NCBI RefSeq assembly: GCF_000264995.1
Contig: NW_006767433.1
Span: 4,136,967-4,200,966, forward strand
DNA from: Punctularia strigosozonata HHB-11173 SS5
Lineage: Eukaryota; Basidiomycota; Agaricomycetes; Corticiales; Punctulariaceae
Length of the DNA stretch: 64,000 nt
Reading direction: 5' to 3'
Positions 1 through 64,000 of this stretch are shown here, piece by piece. Position numbers and translations under genes: made by a program. Position 1 is the first letter of the stretch. The number at the start of each line of letters is the position of its first letter. The notes under the pieces were generated by a model. The model ran no database searches. It had not been told where the DNA came from and saw nothing but the letters and a program-made list of their open reading frames with translations.

Positions 1-141
1 ACCCGTTGCATGCCTCATGGACCCCCTGCAGGTGAGGAGCTCATCAAAATCGTGACCGCTGCCGTCGACATCTGGCTTGCCCAGCGTATCAACGATTTAG
101 ACAGTGCATTAGAAACGCCTTACCTTGCCCATTGCGCTTGA
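1..141 (+). pseudogene. C-terminal end of a LINE ORF2 (partial, cut by the window edge)
   Basis: Frame 1 is open from the first base to a TGA at 139-141 and encodes 46 residues. The stretch containing GEELIKIVTAAVDIWLAQ is loosely collinear with the end of the intact ORF2, where PREFIMWTAADQACVPYLAQ lies about 80 residues before its stop. The LINE 3' UTR follows directly. Nothing can be said about whether the upstream part is intact. Confidence 0.55.
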
Positions 142-497
142 CTGTCGCTGTAGGTCTGTGTTTCCTTCGAGGATGCTTTTCCCCCACCCCGCTTTTTTCC
201 CAAGTGGTTTTGCGGGGTGGTCGGGGTTTTTAACGCACTGACTGAGGAGCCGGACTTCCGCCAGTAAGCTGAAGACGGCTTGCCTAGCATACATTACATA
301 GCACTGTATGTACACATGTACCTAGGACTTTTTCGTGCCGGTGGTGAGACAGTGCGGTCGGCTTCATCAGCTCACGAAAACCGTCGAGCTGCTTGGCACG
401 CTGTTGACTGCACGAGTGGCGTACGTGCAGCGCAGCAACCGGCTGTTCCGCTACCGGGACCTCGTCGGCAATATACCTACCTACCTACCTACCTACC
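1..497 (+). mobile_element. 3' end of a LINE (non-LTR retrotransposon), relative of the intact copy at 40795-47991
   Basis: This is the tail of a LINE running into the window from the left. It holds the last 46 codons of an ORF, a 3' UTR and an (ACCT)n end of about six units at 473-497. The UTR shares several blocks with the 3' UTR of the intact element. These are the GATGCTTTTCCCCC hairpin block, a block around a GTACCTAG motif near 320, and a terminal block ending in CAATATACCTACCTACC. The two copies are clearly diverged, so this is a different subfamily or an older copy. Its 5' extent lies outside the window. Confidence 0.85.
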
Positions 498-558
498 CCG
501 CTACATCGGAGTTTGGAATCCTTCCCACCGGGTCTGGGATGTCCACTCGCCTCTTCGT

Positions 559-688
559 CCTGGCCACCCCCGCCGCATCGTCGTTCTTCCGTCCTCTCTC
601 TGGTTTTTATTAACGTATAGTTCTGGCCCTGACCACCCACGTCGTATTGACGTTCTTCGTCCTCTTTATGGCTCTCATCGGCGTATAA
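559..688 (+). repeat. Imperfect tandem duplication of about 65 bp
   Basis: Bases 559-620 and 628-688 read alike along their length. Both run CTG(G/A)CCACCC, then a CG-rich step, then CGTTCTTC and CGTCCTCT, and end in CGTATA. They sit directly downstream of the LINE tail. The function is unknown, and I saw no coding sense kept in either copy. Confidence 0.5.
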
Positions 689-1439
689 GGAACTCCATGG
701 ATGGCAGGGAATCACTCAATGCGGGTCCGGCGGGACGGCACGTTTTCCTGTGCGTACAACACCACCTACGTCGTTCAACAATACGATTTGGAATGCACAT
801 GGTGCTGGAGGTGGTTGCAAGTAAATCAGCACGGCATGTGTGTAGCTCGGATGTTCCTCTCTTCCCACGGTAGTATCTTTACGCTCATTTGTCACAGGCA
901 AGATAGCATCACCGTCCTGCGTCGTTCCCGGACGTGCCTTCCGCATCAATATGCCTTTGGCCGAGCTTGACCTTGTGGGTTGCGGGCTGATGGCTCGTCA
1001 TCGCACTTCAGGGAATCTGGGCGCAATATCGCAGCCGTCCAGCAGAATCCCAATGTGAGCGGCTTAGTGACGGCACATAGAGGACGTTGGGGGATGGTGT
1101 TCTTAGTACTGATATGTAACACTACATTTGTCCATGTATTCCATGAGGTCGCGCCTCGTCGCCACTAAAGGCACCTGGTCATATAGTAACTCAGTACTGC
1201 TGTCATTGTTTCAGTCAGACAATATACAATTTTTCCTTCACCCGACAGGAATGTCGTCAGTATACTCAGAGGTGTCTGAATATCCTCGGGACATAGGTGA
1301 GGTGCTCATTCTTCGACTTGGGCACAAACGCAGGCTCGGCCGTGCGGCCGAACTCGGTATTCAAGCTCAGAAGGACATGCCGGCGAGTCGGCAGGAGGAG
1401 ATTCATGTTCATAATCCAGACAGAATCCGGGGATGTAGC

Positions 1440-1555
1440 GGGGGGTTCAAAGTTGAGAGTCGGATTATGGTGGTGTAGCGACACCAGAATCGACACATAA
1501 TCGACGCATAATCGGACGCATAATCAGCCCATAATCACCAACTTTGAGGCCCCCT
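1440..1555. repeat. Inverted repeat with internal CATAATC tandem repeats
   Basis: The left arm (1440-1470) starts GGGGGGTTCAAAGTTG and ends in GGATTATGG. The right arm (1528-1555) is its imperfect reverse complement, CCATAATCACCAACTTTGAGG followed by CCCC. Between them lie a perfect 6-bp hairpin, TGGTGTAGCGACACCA (1471-1486), and four CATAATC units spaced about 11-12 bp. The whole can fold back as one hairpin. It may be a very short MITE or a structured terminator. I could not identify a target-site duplication. Confidence 0.55.
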
Positions 1556-1892
1556 AATGTATGTAGGCTGTGATGCAAATTGCGCACTCCTTGACCGGGT
1601 TGGTGTTACCAATGAACTCTACGATCACCATTTGAGTGCTCTTCGACTGGTATTTCTGCGTAGGACAACATACATGCATCTCTGCTTGCCTATTCTTGCA
1701 GCTTTGTGCCTGATTCAGAACAATTCCACCGTTGGCGTGTAAGGTTGAGCTACTTTTGCAAACTCGCAAAATCTGTTTCGGGCCCGTGGCTGTGCATAGT
1801 CCTTGCTCGCCACCAACTTGAAGTTCAGTCCTTGGAATTCTAGTCCAACGTCGACGTCACAGACTCTGCCCTTGGCTACACCTCTGTCCGCT

Positions 1893-3171
1893 ATGTCCGA
1901 AACAATACCAACCACATCTACGCATGCAGAACGGATGGTTGGAGAAGCAGCTTCTCCTTCTGAGAGACAAAGTTCGGAGGAGGGCTCCCCAGAACCACAG
2001 GAGCAGTCAGAATCTGGTGGCAAGCAATTGACCATGGAAGAGCGTAAGGCCAAGCTTGATGAACTGAGAAGGCGCATGGTACGAGTTCGTTGGGTTTTAA
2101 CCTTGTCACTACCGCTGATTTGTTTCGCTGCTCCCTACTGGCCTGCGTATAACCGCATCCCCTCATGACATTGGTTGGTTGTAGCTTAAATCATCTCAAG
2201 CGAACCGGGCATCTGTAGTCGATGAAGCAACGAAGCTTAAGCAGAGCGCACGAGAAGCCGCACGATTGGAACGACAACGTAAACTGGCCGAGACGTTGCG
2301 AGAGAAGGCAGATGCTGAGGTCAGTGGAGACTCATACTCTTCCCCTCCCCTTTTCTCGTTTATGTGCTGACCCTATCGCAGGACCGTGGCGAGGACATTG
2401 AACGCATCAAGAACTGGGAGTACACAATTGAAGAGAATGATGCCTGGGAGAAGAAACAAGCACGCAAAGCACGGAGAGCTGACTTCGAGTTCCATGGTGG
2501 GCTACCTTCCCTGACTTTCCACCTCTATCGACCTAATACAACGTCCTACAGACCATGCGGACTCGGCGCGGCGGCGATATAAGAAGGATCTTGACCTCAT
2601 CAAACCAGATCTCGCTGCTTACAACCGTCAAAAAGAGATCGCGTTAGGTCTAGCTCCTGGGACGCTCGTCAAAGCAGCAGAAGGCGAATCAAGCAAAATG
2701 CAGGTGTGTATTAATGCTTTCACCGAGCATCTGCTTGGTGCTAACCACATGCTTAGGTGGTTCCTTCTTCTCATGCACAACAGCTCGCGGCGGAGAGCCT
2801 ATACAGAGACGCAAACACCTTGATTTATGCGGATAATAAGCCGAGCGAGGAGGCGATTGATCGCGTCGTCAGCAAGCTGAACAAAGAGTTCGTTAACCAG
2901 TCTGACGTTCGGTTGGTCTGTTAATTCACCCACACATCATTGTAGTATCGACAAGAGGAACAAGTTTTCGAGGAAGAGGGCGAACGAAGAGGAAGGCGAT
3001 ATCACATACATCAACGAACGCAACCGTGTCTTCAATAAGAAGGTGGGGGAACAGTCGTGGACCGCCTCGCGATTCGACCGCTCACATTCCCTTCACTTAC
3101 AGATTGCTCGTTACTATGACAAGTACACTGCGGAGATTCGCGCAAGCTTCGAACGTGGAACCGCCTTGTAG
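1893..3171 (+). CDS. SYF2: Pre-mRNA-splicing factor SYF2
   Basis: Join 1893..2078, 2185..2319, 2382..2496, 2552..2703, 2757..2911, 2946..3042, 3103..3171. This gives a 302-residue protein. The C-terminal part is the SYF2 family signature. It includes [33 protein letters not shown], an N-K-x-F block and the ending [19 protein letters not shown]. The N-terminus is acidic and serine-rich and is followed by a basic coiled coil ([14 protein letters not shown]-like). SYF2 is a subunit of the Prp19-associated (NTC) complex of the spliceosome in the nucleus. The start at 1893 (MSETIPTT) is chosen because it is the first ATG of the well-behaved exon. An ATG at 1803 in the same frame would add an unrelated-looking leader. 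All introns are 33-106 nt with GT-AG ends. The identification is strong; the exact N-terminus is less sure. Confidence 0.93.
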
Positions 3172-3863
3172 TCCGCCTCGATATCCATTAACCTGGTAGG
3201 GAGATCTCAATGACCACCATATCTATCGCTCGTCTTTGCACGATGTCAAGAATGCCTTAAGAGAGAATCGGTATAGATTGCGGACAGTTGTAGTGTATTC
3301 TTGATCCCGTGTAGTATAATACATGATTGCATCAGGCCGCGGCAACTGTTGAGGATCGGTTCAACTCTCGAATTTCCAACTGGCTTCAGGGGTAAGTATA
3401 ATCATCCATGACGCACATGTCAACTTTGGTGATATGCCACCCTGGTGGTTGGATTCTTTGGAGGCGATTCGACTCTTTCTGCAAGGCCGTCCGATCAGTC
3501 AGTTGTTCTCGCAGACGCTCAACACGTTCTGAGTTCGCCGCCGCGGCAAGAGCCTCAGATCACGGAGGGCACAATCTATGCACACCGCCATGGATACTCA
3601 TAACAGCCTACTCATCAGTACTGGTACGCTGTGTTTGCTAATGTTGCGTCATTTTTGGAGCTTCAGGCCAAGTCATCTAGATACGTTATCACCCGCAATT
3701 GCGGAATTCCGGGCTTCTTGTTCTCTGACGGTCCTGATTAGCCCGACATCTAAAGATGACCACATATGGCACGACGACGAAGCCGTTTCGCGCGAGCCTG
3801 GGCACATGGTCGATATGACGCCCAATCAGTCACTGGCAGCTTGCGAGATAATCCCAGAACCGG
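3172..3863 (+). other. Unresolved stretch, possible upstream exons of the next gene
   Basis: The region contains open segments joined by plausible splice signals. A segment near 3205-3272 reads DHHIYRSSLHDVKNALREN. Another at 3336-3392 reads ATVEDRFNSRISNWLQ and is followed by a consensus GTAAGT donor. Later segments at about 3640-3710 are open in one frame. I could not chain them into one model, and no family is recognised. Confidence 0.3.
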
Positions 3864-4736
3864 GTGGGTACTCGCCTAGAAAACCCGCTGTCCCAGCAAT
3901 TTATCAGCATCGTTGATAATCTGAACGGAACAGCGTATCTAACCCTGGCGAATATGCCCAGCCTCTCCGCAACAACAATCGAGTCGGTTGAGTCGGCAAA
4001 GCTCCCTCTATTCCAATCTGGAGTCATCCCGAAGTCAACGCAAGTTTCGGACAGCAACCAGGCATCAACTGAGCAGGCGCCGGAGCTGCCTGTTCGCAGG
4101 CTGCGAAGAGTTGTGGGTTCTGTGAGTTCTGCTCGGGCAAATACGTCCAAGGAAGAAGCCGACACTTCGATTGTTATTGAACCGAGCAAAGACGGTCTTC
4201 CCGCCATCGTACTAGCTTGTGCACCAGCGCCGCGGCCCGGCAATCCTCGATGCTACAAAAGGCCGCCGTGTCCCTTCCAATTGCCCCCGGATTCGTTGTT
4301 CGGAAGCGTGGCGGATCGCGGGCAACGTGGCGGACGAGCGGGTTGGCCAACGCTACGTGAAGAACGGCACAGCGGCGAGATCGAAACCCTTCAGCGCACG
4401 AGCAATCCCGCGTCCGTGCAGCGCACATGCCGAAGGAATCATGTGGTTGCCCCGCGCCCTCAGCTAGTCGACGTCACGATCGGACCGGCTTGCAACACCC
4501 ACGCACATACTGTGCCCTCACGCGCCCAGAATCGGAAATACCAGTCGACGACGACGTTCGATGACGAGTTGACTTTGGCCTTTCTGGCCGCACTGTACGA
4601 GAAGGAGCGGCAGTCGGGGCACCGCAAGAAGGCCAATCAGCCTGACAAAGGATCCGGGAGGTGGAGCTGGGCGGGGAACGCGTTGAAAAGAAGCCTCAGC
4701 AAGATGCGCATGGTGATTTCGCGGTCCCCGATATGA
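3864..4736 (+). CDS. Hypothetical protein (probable large exon of an unrecognised gene)
   Basis: A 290-codon open frame follows the SYF2 gene on the same strand. The product is rich in Ser, Thr, Pro and Arg and has low-complexity character, with a basic C-terminus (RKKANQPDKGSGRW, then KRSLSKMRM). I see no signal peptide, membrane segment or known domain. The start is uncertain because open, spliceable sequence lies upstream, so the true gene may be longer at its 5' end. The acidic-hydrophobic stretch DDELTLAFLAALYEKE may be a helix. I do not recognise the function. Confidence 0.4.
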   Translation: MGTRLENPLSQQFISIVDNLNGTAYLTLANMPSLSATTIESVESAKLPLFQSGVIPKSTQVSDSNQASTEQAPELPVRRLRRVVGSVSSARANTSKEEADTSIVIEPSKDGLPAIVLACAPAPRPGNPRCYKRPPCPFQLPPDSLFGSVADRGQRGGRAGWPTLREERHSGEIETLQRTSNPASVQRTCRRNHVVAPRPQLVDVTIGPACNTHAHTVPSRAQNRKYQSTTTFDDELTLAFLAALYEKERQSGHRKKANQPDKGSGRWSWAGNALKRSLSKMRMVISRSPI

Positions 4737-4852
4737 GATAGACTAGACCGATCTTGCGTGGGATGGTTTATGTTCTTCTTGAATGTTCTTTGGATCCGCT
4801 TCGCCAACCATGTCGTGGATCTTCAGTGTTAGGTGGGACGAGCGGCGCAAAT

Positions 4853-6430
4853 TTAAACAGCGAACAAGCCACGGCCTAGGTTGTCCAGGAGGAGCAAGGT
4901 TGCGCCTTTCAGTATTCGAACCTTGTTCGCAATAGGGGATAGAGTATCCATGACCGTGCCTCCATCGCCGGTATCATAACTCCAGGCATCCAACACACTC
5001 CTCACATGCATAGCATATTGCATGTCTACCATGATCCTGATGTGATCCATCATGGAGAGATAAGACGCCAGGGGGTCATGCATGGCGGATTCTGCTTGTT
5101 GTGTGAAGGGAGGTTCTTCCGATGGTGAAAGTTCTAGAGCTAAGTTTATAGGACCGAGCTTGCCTGATCCTTGAACGGCGACGAGGAAATCCCAGAACTG
5201 TAGCAGACAATGTTGCGTCCAAACCACCTCACGGTTGCCGCCTGATTGTGATTCTCTGATGCATGGTGTCGCCATGCTTTCGAGAGGCGATACCGTGGCT
5301 GAGGTGCAAGCATTGATCGGCAAGGCGCCCTGGACGGGCACGATCCAGGTTCCTCGAGCCCATCTGTCGTTCAAGTACTCCTCGACTTGTGCCGTGGTGA
5401 AGGGTGGCACAGGCAATGGAGGCACCTTTGAGTAAGGCTTGACTGACGTGGGAGGAGGAGGAAAATGTGTAACTTGCGGATGCGGCAGCCAATGTAACTA
5501 CTTCGACATTAACCTTCCGCAACGGAAGAAGGGGTACACTCACATCTACATCGGTGATCAAGTTCTCAAGCGATTCTCTATGGACTGGGGGTTTCTTTAC
5601 CACGGGTGGACCGTAGAGAAAGTCCCAAGCATTGTCGAGTGTCTGGCCCGGGTGGCTATGATGAAGGCCAATCGACGAGGGAAGAGACGATTCCGGATAG
5701 GCCCGCAGCAAGTGCTCGAAGTTCGTGCTCTCAAACTGGTCGAGGTCACAAATACGATAATCTTCATCTGCGCACGGGGCCGCGGAAGTGTCCCATTCCC
5801 TGAGAACGATTTCTGCCCGGTATTGCGAAGCGAGAACCGGAGGCGCTGGTGCATATGCAAAGCTGGTCGTGACAGAGGCCTTGTCCACTTGCTTTCTCGC
5901 GCCCAGGCCATTGATGGCGACATTACACCAGCCCTTGGATGATGTAGCAGCGTGAACAAGGCGACGTCCTTCCTGGATGAGGGTCCTGGCAGAAGGTTCG
6001 GGCGGGGTAGTGGACGAATAGTGCTGTACAACAATCTGCATGAGGATCCCTCTTGGCGGCCCAGTTTGCGTTATTGGTGTTTTACTCTGATGAAGTTCAT
6101 GCCGAAAATGGACGAACGGGTAGCACCGATTGCCGAACGCGAGGCTGTAGAGGAAGCTCTGCAAGCCTCTTTTGCGCGCCGGACCTTGAGCAATGTGCGA
6201 GTATTTTGCAACTTGGGACACACGTTCCGGTGTGCTCGTGCTGCGAATCTGTAGGGAATGGGAATGGCTAGGAGATAAGTCCGAGGTCGAAGAGCACAAA
6301 GAGCCGCACCAGACGTGATCGGCATGGTCTCCATCATCAACGCCACCCCGCTCGTCGAATCTTCCTCCGTTCTCCACCAAGTCGCACGCCCCGCCCAGTT
6401 TCAAGAAGAAGCGTTGAGATGCAGACAGCG
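4853..6430 (-). CDS. Conserved-looking hypothetical protein, unrecognised, multi-exon
   Basis: A gene on the minus strand ends at 4853 with the residues DNLGRGLFAV. The last exon begins near 5417 after a CAAG acceptor and includes VPPFTTAQVEEYLNDRWARG and VVWTQHCLLQFWDFLVAVQG. The previous exon (about 5546-6030) includes EDYRICDLDQFESTNFEHLL and TLDNAWDFLYGPPVVKK, and ends at a GTAGATG donor. Another possible exon lies around 6080-6250 (LQSFLYSLAFGNRCYPFVH). The amino-acid composition and clean exon ends suggest a real, conserved gene. The 5' end is not fixed; it must lie left of the divergent gene that starts at 6502. No signal peptide or catalytic motif is evident. I considered a Mediator-type subunit but could not support it. 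Confidence 0.55.
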
Positions 6431-6501
6431 CCTTGCAGTAACCAGCCTTCATACCCTCCCTCCACGACCACCTGCTCTGAGAGCCCTCACACCGCCTGAC
6501 G

Positions 6502-9053
6502 ATGACGAGGGGACAAAATGAAGCACCGTGGTCATTGTCTGCGATATTTTTCATGTTGCTACTGCTCTTTGAGCAGGATGTATATGGAGTACGTGCTGGA
6601 AGCCAACGTAAGTTCCGAGGGGTCAAGAGAGATGATCAATGGTTGAGATGGTGCGGGAAACATGTGCGTTATGACCTCGCAAATCCGGCTGAGAGCTAAC
6701 TTCCGTTGCAGTATCAACAGGGATCGCCTGCTGACTCGCAATTTGTTTTGGACGGTCGGTCAACATCCCCGGCAGCATCTAGCGCACCACTTTTGGACAT
6801 TAGATGCACCCCTATGGTGCAGCCGTACCTGAGCTCGTGCGTTTTCTCTAGCTTCACTCATCCATCATTGAGTGATAGAATATGGTTTTCCATAGCGATA
6901 CCACGGGCTCGATAATCATCGATGCCAACGTAACGCACGATGTTGGGCAGGCCCTTCCCAGTGACTTCTCCGAATCATCGACCCCGACCCTGAATGTCAC
7001 CGTCTTCCTCGCATCGTCACCCTCTTCCCCGCTTGTCCAACTTCAGATGCCTGTTGGAAGCATCGGCGCCGAAGCTTCGTTTTCGCTCGCCTCTCTTCCA
7101 CCTGCGACTACCCCGTACAACCTCACCTGCAGCGCCTCTCTCTCATCAAGCTCTTCCGCAAGGTTCATCACTAATACCACCCTTCGTCGCCTACCTCCAA
7201 ACCCGTACAATGGCTCCGTCACCAAGATTGACCGACGAACGGGCGCAATGCTCCGCCAGTCGTCGAGCGGGAATGGCTCTTGGGATCCAATCCTGACGTT
7301 CGGCTTCTACACCGGTTTCGACGCCTTGGCTTCGAACCTCTCGATCGTGGATCAGATGAAAGCTATCGGGCTGAATACGATCCATCTGATTCCGCCATAC
7401 GACAACTTGACTGCCTTGCAATCGATATTGGACAAAGCGGATAGCGCTGGGGTGTGTCTTGTATCCGTTACTTCGTCCTGTCGATGTCTTATATTGGCGA
7501 TGCTTGTTAGATATCGTACATGGCAGACTTCAGGGACATCTACCAAAATTTGTCCGCTGTGTCCCCGTTCGTAGAATTATTCAGGAAGAGGAAAGGTCTT
7601 TTGGCGTGGTATACTAACGACGAGTCAGTGTCCATCTTATTTGTCATCTCCACGGGTTGGTTAACACAAAGTCAAGGCCGGATGGGCCAGGAGACGACCC
7701 GGCCGCAACAACCGCGGCGTACGAGTTTCTCTACAGCAACGATGGATATCATCCTGTATCTCTCGGTCCGTGATGCTGTGTGCCTATTGATCATGATCAA
7801 TCAACTTGCTGCTCATAGTGCTGAATTGCTGGGACTTCCACTGGACGGACTACACGTCCGGTGCTGACATCGTGCTTAGCGACCCGTACCCGTAGGTGTC
7901 TCTCGTAAGCCCACGGACCAGGCCATTGTTCATCATTTCGGGATGCTATCTAGAATCGCTGTTAATACGACGTTTTCGCATCGGTATGGCACGGTTTGCA
8001 ACGCGACATATGGTTGCTGCGGGTACGTGGAGAGATTCTGCCTTGCTCTATGACTCATAGAGTTCCCTTAACAGCTGCGATGACTGCACGTAGGCATTAC
8101 ATACTCCTCCGGTATAGCTCCATCGAGTTGACCATGGCATGAAATATAGCGGCGATCTAACGGACATCACGAACAAGATGGATACTTGGTCCGAACGACG
8201 ACGCTTCGCTGGCCGCGACCGCAATCTGGCTATTTGGAGTGTACCCCAAGCTTTCGGTGGGTATCACGGCTGATCAATAGCACGGTGGCTGATATGCATG
8301 GCCGCCTTCAGATGGAACAACGGAATTTTGGGAGCGTGTGCCCACTGGACCAGAATTCAAACTCCAGACGATCATGGCTGTGAATCATGGAGCAGTTGGT
8401 GAGCGTGAAGCACCGGGAGCCGCGGGTTGATGTACAAGCTATACTCACGACGACGACGATCAGGCATAATGCCGTGGGATGCGCCCACGACGGACGACAT
8501 CACACAAGCTGCGGCCCAGATCGCTCCCGTATTCAGCAAGACGCTCGCGCCGTGGCTGTTAGATCCCACCGCTACCCGTCTTTCCCTGACGCAGTATGTG
8601 AATGAATCCAAGGTCGACGTTGCAGCATGGGCTCGTCCAGCGACAAATTCGAGTTCTGCATACGAAGCCCTCATACTGGCCGCAAACTTGAACTACGAGA
8701 CAGTAGTAATTAGAATCGACCTCGGTGGCGCGCAGTTGACCATGGTTGCGGCCCCCGTGCAATCCGTCTTCGGTAACGCCACAGCCGATGGTAGCGGAGC
8801 CCTCATCTTGCGCTTGGACTCAACGGGTATCAGTGGCCACATTCTACCCCTATCCTCTGCGCCAATTTCGACAACAAATGCTAATACGACAACTACTGAT
8901 GGTCCGAATGCGAAGGGAAAGGCGCGGAGTGCAGGATCACGGATCTGCGAGAGCCTCCTTGCTGATATGTGGACAAGGGAATGCTTGGGACGATGGCATG
9001 TCGGAGCCGCGTTGCTGACTGTAGCACTAGGATGGCTGTGGCAGCAGTCGTAA
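6502..9053 (+). CDS. Secreted GPI-anchored TIM-barrel glycoside-hydrolase-like protein
   Basis: Join 6502..6588, 6712..6836, 6896..7451, 7511..7623, 7677..7765, 7819..7891, 7954..8022, 8075..8089, 8150..8256, 8312..8398, 8464..9053. The eleven exons encode 636 residues with closed phases. The N-terminus carries a signal peptide (hydrophobic run AIFFMLLLLF). An N-glycosylation-rich domain follows. Then comes a barrel-like core with ILTFGFYTGFD, GLNTIHLIPPYDN, LAWYTNDEPDGPGDD, NDGYHPVSLVLNCWDFHW and AIWSVPQAFDG. A His/Pro/Trp block, VGIMPWDAPTTDD, follows the core. The acidic ND-E-PDG and Trp-rich strand ends look like a glycoside hydrolase superfamily fold, but I cannot assign a GH number. The end (a hydrophobic WHVGAALLTVALGWLW) fits a GPI-anchor signal, which suggests a role at the cell wall. 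Exon 8 is only 15 nt. The N-terminal two exons are the least certain. Confidence 0.75.
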
Positions 9054-9166
9054 ATTATTCCCGATCCCGTGTACTATGGTTTCGTGGAAGCTTCCGTTTC
9101 AATGCAGTTCTCCCGAAGACAGTCCCCTGAGACCGACGAGCGTTTGAACACTTAATATTTGTTGTT

Positions 9167-10856
9167 TCATCCCCCACGAGAAGTACTCCCGCCGCGGGCC
9201 CGTCCTCTCCCTCTCCTTCCTCCACGTGAGCTTGCATTTGCGTCTTCAGCGCCACCGAATCCTGCGGGCGGCGGTGGCGGTAATTCTGCTCCCGGATCGT
9301 CGATCCGTTGGAGAATTATGGTGGAAGGATCGATTGCTGCACTGGCGTTCCTGTTGACGGTAGGGGACGTGCGTCCACCTCGACCACCCCGCCGACCGGA
9401 AGCAGGAGCAAAGCTTGCGGTAAGTTCCTGAGGCTGAGCCTGATTGGCTGATGCAGAAGCTGATGTCGAGTCAGAGGTTTCCGGGTGATTTCTAGCTTGA
9501 CGAGCCCGTATGCCAGCTCCACCCAGGGCTGCCTCAAACTGGCGGGAAGCCAGACCAATGACGGGTCGTACACGACGTGCCGGTGGTGCCTCTCCGTTGA
9601 GAGTAACCGAAGAACCTGCGCTCGTTGACGCAACGGATGCTTCTGCAACAACTGTGGGACTGGTTGCAGGATTAGTTTCAGCGGTTGGACGAGACGGCCG
9701 CTCGCGTTTAGGTTTGACTGGAGACTGCTTCGGCGGTGAGGAGGGTCCCGCAGTGGAAGTGCTCGTCGACTGCGACGGCTCGGCGCTGGCCTTTGTGCCG
9801 CGCTTGCTCCCTTTCTTGCCACCTGTTTGGGCATCTTGCGCCCTTGCAGGAAGACTTGCCTTGCTTGACGAACCGGGCACACCGCTCTTCGACGCAGACC
9901 CATCTTTCGATGGCGCGTTTCCGACCTTGGCAGTCTTTCCAGCCGTGCCAGAAGTCTTATCTCCCTTCTGGGAAGCGAGATGGCCTGGTTTCACGTTCGC
10001 AGTCAACGTGGATGTCCCAGTTGTAGCGGCTTTCTTTGAGTCACGCTTAGCGGCAAGAATTGTCGGCGGTGGTTGATTGGCTTTCTCCTTCGCAGCCGCC
10101 TTCTGGGCGATCAGCGCCTCGAGCAAGGGTGTGATCTTCTGTTCGGGCTGCGGTTGTGCCGAGGGTGCTACCATAAGCCATAAAATCAGAGTGATATACC
10201 CAGGCCATGATGAGTCTGGCAGTACCGAGCAACTCGAGTGTATCGAGATCTGTGGACTTGACCGGTTCTTGTAGCGATGCCAAGAATGAGATGTAGTCCT
10301 CATCTGAAGTAGTTTGTATCGATAAAAGCATACACGATTATATCCGGAGGCGAACCTTTGTCGATCGTTCCGACGCGAGCATCCTGTTTCTTGCGATCGG
10401 ACGGGACTTTCTGATATGGAGCAAATTCCACGACAGCTTGTGATTCGTTCCCTCCTCGCAACTGAGTAATCTGAAGCGCTAGTGCACACAAATCTGGCTC
10501 ACCTGCCTTGTCCCGAAAGACATGGCCGTCATACTCCTTACTGAAGACCGCCAGATGTTCTTCGGTCTTGAACGCAATATATGCGCGGGATGGAACGTTC
10601 TCCTTATTCAGTCTATGACCTGATATAAGTCACACCCACTTAGCCTGCTTCTCACTCACCGTTTCCGCAGTTTGCCAGGGTAGAACACCTTCCAGGAGAC
10701 TGTATCGTCGCTAACCCAGTTATGGACACTTTGCCAGAAGATATCCTCCGGTAAATTAGCCGGAAGCCTGCGTACTACCGTCTTGAGCTTCTCTTGTTCG
10801 TTGCTACGAGGTGCGCGCTTCTCGCGGGCCCGCGGTTTAGAGGATGATGTGGACAT
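9167..10856 (-). CDS. UPF3: UPF3-like nonsense-mediated decay factor
   Basis: The N-terminus (10856 downwards) reads KLKTVVRRLPANLPEDIFWQ, followed by SWKVFYPGKLRKR. A GTGAGT intron leads to NKENVPSRAYIAFKTEEHLA and FSKEYDGHVFRDKAG, then VVEFAPYQKVP. This is the RNP/RRM-like Smg4/UPF3 domain, through which UPF3 contacts UPF2 at exon junctions in nonsense-mediated mRNA decay. The long C-terminal part (about 10120 to 9167) is low complexity. It is rich in Ala, Ser, Lys and Pro and ends in RGG-type repeats (RRGRGRARGG). Such RGG tails are common in fungal RNA-binding proteins. A middle exon around 10230-10310 carries DEDYISFLASLQEP. Introns are short. The gene is convergent with the glycoside-hydrolase-like gene, with about 113 bp between the stops. 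Confidence 0.9.
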
Positions 10857-12121
10857 GGCTTAAGGTGGTCAACATACGGTATCTAAGCACTGCCACATGT
10901 CCATGCAAACATATTCTGAGCTCGTGAGGTCATTGTTTCGGAAGCAAACGTGAAAATTGACAGTATAGATATGATACAAAGCGTCCCAATGCAGAAATCG
11001 TTATAATCGCCACTTCTATACCAGTTGTTGCGATGTTCGTCGCGCCGTAATGAGGAGATTGCACAATACAGGCAATATATATGACCGTGGGATGTAACCC
11101 TTTAACGCCCTACTATCTTGCGGAGCAATTTTTGGAACCAATTCCGCTTGTGTTTATCGGCCTGGCGCGACCAGGCTTTTTGGTCGGATTTGCCACGAGG
11201 AATACCGGTCGGTGGTGCGCTGCTGCAGAAGTTGTATCAGTCTATAGAGCAAACCAGAGGCTGACTACACACACCTTTCGTTACTGCGCCGGCGGGCAAG
11301 CCCGTATAAGCCGCCGACTGCAAATCTAAAGGAGAGCTTTTCAGGCCCAGCGCTGTGCTTTGACGTCAAACATACCGTCTTCTTTTTGGGAGGGGTGGCT
11401 GCGGCGGATCGGCCCAGCAGCTTACGGAACCATCGCGAGTGTTTTCGTGGCTATGAATAATCAGGTGTCGGTCTTCAGAGTCGCCGGGTAAAACTTACTC
11501 TATAGCCAGATACAGGTCAGCCGCACCTTCCGAAGCTGCAGGCCTCATGATATAAGATCCGGAATGCCCGTGGCTTTATATCCAGTCAGCACTTGAAACG
11601 CGCTGCATTGAAAGCAACTCACCGCCGCTGCCCGTCTAAATCTTCAGCAAAGGCGGATCCGTCGGTAGTGTGCATATCAAAAGATATATCTGGATGAAAA
11701 CCGAGGGCTGCGCTGTGCGTGAATGTGCCGATGTTGAGATCACATTCACGATGATCATTTCTAGTAACAAGTTGTCAAGAATGTACAGGCGAGACAGCAG
11801 ATTAGACTTGCGATCCATACGTTGTGAAAGGCCATGATTCATCGATCGGATCTAGTCCGTGGCCCATTGGCAAGTGCATCTCCCTGAAACAAATGAGCAA
11901 TAGGGAAAATGCTCGTTCACTTCAATGCTTACGGCCATAATAAATCCTGATGAAAGCCAGGGCTCGTAGTTTGCGGACCCGGCACGTCTCTGCGTGTGTA
12001 TTGTCAGAGACGTGCCGAACGGTGTTATAAAGCTGAATAACCTGGATGGTAGTATGATCGTCTTGGGATAAGGCGAGCGCGGGGGCGTAACCGAAACCCT
12101 GCCAACAATTTAGTCCAGTCG
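10857..12121. other. Gene-poor region, nothing recognised
   Basis: Only short open frames occur on both strands (for example 11081-11329 plus and 11636-11842 minus). Neither has recognisable motifs, and I found no chain of splice sites joining them. The first part is the promoter side of UPF3. Confidence 0.4.
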
Positions 12122-12364
12122 TCAAGCCGCATGATCGATTTTCTCGGCGTACACAGTAGATGTCGGGGAATAATCATCGGCGGAAGGGGAACTCAGGCTC
12201 GATGTCAGAGAGTATGGACTGGGGATGGGGGATGAGTTGCGCTCGGTTCTGCAGTGCTCAATTAAATTTGAGGTAAGTGAGATAGTCAGAAAGGGAAATT
12301 TGGCTGACCTAGCGGAAGACGTAGAACCATAGGATAACCCACCAACCCGGTACTCGTAGCTCAT
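12122..12364 (-). CDS. Possible small hypothetical gene with one intron
   Basis: The ATG at 12364 opens MSYEYRVGGLSYGSTSSAR. A GTCAGC donor and a CTGCAG acceptor remove about 66 nt, and the frame continues TERNSSPIPSPYSLTSSLSS to a TGA at about 12122. The result would be a short Ser/Tyr-rich peptide of roughly 60 residues. Frames are also open without splicing. No family is recognised and transcription is unproven. It could equally be the 5' end of a longer gene. Confidence 0.22.
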   Translation of the reverse strand: MSYEYRVGGLSYGSTSSARSAKFPFLTISLTSNLIEHCRTERNSSPIPSPYSLTSSLSSPSADDYSPTSTVYAEKIDHAA

Positions 12365-12967
12365 GCTAGTCGTCGAGTAATTTTCTGAGGATTAGTGAAA
12401 GGTCGAGTCCAGAGGTTGAACGTCTGAAACGCTGGTGGGGGACAGTCGGCGCATCATCTCATATTATAGTGGGGGATTGCAGTGACCAGGATACTAGCTG
12501 CAATGGAGAACAAATGGTCTTGTAGCGAAGCAGTCAGCGCCCCCATACACTGATATGCACGCCCACTATGCGTTGTGATGTGCGCGTGCTGATCTAGGAG
12601 AACACCAGCGGGTTGCACTCGAAGAACCCTTCCAAGAATAAGACATCCTTCTTCGTTGGCACTGGCATCATTGTAATGCGTGCGGACTATTGTTTGGGCA
12701 ATTCTGCGACAGCATTTTCCAAGGAAACGATCACGTGAAGGCTCAGGATATTCTCTGTTCGTTATCATGGACTGCATTGTATAACTATGATTGTCTAAGC
12801 ATCGTTGTGCGACTAAAATCTCCACAAGCAAGTATGTAGCAAGACGTAGTCAACACATGCTCGAATAAATTAGGTCATATCGCCGAAATTGTCCAATCAG
12901 CCGCTCCGGGAGAAAGCCAAACGGGGTAAAAGCGGCCGTTTTCGGGAACAAGCGCCAATTGCAACCG
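12365..12967. other. No gene recognised
   Basis: A 125-codon frame on the minus strand (12454-12831) has no recognisable motif and an ordinary mixed composition. I see no promoter or splice pattern that supports it. The region leads into the pair of LINE tails. Confidence 0.4.
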
Positions 12968-13075
12968 GAGGGAGGTAGGCAGGTATATTACCAGTGAGGA
13001 CGTCCCCATGATGGAACAGCCCTTGCAGCACGTACGCCAGACGTGCAGTCACAGGATTTACCAGCAGCAACGAGT
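12968..13075 (-). mobile_element. LINE 3' tail, minus orientation
   Basis: Read on the minus strand, this is the terminal LINE block. It contains TGACTGCACGTCTGGCGTACG, then GGCTGTTCC, then GGTAATATACCTGCCTACC. The same order occurs at about 400-497 and in the end of the intact element. The (ACCT)n end lies at 12968-12982. It is a severely 5'-truncated copy of about 110 bp. Confidence 0.75.
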
Positions 13076-13114
13076 GGGTATCGGCGGGATCGATCGAAAT
13101 CGGATTTTTGAGGT

Positions 13115-13209
13115 TTCTCGCGGCGGCGTACGTGCAGCGCAGCAACCAGCTGCTCCGCTACCGGGATTACGTCGGCAATCTACCTACTCTACCTACCTAC
13201 CTATTTACC
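13115..13209 (+). mobile_element. LINE 3' tail, plus orientation
   Basis: The copy contains GCGTACGTGCAGCGCAGCAA, CCGCTACCGGGATTACGTCG and then GCAATCTACCTACTCTACC with an (ACCT)n-like end. It matches bases 418-497 closely. It stands head to head with the minus-strand tail just upstream, about 40 bp apart. It is 5'-truncated and non-coding. Confidence 0.8.
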
Positions 13210-14102
13210 TCGCGCGGTGCTAACTTACTCGTATGAGGTCCCCTGCCACTGCCACCTCTCGTCGGATTCCATGTGCACAGTCGAGAAACCACATTCACTG
13301 TATTAAGTTCACTTTCGACCCGTTTTCCCGTCCTGCTGCTGCATTCTATGACTCAAGAGTGACGTCTCGGTGCAGGAGCATGGGTGTCTACACGAAAAAG
13401 AACACTGTTCAGCTCCCACCTTCGATTCTGGTTTCGACACCTGGATCCACGATCAACGTTGCTATGAAACATAGCTTCGACCGCGGCTCGATGGCCGTGC
13501 GGTGTCGGCGGGCGCTATATGGTGCAGCTAATCGAAAACGGGCTGCCCCCGATCTCAACAAACCTCGGTCTGAATTCTGACTTCCGCACGTGTTTCATCG
13601 AACCATCGCGGAGGCTTCGGCGTTTCTGAATCACGGCGATGCTATTTGCTAAGTACTTCACATTGACACTCACGAATCACTCTTGTGCGTCTATCCGGAG
13701 AAAGAGGACCATATGTCGCCATGATGACCATTCTTGTTCATTCAGTACTACTGCCTACTCACCAAGCACGTCTCGACATGTCAAGTAATGCATCAGTACT
13801 ACAAGAAGGGGCAACCAGGCTGGCTTTGGCGTTAGATCGCATCCGGAGACTTGCTGTAATAGGTAAATGTTGGGCCATACATGAAAGAACCTTCTCGGAC
13901 CTCGTGACGCGACGACAACCGTCCAATTTCGCCACATAAGCATGTAGTGTGCACTTCCTCAGAGCTCTGAGTGTCTGGTCCGACTGGGTTTTCTCCAGTG
14001 ATTGGTGTTCCCGGGTTGATATATACTCTTGAACACAAGACATACCGGTTATCATCTGCCGGCGTTCGCATACAAGAAATCATCGACTCTGGATCCGGAA
14101 CT
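13210..14102. other. No gene recognised; upstream region of HOP2
   Basis: A 115-codon plus-strand frame at 13233-13580 has no recognisable motif. The minus-strand frames at 13755-14119 are mutually overlapping and look like chance. The last part must hold the HOP2 promoter. Confidence 0.4.
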
Positions 14103-15260
14103 ATGTCGTCCAAAAGCAAACAAGAGAAGGCGACCGTCTTGAAGGGACAAGAAGGTTTGGCTCGCTCGAATTGTTGGGATAGGACGCTGACTATCGTTAC
14201 TAGCTGAAGATAAAATTTTAAACTACATCAAACGGGTAAGTGCCTTCTCCAGGGGGCGCATATATGCGCATAATGTACCCATTCCCTCGATCTGGGAGAT
14301 CCTCGATGGTACCCTCTGGACACGTGCTGATCCATGGCCTCAGATGAATCGACCCTATGGAGCTGTGGATGTCTCAGCTAATCTGAAAGGAGCCGTTCCG
14401 AAGGCGGCTACTCAAAAAATCCTCGCATCTTTGGCCGAAAAGGGCGAGTTGATACAGAAGACGTATGGTAGGTCTCCGTGAACCGGCGTCAGCATACCAC
14501 AGGATACGCATTGTATTGCAGGAAAGACCACATTTTTCGTGGCGGATCAAGCAAAAATCCCCGCACTTACTGCGGAGGAAATTACCACCATGCAGAGCGA
14601 AATCACAGAGACCCAGGGACGCAACAAGTAGGTTGCGCGCTCGACTGATTCATTGCTTTCCGTCCGGAGTCGATTTTTGATTTTCGGTGGCCCACAGACT
14701 GATGCAAGCCGAAATACGTCAAACTACTGCTGGTTAATGACAAACCTTGCGCATCGTACTACTGCTGACGCTACCGATGTCTAGAGCTAGCGAAGCTCAG
14801 AAACGCACCCACGGACACGGAGCTGGCTACACAGATAGAACAGATCGAAAAAGCGGTACGTTGGCCAGGATGACGAACGTGTTACGCCACAGCTCAACAA
14901 TACTCGGGCGTTGGGACAGATCCAGCGTGGGCTCAACGTTCTGGCACCCCTGCGATCCGGCATGCATTTGATATCAGCTGACGACATCGCTACGGTGGAC
15001 GTGGAGTGGGATAAATGGCGTTCAGAGTGGTTGAGGAGAAAGCAAATATTTCAGACGTACGAATTGACCTCAGATCTCTTTGACTTATACATCACCCGTG
15101 GCTAAATTGTCCTAGACTTTGGGGGGTGGCGACAGACTCGCTTTCACCACAAGAAAACGCATCGCTGGCGGAGGAACTCGGCATCGAACATGACACAGCG
15201 GAGCATAAGAAGTTAGATGCGGCGGACAAGGCAACTCTCAATACACGCCGTTTGCGGTGA
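14103..15260 (+). CDS. HOP2: HOP2 (PSMC3IP/TBPIP) meiotic recombination protein
   Basis: Join 14103..14154, 14204..14235, 14344..14467, 14522..14627, 14698..14732, 14785..14855, 14893..15056, 15116..15260. The eight exons give 242 residues. The N-terminal winged helix reads EDKILNYIKRMNRPYGAVDV, then NLKGAVPKAATQKILASLAE and GELIQKTYGKTTFFVADQ, which is the TBPIP/Hop2 DNA-binding domain. A leucine-rich coiled coil follows (MQSEITETQGRNK to ATQIEQIEKA). The C-terminal part carries DVEWDKWRSEWLRRKQIFQT, then LAEELGIEHDTAEH. Hop2 acts with Mnd1 to promote Dmc1/Rad51 strand invasion between homologous chromosomes in meiosis. The length is close to the usual size of the family. All introns have GT-AG ends and are short. 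Confidence 0.95.
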
Positions 15261-15718
15261 TGGTGGAGTCCCAGTAAGTTTGAGTTCAAGTTCACCATTG
15301 ATCTTATTTCAGATCTGTTCTCGAATTCATTTACGGAAGTTGCGTCTCGAGAATGCTGGCCGCCTAGGGTATCGAAGCTGCGCTACAACTACGAGCTAGA
15401 GGACTAATCAGCACTTGGCAAGGAGGGGCTCTCATTAGGATACTGATCAACCCGCTCATATGTCCAGCAACACTTCCCATATGCTAGTTTCCGAGCAGGA
15501 ACGTTTGAACGTTGAACATTCGTCATCATGTCGAGCGAAACGATATTACAGAGACGAAGGACCCGAGTCGAAGTGCCGATACGGAATCATAACCATCCAA
15601 CCCTAAGCTGAGGAGAGAGAAACATACGGAGATTCCCGAACGAGAAGTGTAGAGAAGTGACAAAGCTCGAAAGGCGATGCGGACAGACAGAATCAAGAGG
15701 AAACCGAGGTAGAAAGGT
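15261..15718. other. Intergenic space between convergent genes
   Basis: This holds the 3' flanks of HOP2 and of the GPI-protein gene on the other strand. No further coding or structured element is seen. Confidence 0.5.
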
Positions 15719-16631
15719 TTAAAGAAGCTGAGTGGCCGCCAACAAGGCCCCGACAGCGGCAATGAAGCTCACTCCAGCAACGGGATGCTTGGAAGCGCCA
15801 CTCGTCGTCGCAGTGCTCGACGCGCTGTGGGAAGCAGCAGAGCCGGTGGCAGACGCCGATCCCGAGTGGGAGCCAGAAGAGGTGGCAAAAACACGCGAGG
15901 AGGTTTGCGAGCTGGCACCCGACGAGGCGCCAGCAGTAGCAGATCCGCCGATCGGAGCGGTAGACGTGCCGTCAACCTCAGCCTGGACGCTCGCGTTGAA
16001 AGTGCCAGTCATGCTCGACAGACTGTGGTATGATGATCGTCAACCCATGCCACAGGTAGCGAGAACGTTTGACGTACGTGAACTTGGCAGAGAAAGCCTC
16101 GGCAGGGAACTGGCTGTTGTTGGCGTCCTTGAGGTTAAGGGACTCAATGCGAATAAAGCTGGCACGAGTCAGTGGTTCATCGTTGGTTGCCAAGCAGGGT
16201 TATGCTCACTAATCATCGCCATTCGGTCCGATCGTGGCGTCGGGAGTGAAGACTACGGAGGCAGTCGTGGCAACGTTCACAGATGTGGCAATCGCTTGAA
16301 GTAGCGTCTACAGCAGCATCGTTGTCATCTTCGGCGAATGGCATGGCGCACGAGTCAAATATACCTGCTGGTTTGCGTTTCCGGTGTAGATGGATATCTT
16401 CGCGTCACCGAAGTCGGCGAGCGACGGGGAAGAATTGTCGTCCTGCCAAGTGATGGTCTGCTGTTGACCGGCCTGCCAATTAGTGGTGCCAACCGGGGCA
16501 GTAATCTGTGAAAGAGCCAAACCATCGTCAGCCTGACTGTTACGACGGCGAATGATGCGCGAGCGTACGAAAACGTTGGCCAGGGCGGCTGGAGCAAGGG
16601 AAGCGAGAACGAGGAGGGCAGAGGAGATCAT
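15719..16631 (-). CDS. Ser/Thr-rich GPI-anchored wall protein, Kre9/Knh1-like N-terminal domain
   Basis: The ATG at 16631 starts a signal peptide (MISSALLVLASLAPAALANV). The Kre9/Knh1-type domain (PF10342-like) follows: LSQITAPVGTTNWQAGQQQT, ITWQDDN, KISIYTGNANQQ, then after an intron TLLQAIATSVNVATTASVVF and YFIRIESLNLKDANN. After two further short introns the chain is rich in Ser, Thr, Ala and Gly. It ends with a hydrophobic stretch (VAGVSFIAAVGALLAATQLL), which fits a GPI attachment signal. Such proteins sit in the fungal wall or plasma membrane, and Kre9/Knh1 is linked to beta-1,6-glucan assembly in yeast. For this lineage-expanded family the exact role is not known. A second member lies at 22938-24006. 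Confidence 0.85.
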
Positions 16632-16907
16632 TGTGATGGATTGACTGGAGAAACGAGTGTGGGTGCTAATGAGCGTAGTTGCGCTGAGCAGCGGGCGGGG
16701 GATGGGTGATGGTAGCGACGGTCGAGGTTAAAACCAGAAGGGATTGAATTTGTGCCTGGATTATATAAGCAGCTCATCGTTCAGTTCCTTATTTTAGTTT
16801 GTTGTGCACGAGCGGAAGAGGCTTCATCCCGTCTTCCGTTTACTTCGGAAGCAAGTCCTGCTAAAGCGCAGTCGCGTCGAGCCGCTCCGTTCTCTGATAT
16901 GTATATA

Positions 16908-19900
16908 CTACTCCAGTTGGTCGTATACCGTTTTAATGACATGATCAGCCTTGCGCCCAGTGTGCTTGATTAGGCCGAGGCGGTCCAGTTCATGCAACGC
17001 GCGCATGAAACGCGCCCGAATCTCCATCTTCCATATCTCCTCCTCCATCTCCTCCTTGTGACGAGCGCTGATTTGGCCGCCATCATCGCGTGATCGTCGA
17101 CCAGCTGTGCTCATCTTTCCCTTGCGGATGGACCTACGACTACCAGCGCCCCGATCAGTACACTGCTGTACCTCCACTAACCGTATTTGCATGTCTCTTT
17201 GTTGCTCCAGGACGACGGCGAACGATTCGTACCAATCGTACACATTGATCATCCTGCCGGCTTCAAGGTACCCTCTGAAGAGAATACTGGTGTCCGGTAG
17301 CTCCCAGATTCGAACATTTTTGTTGTGTTTTGCAACATCTGATGGCGCATCAGGCTGCTGGGCAATCCCGATATACCCAACCGGGTGATATAGTGCAGAG
17401 ACGACGGCTTTCCGGGGTGCTGGATTGAGCATCTTGTTTGAGGGTGGTCGTAAGCCAAACCAGATGACGAAAAGACAACGTAGGCATACTTCAACGGGGA
17501 AGGGTGCAGAGCCCGTATACCATATTTCCCACAGCGTACACTTATCCAGCGGAGTCAGCTGTTCCCTGACGCACGTTGTTCAGATGTGACCCGACGTTAA
17601 GAATAGGAGAACTGACTGCGCCCACTCGACGAACCATTCTCCGAACTCCCTGGATGTTTGGCAAGCATGAGACGACTCTCCTTCTCCAACGAAAGGATTA
17701 TGCTCCCCCCCATTGTTGAATCCTTCGGATTGTGTTGCGAGTAACTTGGATAGATTCTCCAGGTACGTTGCTATGCGCGTCTGTGCCCATCCGACGTCGG
17801 AAGAATCGGGAGAGACAACCTCCTCGAGTTCTCGAAGGCTGCTCAGCAATGAATGAGTTTGCACAGCGGACAATTTTCTGAATGTAATTGGAGATCAGCT
17901 TCGTCGTATGTGCAAGTCCGCGAACAGCCGTGCACATACGCACTTGATCATCATACCCAACCACCGGATGTCTCTACTTGCCTCTCCTTTCGTAATCCTT
18001 AGCAAAAGTTTGAGGACAGGAGCCCCATGTTCATCACTGTTTGCCTGTGCCTGCGAGGCAGCAGGATCGGCACTCCGATACCCATGCGCAAGCATCCACT
18101 CCCGGACACGGAGCAAGAGCTGGAATGCCATCTTGAATGATCGAGCTCGCGTATGGAAGGTGCGCCGTGCTTCGTCAACAGCGTCGAGAAGGCTTGCAAG
18201 GTCTTCCACGCCCTTCATAGCAACAACCTCAGCACGCCGTCGACTCTCCGAGTTTGAAATGACCTCGCGACTAGTCGATGCTGACAGACGCTCCCTGAGG
18301 GTGCGAAGCATCTCCTCCAAGGTGTGCGAGTGTACGCCCGTGGACAACATGTCTTCGATACACTGCCGTAGCGGTTTCCCCTCAAACATGCCAAGCGCAA
18401 AAAAGCTGAGTGGTTCGACTTCAAAGTGCTTCATGTGTGCAAGCTGAACCAGTTTTCCCGTCAGAACAATGCAGTTGCAGAATGGTCTGAATCAACTCGA
18501 ACCTGAAAGCCTGTTGAAGCCGTTACCCAACCGGAGTCGGTTCGCGAGATGTGCTCGAGAATGGAGTCTAGCACTCCTGAGCCGGGCGTAAGTGTAGGAG
18601 CGAAAGCTGGATCGTAGAACGTCTAGAACAGATGAAACGTCTTCGCTCAGACACCGAGAATCGATTAGTCTCATGCGATGTACCTTCAGTACAATGTCCT
18701 CGGTGATTGGTTGGCCACTTGGAACAGTGAACGTGCGCACGCGCAGGAGTGCGAGGGCAGATCGAGGATAGTGTCTCGACAGGTACCATGGCGTCGTCAG
18801 GATCGACGTGTCTTGTAAGGACATTGCTATGCTGGTGACACCTGCGTCCGGCGGTGGAACAGATAGACATAATACAAAAACAAACGGCAACTCCGATACA
18901 TGCATTCTGCCGAAAGAGCGATGAGCCTTAGCAATAGATACTGAAACATGACCGACTCACGAGCAAACCTCCCACATGTCTGACATGACTTGCGCATCGA
19001 TGGCCTCGAATTCGTGTACGAAAACAACAAGTCGGGAATTATGCGACTCCTCGTCCGTGACTGGACAATAACGCATAAGTGGCTGAGATGTGTGCCCACT
19101 GATCGACAAGAACTCACGATGCATGCGTGACCGTACGACCTCACCATACCAAGCAATCAGTAAGTTGATATCATAAGCCCCAAGGCTCCGGGAGTTGCCA
19201 AGCTGAAACGGGGGCCTGTATGTCCAGCTCTTTGGGGTGGCTGGTGACGGGTTGTCCAGGTGAGGATTTTGGTTTACAAAGCCGTACACGAGGTTCTTCA
19301 TGGCGGATTGAAGGCTGAACATGTCGGGTGGTCCTAGGTGGACTGTGATCGCAGACCCGGATGCCCGCTCGCTGGCTTCATTTTCCGGGGTCAACTCTGA
19401 TTTGTTTCTTGAAGTCAATCTCTCTTGTGCCTTATCCAGCAGTTCAGTCAGCGAAGATGACTGAGCTGTCAGAAAATCAGGGAAGGACCAGATAATCGAG
19501 TCAGCAGTCGCTCTCACGCTCCGTGGTGAAGACATACCTGCCACGAGACACAAGATAGGTAGCTCCGAGTAGGGTAGCCCAGGAAGTAGGTTATTGGGCG
19601 AGTAGGCCATTGCGATCTCGTGCACAATGTCTTCGACTACATGCGCATGTATATCGCGGACTAGACCCTTTCCACACAAAAGGTATGAGTTCAGCTGAAG
19701 CTGAGTGGCAAGAGCCGTTGTGAATATACCTCGATCTTGTCCAACGACTTCTTCCAAGCGTTGGAGTACGCTTGTCTCTTCGCGTCGGAGATGAGACGTG
19801 CTATGGGATCGGCCAGGCTTTGGAAGGAAACTGGCTCAGCATCTTCAGGAATTGTTACTGACGAATCTCTTTCTTCGGCATAAGGTATGCAAACACATGC

Positions 19901-19990
19901 CTGGATAGGACGTCGAACAGCTACCGGCGCAAGACCGCAGCAAACGCGTACCTTATTAGTGTCATCGAGATCCTCCATCGACAAAGACAT
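16908..19990 (-). CDS. ORC3: Origin recognition complex subunit 3
   Basis: A multi-exon gene on the minus strand. The N-terminus at 19990 reads MSLSMEDLDDTNK, followed by CIPYAEERDSS. The ORC3 N-terminal ATPase-like region includes LPGLPYSELPILCLVAGMSS, then NPHLDNPSPATPKSW and LVVFVHEFEAIDAQVMSDMW. It continues through LPFVFVLCLSVPP and LAHMKHFEVEPLSFFALGMF. The C-terminal winged-helix part contains YLEAGRMINVYDWYESFAVV and ends RFMRALHELDRLGLIKHTGR to a stop at 16908. ORC3 is part of the six-subunit complex that marks replication origins and loads MCM2-7 with Cdc6 and Cdt1. Introns of about 40-70 nt separate the blocks; I did not fix all of them. The start could also be the in-frame ATG at 19978. 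An MCB-like ACGCGT lies upstream at 20189. Confidence 0.88.
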
Positions 19991-20188
19991 GGCTAAAGCA
20001 ATGATATGAGCAAAAGAAGCCACTCGTAGACCACAGGTCGCCGTTCGTGAGTTTTGTGGTGCAACTGAAACTAAACGTTTCTAGCCGGAAGCATCATCAT
20101 GACGCTGGCGCGATGCTTCACGTGATGCGTGGATAGTGGTAACTGTTACTTATTATGTACATACTACGTAATATTACTACTGCAACGA

Positions 20189-20194
20189 ACGCGT
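20189..20194. promoter_or_regulatory. MCB-like box (ACGCGT) upstream of ORC3
   Basis: A palindromic ACGCGT lies about 200 bp upstream of the ORC3 start on the minus strand. ACGCGT is the binding site of the MBF G1/S activator in fungi. One 6-mer alone is weak evidence. Confidence 0.35.
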
Positions 20195-20303
20195 CTGTCA
20201 CGAAATGTCACGTCATCAGTCACTTCCCTCGCGCTTCAAGCTAAACGCTCCCTCATGAATATCATTCAACTGATCTACTGAAGCCGATGGTTTGATGAGG
20301 CGA

Positions 20304-21541
20304 TTATAGAAGGCATCGAAGCTTTACCGCCTGGCGCAGCATATTGCGCACCAGGTCGCGGTATGACCACCCGAGTCCTCCAGCGGCAAGGACGGTCAAT
20401 GCGGCTTGATCATCTCGTCCTGGTCTTCCCGGTCCAGTGATGTTCGGTTTCATATTCGTATCGAAGAGGGCGAACTCTCTATCCATCCCTACAACAAGGT
20501 CAGTCTATGACCGAGGTGTCGTGCAAGCAGATAGCCTACCAGACGCCGTTTGGCCTCGCCTTCTAGCATCGATTCGTATGGTGGCGAGCGTTCCGAGAGC
20601 TTGGCCCACAAGTTCGCAGCGTTTCTGCAGGCGTGCGTATTCAGGATCAACAGAAGCTTCTTCCAACGGGACGAGGGTAGAATTCGCGGTGACCGGGACA
20701 CCGCCGCTATAAGGCATAATGCCATCCGTATGATCAAAACGCCGAACAACGGGCAATGCCCAATGCTTGTCCTTGACTCCAACAGGAGGATCGTAGGTCC
20801 CAGGCGGTAGAACTGTGATAGTGACTTCCTCGCCGGAGCAAAACTCTTCGATTACCACGCGGCTTCCCGTTTCCCAGAGTTTCTTCGCCCTCTGTTCCAA
20901 TTCATTCGAAGTCCGGCAATACGCAACGCCTTGAGAACCTCGACCTCGAACAGGTTTGATTATGACAGGAAGCGGGATGGATGCAAGGACCTCGGGAGTG
21001 TCGCGGGGAACGATCCATGTCTGGGGAAACGTGCCTTCTAGGCCAGCATGCGACTGTAACCAGCGGTTTACCCAAGCTTTGTCGTCATAATTGTCGACAT
21101 GGCGCGGATCTTGCCCAACCATGAGGATGTCCGGATGCTGTTTCGCAATGTCCAATAGGGCGTGTGCAGAATGCACGTTGGTGTTCGCCCATAATACGTT
21201 GGCTCCATGTTTCTCGATCACTTCAAGGATAGTCTCCTTGTAGTCGCCGAACGACCAGTCGGCGTCCTTAGATGGATCGGGGGAAGATGAGGGGGTGATC
21301 AACTTGATTGACGGTGTGCACGCGTCCTGCGATTCCAGATGCAAGGCATACGCAAGGTCAGCAGAGCTATCCTTATAGCCGCCTAGAAGTCAAGCCGCGT
21401 TTTATGTCAGCTGGCTGAACAAAGAATGGTGCAGAATCGGGGCTGACCCGGCTTAACCGGCTTCAACACCCCTCCAATGGCTGGAGTTGGCGCAGCTTGA
21501 TGTAGCACAGCAATACGATATTCGCCATCAAGCGTGACCAT
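20304..21541 (-). CDS. ATP-grasp (D-Ala-D-Ala-ligase-like) protein
   Basis: Join (minus) 21541..21448, 21382..20540, 20488..20304, giving 373 residues. The N-terminal Rossmann-like part reads MVTLDGEYRIAVLHQAAPTP, followed by DILMVGQDPRHVDNYDDKAW. The ATP-grasp core has LPVIIKPVRGRGSQGVAYCR (nucleotide-binding lysine and glycine loop), RVVIEEFCSGEEVTI, then TIRIDARR. It ends with DTNMKPNITGPGRPGRDDQA, where the D-x-N-x-K-P motif is the metal- and phosphate-binding end of the D-Ala ligase C domain. Enzymes of this fold join a carboxylate to an amine or thiol with ATP hydrolysis. Fungi make no peptidoglycan, so the substrate here is unknown. The start is the first ATG upstream of the domain and has a clean splice to exon 2. 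Confidence 0.87.
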
Positions 21542-22008
21542 GGCAGATTAAACGAACTTCGTAGGTACCGGTCAAGTTCGAGGACGTTCTCAAGGCAGCC
21601 CAATATTCCGGCACTGCGTTGAACGAGAAGGGCGGTGAGGCCGTGATGTTATCTCACACTTGATAGATTCAACGCACGGAGGACCAACTCGAGTAGATGT
21701 GCGAAGCAGTAACAAGGACGACACCTTCTTGATGCTTCAACGAATACAGAGGGCAACAACGCATGCAGTGAAGCGGATGCCGTACGCGATGTCGAGGGTG
21801 AACGTGGCCCGGAGACAGTTGACGCAGTACGCGCCGAATGGTGTACTCTTATACGCTGGTGAGGTCAAGCGGTTTTTTGCCGATGTTGTGTTCGGACCGC
21901 GTTCGAGCACAGACGGAGGCTCACGTGAGATCGCGTGGTTCAAAGATGTATGAGACACAGCCACGCCGATGTCCGTTCCCGCTCCTGCCGCAGAAGGATC
22001 CAATCGGG
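21542..22008. other. No gene recognised
   Basis: Short frames overlap on both strands (21660-21953 plus and 21737-22021 minus) without known motifs. This is the promoter side of the ATP-grasp gene. Confidence 0.4.
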
Positions 22009-22010
22009 TA

Positions 22011-22688
22011 CAGTGATCCACCGTTCCCTTGGACAGGAAAAATTGTACTGCGCATTGCTCCTCCCATGGGCTCTCGTTCTTCTTTAAATTAGCATCATTA
22101 GTTAGCTGTACATCCTGCCCATCTATTCAAATATTTTTGGAGTAGTAGGTATCCTAAAAACATTCTGAGAGCCATAATACGGGTGACCCCCTCACAGCCA
22201 CTTTACCGTTCCTCTGGACAGCGGTTTTCCCACGCCGTTTGTGACTTTGCCGTATTGCCGGTGTGAGCGCGGGAAACCTTTCGGAGGTTAACCGACAGTC
22301 ACATGGCTGCCTTAGCTGCTGCTCCGCCGAAGCATGCAGAAACCTGGAGCGATATTGGGCCCATTAATACATGTACCCTCATGAGCTCAGTTGCAGATAG
22401 TGCTTTCAGCACTGTAGAGTCTGAATATGTATACTGATTTGTGGTACAGTAGCTCACAAACACCTCAAAGCCCACATAAAGATTGAATAGCACAGCCACC
22501 ATGGTGTTTCCGATTTTTCATTCGAGTAAAACACTACATATTGTCCATCGGGCTACAAGAGATGGTGAGGATCCATTGGATGTATATATATATATATATA
22601 AATAATCAAGAGGAAAGAGTCAGGCGATGTGGAGAAATTAGCCCGTGTCCAAGGGAGTGGTGCTGTCCAGAGGAACGGTGGATCACTG
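22011..22688. mobile_element. Non-autonomous DNA transposon (MITE) with TA flanks
   Basis: The ends are inverted repeats of about 26 bp. They begin CAGTGATCCACCGTTCC and continue (CT or TC)TGGACAG, with two mismatches between arms. A TA dinucleotide lies directly outside each end (22009-22010 and 22689-22690), as expected of a target-site duplication of Tc1/mariner-type elements. The 678-bp interior has no transposase. It contains a further block at about 22205-22228 (ACCGTTCCTCTGGACAGC) that resembles the terminal repeat, and a (TA)n run. The family assignment rests only on the TA flank and the CAGTG start. Confidence 0.75.
22583..22600. repeat. (TA)n microsatellite
   Basis: An uninterrupted alternating TA run of 18 bases lies inside the inverted-repeat element. 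Confidence 0.8.
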
Positions 22689-22937
22689 TACACTGACTCT
22701 GAGCGCTGAGCGCTGAGCACCGCTCCTTCCCGCTCGGTCTCCTGCCGATCGGCAACCATCATACCTATTACATGCGGACTGGAGCTGCAGTCTGCAATTG
22801 GCGGCGCGGTCATTCCTCATCATTCCTCATTCCTTTGTCGTGGTCCTCTGGATATCTCAACGCCCGGCACTGTGTGCGCTTTTCTCTGCTTGGCGAGCGC
22901 CTTGTACCCAATAACCTATCAAACGCCAAGCAGAATA

Positions 22938-24006
22938 ATGCGTCACATCAAAGATTTACTACTGTTGCCAGGCCTGAGCGTGCTCTGTGCATTTCTCTTG
23001 CATTTCTGTGCGATACCTTTTGTGAACGCCGAGCTATACGTACGTATTCCTCTTCAGCTTATTATACTCTGCACACGGGCTTGACCTATTGTTAGGTGAC
23101 CAATCCAAGGAATAGGGCTCCGTGCACGGGTGGACAGGCCTGCACAGTCACTTGGCTCGATGATGGGCAAGTCCCGCTCCTAGCGACCATAGGGCCGTGT
23201 ACTGTTGGACTGTACCACGGACAGGAGGTGTGGATTACGCCTCATGAAATTAATGCACCCATTGACTATTCAGGGGGTTCAGCAACTTGTGCAAACCATC
23301 GATCCCGTCGACGTCTCCAGCGTACATTCTCTTACATTTTTGGTGCGTAGCCAAATATACCCTGCAACTTCGGATATCTACGTGTTCACTGACGTCGTGA
23401 TTACAACTTTTAGCCTGATGCTCAAGCAGGTCCGGATTCGGACACCTAGTGCGTCGTTACACAGTATCGTCCTTGTAATGATCTCATTGCGGCTACAGCT
23501 ACATCGCTTTCACCTCGCTCTCCCTCCCGAACCCATCGAACGCAAGCTTTGCGTATCAAGCCTTCTCTCCGTTCTTCGCGTGAGTATATTACAACCCTCA
23601 TTGTTACCTGGGTAATTTAGTGGCCTTTTATAGACTCTCCGGCATGTCCGGCTCGTTTGATACACCTGTCGCGTCAGACACCTCCAGCAAACCCATACCA
23701 TCGACACTCACTCAAAGTACTACTTCTCCCGCATCGACAACTAGCATCAGCGTCATCGGCACGCTCCAGTCAGCTAGCTCAATAACCTCGCTTACACCCT
23801 CCGTCACCCCTTCCAGCACCATCTCGGGCTTTACCACAAGCCGGACATCACCGTCGGCTTCGTCTTTGTCATCCGGAACGTCGACTATGAGCTCCAGTGC
23901 GTCCTCCACCACGAGCAATGCTGCTCGTCGGCATTTCGTAGGCAAGCAGCTTGCCGGTGCAATAGTCGCATCGTCCGGTATCTTGTTGTTTACTTTAGGC
24001 CTATGA
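22938..24006 (+). CDS. Ser/Thr-rich GPI-anchored wall protein, Kre9/Knh1-like
   Basis: Join 22938..23039, 23096..23227, 23274..23342, 23414..23448, 23499..23579, 23634..24006, giving 263 residues. The signal peptide (LLLLPGLSVLCAFLLHFCAI) ends near VNAELYVT. The Kre9/Knh1-like domain has CTGGQACTVTWLDDGQVP, GPCTVGLYHGQ, VQQLVQTIDPVDVSSVHSLT and DTYYIAFTSLSLPNPSNASF. From about residue 150 the chain is almost pure Ser/Thr/Pro and ends in a hydrophobic tail (LAGAIVASSGILLFTLGL) typical of GPI signals. It is a paralogue in structure of the gene at 15719-16631, with the same order of parts and similar short introns. It probably resides in the wall or at the plasma membrane. The precise function is unknown. 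Confidence 0.87.
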
Positions 24007-24336
24007 TCGTGCGACCTGTTACCTTCTGCGACACCATATACCCTCTCAATCTTGACCTTTGCGATACCTATCTTTATTGCATTGCTTTCCATAACTGGAT
24101 ACCAGACAAACCTCACATTCAACACACCACGCGATACACACAGAGTTTTGACTTGTAGTTTTTGCTTGTCCCACCTGATAGGCTCATTTTACGATGCGAT
24201 TTTAGCTTATGAACCTGTATGCACGTTGCTATATACCGCATTCTTTCATCCTTACATCGGTATCAACGCATTGCCTGCATGAACGTGGGATCGACCTGTG
24301 CTGAATTGGCTGCTTCACCGAGCGTCTCCACAGTAT
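24007..24336. other. Intergenic space between convergent genes
   Basis: Only 3' flanks of the two convergent genes are expected here. No other feature is seen. Confidence 0.5.
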
Positions 24337-26060
24337 CTAGACACCAAAAGTCGGTACATGCGATGTATTCGCGCCAAGGTCGATTAAGCCCATGCGATAC
24401 TCGACCGAATTCGCATCCTGTACGTCCTGCCCATTCGCAAACTCCAGTGAGCCGAGGTCAGAATCCACCTCTCGCTTTCTCTCAAAGAATCTTCCCGGGT
24501 ATCTTGACGTTCTTGATGTCTGCGTCACGGACGGAGTCGGCCTCGAACTCGTTTTCGACATTGCGCCGACAGGATCGCAGGATGTTGTAGGCAATGCCAG
24601 ACATTGGTCCAGCTGTCGTACTGGTGGACGCTATAGTTTATGAGACACATGATCGGGGGTAGGAACGTATAATAAGCAGGTCACGCACCGTTTCGCTATC
24701 GCCATAGACGTGGAGTGCAAGCTCTTGTCGGATCCATGCGCGGTTATTGAGGGTCTGCGAGTTCTTTCAATGACACACGGTTCGGTCATGGAATGGCAAA
24801 CATACCGTCAGCAGCGTGTTCCTATCAGGATACAGTCAGCCTTGAACGGTCAATCTGACGAAAGTCATGCACATACGTGTATATGCGGCCCATCGGCAAG
24901 GAGAAGATTAAGTGGATATTGGTCCTAACACCAACTCAATAGGGATTCTATCATAGATCACTCACTGCAGGTTTACTTCTGAGGAGCGTCTGATCGTATA
25001 GTGCACGTCAGGTTGCCATCCCTCTGGAACAGCAAGCGATAGACAAACGTACGAAGGTAATCAGATCGCATAGACAAAACAGGCAGGCCGTTTCAACCGC
25101 AGAGCGCATGAGGCCTGAGACGATGTGATTGGTACCTATCCCAGTATTAGTAACTAGTAGCTGGGGTTGAGCAGTTTGTGACACGCACTAGCGATTCCAG
25201 TTTGGCGTATTCGAAGATAACGAAGCAGGAGGATCCTGTGATGATGTTGATCATAGGTCCTCTGTTCAACTCCGAGGAATGAGGCGAGAAGTAGACGTAC
25301 GTTATGTTTAAATCACACACGAGGGCACTGCCCATCCAGAGATCAACCACAGGCACGAGCTCTTGCCATCCTGCTGTACTGTGATTGTACCCGTGAGATT
25401 AGAAGGCATAGCGCGACTGCTTGCAGGGGCTGGCGTTCCGTACTCACTCCGGGATGAGAAATGAGAAAATCGAGGAGACTATGCCAGCAGTCCACTGTGT
25501 TGCGGCGAAAAACACCAAGACACTAAAAATTAACCAAGATTTGGGGAACAATTTGATGCGCCAGCTTAGAAAGATCTGGATAGGCAACGACGCTCTGGCA
25601 TATCGAGCTGGATCAGACATGATGTTACATAAACACTTCGAAGAGCACGCACGGTACTGTGACAACAGGCGTTTGTGCGAATGGCCACGGTGCTCGCTGA
25701 AGCAGGGCGTCAGATCCGAAGTTAGTAACGGCGTAGAGCCACAAGAGATACACGCTTGTGCATGTGTCAAGAATCAGGGTCCAATGGACAAGGCCGCTGA
25801 GCAAGATAGTGGGTTCCATGACAACGAAACAGCGAATTCCGTTTTCTCAGCTCACCGTATCCACCACCGATCTTTTATGCAGGATGCGTAGTACTCATGG
25901 AATTGCAGGACGCAAATCCCGTACAGTATCGCGTTGGATATCACACCGACGATGACGGGTCTGTATGATGTCTTTCAATCAGGCGTCCTAATGCGAACTT
26001 TGAAGAGCCCGCGCACCCAATGGTGTATGCCACCTCTTTCGAGGCCAAGTCCTGTATCAT
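24337..26060 (-). CDS. Multi-pass membrane protein of the fungal DUF6534 type
   Basis: The ATG at 26060 starts a short exon (MIQDLASKEVAYTIG) spliced to PVIVGVISNAILYGICVLQF. Further hydrophobic helices are GLVHWTLILDTCTSVYLLWL, SLPIQIFLSWRIKLFPKSW, LIFSVLVFFAATQWTAGIVS, VPVVDLWMGSALVCDL, then TILLLRYLRIRQTGIA and SGLMRSAVETACLFCLCDLI. A block LPMGRIYTNTLLTTLNNRA follows the last helix. This order, with the TNxLLTTLN-R motif, is the DUF6534 pattern that is greatly expanded in Agaricomycetes. Seven membrane helices are expected. The cytoplasmic tail is polar and acidic and ends at 24337. The family has no proven function; a receptor-like role has been suggested only by topology. At least eight short introns are inferred. 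Confidence 0.82.
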
Positions 26061-26439
26061 GACCTATGCGGGCGGGCGGGCAAGGCGCCCGCAAATCGGT
26101 GAACGTAGTTCGCACCCGTACGTCCAGTGCCATGTCCCCTTATGACCATTCCGTTGGACGTGAGAGCAAGCTGCTTAGCAGAAGTTTAGCGGAAGTTCCA
26201 CCCAAAGATCGCAGTGGAAGCAATGGCGCCATGCCCCATGACCATTCTTGTACGAAAGATCTCGGCGGATCGTACGCCGAGGATATGCATCAGCAAACCA
26301 TCGCACCGACTCACAATCAGAGTTTCACACTACGAACGTAGTTTTGGACAACTAGTAGTATAGCTCCATATGGTTGAGTTCTGCTACAGTTGAGCGCGTC
26401 TGCTGGCCACCCTGAGATGCATGTGAACTTGCACGTGAC

Positions 26440-26485
26440 ACGCGTTTCATTCGCTCCCTCCTCTGTTCCGTCGCTCACGACGCGT
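26440..26485. promoter_or_regulatory. Two MCB boxes (ACGCGT) just upstream of MCM4
   Basis: ACGCGT occurs at 26440-26445 and again at 26480-26485, 15 to 60 bp before the MCM4 ATG at 26500. MCB elements drive MBF-dependent G1/S transcription of replication genes in yeasts. The pair is therefore a credible cell-cycle control region. The word also occurs a few times inside the MCM4 gene, so the background is not negligible. Confidence 0.5.
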
Positions 26486-26499
26486 CTCTACCGCCCGCC

Positions 26500-29400
26500 A
26501 TGTCTTCCCCACCGCCGATTGATTTTCCTACGTCCGACATGGACGACATTGAGATGGACGACGCCGCCACGACCGGCGGCCAGCAGTCGATGTCAGGCGC
26601 ACCACCCGTCCAGTCCTTGTTTCTCCCTGGCACGCCCTCCACCTCGGGCACACCGTCGCGTCGGAACGTGCCCCAGACCCCCACAAGTGGTACAGTTGCG
26701 CGAAGGGCGCTTGGGATGAGCACCCCTCGACAACAGCGTACTCCGCTGTTCGCTCGTAAGTGGCCACAGTCTCGACGAATCTTCGACGCGTCTAACGCCT
26801 CAACGTCGTCACAGCGGGAAGCTCGTCTCCTATGGCATTTCCAAGTTCCTCTCCTACCAAAAAGACGCCCGTGGGACGTCGTAGGCTGGGGGATTCTGAT
26901 GACCCTAGGTCCGCCATGGATTCTGAACCACTAGACTTCCCTACGTACGTGGTGCTGCCTTCTACCTCGAGAATACTGAGATTTGAACTTTCGGTCACAG
27001 GTCTCCTGCCACCGCGTCCCCTGTCAAAAATCGACGTGGCGATATACACTCTTCTCTCTCTATCACACCTACGCGTCAGGGCAACGCGTCACGACGCGTC
27101 CCTGGCACGCGCGATACCCTCAACTCGGACGGTACCAACCTCGATATCCCAGCAAGCTCTGCTCTTCCGCTCTCAGCGCCTGCTGCACCCTCCGATGAAC
27201 CGGACGAAATTAGAGCCATCTGGGGGACCACAGTCAACCTTACTGAGACCATGAAGCTCTTCAAGGACTTCTTGCGCGGTTTCAAGCCTAAGTACCGCAC
27301 TGCATACAACCGTGAGAACGGAATCCGTTCCAACTCGATCACGCCTCAAAACGACGGCGAGGCCGTTTTGTACGAGGGGTTCCTCCGGCGCATGCGCCAG
27401 ACAGGGGAAACGAACCTCAACCTGGATGTCGTAAACCTCCTTGCCTACCCGCCATGCAGGAAACTCCACGGGCAGCTAGTCAAGTATCCGCAAGAAGTCA
27501 TCCCTGCGATGGATCAGGTACTGAAGGACATGATGCTCGAGATTGCTGATTTAGATGCGGAGGAGGGCAGAGAGGGTATGTTGGGAGAAGAAGGCGAGGC
27601 GGAAATCGCAGAGATCATGGGTAAAGTGTACAAGGTTCGGCCGTTCGGACTGAAAGCGGTGAATATGCGGGACCTCAACCCAACCGGTAAAGCTCCACCG
27701 TATTGCTGGCCATATCGCGGATTAACGCCCCTGCAGATACGGACAAGCTGGTCTGCATCAAGGGTCTCGTCATTCGCGCAACACCCGTCATACCGGACAT
27801 GAAAGTCGCCTTCTTCCGTTGCCTCACCTGTCTACACACCGTGCAGGTCGAAATTGATCGCGGCAAGATCGACGAGCCCGGCCGATGCCCCCGCGACGTC
27901 TGTAACTCCGTCGGCACCATGTCCCTCGTGCACAATCGGTGTGAATTCGCGGATAGACAGGTCATACGCTTGCAAGAGACGCCGGACGTGGTTCCCGACG
28001 GGCAAACGCCACATACTGTATCGTTGAGCGTGTACGATGAGCTCGTGGATGTGACGAAGCCGGGTGACAGGCTCGTCGTGACGGGCATCTTTAGAAGCGT
28101 CCCGGTCAGGGTGAACCCGAGGCAGAGAACTCTGAAGAGCCTGTTCAAGACTTTCCTGGATGTCGTTCACATACGTCTCGGCGGTGACGGACGCCTGCAG
28201 TTTGATAAGAGCACCAGGCCAGCAGGCGGCGACAGGATCCCTGGGGTAGGCGGTGTAGGCGGCGGAGACGAAGAGGAGGACGCCGTGCCCGCACCTCGAC
28301 CAGCTGACATCTTCGGCGATCTTCCTATGGACGATGGACAAAGAAAGAAGAGCCGTCGTGAGGAGACGGAGGCTAAGCTGATCGAACTGTCCCGCCGTCC
28401 GGACTTGTACGATGTGCTTGCCCGCAGTCTAGCTCCAAGCATTTGGTCCATGGACGATGTCAAGAAAGGGATTCTCCTACAGCTCTTCGGCGGCACTAAT
28501 AAGAGCATCGCGCGGGGCGGAGGTGGCGGTGGGCCAAGGTATCGAGGAGACATAAACGTGCTAATGGTCGGAGACCCGGGAACAAGTAAATCCCAGATCC
28601 TATCGGTGCGTGTCCACGTTCCAAACGCAACGTGGAATACCAACCCTTCTCTAGTATGTGCATAAGTTGGCGCCCCGTGGAGTGTACACCTCCGGCAAGG
28701 GCTCATCAGCTGTCGGTTTGACCGCCTACGTGACCCGTGATCCGGACTCGAAACAACTCGTGTTGGAAAGGTGCGACTGTATGATGACCTCGTGCCTGAC
28801 TTGCCCTGACTTGACCTCACAGTGGAGCGCTCGTGCTGAGTGACGGGGGCGTGTGCTGCATCGACGAGTTCGACAAAATGTCTGATGCTACACGAAGTGT
28901 CCTCCATGAGGTCATGGTGAGTAGCTCAATATGTGAATTTCGGTTCTCTCCATGAACATGATGATAGGAACAACAAACGGTCTCCGTGGCCAAGGCTGGT
29001 ATTATTACTACTCTTAACGCAAGGACTTCCATTCTCGCAGCGGCCAACCCTGTGGGCTCGAAATACAACGTCGACGAACCGATCACGAAGAATATCGATT
29101 TGCCTCCAACACTGATCTCGCGATTTGACTTGCTGTACCTGGTGCTTGACCAGGTGGATGAAGCTCATGATCGTCGCCTAGCCCAACATCTTGTCAGTCT
29201 CTATCTTGAGGATAGACCAGAAACTGGCGGCCAAGATATCGTTGTGAGTCTGATCTCCTGCTGTACCGGGTGTCGTCCCGACAGTCTGTTTCTTAGCCTC
29301 AGGAGCAACTTGGCGCATATATCAGCTATGCTCGCTCTCGTATAAATCCGGCGTTGACCGAGGAGGCATCGAATGAGCTCGTCCGCGCCTATGTGGAACT

Positions 29401-29872
29401 TCGCAAAACTGGAGAAGATCCACGTTCGCACGAAAAGCGCATCACTGCGACCACACGGCAGCTGGAGAGTATGATTCGTCTTTCCGAGGCGCATGCTCGT
29501 ATGCGCTTCTCGTCCGTCGTCGAGCTTGACGATGTGAAGGAGGCTTGCCGTCTGATGCGCGAGGCGATTCGCACGGCGGCTATCGATCCGCGCACTGGCA
29601 AGATCGACCTCGGTCTGATCAACACAGGCGTGAGCGAAGGCCAGCGCCGCCAACGCGAGTCGTTGCGCAAGGAGGTGATGAATCTCGTGCAGCGCTCTGG
29701 AGCACGCGGCGTCAGATGGCCCGATGCAGTCAGGCAACTAGGGGAGCAGAGCAGCGTTCGCATTGACCCTGGCGAGTTCGCGTTCGTGGTGCAGGAGCTC
29801 GAGCAGGAGGGCGTCGTCTCTGTCGTAGGTGAGAGGGATCGCAGGATGATCCGACGTGTCGAGGGCGTATGA
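26500..29872 (+). CDS. MCM4: DNA replication licensing factor MCM4
   Basis: Join 26500..26755, 26815..26944, 27001..27686, 27737..28605, 28655..28770, 28823..28916, 28968..29243, 29297..29872, giving 1000 residues. The N-terminal 150 residues are Ser/Thr/Pro-rich, as in MCM4, and likely a kinase target. The family signature [12 protein letters not shown] then begins the N-terminal domain. A C-x2-C and C-x4-C zinc-binding pair lies at about residues 383-410. Walker A is [11 protein letters not shown] (about 635), Walker [10 protein letters not shown] (about 697), and the arginine finger is in [13 protein letters not shown] (about 767). A winged-helix end follows. MCM4 is part of the MCM2-7 helicase loaded at origins by ORC, Cdc6 and Cdt1. 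The promoter is shared with the divergent membrane-protein gene and carries two MCB boxes. Confidence 0.97.
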
Positions 29873-30043
29873 GTGGTAGACAGCTTGAACATATTTGTGC
29901 CTTGGATCAAATGCGGTCCCACACCTCTTTAATCCTGTCTTTGTATTGCTTTCGTATATGCAACTGTTGTATTACACCAAGGGATGCCACGGGGCGCCGC
30001 GCGTGGCGATTTTTGGTAGACCGTGCATATAACAGATATGATA

Positions 30044-32508
30044 TCACAGACCCCAATCTTTCTTGATGAGGTCTGAGCCGCGTTCCTGTCATCCAATAAT
30101 AAGATATCATACGGTAGACAGTCGCCATAACTCACTGCAATGATATAAATAGGAACTTGGGTGTGCGCGCTTGGTACGAATGGCTTCGTTGCGCTCATGA
30201 GTTAGCGGAGAGGAATCCGCAAAAGCGTTCTGTTACTGACCAGAACACTGCCGTCGATGATTCGTAGGCCCTTTGCTCCCTTCACTTTGAGATCTGGATC
30301 AACGCAACCTGTTGCGACACCGTAGGGTGTCATTTGACAGGACCCGACCGCATGCCAAATCTACACCATTGAACGCAGATGAGGTATGACCATTGCAAAC
30401 AACTCACTGTCCTAGCGTTCTGCCGTGCAAATGCAAGCAGTTCAGCATCGGTAGTAGCATTGGTGAATGCTCCAGACTCGGCCACTATATATCCTTTCCA
30501 TGCGGAAGCTGTTTCGACGAATCTCCGAGCTGCTCTAAGCGCATAGATCATGATCTGCCCGTCCGTAACCGTACCAAGGAGGTTCGGGTTTATCAACGGA
30601 GGGTCGAAGGGATCGGTAGAATTGATTGTGATCGAGCCTCCTGTCACGGTAGGGAAAAGGTTGATCAGATAACGGGCATGGGCGAAAGAGAAGGTACAAA
30701 CGCGAGGTCGGCGAGACAACTCCCGTGTCTACAGTGAAGAAACTGCCCGGTGCGGTAGATCCAACGATACCGTTCTGAAATGGGCATCAATGAGGTTTTG
30801 GGCACATCCCATGAATCCATTTACAGCAAAAATTAGTTCATAATGCGCAGAATGAGGGCCTGCAGCTGGATCTGCGATGGACTGGAGAAATGTGTCCTTG
30901 TCTGGTACCCGCTGCCAGGCGAATAACTGCGGAGGAGTGAAACTGAAAGGTCCGGTGCGCGATTTATTCCATTGGGTCAATGCGATATTGAAGTTGGTAG
31001 AATTGCCGAGGAACGTCCCAAATGTTATGTTATCCTTTACTATCCATGTGACTGGCACAAGAGGATGATCTGACATCCTGCGACCTACATCCGGGAGGTG
31101 AAGGATGGGTGTAATACCGAGACTCGACAGGGCGTCGGAATCACCAATGCCCGAAAGCAAAAGTAACTATCATCCGAGGTTTCAATGATGAGTTCATCAG
31201 CAAGTTGTGGAACGTACCTGCGCCGTGTTAAAGGTCCCTGCTGCGAGAATGATCTCCTTCCTCGCAGTCACGTTGTATCGGGTGCCTATAGGAAGAGATC
31301 TGTCGGCCGCAGCGACCATCTCGGCATTAGATTGGGCTTGCCTCTGGAATTTGACGCGAACTCGGCAGCGCTGTACACTCCGTTCTGAGTCGTGATCCGA
31401 GTTGCGTGTGCATGTAACAAGACAAATAAGTTGGGCCGTGCTGCAAAATCTCGTCCGAGATATGCGGTTGCAGCGCTGCTTCGAGTTCCATTTCCAATCG
31501 TGCTTTGAATCCAGCCTGAACACAACATTCAGAATAAGGGTTGATTGAATTTCCACCGGAGAAACATACATACCGACTCCCAAGGGGTCTCCATCATTTA
31601 CATCCAAACCGTATGGGAACTCGCGGCGGAGTTCTTGTGCAGCCTCAAGGACACGATGATCAGATGGCCAGTAGTACTCCGGAAGGCTAACTTCGACCGG
31701 CCCTATTCTCGAATGTACCAGAGGATCGTACCGAGGATCAAAGGGGGATCGCCCTGGAGGCATTAAGCCCTCATTCTGACAAAATGATATGAAGACAATG
31801 GCATACATAGACCAGCGATCAAGTGTACCTTGCGAACATAGGGCTGGATATTTTTCCAGGACCATCCTATATCACCTGACATTTCGGCATATTTGTCCCA
31901 GTCATCACTGGAACCTCTTGTATAAGCCATCAAGTCTAGCGAAGATGTTAGCGCATCCGTTTCTGAGTTGCGTTGTAGGTGGTGACCTTACTTATTGAAC
32001 TGCTTCCGCCTAACAGTTTACCGCGAGGGTAGCCAATCGTCCTGTTATCCAAACCGACTTGCGGAACGGTTGTATAGTTCCAGTCATAGAGCGACCCCCA
32101 CAGATTGGAGGCAAGGAATGGGACCTCGGAGTCAAGAATGTTCTGATTCCTGCTTGAACCATCAGCACAATGCCCGATATCGGGCCTCAAAAACGTACGA
32201 TGCACCAGCCTCCAGCACGAGAACGGACACGGCGGAGTTTTCGGTCAGTCTGGTGGTGTCCGTGAATCCAACATACGTCAACTATCATCCGCGTAGCCGC
32301 AAACCTGTTCGCAACTACAAGACCGGATGTACCTCCTTTGATACGGCCATTATATAAGCCCGCGCATCAATCTGCCATCGTATGACATCTTACCGCCGAT
32401 GACCACGAAGTCGAACTCCCTGGTGGGCAAAGCAGAGACATCTTCATATATCTTGGCAAAGGCCGAGATGACCAGCCCGAGCAGCGAGATCCCGGGAAGG
32501 AACTGCAT
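30044..32508 (-). CDS. GMC-family FAD oxidoreductase, aryl-alcohol-oxidase-like, secreted
   Basis: The ATG at 32508 starts a signal peptide (FLPGISLLGLVISAFA). The FAD-binding motif is EFDFVVIGGGTSGLVVANR, joined over a short intron, followed by VSVLVLEAGAS. The GMC signature GYPRGKLLGGSSSI comes next. After several introns come VKFQRQAQ, LSGIGDSDALSSLGI, LPDVGRRMSDHPLVPV, ARYLINLFPTVTGGSITIN and YALRAARRFVETAS. The active-site region is IWHAVGSCQMTPYG, with the catalytic His, and PSAHTQVPIYIIA holds the second His. The chain ends ERGSDLIKKDWGL at 30044. Such enzymes oxidise primary aromatic alcohols and make H2O2 for lignin-degrading peroxidases. The substrate here is inferred from family likeness only. 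A TATA-like box lies about 40 bp upstream. Confidence 0.92.
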
Positions 32509-33198
32509 CTCGAACAGTGATGACCTTGTGCGCCTGCTCTATTGCTTATAAGCTGCAAGCAGTTCGTACTTCTCGGCGTATCGTTCCCTGACCATCAAAT
32601 CTAGAGCTTTATGCGGGCATCGTTGAGCTTCTCCGGAGGTTCTCGTCCAATCAACGAAGGTAGGGCGGAGACGGTGTCCGTATTGGTGTCGATGCAGTGG
32701 AAGGTGAGCCAGTGGTGAGGGTGGAGGGGATCAACGAGTCGATGGTCGTTTAGGTAAATGCAATCGTTTGCCAAACGGAGATGCAAGGGATGCTCGGGAG
32801 TCGTATGTCGTCAACCTTGAGCTATGATCATATGTTCTCTGAGTTACGGCAGGGACGCACACGAACGATGCTGTAGATGTCACGGAGCGTATTGGAACGC
32901 GGTCATTTGAATGAACGCCACGGCTGCGGGCGATATTCTTGATGCAAAGGAGATGCTACCAAATCATCGAAGCAGAAACTAACGTCGCAGATACCGTATA
33001 TACACATCACAACCTTCATCCTAGCTTCTGCCGGAGACGAAGTATGATCGATTGAGGGGCCGAGAATAAGATCGAGTCGAGAACAAAGCGAGAAACGCAA
33101 CGATCCGCAAGGAGATTAACGGAAAACTGTACATATTAGCACGTCAAGATTGCGGAGATTACACCAGGCATATACGTAGCAGCGCGGAGGAGCAAACT
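32509..33198. other. Intergenic region with a possible gene remnant
   Basis: On the minus strand, 32601-32786 is open and reads DCIYLNDHRLVDPLHPHHWL, with a plausible C-terminus before a TAG. The composition looks coding, but the upstream frame is closed by a stop and I found no convincing exon to join. It may be a short gene, a remnant or chance. The GMC promoter lies at its left edge (TTATAAG near 32545). Confidence 0.3.
32544..32551 (-). promoter_or_regulatory. TATA-like box of the GMC gene
   Basis: CTTATAAG lies 36-43 bp before the start codon at 32508. The short distance would imply a very short 5' UTR. Confidence 0.35.
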
Positions 33199-34197
33199 TC
33201 ATAGCCGCCCAAAGACCTCGTTGACGACGCGCGTCACTTCTTCGGGTTCGAACAGGGCGCCGCCAGGTATGCGTGCCCCGACAGGGATCCATCCTAGTGT
33301 CGGATGATGAAACCTGCTCGGTCCAGCGGCCGAGCTCATCCGCATCGGGGGGCGCGCGCGCACGAGCTCACGCGCCATGGCCAGCAGCGCCGTCGTGCGC
33401 GCTCCGATTTGCTCCGCCTCGTCGGGTGAGATAGCATCCTCACGCTGGCAAATGGCCTCGTACGCCGGTCGGAGCCACTCGGAGACGTCGTGTTCGGTTG
33501 CGAGGCGAATACGCTGGATGGGGTCCATGGGCGGGTCGGCGGATTCGATCTCGCGTAGCGCGCGCCGTTTCATTCGGCGACAGTCCAGGCGGCTCGCGAT
33601 GGAGAGAAGGGCAGTCCATTCTGACAGGGAGACCCTGCGGTCATCGTGCATGCTATGAAGAGACTATGTTCAGTCATGCTATCCGGTCTATGCTGCGTTC
33701 AAACACACCCTTGGTAGATGTAGTTCAGGAAGGCCTCTATCTGTTTGAGTGTGATGTTCATATTCTCGCCGAGATGGATGGGATGGGTGTCTGAGGACCC
33801 CTCGAGCACACCTTCAGGCGGCGGGAGGGTGAATAGGGTCTGGAAGAAATCAGACTCGCGGGTCAAGAAGAAGCGATGTATCTTCAACAACCGATTCTCA
33901 ACCTGAACTCAGACGTCACCACGAGCAGAGGACGTATAAGAGAATACAACGTACAAGGAATACCACGTTCCCTTCGTCTATGTAGTACTTGGGATGACGG
34001 GTCGGAACGTCCGGCGCTGGCGATGGCTCTCGAGACCACCGCCAGTCAGTTTCCGCGGACAAGTCGTCCTCCTCGTGGCTTTGGTCGAAAGCGCCGGGCT
34101 CAAAGTCAAAGCCCGCCATGTTGCGGGATGCCCGTCGAGGCAGGTTGAAGTTAAGACGAATCACCCTACGATTGCCGTTCGGTTGCGTAGCGTTCAT
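33199..34197 (-). CDS. BTB/POZ-domain protein
   Basis: The ATG at 34197 starts MNATQPNGNRRVIRLNF. An acidic linker leads to the BTB fold: HPKYYIDEGNVVF, then after one intron VENRLLKIHRFFLTRESDFF, FTLPPPEGVLEGS, NITLKQIEAFLNYIYQG, and after a second intron LSEWTALLSIASRLDCRRMK. The C-terminal helices (ADPPMDPIQRIRLATEHDV, AYEAICQREDAISPDEAE) are the usual continuation in the large Agaricomycete BTB family. There is no kelch or MATH domain. Proteins of this type can dimerise and may serve as cullin-3 adaptors, but the partner here is unknown. The ATG was preferred over upstream non-ATG possibilities. Confidence 0.85.
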
Positions 34198-34632
34198 GGT
34201 GTAGAGCTCAGGGTGATCAAAGGTGACCACAGACAATGTGTCCTATAGATGAAGGACACTAGTTCTTTGTCCAGGGAGGACAGCATTGCAAGCGCCTGTG
34301 ACAGCTGGATGAGGATCATGACAACGATGCTACTTACTGATGAGCGTATTGACTTAAGTTACTGATGAGAGTATCAGAGCGTTACACCGCTCAGTGTGAC
34401 AAGGTCAGTTCACAACTGATCCAACGGATACTCGATCAATACATTCGATATGATCACGACTTTTCGTCGGCCTGATGCCACAGCCACAGGCGATCCCGTC
34501 GGCGCTCTCGAGTTTCGACGATGGCGATTTCAGGCTTCCAGCAAGTTCCAGTGGATTCCGCGCAGAATATATGTGCTCTCACATCCAGAGGCGTCCTTTC
34601 CTCCAAGAATCCAACACGCTTTCTCGCGCACT

Positions 34633-36060
34633 ATGGCTGAGTCCAACGCGAACCGTCCGATCACCTACTTCGACATCACCATCGGCGGGCGCCCGGCGGG
34701 GCGCATCGTGTTCTCCCTCTTCTCTGACCTCGTGCCGAAGACGGCGGAGAACTTCCGGGCATTATGCACGGGCGAGAAGGGCATCGGCAAGTCGGGCAAG
34801 AAGTTGACGTACGAGGGGAGCGGATTCCATCGGGTCATCCCCAAGTACGTTGGATGTGTTGAGCGCAATTGAGAGTCGTGTACTGACGATTCTACGCGCT
34901 TGTACAGATTTATGTGCCAGGGTGGTGACTTCACCGCCGGCAACGGCACTGGTGGCGAATCGATCTACGGCGAGAAGTTTGAAGACGAGGCCTTCCCGGT
35001 GAAACACTCGAAGCCCTTCCTACTCTCCATGGTAGGTACCACGCCTCACTAGAGAGAAGCTGCCTTGCTGATCATTACTACATCCAAAGGCCAATGCCGG
35101 ACCCAACACGAATGGGTCACAGTTCTTCATTACCACCGCGCCTACACCCCACCTGGACAACAAGCACGTTGTGTTTGGCGAGGTGATACGCGGGAAGAGC
35201 GTAGGTACGTACCGCTTCTTCACGTGCACGTACGTACCCGTTTCTGACGAGTACTCCAGTACGCGAGATAGAGAACCATCCTACCAGTAACGGAGATGTG
35301 CCCACCGAACCAATCGTCATCGCTTCCAGTGGACAACTGGATCCCTCAGACCCGTCGCTCCAGCCAGATGCTGTAGCGGCAGATGGGGATCCCTACGAAG
35401 ACTTCCCCGACGACGAGGAGCAGCACGACGTCCAAGGCAAACCGGAGGTCGCGCTCGAGGCCGCGACGAAAATCCGTGAAGTCGGGAACAAGCTGTTCAA
35501 GGAGGGCAAGGTAGAGGCTGCGCTGAACAAGTGGCAGAAGGCGACGCGCTACGTCGATTTGCACTTTACGTCGCTTGAGACGGACGGGCTGAAGCAATCA
35601 TACGCGGCACTTTTATCACCTCTCCTATTGAACACGGCGTTAGCCGCACTCAAGCTGTCGGCCCAATCGCCGGCTTACGCGCGCACTACGATCGCGACCG
35701 TGAACCGCTTGCTATCGTGCGTGTCCCTTTTCCGATATGTTTCTTTGAAACAGACCCTTATCGTCATTGCCAGGACGCCCACATTGAGTCTCACCCCTGC
35801 GGACCGCGCAAAGGCGTTGTATCGCCGAGGTTCCGCACAGGCCATCATGAAGCAGGAGGAGGAGGCCGAGAAGGACTTGGTAAGGCACCGGCGTTGCTCG
35901 TCCCTGGCCGTGTTTTTGATTCATGTTGCGTCCACAGGCGGAAGCTGCCACCCTCGTTCCCGACGACAAGGCGATCGGGTCAGAGCTCGCCAAGGTACGG
36001 GCGGCGCGAAAGGAGAAGAGGGACAAGGAGAAGAAGGCGTACAAGAAACTGTTCGCGTGA
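34633..36060 (+). CDS. CPR6: CYP40-type cyclophilin (peptidyl-prolyl isomerase with TPR)
   Basis: Join 34633..34844, 34908..35031, 35090..35204, 35260..35716, 35774..35879, 35938..36060, giving 378 residues. The cyclophilin domain (about 9-175) has [40 protein letters not shown] with the catalytic Arg, GSQFFITT and [14 protein letters not shown]. The His in PHLD replaces the Trp of cyclophilin A, as is usual in CYP40, so cyclosporin binding should be weaker. After an acidic linker ([14 protein letters not shown]) come TPR helices ([40 protein letters not shown]) and a basic end that should bind the Hsp90 C-terminus. It is a co-chaperone of Hsp90 in cytosol and nucleus. The start [13 protein letters not shown] is the usual one. 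Confidence 0.95.
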
Positions 36061-36545
36061 ACGAAGCCATGACTCACAAAAATAACAATGTATCTAATCC
36101 GATCATCGGAAAGAGTATGTTACCTGTGGCACGTTAGAGAATGACGCGTTCAGAATCCTCTTCGACTCTCAGGTTCAGAGCAGGTGCACAGCCACAGGTC
36201 CTGGCGCTGCCGGATCAGGACAGAGAACTGCCAAAAGCAGAAGGATATTAGCCTGTCTCAAAGGCATCTGCAGTGTCAACGGCTCGGCACGATCGAACAC
36301 GCAGCGCCTGAATTGCGTCTTCGATGTCACCGGAGGCCCTGGTCGCGATGACACGACGGCGACGGATCCGCCGTTTGGCACAATAAACTGGCACTTGGTC
36401 CGATGGTTTGCGGACTACAAAGCTCGCTACGTCTCCTCTCCTTCCATCCAACTCGTCTCCGTTTTCCCTCTAGACCCTCGAGATCCGACCCTGCGAACCC
36501 TCCCTCGACAGTCCACTCTTTTACCCTGCGAACCCCTCATTTACC

Positions 36546-37170
36546 ATGAAGCTTATCTTCATCGCGACTCTCTTCACGTTCATTCTATCCGCCTTCGCCG
36601 CCGGGCTTACTCCCAACGGCGCCCGTCTCGCGCGTGGCATGAGCCCACTGCGCCCCGCCAGGCTATATGCCGACGTTGCTTCGCGCACGGCAGGTACGCC
36701 TTACGCTATGTCATTCTCTGCCATGCCCACGATGTTTGACCACCGGAGCAGGCGCGAAGCGTGCCACGCCCTCGTCTACGAGTGGCCAGTGCAATACGGG
36801 CGAGCTCCAATGCTGCCAGCAGACCGGCACGGTCAGCGGCTCCAACGGCGGTCTCCTTGGCGGTCTCCTTAGCTTGCTAGGCATTGAGGGCATCGCCGAC
36901 GACCTCCTCCTCGGCGCGAACTGCTCTCCTCTTAGCATCATTGGCCTCGGCGGAAACTCCTGGTTCGTTCTATTAAACCTACTCTTGCACGAGCTGTTGT
37001 GCCCTGACCCTCGGTCTCATAGTTCGGCGAGTCCGGTGTGCTGCGAGAACAACAGCTACGACGGCCTCATCTCCATTGGTTGCGTCCCCAGTGAGGCTAC
37101 CTCTTGTCTCCAGTGCTTACGTCAACATTGCATCTGACATGTCTCTCGATGTAGTCACCATCAACTTATA
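36546..37170 (+). CDS. Class I hydrophobin 1
   Basis: Join 36546..36693, 36752..36962, 37023..37090, 37154..37170, giving 147 residues. The signal peptide is MKLIFIATLFTFILSAFAAG. All eight hydrophobin cysteines are present in the order C, CC, C, C, CC, C, seen in SGQCNTGELQCCQQ, GANCSPLSI, GNSCSASPVCCENNSY and ISIGCVP. The spacing fits class I. The long Gly/Leu loop (GGLLGGLLSLLGIEG) lies between the third and fourth cysteines. The protein is secreted and self-assembles at air-water interfaces to coat hyphae or fruit bodies. It is related to hydrophobin 2 at 49479, but the intron positions differ after the first intron. Confidence 0.96.
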
Positions 37171-38249
37171 AAGCGTAAAGAAAACCTTTCCAGCACCGCG
37201 TTCTCTCGCTTTCGCCGCTTGCCCTGGGGGTTTGTGGGTCCACTTCCTGTCTTATCGTTCGTTCGCGCTATGGTTTGGCGTCACCATTTCAGTATATCGT
37301 AGATTGTGGATTTCCTTCATTTGGGATGGAACGTCTGATCTTTCTCGATGAGGCGGCATGCAGTATTTATGCCTGACACTGCAGGAAACAGGCTGAATCT
37401 GGGCAAAATATATCAGAAATAATTGGCAATATAATTCAGAAAAGCCATGAGCTAAGTTGACCCAAAATGTCAAACTTTACCTGAGCTTGCTCAGGTATCT
37501 CGGATGCCGGTAATTAGTAAGCATCAGCAACCGTGGCGGTGCTAAGTTCGTGGCGATGCGTGTCAAACTCTTTTTTTAAGAATGCGATCTACTCGTGCAA
37601 TGGCAATGCAAGCGAAGGTGAAGGCGCGGGGCACCCGCCTTTTTTCCAGTACTGCAAAGAGACCGGGAAAGTAGTCATATTTTTGACATATATCTGCATC
37701 CTTGAGATAAATCTGTCATAACTTCAAACTAGCTTAGCTGCAAATATGTCATTAACGACCATAGTTATTATACAATAGTTTTGTTATATGTTTTCCCCAG
37801 ATTCCAGGGATTTCCCGCTGTGTGAGTGAACACCTGACTCCGCCTACCTGTGCCATTTAGTGCCACTCAACACGCGTTGCGACAGGTGAGACATTCACCA
37901 TCTTCTCGATGGCTTGAATGGCAAAAGGCACCAGGAAGCTTGAAGGTCGCTGAGCCGCCGGGAATCGCTTGCGTTACGAGACAACCGTGTGGTATATATC
38001 ACATTACATCTGCGGAGTGTTCCGCGTTGCCATTCCATTCCCCACAAAGGGGAGACCGGAGACGAAGCACATACTCCATGTGACGAGCGATTTACCAATG
38101 CAGCTGCGGTCCCGACCAGATTCAGGTACCCCTTCAGAACTACAGTACAAAGCACACTCGCGCTGTACGGCGTGCGATAAGCTTCAAACTTCAGGGTCGA
38201 TCCGAAGCTGCGTGACTTTATCGATGGCCAAACGCTGCAGAATGGCGAA
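37171..38249. other. Intergenic, partly AT-rich, nothing recognised
   Basis: The first 650 bp downstream of hydrophobin 1 are AT-rich with many stops. The rest has overlapping frames on both strands with no known motif. Confidence 0.45.
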
Positions 38250-38531
38250 TCAAGGTGGACGCATTGAACAATGGCCTGCGCGCCAGCAACATCCGTCCGA
38301 GATCCGAGCAAAAGCCAAAGAAGCGGCCCACGAGGAAGCCGAAGGACTCGTAAGACGACGCATGTGCACTCCTTGATACGACCGAATATCTCTGTGATCG
38401 ATGTGCGCAAACAGGCGATATTCGGTGATGTTGGAGAGGCGGGGAGAGATTGGCCGGTCCAACCTCCTCGGACACGGGGTGGTGACGGCAAGCAACAGCA
38501 GGCAGACGCGTAGTAGGCCGGATGCCGTCAT
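38250..38531 (-). CDS. Possible small secreted protein
   Basis: The ATG at 38531 begins MTASGLLRVCLLLLAVTTPC, a good signal peptide, and the frame stays open for 93 codons to 38250. A CATAAAATAT motif lies about 155 bp upstream. The mature part is Arg-, Ser- and Cys-containing without a known pattern. Other frames are open across the same bases, so this is a candidate only. Confidence 0.3.
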   Translation of the reverse strand: MTASGLLRVCLLLLAVTTPCPRRLDRPISPRLSNITEYRLFAHIDHRDIRSYQGVHMRRLTSPSASSWAASLAFARISDGCCWRAGHCSMRPP

Positions 38532-38814
38532 GGGCGGTGAAGCGGAACTTCTGAACGTCGGCGGAGGCGATGGAACGTGGGGCACGATGCAAAACGGCGA
38601 GCAGAAGAGGGGGCGAGAGGCGCGAGGACGGAAGCAGAATACACGGATCGACAAAATTATGTAGGCGTGCCGGCGGACCCCGGATATTTTATGCGGCCAT
38701 GGGCCGTCGCGACATATCAACAAAGGCATCCGTCCGGTTGGCCGACAACGGTTATTTTTCTTTCAAGGCTCCTCCGCTAGCCCTACCGTAGCCAGCCAGC
38801 CAGGACGCGCCAAG

Positions 38815-39366
38815 ATGCACCCGCCAGCCGCGATGGACTTCGAGCTCGCCATGGGCCGCGACAGCAGCGTGCATAACCCGCCGGGGATCGACCATCTCAC
38901 CGTCGATCCCGACGAAGTCCGGCCCATCTTCCTGCGCGTGCACAACGTCATGCGTATGCGGGACGCCTCGCGACGCCATTGGGACATCGTATTCTACGTC
39001 GAGGCCAAGGACTGGTTCCAGCCCTCGTTCGTCGGCCAGCGCGCGATACGGCAGATGCACTGCGTGAAGGAGATCGGGATGGACCACTACACCAACTGGG
39101 GCCCGAAGACGCATTCGATGCTCGCAACGCCGGTGCACCGGCAGGCGTACGAGGACGACGTGCGGGAGATTCAGGTCGGAGTGTTGAGCTTCGATGAAAG
39201 GAGGATGCTCGAAGAGATATCTACGAAGACCGCGGTTCGTCATCCGGGCGGGATCTCGCTCAACGACCAGGCATGGGCAGAGGCGGTCTTGAAGACTGGG
39301 GTGGCGCAGGGGATTTTTGAGGAAGAGGACGTCGAGCGGGCGTTAGCGAACGCACGCAGCCTGTGA
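38815..39366 (+). CDS. Small intronless conserved-looking protein
   Basis: An uninterrupted 183-codon frame with strong coding composition. Motifs include VRPIFLRVHNVMRMRDASRR, WDIVFYVEAKDWFQPSFVG and MHCVKEIGMDHYTNWGPKTH. There is no signal peptide and no membrane segment. The middle is rich in Trp, His and Tyr, and the C-terminus is acidic (FEEEDVERALANARSL). I do not recognise a family. A transcription start would fit the GC-rich stretch just upstream. The lack of introns is unusual among its neighbours. Confidence 0.7.
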   Translation: MHPPAAMDFELAMGRDSSVHNPPGIDHLTVDPDEVRPIFLRVHNVMRMRDASRRHWDIVFYVEAKDWFQPSFVGQRAIRQMHCVKEIGMDHYTNWGPKTHSMLATPVHRQAYEDDVREIQVGVLSFDERRMLEEISTKTAVRHPGGISLNDQAWAEAVLKTGVAQGIFEEEDVERALANARSL

Positions 39367-40021
39367 CGGGCTTTATATGGCGGACTTATACGAGATGGTG
39401 AGTCGAGCCTGGCCCTTGTGCGCTCATAATTGACATTTGCTGGATGCAGCCAATGATGTTGCTAAGAGAACGAAGTGTCTGGGTGGCCAAGCTTCACGGG
39501 GCGGATGCCGGTCTAGACCCACCGACCTTCGTTCTCCACAAAGATCGTACTCCGACTCGTCTATGCCCGCTTCTCTCGGTTCTGGGTCTTCGCTATCTGA
39601 TCATCCCTGCTATCCTCACGCTTTCATCGCAGCAATTGCCTATGCTTATATCCTCACCCACGTTCACATTTACATTCAACTCACCCTTACTATGCCACTT
39701 CACCCTTGACCATCGTATTGTATGCCTGTAGTATATATACTCATCTGCATGAGCTTCGTATATAATATCCTGTTCTCGTCCGGTTCGCGTCGTGCTCGCA
39801 AACCATCATTGCGGCGGGGTGACGCGTCGCAAGTATTCCATGTTCGCGTCCAGGCCGCGTGTCCCATGAGAATGATGCGAAACGAGGAGCTCGATAGAGG
39901 TCGTCGCATTCGGCAACATCGTCACTGTTGTAGTCTAGCCCAAACGTTGAACATCAATTTGTGGAGAAAGGATACGAGGAACGCTTACGTAGGGAAGCCT
40001 CGTCGAACGAATGCCACCGCT
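39367..40021. other. Intergenic space between convergent genes, nothing recognised
   Basis: Plus-strand frames at 39437-40408 run antisense to the RPB9 gene or across pyrimidine-rich sequence and have no known motif. Confidence 0.45.
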
Positions 40022-40707
40022 TTATTCGTTCAATGTCAGGTCTTCCGCTCTGCTACCGACGGGTACCGAAGGGTCCATAAAGTTCTTTCCGCAATTTGTA
40101 CAGACATAGAAGAGAATCATGCGAGTCTCCTTGCGCTTCGACTGGTCCTGGAAGTACACCGCGCTACAAGGACAACGACCACCGTCAGTTTCGACTCGCT
40201 GTCTAGTGTTCGAGACAACAGTGACGCACTCCTCGTGGTGGCAATCCGGGCATTCAATCTGAGCGTGAGCCTATGTACGATTTCTCAGTTTCTTTCCTCA
40301 GCACGTACATGCGTGGAGCTGACCAAGGTCGGGTCCGTGCCTAAATCAGTCGTGACACCAATCTTTTCTCTGTTGTCCACTCGTCAAACTATGCAAGCGT
40401 GTCATTGAAAGCGGCCACTCACTTGGTGACGGTAAGCAAGTCGTTCCTATATACACACTGATTATCTCCAATCTCCTCATATGCGCAAACGCGGCACGCC
40501 GAGACCATCACGCGCCGTTGCGGGTCCGCCTTCGGGTACAGCAAGTTGTTGCATTCCGAACAGAAATGCAGAGACGCCTATGATCATGACGTTGCCATAG
40601 GCGTGAAGTAAGATATCGGAGGTATTCGTATATTCATAGTCACGATAGAACGAGAGCCGTCAGAATACGACGAATTTATATTCAGGGGTAGGTAGGGTAC
40701 CGACCAT
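40022..40707 (-). CDS. RPB9: RNA polymerase II subunit RPB9
   Basis: Join (minus) 40707..40705, 40577..40423, 40369..40309, 40258..40230, 40163..40022. This gives 129 residues with closed phases. The N-terminal zinc ribbon reads LHFCSECNNLLYPKADPQRR, then ACRVCAYEEIGDNQCVYRND (C-x2-C, C-x2-C). The linker is GVTTDLGTDPTL. The C-terminal TFIIS-like ribbon reads IECPDCHHEDAVYFQDQSKR, followed by MILFYVCTNCGKNF. RPB9 affects start-site choice, elongation and proofreading of Pol II. The first exon in this model is the ATG alone, followed by a GTCGGT donor. It gives the expected start MASLHF but is the least certain part. The LINE begins about 88 bp upstream of this start codon. Confidence 0.92.
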
Positions 40708-40916
40708 GCAAGATAGTCGCCGGAGGGAAGTGACTGGTGCTGACTAATCACTCAGCGCTCTCTGTTCAGCTTCTTCAGTACTGGTTCTTACTTCATCAGG
40801 GCCTCCTGTTTGCTTCCACTCCGTTTGACATGACGACGCATCAACCTCTCCTCTCCAAGCGAGCCTGCATAGACCCGGTGCATCACGCTTCCCAACCATC
40901 CCATGTCCCATCCCCT

Positions 40917-41168
40917 CCCAACGAGACCGTTGGGCGACTCCGCATTTCCCGCCTGACGAGAGCGTCATGGCAGATCACTCGGACTACCTTTCCCGCCTGA
41001 CGAGAGCGTCACTCGTCAGGATGCCCTACCCCAACGAGACCGTTGGGCGACTCCACCTTTCCCGCCTGACGAGAGCGTCATGGCAGATCACTCGGACCAC
41101 CTTTCCCGCCTGACGAGAGCGTCATGGCATATCTCACCGACAACACTGTTCCCAACGAGACCGTTGGG
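40917..41168 (+). repeat. 5' UTR monomers of alternating hairpins in the LINE
   Basis: Hairpin A is CCCAACGAGACCGTTGGG (7-bp stem) and occurs at 40917, 41030 and 41151. Hairpin B is TGACGAGAGCGTCA (5-bp stem) and occurs at 40954, 40998, 41067 and 41111. The order is A-B-B-A-B-B-A. Distances repeat: A to first B is 37 bases in both units, and B to B is 44 in one and 44 in the other. So there are two full monomers of 113 and 121 bp plus a third A. All hairpins have AGAC or AGAG loops. CCTGACGAG at 40996 can also pair with CTCGTCAGG at 41012. Confidence 0.85.
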
Positions 41169-41537
41169 CGACGTCATGATACGTTTGTGATGTTCTGACA
41201 CCTGTTCTGCGGATGGATGCCTCGGACCTGGTCCGCATGACGCCCCTTCGATGTTGCTATCGCGAGTTTCTTGCGAGGTTTGCTCCCCCTTGCTCTTGCT
41301 TGCGTTGCTCGTCCTACATCATGCCTATTGTAGCGTGTCGACGCACGCTGGTTTATGTACTCCACTTCCGATATGTGATGCGAATTGCCCCACCGACGTG
41401 GGCTCCTTGAGTGCCCCTATCCGTTACGCCTGCCATGTTCGACATTCGACGGCGACGCCTGTCCATGTTCGCGTTCCCAAAGATAGCATCGTTTGGCTTA
41501 AGAGGTCGCCCGAAGGCTCTCTCACCGCGCACCCGTA

Positions 41538-43148
41538 ATGTCCGCTCCTACTCCCGAACTGCCTGAAGTACTACCCCCCTCCTCGTCCCCTCCACAATCC
41601 GCTAGTCGCAAGCAATTATTTAGCTCTCTTTCCTCCCCCAATCTACGTGTCACTCGGGCAGCCTCCGCGAAGACTACTAGCATGCCGGGTGTTAGGGAGG
41701 ATCTGGCTGTCCACGCATCAGCTCACACCTTTGCGCTCCCGGTGCCTTCTACCTCTGCCTCTGTCCTCCCCGCGGCCTCCGTCCATACTGCTCCCGAGCC
41801 AAGCATTGATGCTGCACTGGAAGATACACCCTCCGCGTCCCAGGACGACACGCTGCCTTCCCCCTCGACTCTTCATGGCGGTGCATCCTCGTCTGTCGTT
41901 TCGGAGTCGACAAGTGCTACGAAACGTAAAGGGAAGGCGAAGGCTACAGAGCCCAAGTCCTCGATCGCCGAAGCTGCACCTTCTCAGAGTGCTATGAATG
42001 AGGCAGGGCTCCTACATCCAGGCGATGTGTCAGCTAAAGCATCTGTTTCCATACTCCTGCACAACGACCTCTCGATCGCGACTCGGCTATCTGATGCTCA
42101 GGGGGAGGTCGCCGCGCTGCGCGGTGAGATCGTGAACTACGCAAAGATTCTCGACGACGTCAAGACTACGATACCTTCCTCCTCCCGCTCCTTGCCAACC
42201 GATTCTTCCCCGGACCTTGCTAGCTTCTCCGAACAGGTTCGCGACGCATTCCAGGAACATCGCGATTACGTTGAGCGTTTATCTTCGACACTGGCTACGA
42301 GTGGCTCTCAAACTCTGCTTGCTGTCCAGCGCGTCGAAGAAGTGGCAGATCTGCTTTCATCACTGGACGCCCGCATAGCTACAGTTGAAAAGAGCCTCGA
42401 GGTGATTCCAGCGCTGCAACGTTCCATCGACCAATCCGTGCCTGCCCTTGACGTCACCCGGCAGCTCCGGGATCTCGAAAAGGGACTCCGTGAGTTCGTG
42501 CAGATCGAGTGCGCATCTGTGAAAGCCTCTGCTGCCGTAGCTTCTGTCCGCGCCCGCGCGTCAAGCGAACAACCCGTTCACCATCTACCCGCTCAACACC
42601 TTGCGTCTTCACATCCCCAAGCCCCTCCGCTGGCCCTCGATAGTGACCGCCAGAAACGCCGGCGAGAGCTCTCTCCTGCCCGTCCTCTGAATGTTCATGG
42701 GTCAACAGCCTATGCGCCTCACATCCCCTTGCCCATGCCCCGCGAACGAGGCCCACTGCCGTTATCCTTACTGAATCCTGGTCGCGGGTCTGAAATGTCT
42801 CCCCCGCGCGTCGCCCCACCCCCGAGTAGTGTTCCTTCTATATCCAGCCCCTCGGCCACTCTTGTCTTCAACCTTCCCCCTGAGGTCGAAGGCGGCGCAC
42901 ACTGGCTGTTTGACCTCATCTTCTCCAGCGTACGCGACGGAAGAGGAACGTTCGAGAAGGCGGCTAGTAATCCTACTCGGCGTAACAATAAACTCTTGGT
43001 CCAGATGAAGACCCTCGCCGCTGCCCGTGCTTTCAAGGGATCTTTCGAACGTGCTCCTCCGGAAGGCTTCCGTCGTGCCACGGTAGACGTTCTTGACGAC
43101 GAGCCATTACGTTCGCGTAACCATGTGATCCCTGCACCTGTACCGTGA
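41538..43148 (+). CDS. LINE ORF1 protein
   Basis: A 536-residue product. The N-terminal third is Ser/Thr/Pro-rich and disordered with a short basic cluster (TKRKGKAKATEPKS). The middle (about 170-340) is heptad-like and likely a coiled coil (AALRGEIVNYAKILDDVKT, QRVEEVADLLSSLDARIATV). The C-terminal part has an RRM-like start, SATLVFNLPPEVEGGAHWLF, with KLLVQMKTLAAARAFKGSF matching the second RNP position. No CCHC knuckle is present. ORF1 proteins of LINEs bind the element's RNA and form multimers. The stop TGA overlaps the start of the ORF2 frame. Confidence 0.85.
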   Translation: MSAPTPELPEVLPPSSSPPQSASRKQLFSSLSSPNLRVTRAASAKTTSMPGVREDLAVHASAHTFALPVPSTSASVLPAASVHTAPEPSIDAALEDTPSASQDDTLPSPSTLHGGASSSVVSESTSATKRKGKAKATEPKSSIAEAAPSQSAMNEAGLLHPGDVSAKASVSILLHNDLSIATRLSDAQGEVAALRGEIVNYAKILDDVKTTIPSSSRSLPTDSSPDLASFSEQVRDAFQEHRDYVERLSSTLATSGSQTLLAVQRVEEVADLLSSLDARIATVEKSLEVIPALQRSIDQSVPALDVTRQLRDLEKGLREFVQIECASVKASAAVASVRARASSEQPVHHLPAQHLASSHPQAPPLALDSDRQKRRRELSPARPLNVHGSTAYAPHIPLPMPRERGPLPLSLLNPGRGSEMSPPRVAPPPSSVPSISSPSATLVFNLPPEVEGGAHWLFDLIFSSVRDGRGTFEKAASNPTRRNNKLLVQMKTLAAARAFKGSFERAPPEGFRRATVDVLDDEPLRSRNHVIPAPVP

Positions 43149-46100
43149 GCGCCCTGTGCCACGTCCACTGCTACCTTTCTCATTGTGTGCATGTAGTGGA
43201 GCCATCGCCCCGTCGTTGCCTATGTCACCCGCACACCTATCCCCGTTACAACGACGTACTGACGGATCGGCGTGAGTACACCGTTCCCGGTCGTCTGTGT
43301 CTGTTCCCAAACTGTACCTGTATAATTAGATCACCATACAATCTACGCATCGTGGCTTGGAATGTCAACGGCTGGCTTCCTATAAAATGGTCATGGCCCG
43401 AGTTTCTACCCCTCACGTCCGGCGACATAATCATACTCCAAGAAACGTGGCTTCGCCCCCGGCAAGAGCAAGCGCTCCGTGTCCCGTCCAACTTTCACGC
43501 CCATGCTTTCTCCCGGCCTGCCCGTGATTCCTTCGAAAACCCCAGGGGAGGCGTTCTTGTGCTCATTCGAGATGGTGTCGCCTGCAAGATCCGTTCTGAC
43601 TTCTCGGTACCAGATATTGCTGTTCTCGAGCTCGAGCATGTCATTGTCATTGGAGCGTATCTGGCACCTGACGGGTCCCCCTCTATTGCCCGCGCATCAC
43701 TACCCCCTGAACAGCATGTGTGGGAGACAGTGTCCTATTTCGCTCTTACGGGCGATAAGCCTGTCCTTCTGATGGGTGACCTCAATGCGAGAGTCGCGGC
43801 GCGACAGACCTCCATACTCCATGACCTACCGCACCCCGGGCTACCGCGCACGTCCAGGGACGAAAAGGTGAACTCGCGAGGGATTCGCCTCCTCCAGCAG
43901 GCGTCCGAAGCCGACATGGCGATACTGAATGGATCCAGTATTGACATCCATGACGAAGCGCAGTTCACTTGCTTCCAGGGACGCGGGGACTCGACTGTCG
44001 ACCTTGCTCTCATGTCCCGATCTGGCACGCGTCTGATCCATAGCCTCGCAGTGCAGCACGCTGGGGAGTATTCTGACCATTCTCGTCTCGTTGTTACCAT
44101 CGCGAATGCAACATCAATCCCAACACTATACCCCACGCCGTCCCGCGGCACTGGCGTCTCGCTCACACTTCCACCTCAAGTCGATGCGCGTCCTTCCCCT
44201 CTCGATCAGGTGCTCGAAGAGACTAAGTCCTCGGTCCCTTCTCCTGAGGCGGCTGTACACGCTCTGTATGGCCCTCTGCACTTCAACACCATGCCGATTA
44301 CGGTACACATCGATGGATCCTGCGTCAAAACACCGTACGCGAGTGCTGGCGCAGGGGTGTTCTGGGCGAGGGGAGCTGCCAAGAATGTGTCTGCACGCGT
44401 GCCCGGTAAACAGACGAACAACAGAGCCGAACTCTACGCCGTCCTACTGTGCTTACTCGATTCCGATCCCCTACGCAACCTCCGGATTGTGACCGACTCT
44501 GAATACGCTATTCGACTCTGCTGCTACGGCGCGCCCAAGGCTGCTGAGCGGGGATGGGACAATGACCTTATGCTCCAAGATGTTGTGGCACTTCTCCGAG
44601 CACGTCTTGCGCGTACCCATTTTGTCTGGGTTAAAGGTCACAGCCGTCATGATGCTAACGATGCCGCGGATGCCTTGGCAAAAGCAGGTACATCGCTGCC
44701 GCCTGTTGGGGATTATCAGCGCATTGCGATGCCCAATTGGCCCACGCCGGCTCTACTCGGTCTTGATGACTCCAGGACCATCGACCTGCCGAAGGTCTAT
44801 ACCGAGCTCCTTCCGGTGCCCAAGCCGAAGCCTGGCATACCGTCGCAAGTCCCTCTCCACGATGCCAGTATCGATGAGTCTGCCCTGCGTCCCCCCGTTC
44901 GACCTGCACACCGCGGCCGTCTGAAAGCGCGGCGCGAGAAGGCTGACAACCTCAGGCGTCTCATCCAAGCCGCCAAAGAGTCCTCCGGCCGCTACTGGAA
45001 GGTCATGTTTGAACTTGTTGCTGATCCCGTACATGTCCCTCCACCGGTGCACATTTCTCAGCTGCGCGACGTCTTTGAAGCCCGCATGAACCCTGACCCC
45101 ATCCCCGACCCATCCTTTGACCATCTCCATCACGAGCTCAACCGTCTCCTTGTGGCGTGCATGCCCGAGCGCACGCAGGACCGCACGCTGGGTCAACACT
45201 TCTCAAGACTGTTTGAGACAGGAGATGTCGAATGGTTGAAAAAGCGTCTACACGACAAGGGTGCACGCGGAGCTGCTGGGGTTGACGACGCTTCGTATGG
45301 AGATCTCATGGCTATCCCAAATGCTCAGCTCCTCTACCTGTACAACGAGTGCATTTCCCACAACAACGCCCCCAAGCAGTGGATGGTGACGCTCCTAGTG
45401 GGAGTACTTAAACGAGGAAAACCGCGGGCCGATGCGGACAGCTATCGTATCATTGGCCTTGAATGCTGCCTACTCAAGGGACTAACGCTCCTCATAGAAC
45501 GTAGAATCCGTACCTGGGCGGCAGAGTTAAACATCATCCCGCGGTCGCAGAATGGTTTCCGGCCCGGCTACCGTACTAACAACAACGCCTTCATCTTCCG
45601 TAGCATGGTGGAAGCATGCCGAGCCAAGGGCCAAACGTTGTACGTTGCCGTGATGGACCTCACGAATGCGTTCCCCCGTACAGATCATGACACCCTATGG
45701 TCCAAGCTGTATCGCATGGGCGCCTCAGGTCCTCTCATTGACTGGCTACGGATGCTTTACAGCAGCATGCGTTACTCCGTACGGCTGGGAAAGCAGTATT
45801 CGGAACTCTTTCGCTCTCATGTCGGTATTCTCGCGGGTGACTCTGCCTCTCCAATGTTATGGATACTCTACATGGCTGATCTCGCAATCCCTGAGCACAA
45901 TGACGACGTGGTCCTCGCAGGGGAGCGTGTATCTCACTTCGAACAGGCCGACGACCTTAAGGTCACCTCCACTTCTCTCAGTGGTGTTCAAGCGAAGATC
46001 AACACTGTTGTCGCCTGGTGTGCACGTAACCTCATGATTGTCAACCATATCAAGTCGCATATGATGGCGTTTGGCCCGCTGCCGCTGCATATTCCCCGAA

Positions 46101-47398
46101 TCTTCCTCGGTGACCAGGAACTCGCATGGACCGACGTCGACACACATGTCGGCACTACCTTCGCGACCACTAGCCGGAACATACTGCAGCAGCACTACGT
46201 TCGCAAACGTTCCGATGCCAACACCATCGCCAACATCACATTCGCTGTGCGGGCCAAGATTGGTGATCTCCGTCCGACCGACGCGTTCAAGCTGTACATG
46301 GCACGGATTGATCCTCACCTCACCCACGCCTGCGAGATCGCGCTCGATATCGATCCTGTTCTCCTACGCATGCTTGAAGGCGTACAGTTCCGCTACCTTC
46401 GTCGGGCGCTCGGTCTCACGGCGCGCTCTCACACTGTTGTTCTTTTCACAGAGACAGGTCTCATGCCGCTCCGCCACCGCCGCCTCATACTGGCTCTACG
46501 CTATCTCGTTCACCTGTGCTCTCTTCCTGCGGACCACTATGCGTACTTGGCCCTGCAGCAGTCATTTGCCCTCGCACATGATGGTTCACCTTGTTGGGTA
46601 CTCGACCTCCGGTATGTCCTCAGCCGTTTGCCGGGCCCAAGTCACGGCGCGCACTCCCTGGAACAGCTCCGTGATCCCGAATACGTCCTCTCACTAATCA
46701 AAATCGTCGAGAATCAACTCGATGCGTGGCTCACCGACCGTATCGATACCTCACCTAAGCTAGAGCTCCTCCGAGGTCGCATGTACATTGGGAAGAAGGG
46801 CACGGTGACTTTCCCCGTTAGATGCAGACGAGCTTATCTGGATGTTCCGGTGCACGAGCACCGCATTAGCATCACCAAAATCATGACTTCCGACCACCTC
46901 CTCTCGGTAGAACGAATGCGTTGGTCAGAGCGTAACCGCCCCAAGGTCCCTCGACACTGGAGACTGTGCAGACTCTGCACAGACGAAATCGAAGACCCTG
47001 TCCATCTCCTTCTGTGCGACGCTTCCCCTGAACTGGCAGGATGTCGGTCCGCTTTCCTGGTGACCGTGTTTGGTATCCGCCCCGTGCTACGTCAGAAGTT
47101 CTCGCAACCTCGGGAGTTCATCATGTGGACAGCGGCAGATCAAGCATGTGTTCCGTACCTTGCTCAGTTCTTCCGCAACGCACTGCGTATCTTCGATGCT
47201 GTCGCACCGTATCGCCCTCCTGTAATGTCGATTCATTCTCCGCTCCACATCGGCCCACAGCCGCATGCCCCTGCATACCCGGTCCCCACAGAGTTGCCCA
47301 CGGGTGCCACCATTCGCGAGATTGACGACGGTGACGGGCTGGACAGCGAACTGGACAGCGAAGATGAACTCGATCCGATTGCTGAAGCAGAGGAGTAA
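43121..47398 (+). CDS. LINE ORF2: endonuclease, RNase H, reverse transcriptase
   Basis: The frame is open from 43121; the figures here count residues from 43145. The AP endonuclease lies at about 67-320: RIVAWNVNGW, ILQETWL, LLMGDLNAR, STVDLALMS and YSDHSRLVV. RNase H follows at about 382-518: VHIDGSC, TNNRAELYAV, RIVTDSEYAI and WVKGHSRHDANDAADALAKA, with all catalytic acids. The RT lies at about 750-1000. It has DLTNAFPRTD (motif A), GILAGDSASP (motif B) and FEQADDLKV (motif C, QADD instead of the usual F/YADD). A C-x2-C-x8-H-x3-C knuckle is at about 1275. RNase H ahead of RT is unusual. No AUG precedes the endonuclease, so translation must use frameshifting, re-initiation or a non-AUG start. 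Confidence 0.95.
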   Translation, partial: PCDPCTCTVSALCHVHCYLSHCVHVVEPSPRRCLCHPHTYPRYNDVLTDRREYTVPGRLCLFPNCTCIIRSPYNLRIVAWNVNGWLPIKWSWPEFLPLTSGDIIILQETWLRPRQEQALRVPSNFHAHAFSRPARDSFENPRGGVLVLIRDGVACKIRSDFSVPDIAVLELEHVIVIGAYLAPDGSPSIARASLPPEQHVWETVSYFALTGDKPVLLMGDLNARVAARQTSILHDLPHPGLPRTSRDEKVNSRGIRLLQQASEADMAILNGSSIDIHDEAQFTCFQGRGDSTVDLALMSRSGTRLIHSLAVQHAGEYSDHSRLVVTIANATSIPTLYPTPSRGTGVSLTLPPQVDARPSPLDQVLEETKSSVPSPEAAVHALYGPLHFNTMPITVHIDGSCVKTPYASAGAGVFWARGAAKNVSARVPGKQTNNRAELYAVLLCLLDSDPLRNLRIVTDSEYAIRLCCYGAPKAAERGWDNDLMLQDVVALLRARLARTHFVWVKGHSRHDANDAADALAKAGTSLPPVGDYQRIAMPNWPTPALLGLDDSRTIDLPKVYTELLPVPKPKPGIPSQVPLHDASIDESALRPPVRPAHRGRLKARREKADNLRRLIQAAKESSGRYWKVMFELVADPVHVPPPVHISQLRDVFEARMNPDPIPDPSFDHLHHELNRLLVACMPERTQDRTLGQHFSRLFETGDVEWLKKRLHDKGARGAAGVDDASYGDLMAIPNAQLLYLYNECISHNNAPKQWMVTLLVGVLKRGKPRADADSYRIIGLECCLLKGLTLLIERRIRTWAAELNIIPRSQNGFRPGYRTNNNAFIFRSMVEACRAKGQTLYVAVMDLTNAFPRTDHDTLWSKLYRMGASGPLIDWLRMLYSSMRYSVRLGKQYSELFRSHVGILAGDSASPMLWILYMADLAIPEHNDDVVLAGERVSHFEQADDLKVTSTSLSGVQAKINTVVAWCARNLMIVNHIKSHMMAFGPLPLHIPRIFLGDQELAWTDVDTHVGTTFATTSRNILQQHYVRKRSDANTIANITFAVRAKIGDLRPTDAFKLYMARIDPHLTHACEIALDIDPVLLRMLEGVQFRYLRRALGLTARSHTVVLFTETGLMPLRHRRLILALRYLVHLCSLPADHYAYLALQQSFALAHDGSPCWVLDLRYVLSRLPGPSHGAHSLEQLRDPEYVLSLIKIVENQLDAWLTDRIDTSPKLELLRGRMYIGKKGTVTFPVRCRRAYLDVPVHEHRISITKIMTSDHLLSVERMRWSERNRPKVPRHWRLCRLCTDEIEDPVHLLLCDASPELAGCRSAFLVTVFGIRPVLRQKFSQPREFIMWTAADQACVPYLAQFFRNALRIFDAVAPYRPPVMSIHSPLHIGPQPHAPAYPVPTELPTGATIREIDDGDGLDSELDSEDELDPIAEAEE

Positions 47399-47673
47399 CG
47401 TGGAACTCGTCTTGCGTCTCATGTATTTAGCTACTGTCAGCCTAATGCCTTCTCGTCGACTACGAACCACGCGTCCTGTGTCTTTGAATACCGTACACCG
47501 TCACACATACGCCCGGAGTCGGAGTGGGCGCGACACGGTTATCGGCTGTCCTCGAGCGCGGGGGTATTGCCTCTCCATGCCAATCCAAGACTGTTCCCGG
47601 ATGTTGTGTGCTGTCATGCCCGGGTGTGCCGTTTCGCTGCACGTCGTGCGGGGACGTTTCGTGTGATGCTTTT

Positions 47674-47730
47674 CCCCCCACCCCCATTTTGTTTTTCCCT
47701 ACAAGGGTTTTTTGCTGAGGGGTGGGTGGG
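47674..47730 (+). other. Conserved hairpin in the LINE 3' UTR
   Basis: The arms are CCCCCCACCCCC (47674-47685) and GGGGTGGGTGGG (47719-47730), followed by a T run. The same design recurs in the diverged copy at 181-225, where CCCCCACCCCGC pairs with GCGGGGTGGTCGGGG. It is a candidate for the structure that the RT recognises in priming. Confidence 0.6.
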
Positions 47731-47991
47731 TTTTTATTGCACTATCGGAAGCCCCTGTACTGACACGCGGCGACGGCTGAAGTGGGACGCCGCTGGGTAA
47801 TGTATTGCACATAGTAGCACATACATGTACCTAGTTTACATGCACCAGTGCTGAAGCGGCGTGTCGGCTGTAAAACAGCTCACGGGGGCCGTGGATTCAC
47901 TGTGTGCGCCAAGCCGTGCGTATTGACGTGCGGTGCGGCAACCGGTTGTTCCGCTATTGGGACCGCGCCGGAAATATACCTACCTACCTAC

Positions 47992-49478
47992 CTTACTTCG
48001 GGTCATTATTATTACAGGGTGGTCGCCGCTAAGAAAGCTCTGGCTGTTAACGGTAGCTCACTGCTGTGTATGACATACCGTTTCAACTCTCGTCGTCCAT
48101 TGGCGGCAGCGAGCCTCCATGCATGGCTTGATACGCTGTGGTCGAATTGGTCTCACGACACGGCGTAACCAAGATAGCACCATGTCAGATGCTCACAACG
48201 CTGTTGACTGGTACCCGGCATAATGCCGACTACCAAGGAGTACTTTGGCATTATGTGGACACGAGGCGACCATACATCGGATTATCTACCATACGCCAAT
48301 AGCGGTGTTATGCTCGCGTTCTTAGGCCCGACGGTTGCATCTGGCCCACCACCAAGGCAAACTCTGCCCCGCTTCCGCCGCGTGGGTTCAAGACCACTAT
48401 CCTCCACGTTTATCCGGTGATCTGCACGGCCGCAATTCAGGTCTACTCTCCTGAACATCCACATTCATGTTCATGTATTCCGAATGCACGATTGCATGCA
48501 TTGCTTGGAGCATGCGTTGACTGCTGGCCTTTCATCGATCAACGTTTATATCCCGTGCACCCTGAGAACACTCTTTCTCAACTCAAAAGGGATTTAGCTT
48601 CTTTGCTCTGCGTGCGACCATCCTGGAGGAATGGAGGGCAGGGGAATCTGTGCATGATCTACACGCGGATAACTGGCAAGTAGAATCTCTGGGGCGTCAT
48701 TGCGATATATATCTACCAGCGTACATCCGCGGTGACATTCCTTCAGATCGAAGGTCTCGGGGTTACGCCAAGCACTTGCGTCCATCCCAGCATGTGTACG
48801 TGCCAGGTCCCCTGTCACAGTGCCCCACCAGCATCTGGCCCCGGCTGCGAGCGACTGCGGTTATTTCGATTCCTTCGCTTCGAATTCTATGAAGCGCTCA
48901 TCACCGAGGCTTCCTTGATGAGTCTGTGTTCCGCGTTTCAGCGCCGACGTCGTCCTCGGTAAACTCATTTGCGAATTCGAGGAGAGCAGTTTACCGATTC
49001 TGCGTACTCTTTCGTAACTTGTGACAAGTAGGTATGTATAGTCAATCTGTGATGGAAATCTAGCTTGCAACGCCGTCGTGGGATGGATCGAGCGCGGTGG
49101 ACTTTGGCCGGTGCTTCTTCCGCATGCCCTTTTCTCAGGACGCCCAATATTAATGACCGTCGCGCCTCGCAAGTCCACATTTCACAGCCGAGCACGGCGC
49201 ATCACGGAGAACCTTTCGGTGCGTCCCAGAACGAACCACGGTTACCTCTTTGGGGCGCTCAAAACCGCCCATCCACCGCCCCCCTGGGAGGAGCGAATCA
49301 TTCGCCCCGTCGGCTAATTGATGCTGACTGGGACGTCGTTATATTCGGATGACTGCCGTCCCCTTCGTGTCACTCGGAGAGAACTCTTTAAAAGAGCAGC
49401 GCCTTCGCGCCCCGGCGCCCCCAGTCGAGTATCCCAAAGACCCGATCACCCTTGCGGCCGCCCATTATTATCTATACA
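47992..49478. other. Intergenic region right of the LINE, no gene recognised
   Basis: Short frames on both strands show no known motif. A 9-bp inverted repeat, CATAATGCC and GGCATTATG, lies at about 48220-48257. The last 100 bp form the hydrophobin 2 promoter and carry a TTTAAAAG motif near 49388. Confidence 0.45.
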
Positions 49479-50015
49479 ATGAAGCTTGGATTCGCCCTCT
49501 CTTTACTCTTTGCTATCGTGGCCACTGTCGCCGCTTCCGCGATCGGCGCCAACGCCGACCGGATGAAGCGCGGGCTCCCGCCTCTTGCGCCTCGCCAGCC
49601 ATACTCTGCCTCCCGCGTCTCCGGTGAGTGACACTTCTCACTGTAAGCGGAAGCTTCGCTGACATGCAACCAACTGCAGCGGCCAAGAGGGCATCACCGT
49701 CAGGGTCACCTTCGCAATGTAACACGGGCTCAATCCAATGCTGCAACTCCGTCACCAAGTCCGACGATCCTGGAGCCGCTGGTATCCTTGGTCTCCTTGG
49801 TATAGTCTTGAGCGCTGTCGAGGATATCGGTCTGGGCTGTTCACCGCTTTCGGCCGTCGGCCTTGGCGGTAACAGCTGCAGCGCTAGTCCTGTGTGCTGT
49901 GAGAACAACTCCTTCGTACGCGAATCGCTTCGAACAACAATATTTGCACACTGACGATCACTTTCAGAACGGATTGGTATCCATCGGCTGCGTGCCCATC
50001 AACATCAGCCTCTAG
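49479..50015 (+). CDS. Class I hydrophobin 2
   Basis: Join 49479..49623, 49680..49915, 49968..50015, giving 142 residues. The signal peptide is MKLGFALSLLFAIVATVAAS. The eight cysteines appear in PSQCNTGSIQCCNSV, GLGCSPLSAV, GNSCSASPVCCENNSF and SIGCVPINISL. The Leu/Gly/Ile loop between the third and fourth cysteines is shorter than in hydrophobin 1. The intron after NNSF (phase 0) has no counterpart in hydrophobin 1, while the first intron is shared. It is a secreted amphipathic coat protein. Confidence 0.96.
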
Positions 50016-50216
50016 ACACCTGTAGGGTCCGGGCGTTTACTGTCTTTTCGTGGCATAGACATGCTTTGCGAACGGTTTTTAGTTGAAGTAGAATATCATC
50101 GTCTAATTCTTATCGCTTCTGTCCTGTGTTTCGGAGATACGTGGCGCTTCGCGAAGGTGAAGCAAACGGATAGAGACGCAAAAAGCCGCATTGAAAACAT
50201 CAGAATGTGATTGTCG

Positions 50217-53200
50217 CTAAGGTCTAATGAACAACATTAGAAAATCGCGTTTCTTCCATGGGGAGATTGGAGTATATTGGTACGAGGAATCGTCTCGAAG
50301 CAAGATGTTGCTAAAGATAGCCGCTGTGGTCGGCAGGGAATCAGATTTTAGTACAATTTCAGAGCAAGCCACACCCCTCACCAAGTTCGTTCGCTCTGGC
50401 AGCGGGATCATCGCCCTGCTGGCTTATGAAGTGCAACAGGGATGTGACAGATATCCAGACCTAGAATACGTGAGAATATGTGCGCCGGGCCAACCTTTAT
50501 TACTCACGTTAACAGACGCGGCAGGAAGTTCACTCAAGCACTGTCGGTTCGTCAGCTAGAGAAGGCATCAGTGAGGTGAAAGACGTACATCGATTGCCAT
50601 ATCTCTATCGAGGATTTGGGCGCAGCGCTCGTGAAACTGCCACGGTATTACTGGCTCCGAGAGGGAGTCCAGCATCTGTTTTAAAGCCTCTCCAAAAGCG
50701 AGTATATGGGTGGTATCGGGGGTTTCGATATCAGGCATAAGAGGGAATTCGTCACCAGTATCGAGGCACTGAAAGGGTGATCAGAAGATACAAGGCGGCG
50801 TGGCGAGGGATGCCTACATCTCGAATAGACACGAGTATGTCTTCCGCCGTGTCCGATAGGAACAGCTTTTGCTGCGAGATGTGATGGGTCCAGCCGCTGT
50901 ACCATATCAGCGGTAAGAGCAACTTACCACATGCTCCTTATGATCCACTATCCACGATGCATGGTCCATGAGCCAATTGGCCAATCTCATGGGTTCGCGC
51001 GGTGCGTTGTTCGCCTTTTCCTCTGGAAGCAGATCCTTCGACTCCAGCGAACGGATTGGACCGGGAAGACGGGTGAGCGTCTTCAACGAGTTGCCAAAAC
51101 ACGTTCGCTCTGGATGCGACGAGTCAAAGGAAGTTCGCTTAGCGGAGAGACCACGAACCATACTCCCCGGTGAGGAGAACGAAGTGATCTTTGCCAAGCT
51201 CTGTATGTAAAATTAGGGTGCACGCCAGTTCAGGCGCCGTAGTCAATGATTCTGCCGTTGTCCTGTCAACACGACAGGTTATGGAAACCTCGCAGGTTTC
51301 TTCGGGAAGTAGGAGAGCCTAGTAGAGCATCTGATTAGTTGATCGCCAAAAATTGAAAATGTACGACGTCACTGCAAGAGGTTCGATTTTCAACCATTTC
51401 GGATCTGTTTCGAAACAAAACATGAAAAGACATTCTTCGTACGTGCTCGGTTACTGACGCAGTGATTCATGGGGGTCTGCTGCGACGAACCGGAAGGCGC
51501 AAGGTTGCTATACCGAATAGTCTCAGGTAGCGACAGTGGCAATTTCACAAGGCGTACCTTTCCTACATTCCGAACTTGTATTGATCTTGTCGCAGGTCTA
51601 TTGTATCTACTCGCGTCCCAAGCGTCATTCACAAACATGTTGCATATCGGACGAAATGAATGAGACCGACCTCACTTTGCCGAGGTCAACACTAGTCTCC
51701 GATACCTTCAACTTGGGCGGCTCCTCAAACTCTTCGAAGTCGTAAACCGTTTTGTATAGACGGCCCAGTACACGGTCGTAACCATCTGTTCGGTGATTAT
51801 CGCACTGAGCAAAGCTCCGTCTATCAGTACCGCGCAATTTTGGGGCAGCGGAGGCTGACTTTGATGATGAACTCCGCAGATACCGGTTTATGGTCGCTTT
51901 GACTTATCTCGGGATGACTCGCGTACGACAGTTGCTCGAAGCTAACGGTTGGCTCGACTATGGTCAAAATCCTGTCACACCACGCTGGTTTTCGCCTTGA
52001 AAGAACCTCAGCTACGTGTCTGCGAAGAAGGGACGGCTCGCATGCTTACTTCATGTCATAGCCCATCTTGTCTGTCATAACTCCTGGTGCGAACCGATAT
52101 GTGCTGTGAAAGTAGCAAGGAATGAGCAATTCTCCTCAAGAGATGAAATCTAGAATACACTCACGGTAAATGAGCAATCTGATGCTCCGAAAAGCCAACG
52201 AATGCCTTGCTCTTCGTTATGGCTATTTTCAGCTACGCACGGGAATTCAGTATTCATGCAGGCAGACACCTTCTGCGAGCCTGCGAACCTGATCAAATCT
52301 TTGTACCGAGTCCAAGTAAATATCTCTCGCAGCAGAACCTAGGATGTTTCGCAGGTCCTGGTCCGGTAAATCGATCCGATAGTTCAAATCTATGCTTTTC
52401 AAGTGTTAGCCATGACTTTGAGCATATTTTAACAATACATGCCTCCCTATGGGATGAGCACTTAGTTGAGGCGAGCAGTAGCCGATATATGCAGTGCTTG
52501 CTCACCATCCAGAACAGGCAATCGCTCTCAAATACGCTATATGCTTCTGTATATTGCGAGGAGCTCGGGTTCCAAGCACCGTTGAAGACAAGTCGACGAG
52601 ACAGGTCGTGAAAATCAGCATTCCGGCGGTCGACCATCTCGTCGAATGCAGCGAGATGTGCGTTCACGAAGGTCAGCACAGTCGGAACAGAGGTGCTGTC
52701 GCTCAAAAGCGGAGCCAGCGTGATCCGTACGGCAGTGGCGCCCTTGTTGCCCTTGCCATGAAGTCAATAAGTGATATCTTAGGTATCCCCGTAGCTCGAA
52801 TCCCTGACCATTAGACCCATGATACCGGCTCCTACGGAACAGGTCTTGACGTCAATCACCGACGGACGGAGACGTTTCTTAACCATAACGATGATTAGCA
52901 TCCCGACGAGCTGCTTTGAAGCTAGCTGCAACAAGCATCAGCGACTCATCTCTTGCATATGAACCTTCAGTTTGACCTTTTCGTACAGCTCTGCTTTCTC
53001 GCCAAGGCCAGCGAGAACAGCAGCGACCCACGAGTCTTCCCTCGTCGTGTCCGTCGCATATACCAGCGCTCCGGTCGACAGATCAAGTTCCTGAAAGCCG
53101 AGGACGAGGAAATCCGGATCACTTTCTTCCTCCTTGACCGGACTCGCGACAGCGACGGCATCGGTTTCTTCCTTTGCGAAATCTTCATTCGGAGGAGCGG

Positions 53201-54677
53201 CAACCGCTGTTTCCGTTTCGGACGAAAGTGACGACTTCTTGTCGTCCTCTGTGCCCGAACCGCTTTCTGTCGAGAATTGAGTACTTAGAGTATAGCGAAT
53301 TTGAGTGTCTTTTGTCCAGTAACATACGAGTCTCAGCACCGAGAACCTTATCCAGCCCCACATCAAGCGGGGACACGGTCGGCACAGGCGGCAGGAAACC
53401 CGACCCGACGCCCCTTCGCCCGCCGACCCAGCCAGCGAGGTCCTGCGAGGGCAGCTTGCCGTTCACGTTGAACGTTCCCAGGCGTAGTCTGTACGTCGTT
53501 CGACGCGACTCGGCATCCTGTTCTTGAGCGCATGCCTCCCGCGCCCGTGTGCGCAACCAATCTTCTCGGATGATGGCGATGTCTCCGGCGTCGTCGCCGG
53601 GGTCACCTGCACTAGCCTGTGGGCGTAGTCAGTCACACGATCCAGACGCCAGGGAAACGAAGAGCATGACTCGGATGCTTCTCTTCCGTAAAATGTCACG
53701 GAGAGGGTGCTCGGGTCATGAGAAGCATGCCGAGTGTCAGCTTACTTTGGATAAACGCGTGTGTAGAGGTTGCGTTACCACCCTAAGATCCGGCGGAGGT
53801 GATTTGGACGAGAAAGGTGGTGTCGCTGGATCGATTGGACGAGGAGATCGGGATGTAAGCAAGCAGGTGTTAAAGAGGGTTCGAAGAAGCGATGATTAGC
53901 TTTGGAACGCATTGTCTATCATATACGTAATGACGTACGTGAGTGCTGCCTCGCTGTGTATGGCGCGAGCCACGAGTATGTCGTTACGGCGGTTGACGTA
54001 GGAGCGGAATCTAACTTGGAGATTCAGCGGGTGCTATTCACACTGGGAATAAGAGACACATCGCAAGTTGTGTTGAGGTAAAGGGTGGTCACGGATATGG
54101 ACGAAGCCGATTGACAGAACGGATCGTTTACCCACCGGCAATTTCTTTCAGACGTTTATATTCGGCCAGGAGAGCGCGAAGTTGCGTTAGGTCATGCGTT
54201 AACAGGGTCAGAGGCGGCGATGAACCGTCCGGCGTTATTGTGACGAAGAGATCTACGAACGCGTGGTATCAGATGACCGCTCACGAATGCATGAACGAGA
54301 TCCCTCGCCCCGCGCTGTGCACACTGACCAGTTTTGGGCTGATTGAGAGTCGCCGAGGTCCCAAATCCAACCAATTGCTGACTCCCTTGGGCCATAGTGA
54401 TGGAGAACCGGCCAACAATGGGGAATACGTGCTCCACTGACACGACACGGGGTGCAAGCGTAGATCCGGTCGGAGGCTTGAGAACGAGAAATGCGCCTTG
54501 CTCATCCTCGCCAAAGTATTGGTGTGATATCACGGCAAGAACGCGCCTATCCTTGTCTTTCAAGTCGCCAGCAGGCGTCGGGGGAGACCCGTCATCGGAA
54601 GTGGGCGTCGCGTAGGCTTGCAGCGTCACTTTCAGCACCTCCGAGTCGCGCAAGACTTCGCGTGCGGCGTCCTCCAT
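50217..54677 (-). CDS. OCRL/INPP5B-like inositol polyphosphate 5-phosphatase with ASH-RhoGAP region
   Basis: The ATG at 54677 starts MEDAAREVLRDSEVLKVTLQ, a PH-like N-terminal region with VEHVFPIVGRFSITMAQ. The 5-phosphatase domain has LRLGTFNVNGKLPSQDL, DFLVLGFQELDLST, LTFVNAHLAAFDEMVDRRNA, LNYRIDLPDQDLRN, AFVGFSEHQIAHLP, KPAWCDRILTIV and QS-DHKPVSAEF. An ASH segment (IQVRNVGK, QPCAFRFVAADPHESLR) and a RhoGAP-like segment follow: PMRLANWLMDHASW, LDTGDEFPLMPD, EPVIPWQFHERCAQI, LLRDDSS and KKRDFLMLFI. The enzyme removes the 5-phosphate from PI(4,5)P2 and related lipids, in membrane traffic. OCRL-type RhoGAP domains usually lack the arginine finger. About fifteen short introns are inferred and I did not fix all of them. 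Confidence 0.92.
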
Positions 54678-55102
54678 GGTGATAAGCTTCAGGTTAGATG
54701 CGATTCTTTGCCAGTTCACAAATCCGAGGGCATGTTTGCAACGATCAAGTTATTATTGTCGGATCGAGTGCATTGACTGCAGTAGCTATAGTGACGTAAA
54801 CCCACGGCAAAGCGATGCTGGCAAACTCCGGACGTGGCCGGGGTCGAAGCTGGAATGCAACGAACGGACCCCGAGGAGCGCTGGGGTAGGCAATCGAGCT
54901 CGGGCGAATTCTCTGGAACGACCTCGCCAACGTCGCGCGACCGGACTCGGCTTCGCGACTGTCGCGCCACGACGGTAGCACGCACATACGGCGTAATAAA
55001 TGGGACGGTAAAACAAATCGAACCCCGTCGCTCATTCTCGGCATGACGAGACCATTTGGAGCGATTCACCTGACCGGTGGCATGCGACCAGTCTGAGTCC
55101 CG

Positions 55103-55111
55103 CATATAAAA
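55103..55111 (+). promoter_or_regulatory. TATA box of the HABP4-like gene
   Basis: CATATAAAA lies about 100 bp before the ATG at 55212, in a pyrimidine-rich setting that is typical of strongly expressed fungal genes. The region 54678-55211 is shared with the divergent phosphatase gene. Confidence 0.5.
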
Positions 55112-55211
55112 ACGGCAGCTCTCGCGGATTCCAAACCTTGTACTGAACAGCACTTCCATCCACCGTAACGACCACTCTCCGTCTCTGCCCAACGATTCCC
55201 CTCACACCAAC

Positions 55212-55757
55212 ATGACTCGCACCGAGAGGTCTGCATTCCCCCGCGCGGTTGCTAAGGATCGCCATGAGCCCAAGAACGGTATCGACAAGCACATCCCCAA
55301 GAACGGGACTGGCGGCCACAACTGGGGCAACCCAGCGAAGGAGTACGAGCTCGAGGCTCAGGCGTTCGAGGATGAGCAGCTCGAGTTCGACCCCGACGTG
55401 ATCCACCCGAAGAGCGGTGAGTAGCGCGCGTCATGCCCGATGATGTCATCGCGATACTTATCCACCTTGCAGGCGTTGAACGACGCGCTGAGCGTGCGTC
55501 CGTGTCCTCACTCTCTCAGGAGGAAAGGGACAACGCCGTCAAGTTCCGCAAGAATGCCCTCAAGGCCGATGGTATGTACTCTCACAAACGCAGCAATCGG
55601 ACGTGTCGCTCATGGTCGTAACTACCTATACTCAGGCATAGACCTTGGGTCCATCGCGCGGACGTCCGCAGCTGTCTCCACGTCCCCTCCGAACCAGTCG
55701 ATCCCCATTACCAATGACGCCGACACCTCCAAGCTGAAGCCCGATGAGCTTACCTGA
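55212..55757 (+). CDS. HABP4/Stm1-type (hyaluronan/mRNA-binding family) small protein
   Basis: Join 55212..55416, 55473..55571, 55636..55757, giving 141 residues. The N-terminal half reads MTRTERSAFPRAVAKDRHEP, then NGIDKHIPKNGTGGHNWGNP. The K-x-G-x-G-x-x-N-WG motif is the core of the HABP4/PAI-RBP1 and Stf2-like families, which bind RNA or ribosomes and, for yeast Stf2, protect against desiccation. The rest is acidic and polar (EDEQLEFDPDVIHP, SQEERDNAVKFRKNALK) and without hydrophobic core, so it is likely disordered. No signal peptide. The start is the first ATG after the TATA box. Confidence 0.82.
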
Positions 55758-56331
55758 ATAATCGATGTTGTCCTAATCAGAATCAAACAACGCATTAATG
55801 TACCATAGACCGCTATTGTATTTATAGTTAGCCAAATTGCCGATGCATAATCCGTGTGTCACGAACAGCTTGATCGTAAATTAAAGGGAGGAAATCTTCA
55901 ATATAGTGTATGGAGTGAGATGGATAGAACGAGTTTGCACTGCGTGGAGAGCAAGTATACCTCGGATCCCTCAGTGCACCGGAGTTCAGTCAGTGCACGA
56001 CCTTTGATTGATGATATTAGTAATACAGAGCAAATATATGCGCGGCGTGCGTATGCAAACATCGAAACACATGCAGGAAGTTATGAAGCATATATCGGGC
56101 GCGGAGGAGGAGGGGGAGAGAAAACCAGAAGCACACACAATGGTGGGAGAGGGGGAAGGGGAGATATGGAGATGAGGAGATATATGATACCACAGATCTA
56201 ATGGATGAATAAATAATAAGGAGGTCCGTAAGATAATAAGGAGAACAAACCGCCCGTCCGGTAAATGCAGGATGAGTTATACTCCATTTTCTTTTTGTTC
56301 CAGTGAGTTTCCAGGGGAGAATCACAAAAAA
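55758..56331. other. Intergenic space between convergent genes
   Basis: A purine-rich tract on the plus strand (about 56100-56190) lies in the 3' flank of the transcription-factor gene. Nothing else is recognised. Confidence 0.5.
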
Positions 56332-59300
56332 TCACCACCCGTTGTTGTGATGCGCATGCGTGAATTTGTATTCGTTCGGCGCGTGCTGCTGCTGCCAACC
56401 GTCGTGTCCTCCGCCCCACGTCGTGGCTGGTGGTGGCGGCGCGTGCGGGTCGTCGTACGCCCCGGGCCGCGCAAACTGCGCAGACTCGGGCGGCGATGGA
56501 TACATGCCCGTCTCCTGTGGCTGATGTTGTGCAGGGTAGGTCGAACCCGCGAGGCCCCTCGGTGTGAGTTGCATCTCGGGCCCGGCAGGATCGGGCGGCA
56601 TGCCGAGGCCCATCATAGGGTAGCCGTCCTTGTACTGGCTCGCGTCCGGCTGTCGCTCCTGCGGGGCGTAGCTCGACATGTACGGGTATCCCTGTTGAAG
56701 AGGGGCGGAAGGCGGCGCCGGCTGTGGTTGCTGTGGCTGCTGTGGCTGACGATCGCCGTACGTCGGTGGGCTCTGCCGCAGCGGATACGCGGTCGGTGGG
56801 CTCGGTTGCGGCGCCGACGGGCCATTGTCGTAGGGAGAGCTGGACTCGGATGCGCTTCTTTGACCAAGCGCATCGACGCTCATAGCGTACGCGGGTGCGG
56901 CCTGCATCGACCGGGACGTGCTCTGCAGGTCGAACACGGACGAGGCCCGCGACGATGCGTTCTCCTGGGCGTACGCGCCAGCGGCCTGCCGCTGCACGTG
57001 CGCCTCGCCGAACGGCAGCTCGAGCGTGCTCAGCGTCGGGGTCGCCTGCGCCGACGCGGTGGACGACGCCAGCGAGCCGCCGTATGAGTTGTGCGGCGGA
57101 GGCGGCGGGAAGGCACCGTGCTGCGACCTCGTCCGCTCCGTGGCGGACTCGGGCGCGGGCGTCGACTGCAACGACGCCGAACTGAGTTGTCGCTGGCTCG
57201 GAACGATGATAGGCGGCGGTGCCCCGGGGTGGTCCGACTGCAACTGCTGTCGTTGCGCTTGCTGGTCGCGGGCGCGACTGTAGACAGTGCCCTCCTTCCC
57301 CCGCGCGCGTATGCCAATCGGCGGACGCGTCTTCCCGTCGCTGCCCGTCCTTGGGCGCGACACGGCGCTAGCGGCAGGCACGAGCAGGGGCCGAGCTTGA
57401 TCCGCCGCTTGGGGCGTCGGTTGCGGGACTGGCGGCGCTTCGCGGATAGTAACGGTGGTGGCGCTGACGCTGGTGCCGGTGGAGGAGGAATGCGCGCTGT
57501 TTGTCGATGTGGACGGGCTGACGGTCGCGGACGGTGGTACGGTCGTGACGGACGTCGTTACCGGCGTTGGCTCAGCGGCGCGGACCATCGCCCCGGGCCC
57601 GACGTATGGCAGTTGGAAGCCCGCGCCGAGCACGTCCTCTGCCTCACTCCTTTTCCGCTTCGCACCTGGATGGAAAGTGAGCCCGACGGCCATGCCCGTC
57701 TTCGCGTCATCCGCCTTCTTCAGCATGAGCTCGATGACGCGCACGGCCTCGTTTGCGTGGGTGCCATCGCCTGCCTTAGAGGGGGGTGACACGAGCGGAT
57801 CCCTGAGGATCTCGAGCGCTACTCGCACGTCCTCCGTAGCAGCGGGCGCCAGCATCCCGTTCGGCTCGTGTATGAGCGCGTGCGCACCTGCGTTTGCACC
57901 GTCAGACCCCGCTGAACACAGTCCACAACCATCGACAGATACTCACAGACGACTGCCGCCCCGAACACGCTCTTTCCAAAGTCGTAGAACCCAAACGCCG
58001 CAGGCCGCGTCTGCCGCCAGACGCCGTACAACGCCTTGCTCGCCCCGATGATCTCGTGCGCCGCGTTCAACGTGGCGTGCACCGCCTGGCCTGGCCTCGG
58101 GCGAGCGCGTGCCGACGAGCGCGTCTTGAGGAAGGGAAGGTACAGCTTGAGGATCAATGAGGAGGCGACGATCGCCAGTTCGCATTGCTGAGCGAGAAGG
58201 ATGGGGTTGGTGGCATCTGTCGCAGCCGAGAGCGACAGCCGGAACGCAGGCGGGAGATCCTTCGTCCACTGCAAAACCTCGCCCTCGATCGTGGCGGCCT
58301 CTTCGAGCGTCATCTCGCCCTTGTCGCCCAGCACGTCCCGATATACGCGCTTCTTGATCGCCTTGACCAGCTGGGCTTCCTTGCACTTGAGCCCGAAGAA
58401 CGCGGAGGATGCGTCGCCATCCTCGGCACGGAGCGGTGGCGGGATCGGAAGCGAGGTGCAGTGCGGACCGAACGCAGCCTCGTCCACATCCGCAGGCATC
58501 TTGGTGGTGTGTGTGTCGTCCGCAATAAGCGGCGGATGCCCCAGCGCATCCGAAACGAACCTAGAAAGGGGATATAAACTCCCTCGTCCATCAGAGAAAG
58601 CGAGATGAAACCGACACGTCATAATAATACACGTCCCACCACGCCCTGCGTCGCATCTCCGCCTCGAACACGCCATACCGGCCTTTCCATTCGTCTGGAT
58701 CGCTCGCGAGCCCCATCGTCCTCGCGACGCTCACCAATTTGCCCACGAGCGGTAAGAGCGCATTCGGGAGGCCCTGACCGGGCCCGCCGGGTCGGTGGAG
58801 GAGATACAGGATCTGAAGGATCATTCCTGACACGGTATCGAGGTCGTATGCGTGCCCGGGCGCGAGCTCTGCTATCGAAAGCGTGTGCACGGAGAGCGCG
58901 TAGAGCGATCCCGCCGAGTCTGACGCAGACGGGCAGGATTCCTCAGGTTCGGCGGCGGAGCGCATGAGCACGTCCTTCCTGTCGACGTCGTCCGCGTCAA
59001 GCGCGAGTCCGTACGAGGGCAACTCGGTATCGTTCGAGAAATGCCCAAACGAGCTGTAGCCGGAGGAAGAGCCCGTCGAAGGCGGAGAAGACGTGAACGT
59101 CCATCCAGAGCTAGCGGCGGTCGCCGGAGCCGAAGTGGAGTTGGAACCAGCTCCGGCAGGTGCCGCGTCCCCGCGCTCGACGAGCAGGGAGCCGAGCGCG
59201 AACGCGGCCGCGACCGACGCGAAAAAACCCAGGGTCGTCGTTCTTGGTTCCTCCGAAGGTGAGGAGGATGAAGAGCCAGAGGGGGACGGAGATGATTCTG

Positions 59301-60386
59301 GGAAGGCAGCGAACAGGGCGTCCACGCGCCGGCGAAAGTGGGCCCAGTGGAAGGAGGGTTGGGTCTTCATGGTCTGCTCGACGGCGTCGAGCATCCTCTC
59401 TCGCGTCGCTCGCGAACGAGGGAGGAGGCGGACGAGCCGCGAGGTGACGCGAGGTGCACCCTCGTCGTCGGCCCCGGGCGAGGAAAAGGAGGGCGCGCGG
59501 TAATAGTCCATGGGCGGGAGTGTGGTCGCGTTCGCGAAGGGGCTGTGGGAGGAAGAAGAGGGAGAGGGTTCGAACGCCTCCGCGCTAGACGGGTCGATGC
59601 CAAGGTCGCGGAGCCAGATCCCAGCGATGTCGTCTACCGAGATGGAAAGAGAAGATCCGGAGGGACCGGTGGCGAGTATCGTGCGGTCGTTGACGAACGG
59701 CGGATGCTGCGGGCAGAGGCACGCGTGGGCAGACGCGGGGTGAGGATGGGGCGGGTGCACGGCGGTGGGTGGGGTGGCAAAGGTCGAGGAGGGAGGGGCT
59801 GGGGTAGAAAAGTGAGAGCTGGCAGAGGGGAAGGGCGGGTAGCCGCCGCCGACGGTGGCCAGGGTCGTGGCGGGAAGAGAAGCCGGCGCGAGCTGCTGGA
59901 GCTGGGCCGGAGTGAGCATGTCGAGCTTGGCCTCGATGGTGAGGACGCGGTTGTGGAGGGACTGGACGTCGACCTTCTCCATCGCGCCCTGCGTGTAGAT
60001 GCAGCGCGGGATGCATTCGCGCTTCTGGCACTGCGAGCACGGCGTGCGACGGTCGCACTTCAATTTGAGCCGTTTGCACTAGATCTCCGTCAGTTACCGC
60101 AGTAGAGAGTGGTGGTCGTGGTACTACGGACCTCGGCGCAGACGACGGTGAGGCGCGATCGGATTTGGCCGCTGTGCAGAGGCGAGTGTTATGGATCGAC
60201 GGTGGTCAACAGGTAGGGAGGACGGCGGACGACGCACGAGACATGGCTGCTGCTCCGCTCCTTCTGGTTCTCGCCCGAGCCGGTAGAAGGCCGGGTCGGG
60301 TCGCTGGACGGGTACGACGATGAGCCGGAGGCATGCAGCGGCGAGGGGCCAGGGCTGTGGGTGGCGTCTCTGGAGTCGTCGGCCAT
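56332..60386 (-). CDS. Zn2Cys6 fungal-specific transcription factor
   Basis: Join (minus) 60386..60238, 60171..60132, 60078..58616, 58560..57947, 57887..56332, giving 1273 residues. The zinc cluster VCAECKRLKLKCDRRTPCSQ, then CQKRECIPRC, is split by an intron inside the first Cys pair. A short dimerisation coil follows (SLHNRVLTIEAKLDML). The fungal transcription-factor domain (PF04082-like) has TVSGMILQILYLLHRPGGPG, LVSVARTMGLASDPDEWKG, MRRRAWWDVYYYDVFVSDAL, then GHPPLIADD and TKMPADVD. A helical C-terminal part of the domain follows (SLILKLYLPFLKT, AHALIHEPNG). The last 400 residues are Pro/Gln/Ser-rich, probably for activation (QPQQPQQPQPAPPSA). It is a nuclear DNA-binding regulator; the targets are unknown. 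Confidence 0.93.
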
Positions 60387-63300
60387 GGGGTCGGGGTCGG
60401 GCTGGGCGACGACGAAGAAGTGGTGGGGGACGCCGTGGGGAGCGATGGGGACCCACAGCTGGAGGTCGGCGGCGGCGGCGAGGAGGAGGAGAGGAACGGT
60501 GTCCGGCAACTCAGACGACGCGTTCTTTGAGGGGAGAAATGGGGAAGAACCAGGAGAAATGAAGAACCCAGGGCCTGCCATCACTCGCCCACGCTCGTCG
60601 CGCCCGGCATCCACCCCATTCGCCCGCCCGCTGCCCGCGGCATGCGCCAGGACGACCCACTCATCCCCGCCGCGCTCTATCCATAGCCAGACCGTCGATC
60701 AAACGCCCTCCAACGTCCCCGCGCACGCCCTCCTCGTCGTCCTCGCCCACCTCTCCCGCCAGAAAGCACGCGGGGGCGGGGGGACGCGGCTTATCGGGTG
60801 GCCTGCGCAGGCGCGGCCCAGGCACTGCTCGTCATGTGCAGGGTCTGAAACTTCCGCCCTTCTTCCCTGATGCACCATCTTTCGGACTTCCAGTCGTCGC
60901 CCCAATTAGCCCGTCCGCGACTGTGCCAGCGCGAGTGTGTCGCGACTCGGCGCCGCCTCTCGCAGTCGTATGGCAACAGCAGGCTGATCGCGGCACGAGT
61001 TGCTCTGGACGCATGTGCCCCCCATGCGCGATTATTTCGTCGCCAAAGCACCATCACGGACCCGATCGCGATCGCCCGGCAGTTATAAGCTTTTGGGAAG
61101 ACCGCGTGATCTGCCCGGCGCGCTCCCACCCGACCCGCGTCTCCCACCCCTTCCCTGCTCGAATCCGCTCTTCTTCGCCCCAGAGGCTGCTAAGCTGGGT
61201 GCACGAAGCCCGACAGGCGCGATAGCCTTCGCCCGATGGGAGCCACGATCCCGCTTCCAATCCATCGTCTGCTGTGAATTCCTGCGCCCCTACTCTACCC
61301 CAGGCGCATGCGACCATCGACTGCGTCGCCAGTCACTCCTTCAAGCCAACGTGATCCCAGTCAAAGTCATCGGCCGGGTTTTGACTTCCGGTCCTGTCAA
61401 GCCGCACTCCAGTATGGTCACCGCCGCACAAGCTCGCCTGCTTACCGCATGCGCTGACGCCACCGACGCGTCGTCTGATAAGCGCGGTCGGGACTCGGAA
61501 AGCACATAGGCGTTGCCTGACGTGGCATCCTTCCGGGCTTCCCGAAGTCCGACATTATCGTTCCATATGCGGACCGATGTGCGCGACGGCGACAGACCAA
61601 GGCCGAATTCAGCGCTCAGCCTCTCCGTCTCCGATCGCGCTCAGGCCACTACGCCTTGAACGTGCGCGCCGCAGGCGATCGTATGTATCTTCCATCTCAC
61701 CGCAAAGGGCAGGCGGGAGGCTATCAGTGATCCCTGTCCCTCGACCATGTTATCCAAACCGAGCGAACAATGCCCTATCGCATGCACCTTGCCACCGGCA
61801 GTTCACTATCTCCCAGCTGATCTGCCCCCGTAAATACGCTGCGGATGACCGGACCGAATATCCTCATACTAATGATATCTTGCATTGATTCCGTACGCGT
61901 CCGTCATCTTCCGGAGTCGATCGAATGACAACGTCAGCTCAGGCTCGCTTGCGTGGCTGTTGCTACATACACCTCGGGCGCCCACCGAGGCATCCGCGGA
62001 AGCGACTTCCGCAGCTCATAGCGTATGGAAACCGTTCCAATTCCTCTGTTGGTTTCGTATAGCATACGCTATGCATATGCACGCTGACCCTCGCGATCAA
62101 CGCACGTGTCACAATGCACCGCATCAACTGAGCGTCGCCAAACTGCCTAACTCATCGACCATATTACGGTTCATCATACATTGCCATTCAACCACTCGTT
62201 CTGCGAGGGAAACGTCCATTGATACAGGCACTATAGAACGCCGGAAATGATGCGCCTTTACGAGCGATGGTCATGATAGAAAATTGCCGAACGACGTATG
62301 ATTGCCGGAAGAAGCGTAGCGATTCCATGCAAACAGCTGGACAGCGCGCCACACCTTGTCGACCGTGGATCCTTCCTGACCATCTTCCTTTTCCGTCCTT
62401 TCTCTCTCAAGCACCTCCGAAAATCAGAGCGGGCTCGAGGGGCGATGCGCGCTCTGACTCCCCCCACGATCCGCGCCGAGGGGGTCGACGTGATTTATTG
62501 AATTCTGTAGTCTCGACCTCGTTCCCAAGACATTTTGTGTTCGACGTATGCGCGGGAACTTGTCAGGACTCGACAGGAATTTGTAGAGCGGGTACCCAGA
62601 AGCAGCGTCCCGTCTCACCCGTGGTCCATAGCGCCCACGTTTGACAGCGAAAGCCCCGTCCGGTCAATTTGCGGCATCCGCGCTCTTTTGACTCTTTCGA
62701 CCGCGCCATCGCCGACGGCTTCGTGGCGCTCGGTCGAACGGTTGTCTCTCGGAAATCGAAGACCATGGTTCACATCGCAGAAAGATGCTGCCCTCTTCTT
62801 CTGGCGGCCATCGCGCTCAATCATGAGCGTTGCGCATGACCGTGCGCAGGCGTTTCATTCTGCGCTCATCGAGGCCTGAGACCTGCGAGGACAATCGGGC
62901 CTGGGGCCTTAGAATCCCGCGGATATCTTAGCCGGCTCGTCTGTTCGGTTCAATGACCAGTCCTCATCTGGTGATTCTGTCTCCCACGAGAGGTTTCATA
63001 CCGGTGTGAAACACGAGGATCTCTCTTCCAGGACCCAGGCGCCTCTCCAGGTTAATATCGAAGGGGCCAGGCAGCACACGGTCTCGCCATGGCGCGGTCA
63101 TCTGGTCCGCAAGACCCCACGTCCGCTCTGGGGTTTCCATTCACAACGTGAGTTGTACATATCGATTCCTGGCTTCCGTCGTCCCACCTGTGAATGAGCG
63201 ACGGACATGCTACGGACTTTGCCATGTTCTCGCATACTTCCTGGAGCTAACGCGTCTTCTCGCGAGGTATCCTCGTTGCACGCCCAACACCAGCGCACAG

Positions 63301-64000
63301 CGTACATACCGAGTGGCGGGGTTCGACCACTTCTTGCATTCCGCGCCCGTTGTCGTCATGAATGTTATGCGAGACAACGGACGCTGTGCCTTGCGGCGTT
63401 TCAGATTTGAATCGTTGAAGGCCACTATGACGATTGAATCTTCTGGCCGTTCGCTGTTCGTTTGCAGTTATCAAGAACCAACAGTGCCCCATATTGAGAG
63501 GGGCTTCTCGCCGAGCGCTACGTTCTCCTGATCTCTATATGAACGTGCGACACCTGGAGCTGCTTTGGGCGCCGTCCTCCCCCTATATAGCAGCGCGACA
63601 GACGGAAACGGTCACAGGGCAAAAGAATATGCATGCGCTGCCCCCTACTTGTTGACGTTTCGGATCCGCTCCTCGGGTGCGAACGAGCGTGTGCAGAGCG
63701 GGACATCGGACAGCCGCGATCGAACGACCTCTGATAGCGTCGTTCAGCGCCGATAGCAGCAAGACGGCAGACTTTCTCGGAAGTGTGAGTGAGCGGATAT
63801 AACGCGCGGGTAACTTGGGGCGAGATAACGTCGCGTTTCCCTCAGGACCCCATGGACATGTACTGCTCTGCAGATTAGACAGCTTTCAAAACCGATATAT
63901 ATCGAGGTTTCGTATCCAAATCGCTCGATTTGGCGCGCGTTTCGGCCACAGGATATCAAAATCTCAATATATATCGAAATTGAAAGCTCTATTCTACACG
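60387..64000. other. 3.6 kb without a recognisable gene
   Basis: Many frames of 60-170 codons overlap on both strands, which reflects GC-rich sequence more than coding. None shows a known motif, and I found no chain of exons. The left part is the promoter and leader of the transcription factor. The right end holds the inverted repeat at 63881-63988. Confidence 0.45.
63881..63988. repeat. Inverted repeat with a central perfect hairpin
   Basis: The left arm (63881-63910) is AGCTTTCAAAACCGATATAT followed by ATCGAGGTTT. The right arm (63958-63988) is its imperfect reverse complement and ends ATCGAAATTGAAAGCT. Between them lies a perfect stem, CCAAATCGCTCGATTTGG (63916-63933). It may be a MITE-like remnant or an extended palindromic control site. 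It sits at the window end, so the flanks are not complete. Confidence 0.6.

Follow-up and report, generated by a model that had tools for sequence, protein, structure and literature searches.

RNase H in LINEs

The Tad1 clade of LINEs is defined by an RNase H downstream of the reverse transcriptase (RT). The founding description of the fungal Inkcap and Deceiver clades is reportedly that of Novikova et al. 2009. In the Utopia non-LTR elements of oomycetes, the RNase H is encoded upstream of the RT in the same protein, a position termed unique by Kojima and Jurka 2015 where they treat these elements; their representative RNases H for each clade were drawn from Repbase (PMC4640811). Plant and oomycete L1 elements carry an archaeal-type RNase H, described as following a CCHC motif at the C-terminus of ORF2 (PMC5348765). 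Why some LINEs encode an RNase H of their own has been termed enigmatic (PMC5348765).

Here we describe a LINE from Punctularia strigosozonata, found in a stretch of 64,000 nucleotides (the window). Taken jointly, our results are best explained, with a probability of roughly 0.8, by a recently active fungal LINE in which the order is endonuclease, RNase H, RT and CCHC, and in which the RNase H is probably a separate cellular capture.

Structure of the element and its copies

The element and its parts, in window coordinates, are as follows.

40787..40794, + strand: target-site duplication, left copy (CTTACTTC)
40795..47993, + strand: whole LINE element, about 7.2 kb, delimited by the target-site duplication, a match on C22 and common 3' ends
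40917..41124, + strand: tandem repeat of the 5' UTR, 113-bp unit, 1.8 copies
41538..43148, + strand: ORF1, 536 aa, with no Pfam family above cut-off
43145..43329, + strand: putative ORF1/ORF2 junction with a poor codon score and candidate splice sites
43145..47398, + strand: ORF2 frame of 1417 codons, listed as starting with GTG
43358..44080, + strand: AP-type endonuclease domain, ORF2 residues 72-312 (Pfam PF03372 Exo_endo_phos, 9e-13)
44297..44692, + strand: RNase H domain, ORF2 residues 385-516 (Pfam RNase_H, E 4.1e-20; PDB sequence and fold matches)
45425..46069, + strand: RT domain, ORF2 residues 761-975 (Pfam RVT_1, 3.3e-20)
46967..47017, + strand: CCHC-like zinc knuckle, ORF2 residues 1275-1291 (pattern search)
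47399..47976, + strand: 3' UTR, common to many truncated copies
47977..47993, + strand: (TACC)n 3' tail, 4.2 units
47992..47999, + strand: right copy of the target-site duplication; the two bases at its start overlap the tail, hence a duplication of 6-8 bp

Endonuclease and RT lie together in one ORF2 and LTRs are lacking, as in other LINEs. Between 38000 and 52000, neither LTRs nor other repeats of 25 or more bases were found besides the tandem repeat of the 5' UTR, and inverted repeats were likewise absent. The 5' end is flush with the left copy of the duplication, and an independent match on C22 (L046) begins at 40797. At the 3' end, at least 41 other matches to the 3' UTR are present in the genome, with 34 distinct 5' starts, and 34 of the 41 stop at 47992-47994; copies like these, cut short at the 5' end but stopping at one and the same 3' position, are typical of LINEs. 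Fifteen of the 41 are 98-100% identical to the window copy, and this near-identity, together with the shared 3' end, indicates recent target-primed retrotransposition. The element is thus a recently active, full-length LINE, and it extends beyond the 43145-47398 given in the initial annotation. The truncated copies that were mapped span the UTRs or, in one case, part of ORF1, and the window copy is therefore not proven as their source. None of nine truncated copies examined has a convincing target-site duplication, although the window copy does. Insertions that vary at the 5' end and carry no domains, as here, have also been reported for an Inkcap LINE (PMC9674265).

The RNase H lies between the endonuclease and the RT

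The initial annotation had placed an RNase H between the endonuclease and the RT on the strength of motifs, and its frame, coordinates and motifs all hold up against Pfam: the domain that it had put at residues 382-518 scores as RNase H at residues 385-516. Matches to Exo_endo_phos, RNase_H and RVT_1 are all above the Pfam curated cut-offs. The RNase H motifs are HIDGS (388), NNRAEL (425), TDSEY (450), WVKGHS (495) and AADALA (507), and those of the RT are DLTNAFP (838), GDSASP (898) and QADD (934). Up to an E value of 1, Pfam finds no second RNase H in ORF2, including after the RT; the sole further RNase H-like match, a weak one to RVT_3 (0.072), overlaps the same stretch. The position downstream of the RT that marks Tad1 is therefore vacant in the window element. 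The CCHC-like pattern was also seen, by eye, in the translation of a relic, L002.

That the RNase H motifs match by chance is ruled out by the Pfam, PDB sequence and fold results. The structural model of the domain (mean pLDDT 80.8) matches human RNase H1 best (2qkk_N, E 1.4e-10, TM 0.72/0.77), and the catalytic residues D-E-D-H-D are invariant in all eight rows of the RNase H alignment; by fold and catalytic residues alike, this is a type 1 RNase H. We infer its enzymatic activity, and likewise the step that it would serve. A model of RNase H and RT together was discarded (mean pLDDT 40.1).

Comparison with other LINEs

The RT precedes the RNase H in all ten other loci of the same genome in which Pfam finds both domains. 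We refer to these LINEs as TadA, TadB and LINE2, which are working names and not clade assignments. An AP-type endonuclease and an RT are present in the three scanned TadA/TadB loci that extend further 5' than the RT (L016, L019 and L030), an RNase H in L008 and L013, and RT and RNase H in the LINE2 locus L064. In other words, the domain set is the same as that of the window element, but their RNase H follows the RT whereas that of the window precedes it. Both orders within one genome provide a natural contrast, which suggests that an RNase H is not obliged to sit behind the RT.

Identity between the window RT and 11 further LINE RT rows of the same genome is no more than 19-22%, which fits a separate lineage. 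In a tree of RTs, which included no named Tad1 reference, the window RT stands apart from presumed Tad-like RTs on a very long branch (3.78); this placement was not used.

The initial annotation had proposed a rearranged order and perhaps a separate basidiomycete lineage. The rearranged order is real, and the divergence of the RT fits such a lineage, which may or may not be new. An RNase H upstream of the RT is already published for oomycete Utopia (PMC4640811). Provisionally, then, we regard an AP-endonuclease LINE with this order as a variant of a known arrangement. As described, Utopia differs in having a C-terminal restriction-like endonuclease and the U2 snRNA gene as its target (PMC4640811); in the window ORF2, Pfam finds no restriction-like endonuclease after the RT, only the AP-type endonuclease at the N-terminus. 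The oomycete Utopia RNase H also reads D-E-D-R-D (PMC4640811), with R replacing the H that the window domain keeps in WVKGHS. The L1 elements of plants and oomycetes are alike in being LINEs with an acquired RNase H of cellular type, but theirs lies at the end of ORF2 (PMC5348765).

The element may belong to Inkcap or Deceiver, and the members of that fungal clade may already have been described with an RNase H before the RT, a possibility that we consider real though short of even odds. Against it, the upstream position in Utopia was called unique in 2015 (PMC4640811), and a search of the open literature, mostly at listing level, turned up no report of a fungal RNase H upstream of an RT and no fungal case by name. 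The novelty of the order is provisional, the comparison covering Utopia, the L1 elements and the LINEs of the same genome.

Origin of the RNase H

Three trees join the window RNase H to RNase H1 rows and not to TadA/TadB rows, with support of 90/92, 89/87 and 88/90, in each case below the program's starred level. An ungapped PG-xQTNNRAEL stretch is common, by eye, to the window domain and the first host RNase H1 domain, whereas the TadA and TadB rows have additional residues in this region. We therefore hypothesize that the RNase H was probably captured on its own, apart from the event that supplied the RT-then-RNase H LINEs of this genome; a cellular RNase H1-type gene is its most likely source. 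The coexistence of these LINEs makes independent acquisition testable.

Alternatively, the domain may have moved within LINEs, either donated by an RT-then-RNase H element or relocated from an ancestral position. Identity is similar in both directions (33-38% to the TadA/TadB RNases H versus 38-40% to host RNase H1), and AU tests reject neither a group with TadA/TadB/orphan rows (p 0.233 and 0.185) nor one with RNase H1 from which E. coli is excluded (p 0.309). Once E. coli and LINE2 are left out, the tree is unrooted and compatible with both groupings. Such a move is nevertheless less likely than not, as the best trees place the domain with RNase H1 and as the TadA/TadB rows are longer where it is ungapped.

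The ORF2 protein was also searched against contig collections. Full-length ORF2 has no relatives in the virus and prokaryote collections, and an alignment of its C-terminal part has no match there. An alignment of the endonuclease and RNase H matches 31 viral-contig loci, in each case through query residues 150-319, which lie in its RNase H part; none of the 31 has the endonuclease or RT of the window element. Because the collections consist of viruses and prokaryotes, these negatives are uninformative on fungi.

A candidate fusion of ORF1 and ORF2

The start codon listed for ORF2 is GTG; no in-frame ATG precedes the endonuclease, and the first one lies within that domain, at residue 210. Residues 1 to about 62 may therefore not be protein. 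Codon score in the ORF2 frame is negative from 43145 to 43329, where there are candidate donors at 43145 and 43272 and candidate acceptors ending at 43196 and 43329. Splicing at these sites would fuse ORF1 in frame with the endonuclease. An ORF1-endonuclease-RNase H-RT fusion would arise once a single 185-nt intron, or a pair of short ones of 52 and 58 nt, had been spliced out, while the unspliced RNA would serve as template and encode ORF1 alone. If true, this would be a LINE retaining spliceosomal introns, with unspliced RNA as its genome, and a new mode of LINE expression. That a fungal LINE lineage both independently captured a host-type RNase H1, fixed between endonuclease and RT, and fuses its ORFs by splicing is, as a joint proposal, quite improbable. 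No GT donor was seen by eye where L032, L033 and L034, internally deleted copies other than those on C8, have their breakpoints, and the C-terminus of ORF1 has no significant match in PDB (best E 0.091).

Inheritance of the domain order

The initial annotation had also held that the order is no artefact of breakage, and this is supported. A further, diverged family is present in the same genome. Its relic, L003, is 48% identical over residues 211-522 and carries the endonuclease followed by the RNase H within a single frame. The RNase H is its best-preserved part (83 of 134 residues, versus 66 of 173 in the remainder), differences by codon position number 39/31/89, and YN00 gives dN 0.35 and dS 1.52. 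Judged from these substitutions, the RNase H of L003 is under constraint. The order is inherited, as this relic keeps the endonuclease ahead of the RNase H. The RNase H would thus have reached its site between endonuclease and RT, by direct placement or by a move, before at least two families split. L003 ends after the RNase H, so the junction of RNase H and RT rests on the window locus and its intact frame.

That a one-off rearrangement or nested insertion placed the RNase H in a single LINE copy would suit the one locus with RNase H followed by RT, but is very improbable given an unbroken frame of 1417 codons, a target-site duplication that directly abuts the outer ends, and the same endonuclease-linker-RNase H series, its RNase H constrained, in L003. 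Equally far-fetched is an inactive structural tether, of the kind described for retroviruses and recalling Tat, Archon and Chronos LTR elements, whose original RNase H has lost catalytic residues (PMC5348765), since all five are present in both the window domain and L003, where the RNase H is the most conserved part.

Elsewhere in the window, a 507-aa protein matches no Pfam family and nothing in PDB, and a fungal hydrophobin and a fungal transcription factor domain are also encoded.

Domain order in ORF2

In the LINE of the window, RNase H lies ahead of the reverse transcriptase (RT). The initial annotation had proposed this order, from endonuclease through RNase H to RT, and it is real, with all three domains in one frame.

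Features of ORF2 (residues numbered along the frame)
43145-47398: ORF2 frame, 1417 codons
Residues 72-312: endonuclease, Pfam Exo_endo_phos, over curated cut-off
Residues 385-516: RNase H, Pfam RNase_H, over curated cut-off
Residues 761-975: RT, Pfam RVT_1, over curated cut-off

A motif search recovered the annotated motifs at their positions, and the domain that had been placed at residues 382-518 does score as RNase H: in addition to the Pfam match, residues 385-516 resemble human RNase H1 in a PDB sequence search (E 2e-10). A model of the domain (mean pLDDT 80.8, built from 8 rows) has human RNase H1 and E. coli RNase HI as its best structural matches, and the five catalytic residues are the same in all eight aligned RNase H rows of this genome. 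Pfam finds no further RNase H in ORF2 up to E 1.

Residues ~690-960 resemble R2 proteins (PDB sequence search, with the RT part also searched alone). The RT is 19-22% identical to 11 LINE RT rows of the same genome; with two R2 RTs it shares 20-25% identity, and it sits on a long branch of the RT tree, where its placement is unreliable. Its motif C reads QADD (45944-45955, residues 934-937) in place of the FADD or YADD of the aligned rows; motif B is AGDSASP, against QGDP in most aligned rows. RTs of the QADD type are present in mushroom genomes.

Pfam RNase_H has 16 matches in the genome. Ten are preceded on their own strand, at a distance of up to about 2 kb, by an RVT_1 match, which is the usual order, three of them (on contigs C6, C15 and C18) in frames broken by stops; a single match, the one in the window, has RNase H first and then RT. 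No RVT_1 match lies close to the remaining five: the diverged relic locus L003, a split gene on C9 (L068) that looks to be the host RNase H1 gene and apparently has two tandem RNase H domains interrupted by introns, an orphan frame on C12, C5:414199, and C4:348437, where part of the stretch reads N and RT-like motifs are visible by eye ahead of the RNase H.

The available text of Kojima and Jurka 2015 (PMC4640811) calls the position of the RNase H in oomycete Utopia, upstream of the RT, unique, and this is the order of the window LINE. RNase H is C-terminal in plant and oomycete L1 (PMC5348765, available text). The accessible parts of PMC4427930 and PMC3411680 give Inkcap and Deceiver by name, without their structure, and those of PMC5718144 and PMC7175516 hold nothing on RNase H before RT. 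Listings from searches of the open literature name no fungal case; we put at about one in three the chance that a fungal clade with this order has been described before. As far as tested, we regard it as a novel form of an already known arrangement.

In the general LINE cycle the endonuclease makes a nick at which the RT starts, priming on the tail, and the cDNA is released by RNase H; LINE-1 is not known to encode an RNase H. According to the title of PMC6068448, LINE-1 retrotransposition is promoted by host RNase H2. We infer RNase H activity for the window LINE, which would have such a helper built into ORF2, on the endonuclease side.

Origin and inheritance of the RNase H

We favour, but do not claim, a separate capture of this RNase H from a cellular gene of the RNase H1 type. 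It is 38-40% identical to host RNase H1 domains (approximate joins, here and in the trees), 33-38% to TadA and TadB and 17-18% to LINE2 (our working names for RT-then-RNase H LINEs of this genome), 28% to the orphan, 32% to human and 29% to E. coli. In trees, the window and L003 domains cluster with RNase H1 rows, with support of 90/92 for a group that includes human and E. coli, 89/87 once E. coli and LINE2 are left out, and 88/90 with the host gene alone; no grouping is starred. AU tests reject neither a grouping of window and L003 with the TadA, TadB and orphan rows (p 0.233; p 0.185 in a second analysis) nor one with host and human (p 0.309), and both groupings fit the tree from which E. 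coli and LINE2 were omitted.

L003 matches ORF2 residues 211-522 at 48%, in a single frame that runs from the end of the endonuclease through the linker to the RNase H (149/307 aligned residues identical; 83/134 in the RNase H part, 66/173 in the remainder). Differences in the RNase H part fall at codon positions 1/2/3 as 39/31/89, and YN00 gives dN 0.35 and dS 1.52 (dS saturated by NG86); the RNase H has therefore been kept at this place under protein-level constraint. Relics L002, L004, L005, L006, L012, L021/L022 and L025 have significant matches to the C-terminal part only, and L002, L004, L005 and L012 have sequence in common with the window LINE close to or up to its 3' terminus. No second locus covering RNase H through RT was found in this genome.

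The ORF1/ORF2 junction

The stop of ORF1 (41538-43148) falls inside a GTGAGC and is overlapped by the listed ORF2 start, and the ORF2 frame has no AUG ahead of the endonuclease. The spacer 43145-43329 has a poor codon score in the listed frame and holds two candidate donor-acceptor pairs; excising either all of it (185 nt) or 43145-43196 plus 43272-43329 would bring ORF1 and the endonuclease into one continuous frame. Splicing of these candidate introns may join the ORFs, and such paths were rare in dinucleotide shuffles of the spacer (post hoc; 4/2000 for introns of 45-75 nt, 25/2000 for 45-200 nt). However, the two-intron path, to which the preset branch-site rule was applied, fails it, and introns are hard to retain in a retroelement; reinitiation or frameshifting may operate instead.

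Ends, copies and mobility

The window LINE spans about 40795-47993, because CTTACTTC stands at both ends, immediately upstream of 40795 and at the 3' end, where it shares 2 bases with the (TACC)4.2 tail, and because an independent match on C22 starts at 40797. A 3' UTR query gave at least 41 matches beyond the window itself in the 33.57 Mb, 32-contig genome, including at least two rows that are adjoining pieces of one place. Among the 41 listed there are 34 distinct starts; 34 end at window positions 47992-47994, and identity reaches at least 98% in 15, the weakest being 75-79%. Nine truncated copies examined for target-site duplications had none that was convincing. These duplications apart, the features are those of target-primed reverse transcription in which 5' truncation is frequent, and the family has moved recently.

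Loci L032-L034 and L047-L049 (on C9, C15, C5 and C8) join a piece of 5' UTR or ORF1 to the 3' UTR, without ORF2; these internally deleted copies are perhaps non-autonomous elements driven by a LINE's proteins. The closest parallel, in the available text of PMC9674265, is a pair of Inkcap LINE insertions in Marasmius oreades that differ in 5' length and are without protein domains. The 5' UTR of the window LINE contains a tandem repeat (40917-41124) with a palindromic CCCAACG...CGTTGGG motif, whose units could be promoter units. A hydrophobin gene (about 49479-50015; PF01185, 1.3e-25, protein spliced by eye) follows the insertion downstream at a distance of about 1.5 kb.
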